A stretch of DNA of 26,988 bases from a virus. Positions 1 to 26,988 of this stretch are shown piece after piece. Position numbers and translations under genes: made by a program. Every line of letters begins with the position of its first letter. The stretch's first letter is position 1. The notes below the pieces were generated by a model, which was not told the DNA's origin, made no database searches, and saw only the letters and a list, made by a program, of their open reading frames with translations. The stretch lies in IMG/VR virus record IMGVR_UViG_3300025131_000342, positions 1 to 26,988 of that record; one strand, 5' to 3'.

Positions 1-323
1 TCAGGGTGTAGGGATATATCGCCCACGCAGATATCACGCTCGATGCCTAGACCAAGCCCAACACTTAGCTCCTCAAGCTCAGAGAGCATCACATAGCCTA
101 GCTCTGGCATACCAAAGCCAAGGTCACAGTTGCCAAAGAGCCTCCAGTCTCCGTCTTCGGTTTCGTCACCCTCAAATATCTCCCAGGATTGGCTGCCCAT
201 AGGGTTGAAGAATCGCACGATGATCTCTTTATGCTCAAGGGGAATATCCTCTGTCCTGTACAGAGGGGGGAGTGCTTTCTTGATTGCGTCAGTTAGTAGT
301 TGCAAAAGGGGTATGCTCCTCAT
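1..323 (-). CDS. DUF2958-like protein (3' end cut by window edge)
   Basis: Open leftward frame from an ATG at 323 that reaches base 1 without a stop, so 107 residues are visible. After a short leader it reads KKALPPLYRTED, then a W-x-I-x-E-G-D stretch, LFG, a P-E-L-G-Y motif near residues 73-77 and an IERD motif near 94-97. This order of short motifs (LPPLY-x-TE, F-x-P, W-x-I-x-EG, LFG, ELGY) is what I remember of the DUF2958 family, small proteins of unknown function found in phages and plasmids. An AAGGA site lies 8 bases before the ATG. The start overlaps the 3' end of the upstream gene (289-531) by 35 bases, which suggests translational coupling. The biochemical role is unknown. Confidence 0.72.
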   Translation of the reverse strand, partial: MRSIPLLQLLTDAIKKALPPLYRTEDIPLEHKEIIVRFFNPMGSQSWEIFEGDETEDGDWRLFGNCDLGFGMPELGYVMLSELEELSVGLGLGIERDICVGDISLHP

Positions 324-531
324 GTCCACAGTCCTTGCAGACGCGAACGGTGTTGTAGGGTGTAGCTTCGGAGAGGTAAGTGTTTGCGCTGTCGCACAGA
401 CCACACAGGTCTTCTTCCTTGATGCCAGAGATCTGGAAGGAGTCTGGAGCATCCATCATGCCCCTAGCTTCTTGATCAGCCTCTTGGGCTTCAAGCATTG
501 CGTGGTACAGGTCTTCTAGGTTTTCTTTCAT
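289..531 (-). CDS. small zinc-ribbon-like protein (CxxC/CxxC)
   Basis: An 80-residue protein with an acidic N-terminal helix-like half (about residues 1-30) and two cysteine pairs, C43-x2-C46 and C65-x2-C68. This spacing is typical of a zinc ribbon. The frame stays open upstream to 624, but I chose the ATG at 531 because it carries the same TATAATAGGGGCATG leader as the gene at 1564, and the upstream extension crosses that leader. It probably binds zinc and possibly nucleic acid or protein, but no specific function can be given. It is the last but one gene of the leftward cluster and overlaps the DUF2958-like gene. Confidence 0.6.
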   Translation of the reverse strand: MKENLEDLYHAMLEAQEADQEARGMMDAPDSFQISGIKEEDLCGLCDSANTYLSEATPYNTVRVCKDCGHEEHTPFATTN

Positions 532-536
532 GCCCC

Positions 537-543
537 TATTATA
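537..543 (-). promoter_or_regulatory. TATAATA late-promoter-like box before the gene at 531
   Basis: TATAATA on the minus strand, followed by five bases (GGGGC) and then the ATG at 531. With the usual distance of about 5-6 bases from a T4-type late -10 element to the start point, transcription would begin at or next to the ATG. The same 15-base string occurs before the gene at 1564. Confidence 0.5.
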
Positions 544-655
544 CTCGCACTCGTCGCAATTATCAACCCCTTTGTTCTGTTTATTTTGCTGTCGTAAGTC
601 TAGGCTACATAAACACTTACGCACTAATACTCGCCGCCCCCCGCAATGGGTCTTC

Positions 656-724
656 CTAGTCTTGCATCAAGTGGCACATTGCCCAGATCGTACCACATAG
701 GATAATCAGAAACACAGCTTCCAT
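656..724 (-). CDS. 22-residue membrane micro-ORF
   Basis: Too short for ordinary gene finding. It reads MEAVFLIILCGTIW and then AMCHLMQD, one uninterrupted hydrophobic segment (residues 3-16) with a polar tail, so a single-pass membrane peptide. Its ATG overlaps the stop codon of the upstream gene (TAATG), the same coupling used by the other genes of this cluster and by the 27-residue ORF at 1254-1337. No function is known. The recurrence of the arrangement is the main support; chance cannot be excluded for so short a frame. Confidence 0.4.
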   Translation of the reverse strand: MEAVFLIILCGTIWAMCHLMQD

Positions 725-924
725 TAGAACCCCATAACAGCAGCAAAGAGTGGGTCATCATTGGCCCAATTGTCACAGCACACCTCAAACACCTCATCCA
801 CACTAAGCCCATCATCAAATAGGTCAGCTACAAATGTGAGGTCTGGCATATCACCGTGTGACATCCCAAAGGCACCAATACAAAGAGCATCAAGCTCTGT
901 CATGTTTTCTCTTAGCGTGTTCAT
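724..924 (-). CDS. small acidic hypothetical protein
   Basis: A 66-residue acidic protein with the stretch LFDDGLSVDEVFEVCCDNWA in its second half. Its ATG overlaps the TAA of the upstream gene (TAATG at 924-928), so it is probably translated by termination-reinitiation. A GGAG lies about 12 bases upstream, rather far for an independent site. A second Met at residue 8 is an alternative start. The pattern of short helices ending in W-x-N-D-D-P resembles small phage host-interaction proteins, but I do not recognise a family. Confidence 0.5.
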   Translation of the reverse strand: MNTLRENMTELDALCIGAFGMSHGDMPDLTFVADLFDDGLSVDEVFEVCCDNWANDDPLFAAVMGF

Positions 925-1235
925 TAGTAGTTTAGCTCCAAATCAGTTGCGTTGCCATCGTTGACCTTGTCAAGAATGAACTTGACAGCATCCCATGACC
1001 TGTGCCCAATCACATCATCGTAAGGGGTAAGTGCGAGGAAATCACCATTGGGGGTAAATACAGCCACCTCATAAGAGACAGCCTCTCCGAACTCGTTAGA
1101 CTCACCATAGGTGTTCTTCCCCCAGATGAGGGTAACAGCCCACTTGTTGTCGAATGCGTAGCGTATGCGCTTATCACCGATGGAGACATCTGCCCCCCAG
1201 TTTGCGCTGCGTTGTGTTGTTGAAAAATGTGTCAT
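924..1235 (-). CDS. hypothetical protein, 103 aa
   Basis: A soluble protein of 103 residues with alternating hydrophobic and polar residues in the middle (WAVTLIWGKNTYG, then VSYEVAVFTPNGDFLAL), suggesting a small beta-sheet fold, and a helical C-terminus (DAVKFILDKVND). This order resembles small phage or plasmid proteins of unknown function that bind nucleic acid or host factors, but no family is recognised. The ATG follows a TATAATA box by exactly five bases (CACGC) with no Shine-Dalgarno site between. It heads a coupled chain with the genes at 724-924 and 656-724. Confidence 0.6.
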   Translation of the reverse strand: MTHFSTTQRSANWGADVSIGDKRIRYAFDNKWAVTLIWGKNTYGESNEFGEAVSYEVAVFTPNGDFLALTPYDDVIGHRSWDAVKFILDKVNDGNATDLELNY

Positions 1236-1240
1236 GCGTG

Positions 1241-1247
1241 TATTATA
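1241..1247 (-). promoter_or_regulatory. TATAATA late-promoter-like box before the gene at 1235
   Basis: TATAATA on the minus strand, five bases (CACGC) before the ATG at 1235. It has the same spacing as the boxes at 537-543 and 1570-1576, but different spacer bases, so it is the distance that is conserved. Confidence 0.5.
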
Positions 1248-1253
1248 CCATAA

Positions 1254-1337
1254 CTAGGTGATAGTTACAAGGGCCAAGAAGCACAATATTGCAATGCAGT
1301 ACCATGCTATGCCTCGCAGGATGAACCTAGCACTCAT
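1254..1337 (-). CDS. 27-residue membrane micro-ORF
   Basis: Starts at the ATG that overlaps the TAA of the CxxC protein gene (TAATG). It encodes a short basic N-terminus (MSARFILRG) and an 18-residue hydrophobic run (IAWYCIAILCFLALVTIT). This is the positive-inside layout of a single-pass inner-membrane peptide. No independent ribosome site is seen, so translation would be coupled. It ends seven bases before the TATAATA box of the next gene. Function unknown. Confidence 0.42.
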   Translation of the reverse strand: MSARFILRGIAWYCIAILCFLALVTIT

Positions 1338-1564
1338 TAGAATGAGGGGGAGTGAGGGTTGACGAAGCTACCATAATATGCTGCCTTCTCTTCTAGCTCG
1401 TACTCATCTGCCCAAGCATCCCAGTCGTCGTCGGTCATCTCGTTACTGATGGCCTCGATTTCCTTGGTGCAGGTGAAGCAGTACTCCACCTCAGGCATAG
1501 GTTGGGAGAGGGTGAGGACCTGACCACAGGCCAAGCAGAGTTGTTGTGTGATTTCGTTTTCCAT
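1337..1564 (-). CDS. small CxxC/CxxC acidic protein
   Basis: A 75-residue protein with a zinc-knuckle-like N-terminus (C10-x2-C13 and C29-x2-C32) and a very acidic middle (DDDWDAWADEYELEEK). It differs from the 289-531 protein in having the metal site at the N-terminus, so the two are not simple copies. It is the first gene of the leftward cluster. The start is fixed by the TATAATAGGGGCATG leader. It is probably a small zinc-binding regulator or an inhibitor of a host protein; acidic small early proteins of phages often mimic DNA, but that is inference only. Confidence 0.6.
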   Translation of the reverse strand: MENEITQQLCLACGQVLTLSQPMPEVEYCFTCTKEIEAISNEMTDDDWDAWADEYELEEKAAYYGSFVNPHSPSF

Positions 1565-1569
1565 GCCCC

Positions 1570-1576
1570 TATTATA
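1570..1576 (-). promoter_or_regulatory. TATAATA late-promoter-like box before the gene at 1564
   Basis: TATAATA on the minus strand, followed by GGGGC and the ATG at 1564, identical over 15 bases to the site at 531. The AGGGG could be read as a ribosome site, but it ends one base before the ATG, too close for normal use. A leaderless start is the simpler reading. Confidence 0.5.
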
Positions 1577-1649
1577 GCATAGCTATGCCCTAGTGTCAAC
1601 CCCTATCTCTAGATTTATTTGCGACTTCCTATATATCGTTCGCGCTTTT

Positions 1650-1757
1650 GGGACTCCAGTTCCAGAGCCCCCCAGCCATATACGCAGTCATGTCTTCTTT
1701 AAGGGACTCCTAAATAATATAAATAAATTGGGACCCCTATTTTAATTTTGGGACTCC
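1650..1757. repeat. GGGACTCC repeats in the divergent control region
   Basis: GGGACTCC occurs at 1650-1657, 1703-1710 and 1750-1757, with a variant GGGACCCC at 1730-1737. The last three are each followed by an AT-rich stretch (TAAATAATATAA, TATTTTAATT, TATATAATATG). The block lies in the 201-base gap between the leftward cluster and the rightward array and ends in the promoter of the first tagged gene. It could be an operator or an old duplication of a promoter-proximal segment. Nothing else coding is seen in the gap. Confidence 0.5.
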
Positions 1758-1759
1758 TA

Positions 1760-1766
1760 TATAATA
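1760..1766 (+). promoter_or_regulatory. TATAATA late-promoter-like box of the tagged-protein array
   Basis: TATAATA followed by 11 bases containing GAGGAT and then the ATG at 1778. This is the leadered class of the window's boxes (gap 11-13 with a Shine-Dalgarno site), as at 6228, 18551 and 21966. Confidence 0.5.
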
Positions 1767-1777
1767 TGAGGATTATT

Positions 1778-1820
1778 ATGAATAAATTCGAAGAACACTT
1801 AATAAATGTATTACTGGAAG
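1778..1820 (+). repeat. direct repeat copy 1 (capsid-targeting tag)
   Basis: These 43 bases, from the ATG through the tag codons, are identical to 2481-2523. Other tags diverge at DNA level but keep the peptide: 2170-2211, 3298-3339, 3751-3795, 3978-4019, 4639-4680, 5076-5117 and 6247-6285. The upstream string TAAGGATTATTATGAA also recurs (3290 and 3969 regions; a GAGGATTATTATGAA version at 1768). The repeating unit is therefore ribosome site plus tag. Confidence 0.85.
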
Positions 1821-2173
1821 GAGACTCTACAGGATGGAGTGTAGGTCAAACTATGGAGAGGGTTGGTAGAACTGTCGCACGCTCTGAACAAAGAGGAGAT
1901 AAAAAAGCAGTAGCCAAACAAAAACCTCAGGCCAAAAGAATTTTAAGAAAACTCAGTCAGAGAAGGCATCCAGAGGACTTCCAAATGGGGCCTCGTACCG
2001 AGATTCCCGCTGGAGAAAAAAACAAAGGCAATAAAAATGACCCCCCTGATAGAGTAGAGGTTGGAATGATTGATACTCCTGCGTGGAGAACAGCTAGAGG
2101 AAAAAGAAGATACTATCAAGGAAAAGAGGATGTTGGAGGAGGTCCTGGTGGATGGCCTGAAACTGTCAAATGA
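1778..2173 (+). CDS. internal-head-protein-like, tagged basic protein 1
   Basis: A 131-residue protein with the N-terminal tag MNKFEEHLINVLLE (1-14) followed by G. It matches the layout of T4 capsid targeting sequences (M-K-T-Y-Q-E-F-I-A-E then A) and the prohead protease rule [L/I]-x-E before a small residue. The rest is low-complexity and Lys/Arg-rich (for example QRGDKKAVAKQKPQAKRIL) with a Gly-Pro-rich end; no enzyme motif is visible. Expected fate by analogy with T4 IPI-IPIII: bound to the prohead core, cut after E14, kept in the head with DNA and injected. The ATG at 1778 is chosen because the tag begins there and GAGGAT lies upstream; the frame is open further upstream. It overlaps the next gene by 4 bases (ATGA). 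Confidence 0.75.
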   Translation: MNKFEEHLINVLLEGDSTGWSVGQTMERVGRTVARSEQRGDKKAVAKQKPQAKRILRKLSQRRHPEDFQMGPRTEIPAGEKNKGNKNDPPDRVEVGMIDTPAWRTARGKRRYYQGKEDVGGGPGGWPETVK

Positions 2174-2481
2174 AAAATTTCGAAGAGTATTTAATTGATG
2201 TATTATTAGAGGCAAAGAGTACAAGAGCGCAATACAGACAAAACGAGAACAAAGTCGGTGACTTCTTTCGAAGACTTAGTAGAAATTTTAAACAGAAACG
2301 AGGGGAATGGACTGATGCTAGAAGGGAGAGAGCAAGTAATAGAGCAGTAAGACAAGCACATAAAAAGGCAAAGCAAGATAAAATAGATGCTATGATGGCT
2401 CAAACAGATACTAAGCATCCAGAAGTTATACAGAATGATCTTGAAAGAGCCGAGTTTAATAACTCTATGAGAGATAAATAA
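2170..2481 (+). CDS. internal-head-protein-like, tagged basic protein 2
   Basis: A 103-residue protein. Tag MKNFEEYLIDVLLE (1-14) followed by A, an ideal T4-type cleavage context. The remainder is strongly basic and predicted helical (FFRRLSRNFKQKRGEW, then RRERASNRAVRQAHKKAKQDK), consistent with DNA binding inside the head. Its start overlaps the stop of protein 1 (ATGA) and its stop overlaps the start of protein 3 (TAATG), so the three are translationally coupled. No catalytic motif. The specific role after injection is unknown; T4 IPI, a known member of this functional class, blocks a host restriction enzyme. Confidence 0.75.
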   Translation: MKNFEEYLIDVLLEAKSTRAQYRQNENKVGDFFRRLSRNFKQKRGEWTDARRERASNRAVRQAHKKAKQDKIDAMMAQTDTKHPEVIQNDLERAEFNNSMRDK

Positions 2482-3278
2482 TGAATAAATTCGAAGAACA
2501 CTTAATAAATGTATTACTGGAAGAAGAGAATAAGAAGAAATCTAAGCCTCGTTCAGATTATCCAGCACGCCCGCGAGGCCCGCGAGATTTTCGCAATTCC
2601 CCCAGGCTAAAGCTTTCTAATTTAATTGATCTCCCCCTACCGAAGGCTCGTCCTGTAGGTAAAAACCCAGACAATTTACAGCAGGGAAATACAAATAAAT
2701 CCCAGAATAATCCAGGACATATAAAAAGAATGTATGATCATATAAAAAGAATGGCTGCAAAAGAAACATTGGATATAAAGCTGGGTAGAGATGTAAATGA
2801 AGGAAGTAGGGGTGTAAATAGAATAATCAGAAGAGTAAAAGCAGGACATTTAGATAGGAACGCCCCAACTGTAAAGGAAAAGGAAAAAGATCAGTTAGCA
2901 AGGTATAAGGACAAAGAGGACCCAGATAAGAGGGAGAAGAATGTAAAAGGAACAGTAGCAGCACTTGATAAAGGAATGGAAGATACTAAGAGACTCCCTA
3001 ATGTTCTTAGAACTACGCATGAATTCGCTAAATCCTCAGACCCAGAAGCTGAAAAGAAACATGCTTCAGCCACTAGAACACCTCATGCAGTTAGAGCAGT
3101 TAAGAGGGCTCTCAGTAGAGGAATAGGAGCATATGTACCTGAGAGAGATCGGAAAGGTACAGTAACTACCTTAGCCAAACAAAGAAAAGAAGACTCTACT
3201 TTGGATAAGGATATATCTAATAGGGCTAAAGCTTATAGAAGAATAAGGAGCAGAAGGGTTCCCCCTTCAATGAATTAA
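2481..3278 (+). CDS. internal-head-protein-like, tagged basic protein 3
   Basis: A 265-residue protein, the largest of the set. Its tag MNKFEEHLINVLLE (1-14) is identical in DNA to that of protein 1. The residue after the cut would be E rather than A, S or G, so cleavage may be slower or shifted. The body is disordered-looking and basic, with internally similar stretches (HIKRMYDHIKRM; KGTVAALDKG and KGTVTTLAKQ), hinting at internal duplication. It ends in RRIRSRRVPPSMN. Packaging as DNA-bound cargo is inferred from tag, charge and position; no domain is recognised. Confidence 0.72.
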   Translation: MNKFEEHLINVLLEEENKKKSKPRSDYPARPRGPRDFRNSPRLKLSNLIDLPLPKARPVGKNPDNLQQGNTNKSQNNPGHIKRMYDHIKRMAAKETLDIKLGRDVNEGSRGVNRIIRRVKAGHLDRNAPTVKEKEKDQLARYKDKEDPDKREKNVKGTVAALDKGMEDTKRLPNVLRTTHEFAKSSDPEAEKKHASATRTPHAVRAVKRALSRGIGAYVPERDRKGTVTTLAKQRKEDSTLDKDISNRAKAYRRIRSRRVPPSMN

Positions 3279-3297
3279 ATGCAGTATAAGGATTATT

Positions 3298-3969
3298 ATG
3301 AATAACTTCGAAGAATATTTAATTGACGCATTAACAGAAGGTAGTCGTGGACTCCAAAGACTTAGAAGAAAAGGGGATGTTGCGGGTGCTGAAAGAAAAG
3401 CAAAAGAAGGACAAACAAGAAAGTTAGCTACTGAATTTGAAGGTCATGCTGCTGGTAGTAAAGTGGATCCTCTGGGGGGTTCGTCTGCGCCTAAGAAAAG
3501 TTCTATAGAGCATATTAGGGGTCATAAAGCAAGGGGCATTAGAGCAGAGGATAGTCCTAGCTTTATGAAATACAAACGGGACATCCCAGGAGAAAGACCA
3601 GCCTCTGAGAAGAATAGAGGAACTAGAGCAGCAAGAAGAGCTATCTCTAGAGCCTCTGGAGAATCAGAAGCTAAAAAAAGAAAGATAGGACATGCAGCTA
3701 AGAAAGCTGAAAAAGATAGAAGAGAGAGAGCCCAATTTGGAACTTCTACGAATGAGAGCTTCGAACAATATTTAATTAATGTATTACTGCGAGAAGGTCA
3801 CATCACAACAGAATCGCAAGCCCAACCAGATATTAAAACTTTAGCTAAGACCTGTGCAAAGAAGATTAAAGCAAAAGGCTGTACGAAAGCTCTTCAAAAT
3901 CCTAAAGCTAAGAAAGACAGGATAGCTCTTATAAGAGCTAAAGGAAAACTTCCCCCTGCTCCATTATAA
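3298..3969 (+). CDS. tagged basic protein 4 with a second, internal tag
   Basis: A 223-residue protein starting MNNFEEYLIDALTE (1-14) then G. A second tag-like peptide, NESFEQYLINVLLRE, lies at residues 152-166, followed by G; its L-R-E before G again fits the [L/I]-x-E rule. There is no in-frame Met at the second tag (the nearby ATG at 3752 is out of frame), so this looks like two cargo genes fused into one frame. The first cargo is very basic (RGTRAARRAISRASGES, AKKRKIGHAAKKAEKDRRER). The second, about 57 residues, is also Lys-rich and has two Cys. If both sites are cut, one chain yields two packaged proteins. Preceded by TATAAGGATTATT. Confidence 0.75.
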   Translation: MNNFEEYLIDALTEGSRGLQRLRRKGDVAGAERKAKEGQTRKLATEFEGHAAGSKVDPLGGSSAPKKSSIEHIRGHKARGIRAEDSPSFMKYKRDIPGERPASEKNRGTRAARRAISRASGESEAKKRKIGHAAKKAEKDRRERAQFGTSTNESFEQYLINVLLREGHITTESQAQPDIKTLAKTCAKKIKAKGCTKALQNPKAKKDRIALIRAKGKLPPAPL

Positions 3970-3977
3970 GGATTATT

Positions 3978-4580
3978 ATGAACAATTTCGAACAATATTT
4001 AATTAATGTATTACTAGAAGCTCAGACACCAGAGCGACATGGCCACATTATAGCGAATAAAGCATTAAATAAATTTGACGACGAGCGTGATGCTTTTGAG
4101 AAATCAGGAGGTAAAGTTAAGCCCACCAAGGTTCCAGGTTTCTGGGATCCTAACTCTGAGAACTTTATGAAGGCTTCTGAATATGATAAAGCGATGGATA
4201 AGGAAGGAGAAAAAGGACCAACTGCCGAGAAATTAAGAAAAAAGAGATTAACCACTCAACTTAAACTTAAGAATAAGTTGAGGAAGGAATTTGTTGCTTC
4301 AAGAGAAAATGATGCTCATGATGAGGCTCTTCGCCTTGCAAGAAACGAGAAGGAGGAGACTCCTCTGGTCAGACGGCAGAAGCGAGCCAAACATAAAGCG
4401 GCGCAAAAGAGAATAGATAGGATGCATTCCACACAAGACAAACGAGGAGGGGACAGACCTGGATGGAGGGGAGAAGATGAAACAGACGCTGCTCAAAGGC
4501 GAGGTCAACCCTACCCTGGAGGAACGCACTCTGGTGGCATTGCCCCCTGGCGAAATTGGGGAAATAAAAAAGAAAAATAG
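3978..4580 (+). CDS. internal-head-protein-like, tagged basic protein 5
   Basis: A 200-residue protein. Tag MNNFEQYLINVLLE (1-14) then A, a canonical site. The body mixes acidic and basic helices (EKLRKKRLTTQLKLKNKL; VRRQKRAKHKAAQKRIDRM) and ends in a Gly/Trp/Pro-rich tail (GGDRPGWRGEDE, APWRNWGNKKEK). A short aromatic segment (VPGFWDPNSENF, near residues 52-63) is a possible folded patch. Preceded by the same TATAAGGATTATT ribosome-site block as protein 4. Function after packaging unknown. Confidence 0.74.
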   Translation: MNNFEQYLINVLLEAQTPERHGHIIANKALNKFDDERDAFEKSGGKVKPTKVPGFWDPNSENFMKASEYDKAMDKEGEKGPTAEKLRKKRLTTQLKLKNKLRKEFVASRENDAHDEALRLARNEKEETPLVRRQKRAKHKAAQKRIDRMHSTQDKRGGDRPGWRGEDETDAAQRRGQPYPGGTHSGGIAPWRNWGNKKEK

Positions 4581-4638
4581 TTATGAACATAGAGGCAAAA
4601 ATATAACTGAAAGATTCTATATACAAGAGAGGAATATT

Positions 4639-5079
4639 ATGAATAACTTTGAAGAACACTTAATAAATGTATTACTTGAGACAGCATATGAGGAAGGTGA
4701 AACTGTAGACGAACCTGAGGTTCTGACAAGGTATAAAAAAGCTAGAGACCAACGCCGCAAAAAAGCGGCTGCTGGCCCTCGCAAACCTTATGAAAGACCT
4801 TCCAAGCAAGCTCTCCAAGCGCGAGATCGTCGGGTCAACACCCCAAACCCAGGGTTAAACCCTGGGGAGAAACAAGGATTTTCCCACAAACAAAACAGGA
4901 GAGACCGTCGAGGATCTGAGGGCACATATCATGGAGAAGGGGGAGTGTACCCCTCTTACCAACCTGAGGCTGGAGTTCGGGGTGGAGGACCACAACAACC
5001 AACAATGCAGTCTAAACATATAAAGAGATCCCCTAAAACTAGGCATAAGGGCCAGAAATGGATACAAACACAACCATGA
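4639..5079 (+). CDS. internal-head-protein-like, tagged basic protein 6
   Basis: A 146-residue protein. The ATG at 4639 was chosen because the tag MNNFEEHLINVLLE starts there after AGAGGAATATT; the open frame extends further upstream to 4477 but overlaps protein 5. Residue 15 is T. The body has a basic start (YKKARDQRRKKAAAG), a Pro/Gly/Asn segment (NTPNPGLNPGEK) whose DNA is an inverted repeat (4848-4866), and a Gln/His/Lys-rich tail. It overlaps protein 7 by ATGA. No known domain; inferred packaged cargo. Confidence 0.72.
   Translation: MNNFEEHLINVLLETAYEEGETVDEPEVLTRYKKARDQRRKKAAAGPRKPYERPSKQALQARDRRVNTPNPGLNPGEKQGFSHKQNRRDRRGSEGTYHGEGGVYPSYQPEAGVRGGGPQQPTMQSKHIKRSPKTRHKGQKWIQTQP
4848..4866 (+). 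repeat. perfect inverted repeat inside tagged gene 6
   Basis: CCCAGGGT, a TAA loop, then ACCCTGGG: an 8-bp GC-rich stem with a 3-base loop in an otherwise AT-rich array. It sits inside a reading frame and lacks a following T-run, so it is not a standard terminator. It may affect mRNA stability or simply encode the repeated Asn-Pro-Gly. Confidence 0.5.
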
Positions 5080-5282
5080 ATAACTTTGAACAATATCTCA
5101 CAACTTTTTTAGTTGAAACTATGGGAGTTATGCCAACCCCTGAAGATAAGAAGAAGGGAGAGGAGGCTAGAAAGAGTAAGCAAACACATCAAGAGCCTAA
5201 ACCTGCCCCTAAACCTAGAAATCCAAAACAAGAAGCAATGGATCGGGCAAAGAAAAAGAAAAAAGATAGAGGTTGGCGATAA
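5076..5282 (+). CDS. short tagged basic protein 7
   Basis: A 68-residue protein. Tag variant MNNFEQYLTTFLVE (1-14) followed by T. The 54 residues after the cut contain 18 Lys/Arg by hand count against 8 Asp/Glu and end in the run AKKKKKDRGWR, a histone-tail-like composition suited to DNA condensation. The start is fixed by the tag and by the ATGA overlap with gene 6. The F-L-V-E ending of the tag matches that of the 6997 protein, showing the tag tolerates variation at its end. Confidence 0.7.
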   Translation: MNNFEQYLTTFLVETMGVMPTPEDKKKGEEARKSKQTHQEPKPAPKPRNPKQEAMDRAKKKKKDRGWR

Positions 5283-5284
5283 TA

Positions 5285-5542
5285 ATGTCAAAGACTGGTG
5301 GAAGATTAAAAAAAGTTGATATGGTTCCTACAGATAAATTTAAAAAGAAGGAAGGACATGTTGAGAAACGCTATAAAGCAATTCTAAAAAATCCAAATAG
5401 TTCAAAAGCAGATATTAGAGATGCAAAAAATTATTTTGAAAGAAGCGGCGAAGCTCCTCACGATCCAACAGTAGTTGAAGATGGTATTACCCCTTTCGAG
5501 GGGTTTCTCGCAAATAGAATAATGGAAATATTTACTAAATAG
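5285..5542 (+). CDS. basic protein with tag-like peptide at its C-terminus
   Basis: An 85-residue protein starting MSKTGGRLKKVD at the ATG at 5285; the frame is open upstream from a TTG, but the ATG two bases after the previous stop is preferred. It lacks an N-terminal tag. Near its end it carries FEGFLANRIME (residues 71-81) followed by IFTK. This aligns position by position with FEEHLINVLLE of the N-terminal tags (F, E, aromatic or His, L, N, two aliphatics, E). The middle is Lys-rich with a helical KADIRDAKNYFERSG segment. Either the core-binding peptide works from the C-terminus here, or the gene came from a rearrangement that moved the tag. Confidence 0.6.
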   Translation: MSKTGGRLKKVDMVPTDKFKKKEGHVEKRYKAILKNPNSSKADIRDAKNYFERSGEAPHDPTVVEDGITPFEGFLANRIMEIFTK

Positions 5543-5544
5543 TC

Positions 5545-5913
5545 ATGGCACAATCACCGATGATAGATGGAAAAGGTTATATTGATGTAACTTCTGCTTT
5601 AAAGCTGAAAGAAGCTGAAGGCAGAGTTGAAGTAGATAAATTACAAGCTGAATCGGATGCAAGATTTAGAGAATTACTCATAAAAGAAAGCGCGAAGGAA
5701 ACTGCTTCTAAGCACCTCGCTAAGTTTGCAGGGCTGTACTTATTAATTCTCGTCCTCGCCTTCATTGGTAGTATTAAATTCATACCAGAATCCAATGTTG
5801 CGGTGGTTGCGGGACTCATCACATTGGTAGTGACGAATCTGAGTACGATTTTAAAGGGAATCGTGGAGAACGGACAAGGGAAAGAAGAGGAGATAAAGGG
5901 AGATAAGAAATGA
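5545..5913 (+). CDS. small two-helix membrane protein (holin-like candidate)
   Basis: A 122-residue protein with a charged, helical N-terminal half (about 20-60, heptad-like), two hydrophobic segments at about 62-80 (GLYLLILVLAFIGSIKF) and 85-105 (VAVVAGLITLVVTNLSTIL), and a Glu/Lys-rich tail. Two transmembrane segments and a charged C-terminus are shared with class II holins, but holins are too diverse for a firm call. The ATG lacks a strong ribosome site. It is coupled by ATGA to another small membrane protein (5910-6092). It interrupts the tagged-protein array, so a role in the virion or injection is another option. Confidence 0.55.
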   Translation: MAQSPMIDGKGYIDVTSALKLKEAEGRVEVDKLQAESDARFRELLIKESAKETASKHLAKFAGLYLLILVLAFIGSIKFIPESNVAVVAGLITLVVTNLSTILKGIVENGQGKEEEIKGDKK

Positions 5914-6092
5914 ATCCAATATGGGCATTATTTTTCAAGGACAGGTTTAGAACACCTTTTTCAGTTTATAGAATGAGTTTAGCAGAACTTGTAGTTTTGC
6001 TTGGGCTTGTTGCTGGTGCTGGAATCGGAGTTGCTAAAGGAATTGACTGGATCCTTGATATAGAAGGTGTCTCTTCTACTGTTGATGAATAG
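5910..6092 (+). CDS. small single-pass membrane protein
   Basis: A 60-residue protein with one hydrophobic segment at about residues 24-43 (LAELVVLLGLVAGAGIGVAK), basic residues before it and an acidic C-terminus. Its ATG overlaps the TGA of the two-helix membrane protein, and a GGGAG lies upstream in that gene, so the two are produced together. The Gly/Ala-rich helix would pack closely with others. It may be a partner such as an antiholin, which is inference from pairing only. Confidence 0.5.
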   Translation: MNPIWALFFKDRFRTPFSVYRMSLAELVVLLGLVAGAGIGVAKGIDWILDIEGVSSTVDE

Positions 6093-6210
6093 AAAAAATA
6101 AGGGTTTTATAAATCGAAATCCAAAATATTGGATAAAATTCAGGAAAATTAGAAAGAGTGTTCTAAGTTTTTTTAGAAAAGAGTCCAAAATAAAAAATCG
6201 CAAGTCCTAA
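6085..6210 (+). CDS. possible 41-residue basic ORF
   Basis: An ATG at 6085 inside the end of the preceding gene opens a frame of 41 codons rich in Lys, Arg and Ile/Phe (MNRKNKGFINRNPKYW then IKFRKIRKSVLSFFRK). The composition matches the basic cargo proteins but there is no tag and no clear ribosome site; GAAGGTG lies about 18 bases upstream. It fills most of the gap before the next promoter. It could be a real toxin-like or DNA-binding peptide, or a chance frame in AT-rich DNA, where AAA/AGA codons are common. Confidence 0.3.
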   Translation: MNRKNKGFINRNPKYWIKFRKIRKSVLSFFRKESKIKNRKS

Positions 6211-6227
6211 CTTAGGTTTCTACGCTA

Positions 6228-6234
6228 TATAATA
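6228..6234 (+). promoter_or_regulatory. TATAATA late-promoter-like box before tagged gene 8
   Basis: TATAATA, then 12 bases containing AGAGG, then the ATG at 6247. It starts the second block of tagged genes after the membrane-protein pair. Same leadered class as at 1760. Confidence 0.5.
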
Positions 6235-6246
6235 CAGAGGCACACT

Positions 6247-6627
6247 ATGAATTTTCAAGATCGACTAATAAATGTTTTACTAGAAGCAAAGTATATGGGA
6301 AATTTTAAAGATAGGGAAAACAGAAGGGCGGCTGCTTATAATAGGGCTGCTGCTGCACAGGGGCCTAGAGCAATAGCTAGGGCAAAACAGGGGCACGGAC
6401 CACTTACCACTCGATGGGCTGAAACTGAGATTGCACAAGCTTATGCTAAAGGAAAGGAGAAGATTCCTAGCAGAGGGTCACAATCTAACGCTCCTCAAGC
6501 TGATGTTAAAGCAGCCAAGAAAAGAAGAGAAAAAATCCATCCTCAAATAAATCTTGGACCTAAAAGAGCAGGGAAGTACGATGCTAGTATATTTGGATTA
6601 GGAAAAAAAAGAAAGTGGGAGAAGTAA
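6247..6627 (+). CDS. internal-head-protein-like, tagged basic protein 8
   Basis: A 126-residue protein. Shortened tag MNFQDRLINVLLE (1-13) followed by A, an ideal [L/I]-x-E/A site. It keeps the LINVLLE core although its first half differs (FQDR for NFEEY), which marks the core as the constrained part. The body is Ala/Arg/Lys-rich (ENRRAAAYNRAAAAQGPRAI) and ends in a basic run (LGKKRKWEK). Has its own promoter-like box and AGAGG ribosome site. Inferred packaged DNA-binding cargo. Confidence 0.72.
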   Translation: MNFQDRLINVLLEAKYMGNFKDRENRRAAAYNRAAAAQGPRAIARAKQGHGPLTTRWAETEIAQAYAKGKEKIPSRGSQSNAPQADVKAAKKRREKIHPQINLGPKRAGKYDASIFGLGKKRKWEK

Positions 6628-6630
6628 ATA

Positions 6631-6987
6631 GTGGATTACACAGACCGTATTAAAGAACACATTCTAGAAACTAGAAAGATTAAACAATCCCCAGTAAGTA
6701 GGAAGCAAGAAATAGCTTTACAGCATATGAAATTACTTAAAATGGGTGAAAAAGATTCTGAAGAAGCTAAAGAACTTAGAAGACAATATAGAAGACTAGA
6801 AGGGGAAAAGATCGTAGAGAAAAAAGATTGGATGCAGGGAGCCGTAAAGCGTCCAGGTAGATGCACTCCAATGCCTAATCCTGATTGTCCTGTGGGAAGT
6901 CCCCAATACAATCTTGGAAAAAGATTTAAAAAAGCAGCCAGAAAGAAAAAACGCAAAGGTGGTACTGGCTGGCAAGGAAAAGTTTAG
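6631..6987 (+). CDS. tag-like basic protein 9 (GTG start)
   Basis: A 118-residue protein begun by GTG three bases after the previous stop, with GAGAAG upstream. Its N-terminus MDYTDRIKEHILE (1-13, then T) keeps the spacing of charged and aliphatic residues and ends I-L-E, so it is a divergent tag. The body is helical and charged, followed by a Cys/Pro segment (RCTPMPNPDCPVGSPQY) and a strongly basic end (RFKKAARKKKRKGG). The two Cys could form a small loop. Grouped with the cargo family by position, N-terminus and charge, with less certainty than proteins 1-8. Confidence 0.62.
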   Translation: MDYTDRIKEHILETRKIKQSPVSRKQEIALQHMKLLKMGEKDSEEAKELRRQYRRLEGEKIVEKKDWMQGAVKRPGRCTPMPNPDCPVGSPQYNLGKRFKKAARKKKRKGGTGWQGKV

Positions 6988-6996
6988 GAAATTATC

Positions 6997-7455
6997 ATGA
7001 GAACAATATACAGACCATTTGTAAAAACCTTTTTAGTAGAAAGTACCTTCACTTCGGGAGTTACTTTAACAGATTCCACAGGGGCAGAAATAAGTTGTAA
7101 TTTTGTTAACCTTGCTACTAGTGCTGGTAGTGGCGATTCTAGGAGTAATGTAATACTCTTAGAACCTTCTGGTATGGCTGGTAATGTTCCTACAGGTCCT
7201 AGCGGTATGGTCGATGGGGGGGCTTCTGCGATTGATGGCTCTGGCATGTTAGGAGACATCGCCCAACCTAATAATGGAGTTGCACAGTTGGTCTTAGGGA
7301 TAGGAGATAGAGTCTCGGCTGTTAATATTACCAATATGGTAACGGAAGTGACGGATACAACAGCTAACGGAACATTTGTTCGTTGTTTCCTAACTTATGG
7401 TAATGTAAATGTCCAAAACACCCTTAAAGATGGGCAATATGGAAGAGGATCTTGA
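6997..7455 (+). CDS. tag-bearing, non-basic virion protein
   Basis: A 152-residue protein. The N-terminus MRTIYRPFVKTFLVE (1-15) followed by S has the aromatic, basic and F-L-V-E pattern of the tags (compare TTFLVE in protein 7) and a good cleavage context. Everything after it is unlike the cargo proteins: Gly/Ser/Thr-rich, few charges, beta-strand-like (VTLTDSTGAEISCNFVNLA; VVTGEV-type alternation), as in capsid decoration or head-surface proteins. It may be a head protein whose N-terminus is removed during maturation. TAGGAAATTATC precedes the ATG. It is followed without a gap by a second virion-like gene. Confidence 0.6.
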   Translation: MRTIYRPFVKTFLVESTFTSGVTLTDSTGAEISCNFVNLATSAGSGDSRSNVILLEPSGMAGNVPTGPSGMVDGGASAIDGSGMLGDIAQPNNGVAQLVLGIGDRVSAVNITNMVTEVTDTTANGTFVRCFLTYGNVNVQNTLKDGQYGRGS

Positions 7456-7458
7456 CAG

Positions 7459-7887
7459 GTGCAGTTTTATAATCCTACTCCTCAAGGAGTGAAAACTCCT
7501 CTTAGAGGAACCAACGAGGTAAGAAGAAGAGAGTCAGATGCCTATAGAGTAGTCTATAGAAATGATGGGGATATAGCTTATACTTTTACAGCTAAAAGTG
7601 ATGGGGGCTTTGGAGGCTCACTTGGTAATGATGTTACTGTGACCTGTTGGCAAATGCCTGCACTAACTAAATTCAGGTTACAATTTTGGAATAGAGATGG
7701 TACTCAAATAGGGGATACTCTTACCTCCTTCGCGGGGTTAGCGGGGGTTTTAGATAAATTAAATAATGATGCTTATTTATCAAGTAGATTTAGCGCAAGA
7801 GCAGGAGTAGTAGCTACTAATGTAGCATTAGAAGACACAGGATCAGGAATGGCGAATGGTAAACTTATGACAGGAGGTAATGGATGA
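7459..7887 (+). CDS. probable virion structural protein (GTG start)
   Basis: A 142-residue protein started by GTG at 7459, with GAGG about 10 bases upstream inside the previous gene. It has no tag. It reads as a beta-rich small domain (YTFTAKSDGGFGGSLGNDV, then VTCWQMPALTKFRLQFWN), a helical segment (GVLDKLNNDAYLSSRFSAR) and a Gly-rich end, which is common for phage head or tail accessory proteins. The pairing with 6997-7455 suggests the two proteins act together, perhaps as decoration or head-completion components. The family is not recognised. Its stop overlaps the ATG of a 19-residue Cys peptide (ATGA). Confidence 0.55.
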   Translation: MQFYNPTPQGVKTPLRGTNEVRRRESDAYRVVYRNDGDIAYTFTAKSDGGFGGSLGNDVTVTCWQMPALTKFRLQFWNRDGTQIGDTLTSFAGLAGVLDKLNNDAYLSSRFSARAGVVATNVALEDTGSGMANGKLMTGGNG

Positions 7888-7943
7888 AAGTTACTAAAAA
7901 ATATATGTTAAGACCTTGTGCTAGGTGTAAAAACGGCTGCTGA
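7884..7943 (+). CDS. 19-residue Cys-rich micropeptide
   Basis: A very short frame, MKVTKKYMLRPCARCKNGC, with a near-perfect Shine-Dalgarno AGGAGG five bases before its ATG and an ATGA overlap with the preceding gene. The basic N-terminus and C-x2-C-x3-C end look like half a zinc knuckle. Its TGA lies directly against the stop of the convergent membrane-protein gene at 7944. A ribosome site this strong is unusual in this window and suggests the peptide is made. Function unknown. Confidence 0.5.
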   Translation: MKVTKKYMLRPCARCKNGC

Positions 7944-8228
7944 CTACAGACGAGGATCTTTTAAAGCCAAGCTCCAAGTGATACAATAAATAATCCAGGC
8001 AGCGGCTGATCCTAAAATAGCGTCAAAGAGTATAAAATCCGTTGGAGACTTCCAGAACGAAAGTACTAAGCCAACCCAAAAGCCCATACACATAGGGCAA
8101 TGAAAAAGGTCTCCTAATTTTGTATTTATTTCAGAAGCCTTTTTTCTCCAGGGGGCACCTATCTTTGATACTGTAATAATATTAACAGTACCAAACACGA
8201 CTAAACAAAATAATAATAAATCTAACAT
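7944..8228 (-). CDS. small membrane protein with CPMCxxFW motif (DUF1360-like)
   Basis: A 94-residue protein with hydrophobic segments at about 2-20, 49-60 and 68-86, and a C44-P-M-C47-M-G-F-W motif between the first two. Small membrane proteins with a CPxC...W motif at the edge of a helix occur as the DUF1360 family in phages and bacteria, with unknown role. It is the second gene of a leftward pair; its start overlaps the end of the glycosyltransferase gene (8222-8228), so they are probably co-translated. GGAG lies 11 bases before the ATG. Could serve in envelope modification together with the transferase, which is inference from pairing. Confidence 0.62.
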   Translation of the reverse strand: MLDLLLFCLVVFGTVNIITVSKIGAPWRKKASEINTKLGDLFHCPMCMGFWVGLVLSFWKSPTDFILFDAILGSAAAWIIYCITWSLALKDPRL

Positions 8229-8920
8229 ACTATTGGAAACTCCTTTTCATTTTTTTTAATAAATAGTTCTCTATTGCGATGCCAGGAGTCCCTTCCAGCG
8301 AGTTCTCCTCTTGAATGATGTATTATAGAGAGGGGAATTGTTTTATTGATATATCCTTTCTGATGAGCAGAATAAGTATAGTGAATATCATAGAAATCCC
8401 ACTCTCCTTCTAGGTACTTTGGTTTTTCTAGCCCTACATCTTCTAATACTTTAGCCTTTGCAGCTAAAAACAAACCATCTAATACAACTACTTGTCCATT
8501 TTTTCCATAAACAGTTTTATCTAGTTGTTGTGTTTCCTTTGTAACATGAAAAACTTCTCCTCTATGGTAACCTTGACCCCATCTTGCTTGATTCCACCAA
8601 ATAGAATCATTTCCCAGATAAGTAGTACCAGCAGGACCCACAAAACCAGTATCATTTTTAATGTTTTTAGTTAAAACTTCTTTTAAAGAAGGAAGTGGCA
8701 ATCTTATTTGAATATCATCATGTGAGAGAATAATTATATCATCAGGATTAGGATTAGTTTTTTTAAATGCTTTAAGATATCCTCCAAAAATAGAGGATTG
8801 TCCTACTATTAGTTTTACTTCTACTGAGGAAAGGGCTAAATACTGTAAATACCTTTGCGTTATATCAGTAAGCTGCTTACTTCTTGTACAAATAAATGCA
8901 TATATTTTCTGATCCGACAT
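8222..8920 (-). CDS. family 2-like glycosyltransferase
   Basis: A 232-residue protein from the ATG at 8920; the frame extends to 8947 but would run into the terminase gene. It starts with a strand-turn-helix (KIYAFICTRS), continues through DDIIILSHDDI with an acidic D-x-D-like centre at residues 67-69 and DGLFLAAKAKVL (148-159), and ends with a paired His motif (IIHHS). This is the outline of GT-A fold transferases of the Glyco_tranf_2_5 type. Likely role: transfer of a sugar to phage DNA, virion protein or host surface; the acceptor cannot be told. It is divergent from the terminase with 15 bases between the two ATGs. Confidence 0.72.
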   Translation of the reverse strand: MSDQKIYAFICTRSKQLTDITQRYLQYLALSSVEVKLIVGQSSIFGGYLKAFKKTNPNPDDIIILSHDDIQIRLPLPSLKEVLTKNIKNDTGFVGPAGTTYLGNDSIWWNQARWGQGYHRGEVFHVTKETQQLDKTVYGKNGQVVVLDGLFLAAKAKVLEDVGLEKPKYLEGEWDFYDIHYTYSAHQKGYINKTIPLSIIHHSRGELAGRDSWHRNRELFIKKNEKEFPIVC

Positions 8921-8931
8921 ATAATATAATA
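8920..8931 (+). promoter_or_regulatory. overlapping TATAATA boxes between divergent genes
   Basis: TATAATATAATA contains two overlapping TATAATA boxes on the plus strand (8920-8926 and 8925-8931). The nearer box is four bases from the terminase ATG. On the minus strand the string reads TATTATATTATA and abuts the glycosyltransferase start. No Shine-Dalgarno site fits either gene in the 15-base gap, so at least the terminase mRNA may be leaderless. Confidence 0.45.
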
Positions 8932-8935
8932 GACT

Positions 8936-10486
8936 ATGGAAGCACAAGAATTACTAGAAGAATTTAAAAAATGTAAGGAAGATCCGATGTACTTCCTCTG
9001 CAACTATATTAAAGTTATACACCCAATGCGGGGGCTTGTGCCTTTTGATCTATACCCATTTCAGAGAGATATTGTACATAATCTAGAGAATAATAGATTC
9101 AATATTTTAAGGAAGTTTAGGCAAGCAGGATGTACTACCATAGCGTCTGCGTATTCCTTGTGGATGGCTTTATTCAAGAAGCACCAAACTATTGTAATCC
9201 TTTCTAAGGGGGATGTAGAGGCTACCGAGGTACTGGAACGAATTAAGATTATGTATGGAGAACTTCCTGAGTTCCTAAAGCCAGGAGTAGAGGAAAGTAA
9301 TAAGCATACCTTTAAACTTAAGAGTACTTCCGTCATAAAATCAAGACCCTCTGGTAAACAATCAGGTAGATCTCTGGCGGGATCTATGTTGATTATTGAT
9401 GAGGCTGCTTTTATTGAGTTTGTTGATACTATTTGGGCTGCTGTTTATCCCATTATTTCTACGGGAGGTAGGGTGTTTGTTCTATCCACAGTTAATGGAG
9501 TAGGTAATTGGTATCATAACCAATATATTCAGGCTATGAACAACGAGAACTCTTTTCATGCAATTGATATTAACTGGGAAAGTCACCCAGAGTATAAAAG
9601 ACAAGAAGGGTTTGATAAGTTATACGCTCAGATGGAGAAAAAAGGAGTATTTGTTGATAAGTGGGAAGAAACTACTAAAAAGAATATGCCCATGCGTCAA
9701 TGGTTGCAAGAATATGAATGTGAGTTTTTAGGAACAGGATCAACCTATGTAGATGGTGAAAATCTTAAGATGCTTGTTGAAAATCAGTCCGATGATTACG
9801 ATATTAAGTATAATAATAGAATGAGAGTATGGAAAGAACCAGAGCCCTACTATGATTATGTAATAGGAGTAGATGTAGCTTTAGGTAGAGATAGAGATCA
9901 TTCAGCATTTCATATTATAAACAGGTACACAGGAGAACAGGTAGCTGAGTTTTATTCTAATAAAACACCTATCAATGATTTTGCTGAAATTATAGCTACA
10001 GAAGGAAATTATTATAATTTGGCTAATGTAATTGTTGAACGAAATACTATAGGGAATAACTTAATTGATTGGCTTTTTAATGTTTTAGAATATGAAAATC
10101 TTTGGATGGAGAGCAACGGAGATTTTGGAGTACAGGTCAGTAATAAAAATAGAGAAACTTTATTAGCGAGAATGGAAGAATTTATTAGAATTAATGCTGT
10201 TAAAATCAACTCTAAAAGAACGGTGGATGAATTATTAACTTTTATTATAAATAATAGCGGAAAAGCGGAGGCAGATACAGGAAAAAACGATGATTTAGTT
10301 ATGAGTTTAGCTTTAACTATTCATATTCTCTTTACTTTATCTGAATCTGATCCGATAGAGGTTTCAACTGGACTAAATAAAGAGAGAGATAAACCATTAG
10401 CAGCAGCTATGTCTAGGCAAAAGGCACATGTAAAAACTTATGGTGGAGTAACTGAGGAAGATATCAAATGGCTGATGAAAAACTAA
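8936..10486 (+). CDS. 17: terminase large subunit (gp17-like)
   Basis: A 516-residue DNA-packaging motor. The ATPase half has a deviant Walker A at 59-68 (RKFRQAGCTT), Walker B MLIIDE at 151-156 and an STVNG coupling motif at 184-188. The nuclease half shows the RNase H-like acidic residues D313 (GVDVA), E368 (VIVERN) and D452/D453 (KNDDLVMSLAL). The N-terminal EEFKKCKEDPMYF matches the T4 gp17 region EEWKKCRDDIVYF, which supports the start at 8936 and shows that roughly 100 residues of the T4 N-terminus are absent. In the P-loop the usual Lys is Cys; several terminases use an Arg or Lys at the start of the loop instead (R59, K60 or R62 here). Overlaps the portal gene by 19 bases. No ribosome site at the start. 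Confidence 0.95.
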   Translation: MEAQELLEEFKKCKEDPMYFLCNYIKVIHPMRGLVPFDLYPFQRDIVHNLENNRFNILRKFRQAGCTTIASAYSLWMALFKKHQTIVILSKGDVEATEVLERIKIMYGELPEFLKPGVEESNKHTFKLKSTSVIKSRPSGKQSGRSLAGSMLIIDEAAFIEFVDTIWAAVYPIISTGGRVFVLSTVNGVGNWYHNQYIQAMNNENSFHAIDINWESHPEYKRQEGFDKLYAQMEKKGVFVDKWEETTKKNMPMRQWLQEYECEFLGTGSTYVDGENLKMLVENQSDDYDIKYNNRMRVWKEPEPYYDYVIGVDVALGRDRDHSAFHIINRYTGEQVAEFYSNKTPINDFAEIIATEGNYYNLANVIVERNTIGNNLIDWLFNVLEYENLWMESNGDFGVQVSNKNRETLLARMEEFIRINAVKINSKRTVDELLTFIINNSGKAEADTGKNDDLVMSLALTIHILFTLSESDPIEVSTGLNKERDKPLAAAMSRQKAHVKTYGGVTEEDIKWLMKN

Positions 10487-12231
10487 AAAATCCAGAAAGA
10501 ATTGATGAATTTGGTCAGACAGATTGGGGGGGAACTCCTAATGCTTTTGGAGCATACTTTTATCCCACAGGACGCTTAGGGAAGTTTTTAGCTAGATTCT
10601 TTGCCACTAAAGCGGCTCCTTATATTGCTAGACAAGATGACAACGGGGTTGATCAGCTAGTAGAACCTGCTCCTCTTGCAGGAGATACCGTAACACAGGC
10701 AGACACTATTAAGCCTACTGGTCCTGCGGGTATGGCAGCTTTAAATTCTACTAGACCAGTAACCTTACCTGAATTAGAGCGTAATAGACAAAAAAGATAT
10801 AAAGAATATGAATCTATGGATGAATATCCAGAGGTTGCGGCTGCTTTTGATATTTATTCTGATGATGCTACTCAAAGAAATACTAAAGGGGAACGCTGGA
10901 CTGTCTTATCTGATCATACGGAAGTACAAAAGACTATACAAAACTTATTTAGAGATATAAAATTAAATAGATATTATTGGGATATTGTGAGGAATACTGT
11001 TAAGTATGGAGATGCTTTTTGTGAGGCTATAACAGATGTTAATCATCCTGATAGAGGAATTCAGAGATTAAAAATTCTAAATCCTCATTTTATATTGAGA
11101 GTAGAGAATGAGTATGGCTATTTAACGGACTTTTTGCAGGAAATCCCAGACAAGGGAGATTGGAGTGCTTATGGCTTACAGGGTGAAGCCATGCAGAGTG
11201 CTAAGTATGTTACTTTAGATAAGAACCAAATTATTCATTTTAGATTATTTACTTCAGACCCTTATTTTTATCCCTATGGTAAGTCTATTGCAGCCTTGGC
11301 AGTTAGAATCTTCCGTTCTCTCAAGATGATGGAAGATGCTATGATTATCTATAGATTAGCACGGGCACCCGAAAGGCGTATTTTTTATGTAGATGTAGGT
11401 AACTTACCTACAAATAAGGCTGAGATTTTTATAGAAAAATTAAAGCAAAAATTCAAAAAAGAAAAATACTACAACCAACAACAAGGATCAGTCGATGAAC
11501 GATACAACCCGCTTTCTATGGATGAGGATTTCTTTGTTCCTACAAGACAAGGAGGGGGGACAAAAATTGAAACTCTTAGAGGAGCAGAAAATCTGGGAGA
11601 AGTTGACGATGTTAAGTACTTTAGAGATAAATTGCTTGCCGTTCTTAAAGTCCCCAAAGATTATATCGTAGAAAAAGATCAGTCTCCTGAGAGAAAAGCT
11701 AATCTCTCTCAATTAGATGTAAAATTTGCTAGAACTATTATTAGAGTTCAGCACAGTATAGAAATTGGATTAGAGAGTTTAGCTAAAAAACACCTTAGAT
11801 TATTAGGATTCCCTGAAACCATGCTTAAGGATCTTCGTATTGAATTACCAGATCCTTCTGATATGTTTACTAAGAGAAAATTAGATATTGATGCTCAAAA
11901 AGCGGGTGTAGTTCAGCAAGTCGTTGGTTTAAACTTATTTCCTAAATCACAGATATATAAAGAATATTACCATATGTCAGATGCAGAAATAGAAACTACA
12001 CTTCAAGCTATTGAAGATGAAAGCGCGGCTGTGGGAGAAGAGCAATTAGCAGCCCAACAGGATAATCTACAAAATGGTGCAGGAGGAGGGGAGCCTCCTC
12101 CCCTCCCAGAGTCTAAAGATAAAAAAATAAGTAGACTTAGAAAAATAATGCTCACAGAAAACCTAGATAGTAGTAAGGTTAGAATTCTAAAAAGAATTTA
12201 TACTAATTTAAAGGAATCGACTGATGTATGA
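10468..12231 (+). CDS. 20: portal protein (gp20-like)
   Basis: A 587-residue dodecameric portal vertex protein, the channel through which the terminase pumps DNA and on which the head assembles. Recognised from the T4-portal-type core: ELERNRQKRYKEYESMDEYP and AFDIYSDDAT (about 105-135), IVRNTVKYGDAFCE, the lysine-rich KLKQKFKKEKYYN region, an APERRIFYVDVGNLP strand (clip region) and KVPKDYIVEKDQSPERKANL near 390-410. T4 gp20 is 524 residues; the extra length here is mainly N-terminal (Gly/Pro-rich linker) and an acidic Gln/Glu-rich C-terminal segment. It starts within the terminase gene and overlaps the next gene by 8 bases, making a tight packaging operon. In T4, genes 18 and 19 lie between 17 and 20; here they do not. 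Confidence 0.94.
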   Translation: MADEKLKNPERIDEFGQTDWGGTPNAFGAYFYPTGRLGKFLARFFATKAAPYIARQDDNGVDQLVEPAPLAGDTVTQADTIKPTGPAGMAALNSTRPVTLPELERNRQKRYKEYESMDEYPEVAAAFDIYSDDATQRNTKGERWTVLSDHTEVQKTIQNLFRDIKLNRYYWDIVRNTVKYGDAFCEAITDVNHPDRGIQRLKILNPHFILRVENEYGYLTDFLQEIPDKGDWSAYGLQGEAMQSAKYVTLDKNQIIHFRLFTSDPYFYPYGKSIAALAVRIFRSLKMMEDAMIIYRLARAPERRIFYVDVGNLPTNKAEIFIEKLKQKFKKEKYYNQQQGSVDERYNPLSMDEDFFVPTRQGGGTKIETLRGAENLGEVDDVKYFRDKLLAVLKVPKDYIVEKDQSPERKANLSQLDVKFARTIIRVQHSIEIGLESLAKKHLRLLGFPETMLKDLRIELPDPSDMFTKRKLDIDAQKAGVVQQVVGLNLFPKSQIYKEYYHMSDAEIETTLQAIEDESAAVGEEQLAAQQDNLQNGAGGGEPPPLPESKDKKISRLRKIMLTENLDSSKVRILKRIYTNLKESTDV

Positions 12232-13771
12232 TCATATATTCGAAAATAGAGATAGAAAGCTAAGTAACCTCTTAAGATTAGGAGATTATTTGGGAAGATC
12301 GTTACGAGAAAATACTGTTTTATTTTCTATTGATGATAAGAATGCAAGAGTATCCTACTTAACTGAAAGTAAAAAGATCGTCTCTGGCGACTATTCTTTT
12401 AAGGATGGCATAAAATTTGATTTTATTGTTGTAGAGGACTTTGATCTATATTCAGATGAAAATAAATTTGATAATTTAATTGATAATAAAATTTCTTTAT
12501 TTGTAGAGTCCCTGTATACAGACAACTTCCCTAATGCACAGAGTTCTTTTTCTGATATTTTAGAAAGTTGGGAAAGTAGATTTAAATTTGATACTACTAG
12601 AAGAAAACTTCAAGAGAAAAGTATTAAGTTTAATGATTCAAATGATATTCTTTCTACACCTGAATTTCATAATTTCGTTCAATTAGCTCCTGATATCGCA
12701 GAATTCTTACAAGAGAATTCAGATTCTATTTTAGAGATTCCTGAAATAGTAAATGGTATTAAATTATCTAATACGGTAGCTAAAGCTTTTAATATCAAAA
12801 GACTTAATTATATTACTTTAGAGGAGTCAGGCACCTTCAGAGTATCAGATACAAATAATAAATCAATATACGAAATGATTTGTAGACAAGAGCTTGTTAA
12901 AAAGGAATTATTAGAGTCTAAAAGTGATTTTAATGCTTCTTGGGCTACAAGCAAGAAAGTAAAGGCTTTAGCTGGTCTTCTCTATGAAGAAAATCATAAT
13001 AAAATTCAGGAAAGTTTAGGAGAAGCCATAGAAGAAGTTCCTTACTTAGCTTTTGTAAGTAAAAAAAGCTTAGGAGAGGCTATTGAAAGCTCTTTAATGA
13101 TTTCGGAGAGTGTTGAAATCCCTGAGGTACATATTAAAAAATATGTTTCTACTCTTTTTGAGATGAAAAAGCCTGTAAAAGAAGAACTTCTTTCAATTTT
13201 AAATGAAAAATACGGTATTAATGTTCAAAATCTTAAAGAAGTTCCTTCTTTTAAGAGTCTTATTAATACTCAGGTAGTCGTTTTAGAAACCCTTGCAAGA
13301 GTTTCTCCTAAAAAATCTATACAAAAGAAAGTTATTAGAGAATTTGTTGAGATCCTTAAAGGGAAATCAGGAGTTCAAAGTCTTGATGTTAATGATTGTT
13401 TAAAACTTATCTTTGAATCAGCTAATATTTCTTCTTTATTTGAAGATGAAGAGTTAATCAACCAATGGTCTGATGATTCTTACTCTGCTGATGTAGAAGA
13501 TAGCTTAGAAACTTTAACTCATATAGAATACGAAGATTCTGAGGATTCTATAGAGGAAGAAGAGGGGGAGCAAGAAGCTGAAGAAGGGGAGGAAACTCCA
13601 CAAGAGCCTGATCCTATGGAAGAGGATCCTGAAGAAGAAGAAGAAGAGGCACCAGCAGAGCCTGAAGAAGAAATAAGTAAGGAAGACTTTAAAGAAGCAA
13701 TGAAAGATTTAGAGGACCTTTTATCTGATATTTCACCTAAATCAGGACCTCTTGATGATTCCGATGAATAG
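12224..13771 (+). CDS. large acidic protein after portal, candidate prohead core/scaffold
   Basis: A 515-residue protein not recognised as a known family. About residues 1-420 are charged and helical. The last ~95 residues are extremely acidic (EEEEGEQEAEEGEETPQEPD, then runs of E) and finish with a helix (DFKEAMKDLEDLLSDI). It lies where T4 has genes 21 and 22. It contains many [L/I]-x-E sites before a small residue: LTE/S, ILE/S, LLE/S, LGE/A twice, ISE/S and IFE/S. T4 scaffold gp22 is acidic and is degraded by the prohead protease at such sites, so a scaffold that attracts the basic tagged proteins is a reasonable inference. T4 gp22 is only 269 residues. No hydrophobic segment is seen. Confidence 0.5.
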   Translation: MYDHIFENRDRKLSNLLRLGDYLGRSLRENTVLFSIDDKNARVSYLTESKKIVSGDYSFKDGIKFDFIVVEDFDLYSDENKFDNLIDNKISLFVESLYTDNFPNAQSSFSDILESWESRFKFDTTRRKLQEKSIKFNDSNDILSTPEFHNFVQLAPDIAEFLQENSDSILEIPEIVNGIKLSNTVAKAFNIKRLNYITLEESGTFRVSDTNNKSIYEMICRQELVKKELLESKSDFNASWATSKKVKALAGLLYEENHNKIQESLGEAIEEVPYLAFVSKKSLGEAIESSLMISESVEIPEVHIKKYVSTLFEMKKPVKEELLSILNEKYGINVQNLKEVPSFKSLINTQVVVLETLARVSPKKSIQKKVIREFVEILKGKSGVQSLDVNDCLKLIFESANISSLFEDEELINQWSDDSYSADVEDSLETLTHIEYEDSEDSIEEEEGEQEAEEGEETPQEPDPMEEDPEEEEEEAPAEPEEEISKEDFKEAMKDLEDLLSDISPKSGPLDDSDE

Positions 13772-13799
13772 TAGACTATAATGGTTAAAGAGTACTTAC

Positions 13800-14549
13800 A
13801 TGACAACGACCCCTTATTTTTTAACTATAAATCTAGACGCTGATAATTTAATAACTTCTCAATCAGGACTAAACAATGCAGAGGTTCTTTCTACTATAGA
13901 TGCTGCTCCTGCGGGTCTAGGTTATGTTGTTTGTGGAACTGGCGTAGATGTTCCAATCGGTGATGTTCCTATTGGGAATTTAGCTGCGGGAGATTTATTT
14001 TTATCTAATAATGATATTTTAGTTAGAGACTTATCTGTAGGGACTTCGCTTAGTTCTCATGTCAATGCCAGCGTCCAACTAGATTCTTCTTCTATTACAG
14101 TAAGCTCTTGTCCAGTTCCCCCTCCGTGGTCTTTTGTTGAAGTTACTGCTGATGATGGACAGAATACCGCTACTCCATATTATTTTGCTTCAGGATCCAG
14201 TCAAGCAACTACAGAACTTGCTGCCCACAATATAACTTGGGATTCTACTGAAAGTTATTTCACTATAGCTAACGCTGGTTGGTATGAGTTTGAGATGCAA
14301 GGAAGTATTGTAGTTGGGGCCAGCCCAACTGATGTTACAACTTCTATAGTACAAACTGATGGTCTAGGAGGTACTGAGATAGAAAAGATTGATAAGTTAC
14401 AGAGAATCAGAACCAATATAGATCCTCATGATATAATGATCAAATGGGTGGGGTATTGTGCAGCAGATAACTATACCTGTAAATTAGATGGAGACAATAC
14501 AGTTTTAATGAATAAAGGCTCTACATTCACCTGTAAGAGGATAAATTAA
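13800..14549 (+). CDS. virion protein with C1q/TNF-like C-terminal domain
   Basis: A 249-residue protein. The N-terminal ~115 residues are Asp/Asn/Gly-rich and beta-like (DVPIGDVPIGNLAAGDLF repeats, VSSCPVPPPW). The C-terminal ~130 residues contain YFTIANAGWYEFEMQGSIVV, followed by alternating strands up to STFTCKRIN. The F-x-I-x-x-x-G-x-Y-x-F pattern is typical of C1q/TNF-like jelly rolls found at the tips of phage fibres and head fibres. Likely an exposed trimeric virion protein. Its place after the head genes suggests a head fibre, but tail use is possible. The ATG at 13800 has AAAGAG upstream; a TATAATG lies 16 bases before it. Confidence 0.6.
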   Translation: MTTTPYFLTINLDADNLITSQSGLNNAEVLSTIDAAPAGLGYVVCGTGVDVPIGDVPIGNLAAGDLFLSNNDILVRDLSVGTSLSSHVNASVQLDSSSITVSSCPVPPPWSFVEVTADDGQNTATPYYFASGSSQATTELAAHNITWDSTESYFTIANAGWYEFEMQGSIVVGASPTDVTTSIVQTDGLGGTEIEKIDKLQRIRTNIDPHDIMIKWVGYCAADNYTCKLDGDNTVLMNKGSTFTCKRIN

Positions 14550-14561
14550 AGGAAAAACCTA

Positions 14562-14798
14562 ATGACACAAGATAAAAAAACATTTATAACAAAGGACACA
14601 CTAATGCCATTAGGTATGGTACTCGCTCTCTGTGGAGGGGTGGTCTGGATAAGTACTCAGCTTACTAATATTAATTATAAGCTAGATATGCTGGAAGGAA
14701 AGTTGGAAGACCAATGGACCAAGAGAGATATGGAAAACTGGGGTCTTAAACTAAAAATGGGAAACCCCAATATAACAATTCCCAACTTGGATAACTAA
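14562..14798 (+). CDS. small membrane-anchored coiled-coil protein
   Basis: A 78-residue protein with one transmembrane segment at about 14-32 (LMPLGMVLALCGGVVWIST), then a heptad-like region (INYKLDMLEGKLEDQW, 37-52). AGGA precedes the ATG. This layout, short cytoplasmic N-terminus, membrane helix and coiled coil, is common among phage holin-like or i-spanin-like proteins; no enzyme or lipobox is present. It is directly followed by another one-helix protein (14800), and the pair could form a lysis or membrane-remodelling unit. The lysis assignment is inference; no endolysin is in the window. Confidence 0.5.
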   Translation: MTQDKKTFITKDTLMPLGMVLALCGGVVWISTQLTNINYKLDMLEGKLEDQWTKRDMENWGLKLKMGNPNITIPNLDN

Positions 14799-14799
14799 T

Positions 14800-15042
14800 A
14801 TGAAATACTTAACGAAAGAGAACATTTTACTTGCCATGGTGGGATTTTTATTCCTTGTGCAGGTCAATGACATGAGAAAGGACCGTGGACGCTCTGGGAG
14901 CCCCCGTGGTGCGATTATGGAGAGAATGCGCGGTATGGATCGTGGAGACTGGGGAGACCGTATGGAGGGAATGAGGAAGGCTAAGAAGGGCAAAGCAGAA
15001 AAGGTCGTTTTAAGCGAAGACTGCTGCGAGAAGAAAAGCTAA
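14800..15042 (+). CDS. small membrane protein with Arg/Gly/Met-rich tail
   Basis: An 80-residue protein with a hydrophobic N-terminal segment at about 9-22 (ILLAMVGFLFLVQV), then a highly charged tail rich in Arg, Gly and Met (RDRGRSGSPRG-type and MRGMDRGDWGDRMEGMRK) ending in EDCCEKKS. The Cys pair could crosslink or bind metal. One base separates it from the previous gene. Its TAA at 15040-15042 interlocks with the stop codon of the convergent gene at 15039. Possible partner of 14562-14798. Function unknown. Confidence 0.48.
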   Translation: MKYLTKENILLAMVGFLFLVQVNDMRKDRGRSGSPRGAIMERMRGMDRGDWGDRMEGMRKAKKGKAEKVVLSEDCCEKKS

Positions 15043-15263
15043 TCTATCATATGTCCTTGTTTTAACAAATTTATAAATCTTTGAGTATATTGCTCTTTAA
15101 GAATAGAAATTTCTCTATAAATATTTAATATTCTTTTATGGCCTTCTTCTGAAATTTCTCTTGTTTTTATAAACTTAAGATCTTCTAGTAAAGAATCAAT
15201 TTTTGATCTCTCATTAGATGTAAATACATATTTATCTTTTTTCATTTGATTTAGATTTTTCAT
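15039..15263 (-). CDS. small helical protein downstream of uvsW (uvsW.1-like by position)
   Basis: A 74-residue charged helical protein (SKIDSLLEDLKFIK, EGHKRILNIYREISILKEQY). Its ATG overlaps the end of the helicase gene by 4 bases, so the two are co-translated. In T4 the gene after uvsW, uvsW.1, also encodes a small protein of about this length thought to work with UvsW. The similarity claimed here is of size and position, not residue-level homology. Confidence 0.55.
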   Translation of the reverse strand: MKNLNQMKKDKYVFTSNERSKIDSLLEDLKFIKTREISEEGHKRILNIYREISILKEQYTQRFINLLKQGHMID

Positions 15264-16627
15264 AAAATTATAACTTCATGTCCCTCATTTTGATAATGTC
15301 GTTTTCTTGCTCTAGAGTGTTCTAGTAAATATTTTTCTTTATCTAGGAAATCATAGATATATACTACTTCTTTGCTATCGTGTCTTCTTAAGGCTCGTCC
15401 TAATGCTTGTAAGGTAGCTATTTCAGATTTCATTCCTCTGGCATTGATAAAGTGGGTTATTTCTTCAATGTTAATCCCTGTTTGGAGTATTTTAGTGCCA
15501 ATGAGGATAGAAGACTCTCCGCATCCTCTGAATCTAGATATAGCGTTATACCTTTCTCCGACCGAATCAGCCCCTTCCAGGAATTCGCAGTTGCTTCCAC
15601 ATAGGTCTTCCAGGGTTCTTCCGTGATCAAGCGACTTGGTAAGAATAAGGATACGGGCTCTTTTATTTTTTCTTTTAATGTCATCTACAATCTCTCTTAT
15701 TATTTTGTTTCTAATATCATTTTCAATGATGTATTGTTCATATACTTCTAAATAGGATAAATCTTCATCGGCCCCACTTGCCGCATATGTTCTGTCAACT
15801 AATTGAATGATAGGTCTTGCCAATTTTCCTGACTCTACTAAATCTGAAGTTTCAACTATTTCCCAAACTTCTCCAAGGGCTCCTTCTAGATTATATCTAG
15901 CTATATTTTCTCTTGGTGGTGTAGCGGTAAATCCTAAACGAATTTTTGCCTTAGGAAAAGCTCTTATAGCTGCTAAGGTAAGTTTTCCGTTAGCAAATTC
16001 ATGACACTCATCTACCATCAACACTTCAGTTTCTTTAAGATGAGTGTCCAGGATCTTTTCGATACTTTGGACCGTACAAAGCATAATATCCCCATAAATA
16101 TAACCTTCGCCGTAACATAGGCCAACATTATCAATTCCGCAGGTATCAGTAAGAAATTTATAAGTTTGTGTGAGTAATTGTTTTGCATTGAATAATAACA
16201 CCATCTTCTTCCCAGCCCATGCTTTTACGAGGGCTGCCATAATTAAAGTTTTTCCTGAACCAGTAGGAGACTTAACTACTCCTCGTTGGCACTCTAAAGC
16301 TTTTTTTATAAGTTTTTCTTGATAATCGTAAAAGGAAAAATTATCAATATCGTAATAACCGTGAGTAATCTGTTTTTTATAAGAATATGTTATTTCGGGA
16401 GTACAATCAATTTTTTCTAGATCCTTTATTACTTTAGACAGTAAGCCTGTTCTAAAAATACCCCCTCCAGAGATAAATCTTTTCTTACCGTCCCACCTGT
16501 GGCTTTTATATCTTGGAGAATATTCAGATCCGGGAATTTTAAAACTATATAGCTGTATTAAAGCATTAAGTAATTGAGGATTATCTGTTTCAATTTTAGA
16601 TTTTAAATTTCCTACATGTATCTTCAT
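15260..16627 (-). CDS. uvsW: UvsW-like SF2 DNA/RNA-DNA helicase
   Basis: A 455-residue superfamily 2 helicase. Motif I is SPTGSGKT (120-127), motif II DECH (206-209), motif III LGFTATPPR, and motif VI region ATLQALGRALRRHD. An N-terminal region (1-110, including RWDGKKRFIS) corresponds to the small DNA-binding domain of T4 UvsW, which is slightly longer at about 500 residues. In T4, UvsW unwinds R-loops and branched DNA and switches replication from origin-primed to recombination-dependent mode late in infection. Here it lies among late genes on the opposite strand with its own TATAATA box six bases from the ATG, fitting the late expression known for T4 uvsW. Confidence 0.93.
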   Translation of the reverse strand: MKIHVGNLKSKIETDNPQLLNALIQLYSFKIPGSEYSPRYKSHRWDGKKRFISGGGIFRTGLLSKVIKDLEKIDCTPEITYSYKKQITHGYYDIDNFSFYDYQEKLIKKALECQRGVVKSPTGSGKTLIMAALVKAWAGKKMVLLFNAKQLLTQTYKFLTDTCGIDNVGLCYGEGYIYGDIMLCTVQSIEKILDTHLKETEVLMVDECHEFANGKLTLAAIRAFPKAKIRLGFTATPPRENIARYNLEGALGEVWEIVETSDLVESGKLARPIIQLVDRTYAASGADEDLSYLEVYEQYIIENDIRNKIIREIVDDIKRKNKRARILILTKSLDHGRTLEDLCGSNCEFLEGADSVGERYNAISRFRGCGESSILIGTKILQTGINIEEITHFINARGMKSEIATLQALGRALRRHDSKEVVYIYDFLDKEKYLLEHSRARKRHYQNEGHEVIIL

Positions 16628-16633
16628 TTCTAC

Positions 16634-16640
16634 TATTATA
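16634..16640 (-). promoter_or_regulatory. TATAATA late-promoter-like box before uvsW
   Basis: TATAATA on the minus strand, six bases (GTAGAA) before the ATG at 16627; no ribosome site fits. Belongs to the short-gap class. T4 uvsW is a known late-promoter gene, which supports reading these boxes as late promoters. Confidence 0.5.
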
Positions 16641-16671
16641 GATAGACTTTGCCTCTTATAAGGATATTATT

Positions 16672-17421
16672 ATGGAAAACGAAACAACATTGAGTAAGCA
16701 GCCTGATGTAGCGGAAGCTGTTGATAACATATTAGAAAATTTACCTTCTGAACTAGAAGAAGTTATAGATTTACCTTCTAGATCAAAATTTTATAGTTTG
16801 AAAGATCCAGCAGAAGGGATTAAAATTAGACCTATGAATTTTTCAGACGAAAAGGCAATCGTTCAGGCTGCTACTAAAGACTCTATTAATATTCTTTTGA
16901 CAAGATGCGTGTCAAATATTGATGTTACTCAGCTTCTTCAATTTGATAAACTTTATTTACTAATGAAGATTAGAGAAGTATCTTTTGGAAGCAATTATAG
17001 TGTAAATCTTATATGTGATGCCTGTAATAATAAAAATGTAGTTACTTACGATATAGGAAGTTTTAGAATAAAACTTATTCCAGAAGACTTAGAAGATCCT
17101 AGAGATCTTTTTCTTGAAGCTATTGGAAAGACCGCAAAGGTCCGTTTCCCCAGAGTGCAAGACGAAGTTTATATTACAAATAGTGCAAAAGTAATGGATA
17201 ATTTATGGAGATTTGTTGTGTCTATTGATGGACATGATAATAAAGCTGTTATTAGTAAAGTTATTCAAAAATTACCTTCAAAAGATGTACATCTTTTAAT
17301 GAATGATATTTTTGGTTCTGATTATGGTTTGGATACAAAAGGCCAAGTAAAGTGTGATAGCTGTGGTCATATCCAAATTTCGGAGTTGCCTATCGGCACC
17401 GATTTTTTTACGCTGAGTTAG
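16672..17421 (+). CDS. gp26/gp51-family baseplate hub / tail assembly chaperone, zero-frame product
   Basis: A 249-residue protein of the T4 gp26/gp51 type. After an acidic N-terminus, IDLPSRSKFYSL and GIKIRPMNFSDEKAI (about 33-63) match the usual start of this family. Two Cys pairs, C115-x2-C118 and C228-x2-C231, would form a zinc site. The ATG follows TATAAGGATATTATT. In T4 these proteins are needed for hub assembly but absent from the finished virion, and they are regarded as counterparts of lambda gpG-type tape measure chaperones. The tape measure gene follows downstream (22517). Near its end the frame crosses a seven-T slippery site and can continue in the -1 frame (see 17409-17603). Confidence 0.8.
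   Translation: MENETTLSKQPDVAEAVDNILENLPSELEEVIDLPSRSKFYSLKDPAEGIKIRPMNFSDEKAIVQAATKDSINILLTRCVSNIDVTQLLQFDKLYLLMKIREVSFGSNYSVNLICDACNNKNVVTYDIGSFRIKLIPEDLEDPRDLFLEAIGKTAKVRFPRVQDEVYITNSAKVMDNLWRFVVSIDGHDNKAVISKVIQKLPSKDVHLLMNDIFGSDYGLDTKGQVKCDSCGHIQISELPIGTDFFTLS
17403..17409 (+). promoter_or_regulatory. T-TTT-TTT slippery site for -1 frameshifting
   Basis: Seven T residues read in zero frame as GAT TTT TTT ACG. This is the X-XXY-YYZ layout in which both tRNAs keep full pairing after a -1 slip. The zero-frame stop follows three codons later at 17419-17421. No strong downstream hairpin was found by eye. Confidence 0.65.
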
Positions 17422-17603
17422 ATCAAACACTTGATCTAGATGAATTGCTTTTAGAAGCCTATATACTTGTGCATAGGGTAGGGTTTACCTATAAAGATGT
17501 AAAAGAGCTTACCAGAACTGAAAGAACAGCGTTCTTAAAATTATTTAAAGAAGAATTAAAAAGAGAAGAAAATGAAATTAAACGGGCACAATCTAGTAGA
17601 TAG
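17409..17603 (+). CDS. -1 frame extension of the tail chaperone (G-T-like fusion)
   Basis: After a -1 slip at 17403-17409 the frame continues from TAC at 17409 for 64 codons to the TAG at 17601-17603, giving a fusion of 310 residues. There is no ATG in this frame. It encodes YAELDQTLDLDELLLEAYIL, then VHRVGFTYKDVKELTRTERT and AFLKLFKEELKREENEIKRA. The hydrophobic helix, the GFTYKDVKELTRTER turn and a charged E/K-rich end are features of T parts in G-T tail chaperone pairs, where a minor frameshift product binds the tape measure protein. Without it, this 150-base stretch would be an empty gap between closely packed genes. The last 32 bases overlap the next gene. Confidence 0.68.
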   Translation, partial: YAELDQTLDLDELLLEAYILVHRVGFTYKDVKELTRTERTAFLKLFKEELKREENEIKRAQSSR

Positions 17604-18516
17604 GGGAAATAGACCAACCGTTCTTCAGCGAGTGGGATTGCAAACTTTTTTTGTTAATGACGGAGTATACATTGATCCATATCAAGTAAGCTCTGTAATG
17701 ATATTTAAAAAGTCTGATCTTAACGCTAATAATATCGCAACTACCATAGGGTCTGATGGGTTAGTATTATCAACAGCTAGTCCGTACATGAGATTTGCTC
17801 CGTCAGGGGATATTACCGATGTAGATTTTGATGCTTTCGATCCTGAGGAGTATACTGCAACCAACGATAACTTTGCAAGTAGTGTTTATCGAACGGGTGT
17901 AGGGACTTATGTTTGTGTTCTAGATGAACTTATTAGTTTAAGTGGAGATTGGCAAGGATCAGCTTTATCTAATACAGCATCCTCTGTTGATGATTTTGTA
18001 GATATTTGGACAGTAAAAATAGCAGAAGGTAGTAGCTTTCAAACTCTTATAAATAATTTCCATTTATATGGAGATACTGTTTTTACTTTAACAGAGCCTC
18101 TTCTACTACAAACTAGGACTCACCTAGCAAATAGGCACATAAAAATAGGATCTAAAATTAATCTTAAATTTACAAACGATATTACAGTAGAAAATGGAAA
18201 TATAGATCAGGGTGTTATTAATATATTTAAAGAGTCTGCTATAACAAACGCTCAAGTAGAAATTGTAAAATTAAATGAAGATGTGAATTTACCGTCAAGG
18301 GTAACTGTTTCTGCTTTTGATAATGCAACAGTAAGTGGACTTGTCAGTATTACAACTGACAATACTGTAGTATTTCCTTTAGATACTACCTCTATTCAAA
18401 CAGTTCTTTCTGCTAGTGGTGGTGGATCAGTAACAGGAACATATACTGCTCAGATTAAATTTAATTTAATTGATGAATTAATTCTTAGTCCTCTTTTCCA
18501 TTTTATAGTAAAATAA
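17572..18516 (+). CDS. probable virion structural protein, 314 aa
   Basis: Soluble beta-rich protein. Conserved-looking opening KLNGHNLVDRGNRPTVLQRV, then V-Y-I-D-P-Y near 34-39 and TGVGTYVCVLDE (about 110-121). The C-terminal half is a long series of short strands (SITTDNTVVFPLDT, GTYTAQIKFNL) ending LFHFIVK. Many T4-like environmental phages carry an uncharacterised structural protein of this appearance in the tail/baseplate region, but I cannot name the family. The ATG lies inside the frameshift extension and is preceded by AGAAGAAA, so translation may depend on ribosomes finishing the chaperone gene. A baseplate or tail role is inferred from position. Confidence 0.58.
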   Translation: MKLNGHNLVDRGNRPTVLQRVGLQTFFVNDGVYIDPYQVSSVMIFKKSDLNANNIATTIGSDGLVLSTASPYMRFAPSGDITDVDFDAFDPEEYTATNDNFASSVYRTGVGTYVCVLDELISLSGDWQGSALSNTASSVDDFVDIWTVKIAEGSSFQTLINNFHLYGDTVFTLTEPLLLQTRTHLANRHIKIGSKINLKFTNDITVENGNIDQGVINIFKESAITNAQVEIVKLNEDVNLPSRVTVSAFDNATVSGLVSITTDNTVVFPLDTTSIQTVLSASGGGSVTGTYTAQIKFNLIDELILSPLFHFIVK

Positions 18517-18550
18517 TATATTTCTTCTAATTTTTAAAACTATATATTAG

Positions 18551-18557
18551 TATAATA
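18551..18557 (+). promoter_or_regulatory. TATAATA late-promoter-like box with leader
   Basis: TATAATA followed by GGAG and, 13 bases after the box, the ATG at 18571. Placed in the 54-base gap after the 314-residue protein, it starts a new unit of two unknown virion-type genes. Confidence 0.5.
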
Positions 18558-18570
18558 GGAGAAATATATT

Positions 18571-19140
18571 ATGCCCTCAATGCCCGACGATCCCTTCCAC
18601 CCTATACAAGCCGTAAACAGGTATGGACCTGGAACGGGTATGAGTACTTCTGGAAACACCAGCAGTACTGGGTACATGATATGGACAGAAACCACCCAAA
18701 CGCTAAATGGGTGGTGGGAAAGAGTGTGGGAGTGGCAAGACGACTTAATAGCATCCTCATGTGGATCCATAAAAGGTTCTTGGATTCTATATCATATGGA
18801 TGTAACTACTCGCAAACAAATAGGAGATCATTCTTTTGCGAGTGGATTAACTTTATTTCACGATATAGATTATTTCTCAGATAGTGTTTCAGGGGGTTGG
18901 GGTACATCTGGACTTCTGTATACTGTTTCTGCTGGATATACTAGGGTATCTGGAATAGATGGAGAAGAAGGGGTATGTAATCACACTATAGATTCTATAA
19001 CAGCGTATCTCCCAGGTCAGTATGATTTACCAAACGGACAGGATACCTCTGCTACTTGGCTCTCACAATTTAATGCTTCAGTTAATACTGTGGCTCAGAT
19101 ATACTGTCCAGACTGGAATCCTACCCTAGTGATACTCTAA
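18571..19140 (+). CDS. unknown Trp/Gly/Ser-rich protein, possible virion component
   Basis: A 189-residue protein beginning MPSMPDDPFHPIQAVNRYGP. It is rich in Trp, Tyr, Thr and Ser, with strand-like runs (STGYMIWTETTQTLNGWWER; LYTVSAGYTRVSGIDGEE) and few Lys. It has no signal peptide or membrane segment. Such composition is typical of fibre, tip or surface proteins. It is paired with the next gene (10-base gap with GGAG) and the two share the aromatic, low-Lys style, though I see no sequence repeat between them. No family recognised. Confidence 0.52.
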   Translation: MPSMPDDPFHPIQAVNRYGPGTGMSTSGNTSSTGYMIWTETTQTLNGWWERVWEWQDDLIASSCGSIKGSWILYHMDVTTRKQIGDHSFASGLTLFHDIDYFSDSVSGGWGTSGLLYTVSAGYTRVSGIDGEEGVCNHTIDSITAYLPGQYDLPNGQDTSATWLSQFNASVNTVAQIYCPDWNPTLVIL

Positions 19141-19150
19141 GGAGTTTATT

Positions 19151-19783
19151 ATGGCTAATATACCTAACGGATACCTTATGCAAACGGCTATGGCTAGACG
19201 AAAGTACATAGCCGAGGCAGCCCAAAATACTAGTGATCAGAAATCAGGAAAGGAATCTAATTGTGTTTGTATTCATGCAGGGTGGATGTCAATACAGATT
19301 TATAAAGACATTGCTTCAGGAGTGTTTTCTTATACTGCTTGGGGGAAGGAAAAGATGAGTTGTGCTACGGATTCTTATCCTGCTTCTTGGTCCAATGGTG
19401 AGTGGGGTGTCCAAGGGGAACATGCGGGGTTTGGAGGGGCAGAACAAACCGATGTGGTTACCCTAGACCTATGGTTTTCTAAGGAATGTAATGAGTGTAC
19501 TAGAAGACCCTGCAATGTTTTCCAAGAATGGTTTATCCCACGGGCAGGGGGGACTATTACAGGTTCAGGAAAGTATAATAGTATGCCTGATTGGGCTAAA
19601 CTGCTATATGAGGCTGGGGAAGATCTGAAGTTCACGAATACAGAAAAGGATAACATTATTATTTCTTGGCTGGATTGGATGGATTCTACTAGTTCTTGGC
19701 CTGGAGGTAAAGATCCACAAAAGAAAACATGTAGAGAAGTTGAACCGTGGTGTAAAAGAGGTGGGGGAGACCCTTTTAATTAA
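19151..19783 (+). CDS. unknown Cys/Trp-rich protein, possible virion component
   Basis: A 210-residue protein with an opening NGYLMQTAMARRKYIAEAAQ helix, then eight Cys: a NCVCIHAGW motif, one near MSCATD, a C-x2-C-x4-C cluster (KECNECTRRPC) and two near the end (TCREVEPWC). It is also Trp- and Gly-rich. The Cys clusters could bind metal (zinc or iron), as in some tail tips and fibre ends. AAGGAG precedes the ATG by seven bases. It ends three bases before the convergent primase stop. Function unknown; a structural role is inferred from position only. Confidence 0.52.
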   Translation: MANIPNGYLMQTAMARRKYIAEAAQNTSDQKSGKESNCVCIHAGWMSIQIYKDIASGVFSYTAWGKEKMSCATDSYPASWSNGEWGVQGEHAGFGGAEQTDVVTLDLWFSKECNECTRRPCNVFQEWFIPRAGGTITGSGKYNSMPDWAKLLYEAGEDLKFTNTEKDNIIISWLDWMDSTSSWPGGKDPQKKTCREVEPWCKRGGGDPFN

Positions 19784-19799
19784 TTCTAAAGAGAATTAA
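19780..19799. terminator. possible bidirectional hairpin between convergent genes
   Basis: TTAATTCT, loop AAAG, then AGAATTAA: a perfect 8-bp AT-rich stem exactly where the rightward virion gene and the leftward primase gene meet. There is no clear T-run on either side, so termination is possible but not shown. Confidence 0.3.
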
Positions 19800-20766
19800 G
19801 AATCTTATACTCGTAATCGTACTTAACTGATTCTTGGTCTATCCACTTCTTTAGATCAAAATCCTTTACATGAGCCTCATTCCAGTCCTTGAATCTTGGA
19901 GGAGGAGTGCATACAGAGATCTCTCCCAACATCTTGCATTTGCGTAATCTATCGAATTTCTGAATCCCTCTACATCCTGCTGTATCGTTGTCATACCCTA
20001 AAATGATTTCCCCTTCAAAGTCTTTAAGTATTTCCATCTGAATCTCAGAGACACTACAGCCCATTGTGCAGGTAGCATTAATTCCTTGTAACTGTAGAGA
20101 GATAGCATCGAAAGGTCCCTCACAGACGACTAGGGAAGCTCCTGCCTCATCATATGGGTATAGTATGGTAGAAGGCTTTAGAATGTCTTCGTCTACGGAC
20201 GGATTAAGATATTTGGGGAAAGCATCACCTAAGGCTCTGGCCTGGAAATAAAACATTACCTCATTTTTTAAAAAAGGAATGATCAGCCTATTCTTGTACC
20301 TTCCTTCTTTTTCTACAAAATAGAAAAGTTTATCTTCTTTTAAATCTAATAATTTTCTTTCAAAAAGAAAAGACCACGCTTCTTGGACTAGGGGTTCCTC
20401 TGAGTAACAGGAGGAACTATTAATTTTTATAAGATTAGAAGAGAACTTAGATTCTTTGTTAATCTTTTCTTTTATCTGGGGGATTCTTTTGGTATCATTT
20501 TTAAAGAGACTCTTAATTAAGAGTTCTGATTCAGAAGCATGATAACTCTTTCCTTCAAGAATGGAGTAGAGTTGAATAAAATTACCAGTCTCACTAGAAA
20601 GAAAATCTTGCCACAGCCCTGTATCAACATTAATACTTAGTTTAAGTCGAGAATCATTATCTCTAAATATAGAGGGAATTAAGAATTCTTGCTCATTAGA
20701 TGAGAATTTACCTATACCTTCAAATTTTGAAGTTAAGTACTCTATAATTACGGTGGAGGCTATCAT
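19786..20766 (-). CDS. 61: DNA primase, gp61/DnaG-type TOPRIM
   Basis: A 326-residue primase that would make RNA primers for lagging-strand synthesis with the replicative helicase. TOPRIM motifs: CEGPFDAIS (206-211 for EGPFDA), DNDTAG (249-254) and PPPRFKDWNEAH near 288-299. The total length matches T4 gp61 (342). The N-terminal part keeps the outline of the primase zinc ribbon (IPSIFRDNDSRLKLSINVDT, then GLWQDFLSSETGNFIQL), but all four metal-binding Cys/His positions are gone. I chose the ATG at 20766 over a GTG at 20802, because the longer form runs into the coding region of the divergent nuclease. The start overlaps that of the nuclease gene (CATG). Confidence 0.88.
   Translation of the reverse strand: MIASTVIIEYLTSKFEGIGKFSSNEQEFLIPSIFRDNDSRLKLSINVDTGLWQDFLSSETGNFIQLYSILEGKSYHASESELLIKSLFKNDTKRIPQIKEKINKESKFSSNLIKINSSSCYSEEPLVQEAWSFLFERKLLDLKEDKLFYFVEKEGRYKNRLIIPFLKNEVMFYFQARALGDAFPKYLNPSVDEDILKPSTILYPYDEAGASLVVCEGPFDAISLQLQGINATCTMGCSVSEIQMEILKDFEGEIILGYDNDTAGCRGIQKFDRLRKCKMLGEISVCTPPPRFKDWNEAHVKDFDLKKWIDQESVKYDYEYKILNSL
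20743..20759 (+). promoter_or_regulatory. TATAATT box and strong ribosome site of the nuclease gene
   Basis: TATAATT at 20743-20749 and TGGAGG at 20754-20759, five bases before the ATG at 20765. It lies wholly inside the 5' coding part of the divergent primase gene, so both functions share the same bases. Confidence 0.4.
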
Positions 20767-21538
20767 GTTTTGTACCACTATATCACAGTCGAAAGCGAAC
20801 ACATTTTTAGAGTGTAAGCTAAAATATTTATATCGCTATGTTAAACGAGTTCCTCAGGATCAGACAAATGGGGACGCACTTCACTTTGGATCTTACATCC
20901 ATAAAATTTTAGAAGAGGGTGTTGCTTGTAAAACTCTAGAAGAGTTACAGGGACACGCTAAGGAACAGAAGAGTAAATATAAGTTTAATTCTTCCTACAC
21001 TCCTAAGATTGATATCTGTCTAAGAAATTTCCTAAACTTCAATTCTAAACTTGCCGAAGCAGGGGCTACTGAGCAAGTGTATGAAGTAACCGTTAAAGAC
21101 GATATCTCTGTCAATGGCATCATTGATAGGGTGATTAGAGGAAAGGATGGAGGTTACTTGGTTATTGATTACAAAACAAGTAAGAGACAAAAAACTAAGT
21201 TTGATCTGTTTCAAGACGATCAACTCCAGGGATACTGTTTTGCGGTTCATAAACTGTATGAAACACCCATAGAGAATATTACAGTAGCCCACTACTATCC
21301 TCTCACAGATACTTTGGTATCAGTAAACTATTCAAACGCACAGATAGCTGCTTATCTGCGGAAGAAAGTCGATGAGGTCTGGAAGATTAGGAAGAGCAAG
21401 AACGCTGATATGTGCCCTAATCAGAACCAGTACTGTAACTGGTGTGGGTACAAGTATGTTTGCCCTTTATTCCATCCAGCTAACATAGTCGAGAAACGAC
21501 TAGATGAAGCTAAGAAAAATTCACAATCCAAACAGTAG
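20765..21538 (+). CDS. Cas4/RecB-like PD-(D/E)XK exonuclease with Fe-S cysteines
   Basis: A 257-residue nuclease. The start at 20765 is preferred over 20753 because TGGAGG is correctly placed. RecB-type motifs in order: H46 in GSYIHKILE, D121 in GIIDRV, VIDYKTSK (D135, K137) and the QLQGY helix (Q153). Four Cys form the pattern seen in Cas4 and AddB iron-sulfur nucleases: C17, then C214-x2-C217-x5-C223. There are no helicase motifs. Phages carry stand-alone proteins of this family for recombination or processing of DNA ends. No CRISPR array or cas1/cas2 is in the window, so a Cas4 role in spacer acquisition is not supported. It is divergent from the primase, which suggests a replication-recombination pair. 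Confidence 0.88.
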   Translation: MFCTTISQSKANTFLECKLKYLYRYVKRVPQDQTNGDALHFGSYIHKILEEGVACKTLEELQGHAKEQKSKYKFNSSYTPKIDICLRNFLNFNSKLAEAGATEQVYEVTVKDDISVNGIIDRVIRGKDGGYLVIDYKTSKRQKTKFDLFQDDQLQGYCFAVHKLYETPIENITVAHYYPLTDTLVSVNYSNAQIAAYLRKKVDEVWKIRKSKNADMCPNQNQYCNWCGYKYVCPLFHPANIVEKRLDEAKKNSQSKQ

Positions 21539-21668
21539 AAGCGATAACATAAAAGAACATTAACGAAATAATGAAGTAGATGACTTGCCAAGTCCAATCT
21601 AAAGAATCTTCAAACGCATCGCTAGAAATCCACCTAGCCAAAGCCATATCTTTTAAGAAGTTAATCAT
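21510..21668 (-). CDS. 52-residue single-pass membrane protein
   Basis: An ORF of 52 residues with an amphipathic start (MINFLKDMALARWISSDAFE) and one long hydrophobic segment near 27-50 (WQVIYFIISLMFFYVIASTV). Its ATG overlaps the TGA of the upstream gene (ATGA) and AGGA lies eight bases ahead, both supporting translation. It fills the gap between the nuclease gene and the next leftward gene, and its last 29 bases overlap the nuclease gene on the other strand. Function unknown. Confidence 0.55.
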   Translation of the reverse strand: MINFLKDMALARWISSDAFEDSLDWTWQVIYFIISLMFFYVIASTVWIVNFS

Positions 21669-21952
21669 TTTATTTTTCCTGTTATAAGGGGTCTGTAAAG
21701 ATCTATATTTATAGAATCAAAGAAGTTATCAACCTGCTCCTCAGAGTACTTACATTTCTTTGTTAAGTAAACATACAAAGATTTAAGTTTAAGAGGTTTT
21801 TGGTTAGAAAGAGAATGAAGTATTTTTATTTGAAAGTGCTTTATAAATTTTTCAGAATACTTATATCTCCATAACTCAATAAATGAATTACTCAATGTAT
21901 GATTTATTAAATCAATAAAATCAATAATTTCTATATCTAGAGAGTCATTCAT
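21665..21952 (-). CDS. small helical hypothetical protein, 95 aa
   Basis: The frame stays open to 22045, but the ATG at 21952 (MNDSLDIEIIDFID) is preferred because upstream codons overlap the divergent gene at 21985. Predicted all-helical, rich in Ile, Leu, Lys and Phe (SNSFIELWRYKYSEKFIKHF), with a C-terminal YSEEQVDNFFDSINID segment. T4-like phages encode small regulators of late transcription and translation of about this size, but I see no residue match to gp33, RegA or similar. Coupled to the 52-residue membrane protein. Unknown function. Confidence 0.5.
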   Translation of the reverse strand: MNDSLDIEIIDFIDLINHTLSNSFIELWRYKYSEKFIKHFQIKILHSLSNQKPLKLKSLYVYLTKKCKYSEEQVDNFFDSINIDLYRPLITGKIK

Positions 21953-21965
21953 GTTTGAATATATA

Positions 21966-21972
21966 TATAATA
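21966..21972 (+). promoter_or_regulatory. TATAATA late-promoter-like box of the tail operon
   Basis: TATAATA in an alternating AT stretch, 12 bases before the ATG at 21985; GATAGAAA is a weak ribosome site. It probably starts the unit that runs through tape measure and baseplate genes to the window end, where no further box was found. Confidence 0.5.
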
Positions 21973-21984
21973 TGATAGAAACCC

Positions 21985-22533
21985 ATGACTCAATTTTCAC
22001 CAACAATTCAAGAATTTTTAAAAAGTTATTCCCCAGAACGGGCACCGTCTGAGGTTATATTCTCTGAACAACAAGAGATTAGTACTATAATTGCTAGAAT
22101 ACCCAGACTAACTAGCAGATTTAGACCTGGAGAGATAATAATATTTAATTATACTCCTGGTGGTCAGATGAGGAGTACTATGGGCAGGTTTGCTGGTGGT
22201 AGAGAACGAGTTATTTTAGTTGTTGCCTCAAAGTACGAACCTCAAGGAATTAGGAGGACCAGAACTACTCATGCTGTTATCGTAGCTTGCTTCAGACTTG
22301 AGTATTCCTCTAAGGCAGTTATTGATATTGTTCTTAAAACCCTATATAAAAATAGGAAGAAGCTAAAAAATATATCTCAAAAAGTAAAGAAGGGATTATT
22401 TGCAGTATTAGGATCAGGAGTTTATAGAACTTATAGATTAGATAGAATGGAGTTTTGTTGGAATATAAATCTAACAGAAGCACAAAAAGCTATTTCAGAG
22501 AGAGAGGAAACCGAAAATGCCCCAGAAGAATGA
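21985..22533 (+). CDS. tail/baseplate-associated protein of unknown family, 182 aa
   Basis: A helical start (SPTIQEFLKSYSPERAPSEV) is followed by a small beta domain (FRPGEIIIFNYTPGG, then RERVILVVASKYEPQG) and a charged helix (YKNRKKLKNISQKVKKG), ending with YRTYRLDRMEFCWNINLTE and an acidic tail. The P-G-E-I-I-x-F-x-Y ... V-I-L-V pattern resembles a domain I have seen in uncharacterised proteins of large myoviruses, but no name can be given. Position just before the tape measure equals that of T4 gene 28, and the length is close (177 in T4). I see no residue-level similarity to gp28, so this is positional only. It overlaps the tape measure start by 17 bases. Confidence 0.5.
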   Translation: MTQFSPTIQEFLKSYSPERAPSEVIFSEQQEISTIIARIPRLTSRFRPGEIIIFNYTPGGQMRSTMGRFAGGRERVILVVASKYEPQGIRRTRTTHAVIVACFRLEYSSKAVIDIVLKTLYKNRKKLKNISQKVKKGLFAVLGSGVYRTYRLDRMEFCWNINLTEAQKAISEREETENAPEE

Positions 22534-24739
22534 TGAACAAGCTGTAGCAGCAAGTTTGGCCTTAACAGAAGCTGTTTCTAATTTAAATAAAGCTTTAGCT
22601 CAAGGTAATCCTGCTTATGGTAGGCAAGCAAAGGCATTAGCAGCAAATAGTAAAGCTTTACAAGGTCGTTCTGCTTCTGAGAAAACTATAGGGGGCGTGA
22701 TGGGGAGCCTCCATGATTCCATAGGCACCCTGGGGGGGAAATTTTCAACCGATATTAAAAATTTTGCTAGTCCTATTAATTTATTATCAACTGCTTTAAG
22801 AGAAGGATTGCAGACAGCAATGGAGACCCAAAACTCAGCCCTTCAACTGGGGATGGAGGTTGATGAAGTAATTGGTAAATTCCCAGGTGATATGAGTACT
22901 GCTATGGGTGGTTTTACTGCTAACCTTAAAACTACCATGCAGCAAACTGATATTGGTATGAAAGATTTAGGAAAGCATACCTCTATAGCTGCGGCTCGTA
23001 CTGAGGCTTTAGGAGGAAATACTACTGGATTAATTAGAGCGCAGAGAAGGATGGAGACGCATTTAGGTATGGATGCTGCTGCTGTTGATAAGTCCTCTAA
23101 AAATATGGTTCTTCTCAGTCAGCAGTATGGGATATCTACTGATCGTTTGGTAGCTGGATTGGATGCACTTGCTAGTAATTTTGGAACCTTTGCTGCATTA
23201 GGTATTGGAGAGGATATGACTAACGCAGTAACAGAGTTTACTGCCCAAGCGGGTGCTGGAAATGAAAAACTAGTAGCGCAATTTACAAAATCTTTAACCG
23301 CAGTTGGAGGTGCTGCTGTTTCTCAAGCTGTGCTTGGAGGAGTTCAAGATATACAGCATGAAGTAATGACAGGAAATGTTAATGCCAATATGTTGCGTGA
23401 AGCGGCGATGAAACAAGGTTCTCGATTACAAGGAATTGTTTCGGAAATGCAATCAAATGGGGTAAACATGACGGTAGCTATGGATCAGCTTGGTAGGCTA
23501 TACGGAGAAGGTGCCGTTGCTGCTTTACAGTTGTTTAAGCAACAAGAAGCCATGACTGATGAGCAAAGGAAAGAAGTAGAAATATCACAAGAATGGAATA
23601 AAACATTAACTCTACTTAAAGATGAGATTATGACTCCTATTAAAGTTTCTCTCTCAGAACATATACCTGTACTTGTTGATCAAGTTAAAAAGTTTGTTCC
23701 TATCCTTCAAGGAATTCTTAAAGGTGTAATGATATCCGCTGCTGCGGTTGCTATGAAGAGGGGTCTTGGAGGAATGTTAGCAGGAGCAACCACAAAAGGT
23801 GGTCCTGATCTTATGCGTATGGCTGGTGGTTTAGGGTTGGCTGGTGTGGGTCTTGGAGGAGCTTCTATGGGGCTAGGAGCCGATATAGGAGGAGCAGGAG
23901 CTATGGGTGCGGCTGGTTTAGCTGCTGGGTTACTCCCCATGATTACTACTTTATTTAGTAAAGATAAAGGTATATTTGGAGCCTTTAAGTATGGTTTCGG
24001 AAAGGATAAAGGAGGAGGGGGAGGTATTCTCGGCATGGGAGGAGGTAAGCTAGGAACTCAAGGAAACCCCATGTATGTTATTCAAACTGAAGACCTCTTA
24101 GGTGGAGTATCGAAGATGATTCCAGACGGAGGAATGGGTAAGATGTTTAAAAAGATACCTGGAGTAGGCAAACTTGGTCAATTTTTAGGAAAGGGATCTG
24201 GATTAGATAGGGCTCTTTCTAAAGGAGCATCTGGATTATTAAAAGGAACTAGTAAAGCTATAGGTCCAGGAGTAAAGCGAATATTTGGTAGGGGCGCAGC
24301 TAAAACATTCGGGAGTTTTATGGGGAAAAGATTAGCTGGAGTAGCCGCAGCTAATATGGTTCCAGTAGCAGGACAAATATTAACTGTTGGAGTTCTTGCA
24401 TGGGAAGGGTTACAATATTGGAAGAAAAGACAAGAACAACGAGCTTATCAACGAGATGAAGCTATTAGAGATGATTTACATAAAAGACAGGAAGAAAGAA
24501 TACAGGCTGAAATTGGTGCTTTTAATGAAGGTATGAATAAGTCTACTTCTTATTTGCGAATTACAAATGAAGAACTTAGGTCAGCAATGAAAGATCAACT
24601 GTATGGAGGTTCTATGAAAGCTTCAATAGATAAACTGGCTGGTGCTATTGAGGCTGGTAATAAAACTAATGAAAGTATTGAAGTAAATACAGCAGAGATG
24701 GCAGCAAATAACAGTATAGAAACAGCAGAAGGGGGATGA
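22517..24739 (+). CDS. 29: tape measure protein (gp29-like)
   Basis: A 740-residue protein that would set tail length and occupy the tube lumen before injection. The N-terminal two-fifths is long Ala/Gln/Thr-rich helix (AAARTEALGGNTTGLIRAQR-type repeats). The middle (about 400-490) is Gly/Ala/Met-rich and hydrophobic (MISAAAVAMKRGLGGMLAGA; GLAGVGLGGASMGLGADIGG), the usual membrane-active part. The C-terminal part is basic then helical (YWKKRQEQRAYQRDEAIRDD). T4 gp29 is 590 residues; by the usual rule of about 1.5 Angstrom per residue, a somewhat longer tail than T4 is expected. It follows the chaperone module in the same order as other tailed phages. Confidence 0.85.
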   Translation: MPQKNDEQAVAASLALTEAVSNLNKALAQGNPAYGRQAKALAANSKALQGRSASEKTIGGVMGSLHDSIGTLGGKFSTDIKNFASPINLLSTALREGLQTAMETQNSALQLGMEVDEVIGKFPGDMSTAMGGFTANLKTTMQQTDIGMKDLGKHTSIAAARTEALGGNTTGLIRAQRRMETHLGMDAAAVDKSSKNMVLLSQQYGISTDRLVAGLDALASNFGTFAALGIGEDMTNAVTEFTAQAGAGNEKLVAQFTKSLTAVGGAAVSQAVLGGVQDIQHEVMTGNVNANMLREAAMKQGSRLQGIVSEMQSNGVNMTVAMDQLGRLYGEGAVAALQLFKQQEAMTDEQRKEVEISQEWNKTLTLLKDEIMTPIKVSLSEHIPVLVDQVKKFVPILQGILKGVMISAAAVAMKRGLGGMLAGATTKGGPDLMRMAGGLGLAGVGLGGASMGLGADIGGAGAMGAAGLAAGLLPMITTLFSKDKGIFGAFKYGFGKDKGGGGGILGMGGGKLGTQGNPMYVIQTEDLLGGVSKMIPDGGMGKMFKKIPGVGKLGQFLGKGSGLDRALSKGASGLLKGTSKAIGPGVKRIFGRGAAKTFGSFMGKRLAGVAAANMVPVAGQILTVGVLAWEGLQYWKKRQEQRAYQRDEAIRDDLHKRQEERIQAEIGAFNEGMNKSTSYLRITNEELRSAMKDQLYGGSMKASIDKLAGAIEAGNKTNESIEVNTAEMAANNSIETAEGG

Positions 24740-24742
24740 TTT

Positions 24743-25735
24743 ATGGATCTTAATGGAAATACCGTTGTAGGGATGGAGGAAACTAGAATTGGAATTAGGA
24801 ACGGTGTAGTGAGATCTATGACTACCGCTGCTGAATCTATGAAAACAAACTTGATTAAAAGTTCTTTATTAGAACAAAAATCATATCTTCAATTTGAATA
24901 TCCAAACGAAATAGATCCTACGGCTCCTCCTAGAATATTGAGACTTCCTTTCTTTGAAGATCCCGAGATTAGAGAATCTAAAACAGCAAGATACGCAAGC
25001 TATAAACCGACAAGCAGAGCTAGTGAGTTGTTTGCTTACTTAGGATCAGATGCTAGAGGGTTTAATCTTATTTTCAACTTAACTCTTCCCCATTTAGCTG
25101 CTATGTTAAATACAGATAGAGGTCGTCTATCTCCTAAAACTATGGGAACAAAAGAAGCTAAAGAATCTTTTTTTGCTGGATCCCAAGGAAGAGCGTATGA
25201 TGCGATTGGTCCTAAATCTTCTGATTACACTAAAAAATATAGTCCTACTCCTTTTGTTGGACAGACAGAAGGACTTCCATTACAAGAATTAGGATATCCT
25301 CTTACACCAGAAGGATATGAAGCGTGGTGGCATGATTCTAAGGTGGACGGGAGTGATACTATTAAGGATTTATTAGTGTATTGGATTGATATAATTAGAT
25401 CTTCAGTCTATAATAATGTACAGAACCCCGTATTTGGTCCTCCTATTGTAAAACTGACTCATGGAATACTTTATAGGAATATTCCTTGTATTGTTACTAA
25501 TTATAGTATAGCTTTCGACCCAAACACGGGGTATGATAAAGATACTATGATACCTAGAGTAATAAAAATAGATATGGAATTAAAAGAAATACGAGCAGGA
25601 GATTTTGGTCAATTTAATGCTTCTAAAGTTAATTCTATTGAGGGAGAAAATTTGGCTGGTTGGGAAGCTGTTTTAACTAGTAACGATAATCAAATTGGTG
25701 GAACTTTAGATGTTCTTCCTATACTAAACAGTTAA
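24743..25735 (+). CDS. 48: baseplate tail-tube cap/initiator (gp48-like)
   Basis: A 330-residue protein (T4 gp48: 364). After a helical start, ILRLPFFEDPEIRESKTARY and RGFNLIFNLTLPHLAAML follow. The C-terminal domain runs ... FGPPIVKLTHGILYRNIPC, IVTNYSIAFDPNTGYDKDTM, IPRVIKIDMELKEIRAGDFG. This matches the gp48 plan of F-x-L-T-x-P, a CxI-x-x-I-x-F strand pair and a final LPxxFxLEITMREI strand. It forms the platform between hub and first tube ring. The gene order 29-48 equals T4. gp54 is an alternative, since both share this tube-like fold. The ATG follows the tape measure stop by three bases. Confidence 0.7.
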   Translation: MDLNGNTVVGMEETRIGIRNGVVRSMTTAAESMKTNLIKSSLLEQKSYLQFEYPNEIDPTAPPRILRLPFFEDPEIRESKTARYASYKPTSRASELFAYLGSDARGFNLIFNLTLPHLAAMLNTDRGRLSPKTMGTKEAKESFFAGSQGRAYDAIGPKSSDYTKKYSPTPFVGQTEGLPLQELGYPLTPEGYEAWWHDSKVDGSDTIKDLLVYWIDIIRSSVYNNVQNPVFGPPIVKLTHGILYRNIPCIVTNYSIAFDPNTGYDKDTMIPRVIKIDMELKEIRAGDFGQFNASKVNSIEGENLAGWEAVLTSNDNQIGGTLDVLPILNS

Positions 25736-25745
25736 GAGCAATATT

Positions 25746-26063
25746 ATGGTTTTTTCAAATTCAAACGCAAATCCTTTAGAAACTTCAAGGTATAAACAAG
25801 GAGCAGTTACCTATTTTCATAAGGGGAAAACAGTTATATCTACTTTAGGAAGTGAATCCTTTGATAATTACATTAAGGACGCATCCAAAGGAGAGTTTGC
25901 TTTAGGTAGAGTTCCCGCAGGATACGAAGCTAGACCTGATCTTATTTCACAACTATTTTTTGGAGATACTGATTCGTGGTGGAAGCTAATGATTATTAAT
26001 AGTCTTAATGATCCTTTTGAAGCTCTAAAAGTAGGAAATCAGCTACTATTACCTAAGGACTAA
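25746..26063 (+). CDS. 53: baseplate wedge protein (gp53-like)
   Basis: A 105-residue protein. The stretch RPDLISQLFFGDTDSWWKLM followed by IINSLNDPFEALKVGNQLLL is the core of the T4 gp53 / LysM-like baseplate domain (D-L-I-S...G-D...WW-x-[IL]-x-x-x-N-x-x-x-D-P), which clamps adjacent wedges around the hub. T4 gp53 is 196 residues, so this is the compact single-domain form common in other myoviruses. Start at 25746 with AGAGCAATATT ahead. Translation passes directly to the next gene. Confidence 0.78.
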   Translation: MVFSNSNANPLETSRYKQGAVTYFHKGKTVISTLGSESFDNYIKDASKGEFALGRVPAGYEARPDLISQLFFGDTDSWWKLMIINSLNDPFEALKVGNQLLLPKD

Positions 26064-26066
26064 GTT

Positions 26067-26988
26067 TTGCAGGACTTTCAAAGAGGCACCGTAGGAGCTA
26101 ATGTTTTAGTATCTTTTGAGGCAAGTGCTGTAGATTTTATCTTCAAAAAGAGTAGTGATTTTGGAGATTTTACTACTTATGTAAAGGGTCATCCTGAAGC
26201 ATATTTATTTGGATATCAAAGTCCTAGAAATATAGTAAGTTTTGAGCATAGCTATGGTTATAGAGATGGTGGTGCGGGAGGAAATGCTCCTACTTTTGTG
26301 ATAAAGTTTATAGATCCTGAAGTAGAGTTTGAGAATAGATTTTTAAAACATGCTTCTATGGAAGGTATGGCTATGGAAGCCTTTTCTGTAGATTTAGATG
26401 AATTAAAAACAAAAGACGATTTTTTGGATTCTCCTTATAGCGATTGGTATCAGGACGCTTACGGAGAAAATTTTGATGCGGTAAAAGAAGAAAACGATGC
26501 AAAAACGGACTCAGTTCTAGTAGGTTATACTCCTGACTATGCAGGAAGAACTACTTGGCCTAGAAGATTGGATTGGAACGGATCTCCTCCAAACCAAAAT
26601 CCAAACAAAAATCGTATGGTGCCTTTCGGTCACTATCAAATAAAACTTTCTGATGCCGTAGAAGATGCTTCTGGGGGGTGGAGATATTCCGATCCTATAA
26701 AATGTCGAATAACAGATGCTCAAGGATCTAATGTATCTAAACCTTATCTTACTGAGTGTCCCCCCGACTATATTGCTAGGGGTGAGTGTGTCTCAGGTGA
26801 AATTATACAAATAAATCCAAATATGTTTCCAGGAGCATGGGCATATAGGCAGGAAATTTTTACAGGTAAAGATAAAACAAAACATGAAAAGGAAGTAGAA
26901 GATGCTACTGCTAAACAACTAAACGAATACATAGAAAGCGAAAGAAAAAAGTTAGGAGCAGGGTCGGTTACAAAATTATATGTTGCTT
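26067..26988 (+). CDS. baseplate/tail structural protein, 3' end cut by window edge (TTG start)
   Basis: A frame of at least 307 residues from a TTG at 26067 to the window end with no stop. AAGGA lies seven bases before the TTG and the gene follows the gp53-like stop by three bases, so TTG initiation is likely. The protein opens (M)QDFQRGTVGANVLVSFEASA and YLFGYQSPRNIVSFEHSYGY, then FVIKFIDPEVEFENRFLKHA. The later part holds KLSDAVEDASGGWRYSDPIK and three Cys near CRITDAQG, TECPPDY and GECVSG. Position after gp53 suggests a baseplate component such as a hub or wedge protein; the family is not recognised. Confidence 0.6.
   Translation, partial: MQDFQRGTVGANVLVSFEASAVDFIFKKSSDFGDFTTYVKGHPEAYLFGYQSPRNIVSFEHSYGYRDGGAGGNAPTFVIKFIDPEVEFENRFLKHASMEGMAMEAFSVDLDELKTKDDFLDSPYSDWYQDAYGENFDAVKEENDAKTDSVLVGYTPDYAGRTTWPRRLDWNGSPPNQNPNKNRMVPFGHYQIKLSDAVEDASGGWRYSDPIKCRITDAQGSNVSKPYLTECPPDYIARGECVSGEIIQINPNMFPGAWAYRQEIFTGKDKTKHEKEVEDATAKQLNEYIESERKKLGAGSVTKLYVA

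Follow-up and report, generated by a model that had tools for sequence, protein, structure and literature searches.

The question raised by this locus is whether one T4-type tail gene of an uncultured phage makes two proteins by -1 frameshifting, and how such an arrangement would relate to T4 itself, in which the corresponding functions lie in two genes, 26 and 51. The window (the whole stretch of 26,988 bases analysed here, a fragment of a viral genome) matches T4-type terminase, portal and UvsW-like helicase families and contains a gene whose last codons pass over a run of seven Ts. This gene is very probably a tail assembly chaperone gene of the T4 type (PF12322) from which two proteins are made, a reading that rests on the observed register of the slippery site, the open frame beyond the stop, conservation, homology and copy number.

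A gp26/gp51-family gene and its -1 frame

PF12322 is the family of both T4 gp26 and T4 gp51. The window gene matches it at 70.7 bits against a curated cut-off of 24.5, and the family is matched by all 24 members of A11. The window holds a single PF12322 copy; since it is only a fragment of 27 kb, a second could lie elsewhere in the genome.

The 0-frame gene ends GAT (17401) TTT TTT ACG CTG AGT TAG (17419-17421), so that T TTT TTT stands in the register for a -1 shift three sense codons upstream of the stop. Beyond the stop the -1 frame stays open: translated from 17409 it reads YAELDQTLDLDELLLEAYILVHRVGFTYKDVKELTRTERTAFLKLFKEELKREENEIKRAQSSR, with its own stop at 17601-17603, 32 nt inside the following ORF (starting at 17572), and there is no ATG between 17409 and 17603. 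The encoded segment is rich in E and K and is predicted to form three helices (pLDDT 81). A first-pass annotation had described the T-TTT-TTT heptamer in correct register three codons before the stop, the 64-codon frame without ATG that ends just inside the next gene, and the helical, E/K-rich character of its product; all of these hold. Among 29 window genes examined, this is the only one in which an in-register heptamer is followed by a -1 frame running at least 20 codons past the stop, so the pattern exceeds chance. The extension is also recognised by phrog_634 (E 0.0018, and 9.6e-5 in another search).

Table 1. Coordinates of the frameshift locus, of other window features and of comparable sites in relatives (window positions unless a locus is named)
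Feature	Position	Strand	Basis or remark
0-frame gene, short product (TAC-N, G-like), 249 aa	16672..17421	+	PF12322 E 1.9e-19; phrog_150 E 3.7e-20
Slippery heptamer T TTT TTT, 0-frame register	17403..17409	+	sequence; invariant in L002, L003, L248
-1 extension, putative C-terminal domain of long product (TAC-NC, G-T-like), 64 codons + stop	17409..17603	+	reading frame; phrog_634
Hairpin, candidate frameshift stimulator, 8-9 bp stem (17418-17426 with 17431-17439)	17418..17439	+	RNA folding
0-frame stop TAG, within hairpin 5' arm	17419..17421	+	sequence, RNA folding
Next ORF; its ATG overlaps the end of the -1 frame	17572..18516	+	no family above curated cut-off
Candidate tape measure protein, presumed client	22517..24739	+	length and composition only
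ORF starts with shared N-terminus	1778, 2170, 2481, 3298, 3978, 4639, 5076, 6247	+	
Syn9 "gp51"	L035 3249-3392		within -1 extension
KVP40 "gp51"	L231 2322-2489		within -1 extension
phiN3 short gene	L232 2214-2375		within -1 extension
Vibrio phage D504, -1 frame	L237 2058-2258		open 58 codons past stop
LR756511, TAATG overlap	L007 ~3768-3772		possible start of -1 extension

Elsewhere in the window (1778-6987), at least eight consecutive ORFs for basic or charged proteins, otherwise dissimilar, begin with a common N-terminus of the approximate form M(N/K)(N/K)FE(E/Q)(Y/H)LI(N/D)VLLE; PHROG searches returned no match for five of them. T4 internal head proteins have a common capsid-targeting leader that ends in a protease motif, and the shared N-terminus of the window ORFs resembles such a leader.

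Conservation in close and distant relatives

Close relatives, with 71-74% identity in the 0-frame protein and 77-82% in the -1 protein, occur in other metagenomes on the contigs L002, L003 and L248. All three retain GATTTTTTTAC and the open -1 frame, which is without an ATG in all four window-type sequences. Neither a single in-frame gene nor an ATG-started second gene, either of which the first-pass annotation had named as evidence against a frameshift, occurs in any close relative. Where the four proteins share an invariant residue, its codon is also identical at 22 of 29 positions around the site (from 20 codons before it to 20 after), compared with 39 of 110 in the gene body (Fisher P = 1.2e-4), an excess that points to additional selection on the nucleotide sequence. 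A broader alignment (A2) was too weakly conserved to be scanned. Searches of phages with the -1 segment alone (tblastn) and at the DNA level gave no match, and no relatives were found in bacterial genomes.

Farther out, the cyanophage Syn9 has a 0-frame protein only about 20% identical to that of the window and the same design, with a single PF12322 gene, a T-run heptamer and a homologous -1 domain; its site, T TTT TTC, lies one codon before the stop, whereas that of the window lies three before. A slippery site followed by an open -1 frame is nearly universal in the cyanophage- and jumbo-type loci surveyed, although the counts below do not represent independent events, the loci having been collected through sequence similarity and many being closely related. 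NNT TTT TTC stands exactly one codon before the 0-frame stop in 80/80 cyanophage-type loci, at the protein position occupied by T TTT TTT in the window. Their -1 frame continues for 58-67 codons past the stop (median 61.5, from the 78 loci in which it stays within the contig); for the other frame the median is 7. Within the bodies of the same genes Phe-Phe is written TTT TTC in only 1 of 96 instances.

In the jumbo-type loci the -1 frame is open in 80/80 and a slippery heptamer is present in 79/80 (T6C in 60, A AAT TTT in 15, T7 in three, T6A in one, none in one); L135 belongs to this type and is without a clear heptamer. The one-gene -1 layout recurs in PA5oct, BF, GAP32, XaC1, CBB, XbC2, RaK2, 121Q, Atu_ph07, Phosso and RAS14, in KVP40, phiAS5, phiN3, Astolliot and Ps15, and, with T TTT TTG, in RL38J1. 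The FF..L motif at the frame junction is conserved across groups.

In a branch related to Bacillus phage SP-15 (L196-L227, including SP-15, Listeria phage LIS04 and GXN1) the protein position of the extension is unchanged, but 29 of 32 assessable loci have it in the +1 frame, at TTT TTT C or CCC A sites, and three in the -1 frame; the SP-15 site reads TTT TTT CAC GCC CGA. The baseplate hub gene of SP-15 and LIS04 resembles the window gene in belonging to PF12322 and in its frameshift extension, whose C-terminal domain is similar, and differs in that the extension is open in +1.

Two loci invite separate comment. Vibrio phage D504 has no clear slippery heptamer before its open -1 frame, and another mechanism or reinitiation is possible there. 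In the 595-kb phage genome LR756511, a TAATG overlap at the possible start of the extension may record a change from frameshifting to reinitiation; frameshift assignment is ambiguous in LR756511 and in LR756508.

RNA structure and the nature of the predicted shift

In the window the hairpin begins 8 nt 3' of the slippery site, and it folds in all four window-type sequences. Seven of the eight pairs counted never vary among the four, so they offer no covariation support, and the z-score for the window alone is only -1.4. When folding energy was compared with that of shuffled sequences across the -1 groups, the strongest signal, with z-scores of -1.20 and -1.88, fell directly 3' of the site; most other segments scanned scored between -0.05 and -0.5. 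A conserved Shine-Dalgarno-like GGAG lies about 18 nt 5' of the slippery site, which seems too distant for a typical stimulator, and no such role is claimed for it.

The same two proteins would be obtained if the register changed during transcription rather than translation, as T runs can make RNA polymerase slip. As the source of both products from the seven-T run this is quite improbable: the sites of relatives are interrupted (TTTTTTC, AAATTTT), they keep the X XXY YYZ register typical of ribosomal slippage, and they are followed by stable RNA structure, a combination that fits ribosomal shifting.

Short gp51 genes in cyanophages and KVP40

Cyanophage gp51 was noted in a 2010 study as having only about 20% of the usual length (PMC3037559). 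The frameshift layout would account for this report. In Syn9, KVP40 and phiN3 the -1 extension of gp26 contains the whole of the short gene annotated as "baseplate hub assembly catalyst" (Table 1), the gp51 described in that study as missing about 200 N-terminal residues, and in Syn9 homology to phrog_634 starts upstream of both the gp26 stop and the annotated gp51 ATG. A match that begins before the gp26 stop implies that the 47 residues annotated as gp51 belong to a frameshift product.

These annotations also speak for the idea that the -1 ORF is a gene of its own, translated either from a separate start codon or by ribosomes that reinitiate once they have passed the 0-frame stop: short gp51 genes with internal ATGs were annotated in Syn9 and KVP40, and the TAATG of LR756511 could serve for reinitiation. 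The idea is nevertheless quite improbable, given the -1 frames of the window type that offer no ATG, the reach of the Syn9 homology across the stop, the conserved motif at the junction, and the T TTT TTC sites, for which reinitiation has no need. That the T run is instead a sequencing or assembly error, the true gene being one in-frame fusion like T4 gp51, draws on the error-proneness of homopolymers and the in-frame fusion of T4-like gp51, but is highly improbable, and the miscount feared in the first-pass annotation correspondingly unlikely, because the same seven Ts occur in four contigs from different samples, most relatives have T6C (many of them complete genomes of cultured phages), and the 0-frame stop follows one codon past the site in every cyanophage-type locus.

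T4 gp26 and gp51

The two T4 proteins appear to correspond to the two predicted products of the window gene. The PF12322 domain takes up the whole of T4 gp26 (208 aa); in gp51 (249 aa) it occupies residues 1-201 and is followed by a C-terminal extension, and that extension is covered by phrog_634, which also matches the -1 frames of the window and of L002. The shift position is also where T4-type gp26 mostly ends, with GLKEFF(E/K)(L/V)L, as the 0-frame product of the window ends at its FF site; gp51 has an extra C-terminal domain like the predicted long form, fused in frame. The difference is that T4 has two genes and no frameshift, and the window phage one gene and a probable -1 shift.

The window -1 domain gave no significant match when aligned directly with the gp51 C-terminus. 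It is tied to it through phrog_634 and through intermediate domains, in hhalign comparisons whose E-values are pairwise and not scaled to a database: the cyanophage -1 domain matches the gp51 C-terminus (94.6%, E 6.6e-8), and the window-type -1 domains match those of cyanophage and jumbo loci (E ~2e-4). The phage records searched have either one copy, with a frameshift candidate, or two genes in the T4 style: T4 and RB43 each have two PF12322 genes, 16 further records that gave a match have a single one apiece, and Mel-JY01 has no PF12322 match at threshold. In a tree of 66 sequences, in which RB43 gp26 is a long branch and the deep branches are uncertain, gp51 forms one clade (100/98) and gp26 joins it (97/73) among -1 frameshifters, with Ps15, KVP40 and phiAS5 nearest to the T4 pair. 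The simplest reading of these comparisons would be that a frameshifting gene was duplicated, one copy keeping the short form and the other fusing the extension.

The first-pass annotation had interpreted the locus as a gp26/51-type gene giving a pair like G and G-T. The comparative evidence, which is very strong, supports that interpretation in essence: gp26 appears as the domain alone and gp51 as the domain with an extension like that of the -1 frame, and the arrangement typical of G and G-T, an in-register slippery site near the 3' end with a conserved open frame past the stop, is found here.

Predicted structure and putative chaperone role

The AlphaFold2 model of the 0-frame protein (pLDDT 89.7) resembles T4-type baseplate hub proteins among viral structures, the best match being the baseplate hub subunit of SP-15 (E 3.4e-18). 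Neither it nor the -1 domain significantly matches any solved structure, those of known tail chaperones included, by profile or by fold; a fold relation to lambda-type chaperones is thus not established by the models. Two CxxC pairs in the 0-frame protein (C115/C118 and C228/C231) are invariant across nine diverse PF12322 proteins, which suggests a zinc site; Syn9 gp26 is without them.

A role in tail assembly is suggested by T4, whose gp26 and gp51 are classed as chaperones of hub assembly, gp51 being required yet absent from the particle (PMC3004832), by lambda gpG/gpGT (PMC5009743), and by gene position in SP-15 and LIS04, where the PF12322 gene sits between the tail tube gene and the tape measure gene, immediately upstream of the latter. 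The tail chaperones lambda gpG/gpGT and P2 E/E' use -1 shifts as well; the site and proteins of lambda differ from those of the window. The presumed tape measure gene of the window lies about 5 kb downstream of the PF12322 gene rather than beside it; its product matched nothing in family and PHROG searches, and its identity is suggested by length and composition.

That the shift occurs and at what rate, what the hairpin does and that the products act as chaperones are inferred from these features, in the following form. Most ribosomes would terminate at 17421 and release the 249-residue short form, equivalent to T4 gp26; a minority would slip back one nucleotide on T TTT TTT, probably assisted by the hairpin, and read on to 17603. 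Their product, the long form, would have about 310 residues and a helical C-terminal domain and would be equivalent to gp51; T4 encodes the two forms in two duplicated genes instead. If the pair works as lambda gpG/gpGT does, the tape measure protein would be coated by many short copies and few long ones, and the additional C-terminal domain would recruit tube subunits.

Relation to earlier work and wider meaning

The link between the T4 hub factors and general tail chaperones, also proposed in the first-pass annotation, is upheld here and appears to have been published already. As represented in papers that cite it, Vladimirov et al. 2022 (Virology 566:9) deals with short and long tail assembly chaperones of the gp26/gp51 type: PMC10885494 cites it for T4-like phages, some of which have a short gene and a longer fusion gene rather than a frameshift, and PMC12846349 cites it for polyT signals in T4-like TAC-N genes, itself describing another conserved -1 case. 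To the extent that these papers credit that study with the core idea, the kind of system is known and the window gene is a new member of it. Possible novelties are the uncultured clade of the window, the jumbo branch, the +1 branch and an account of why cyanophage gp51 looked "truncated"; the last three may already be contained in Vladimirov et al. 2022.

In a 2016 review T4 is listed as an exception to frameshifted tail chaperones (PMC5009743). The exception now looks confined to the T4 branch, since related phages frameshift and the two T4 genes have the appearance of a duplication that replaced the shift. Across cyanophages, marine vibriophages, jumbo phages and SP-15-like Bacillus phages, it is likely that frameshifting is ancestral to the whole PF12322 family, that -1 and +1 shifting have been exchanged at the same protein position, and that T4 lost the shift by duplication, with each copy fixing one product. 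Were this so, the "truncated" gp51 of cyanophages would be an artefact of annotation. Syn9 gp26 matches 684 phage records, many of which probably hold gene models in need of correction; the conserved sites could meanwhile be used in reporter tests.
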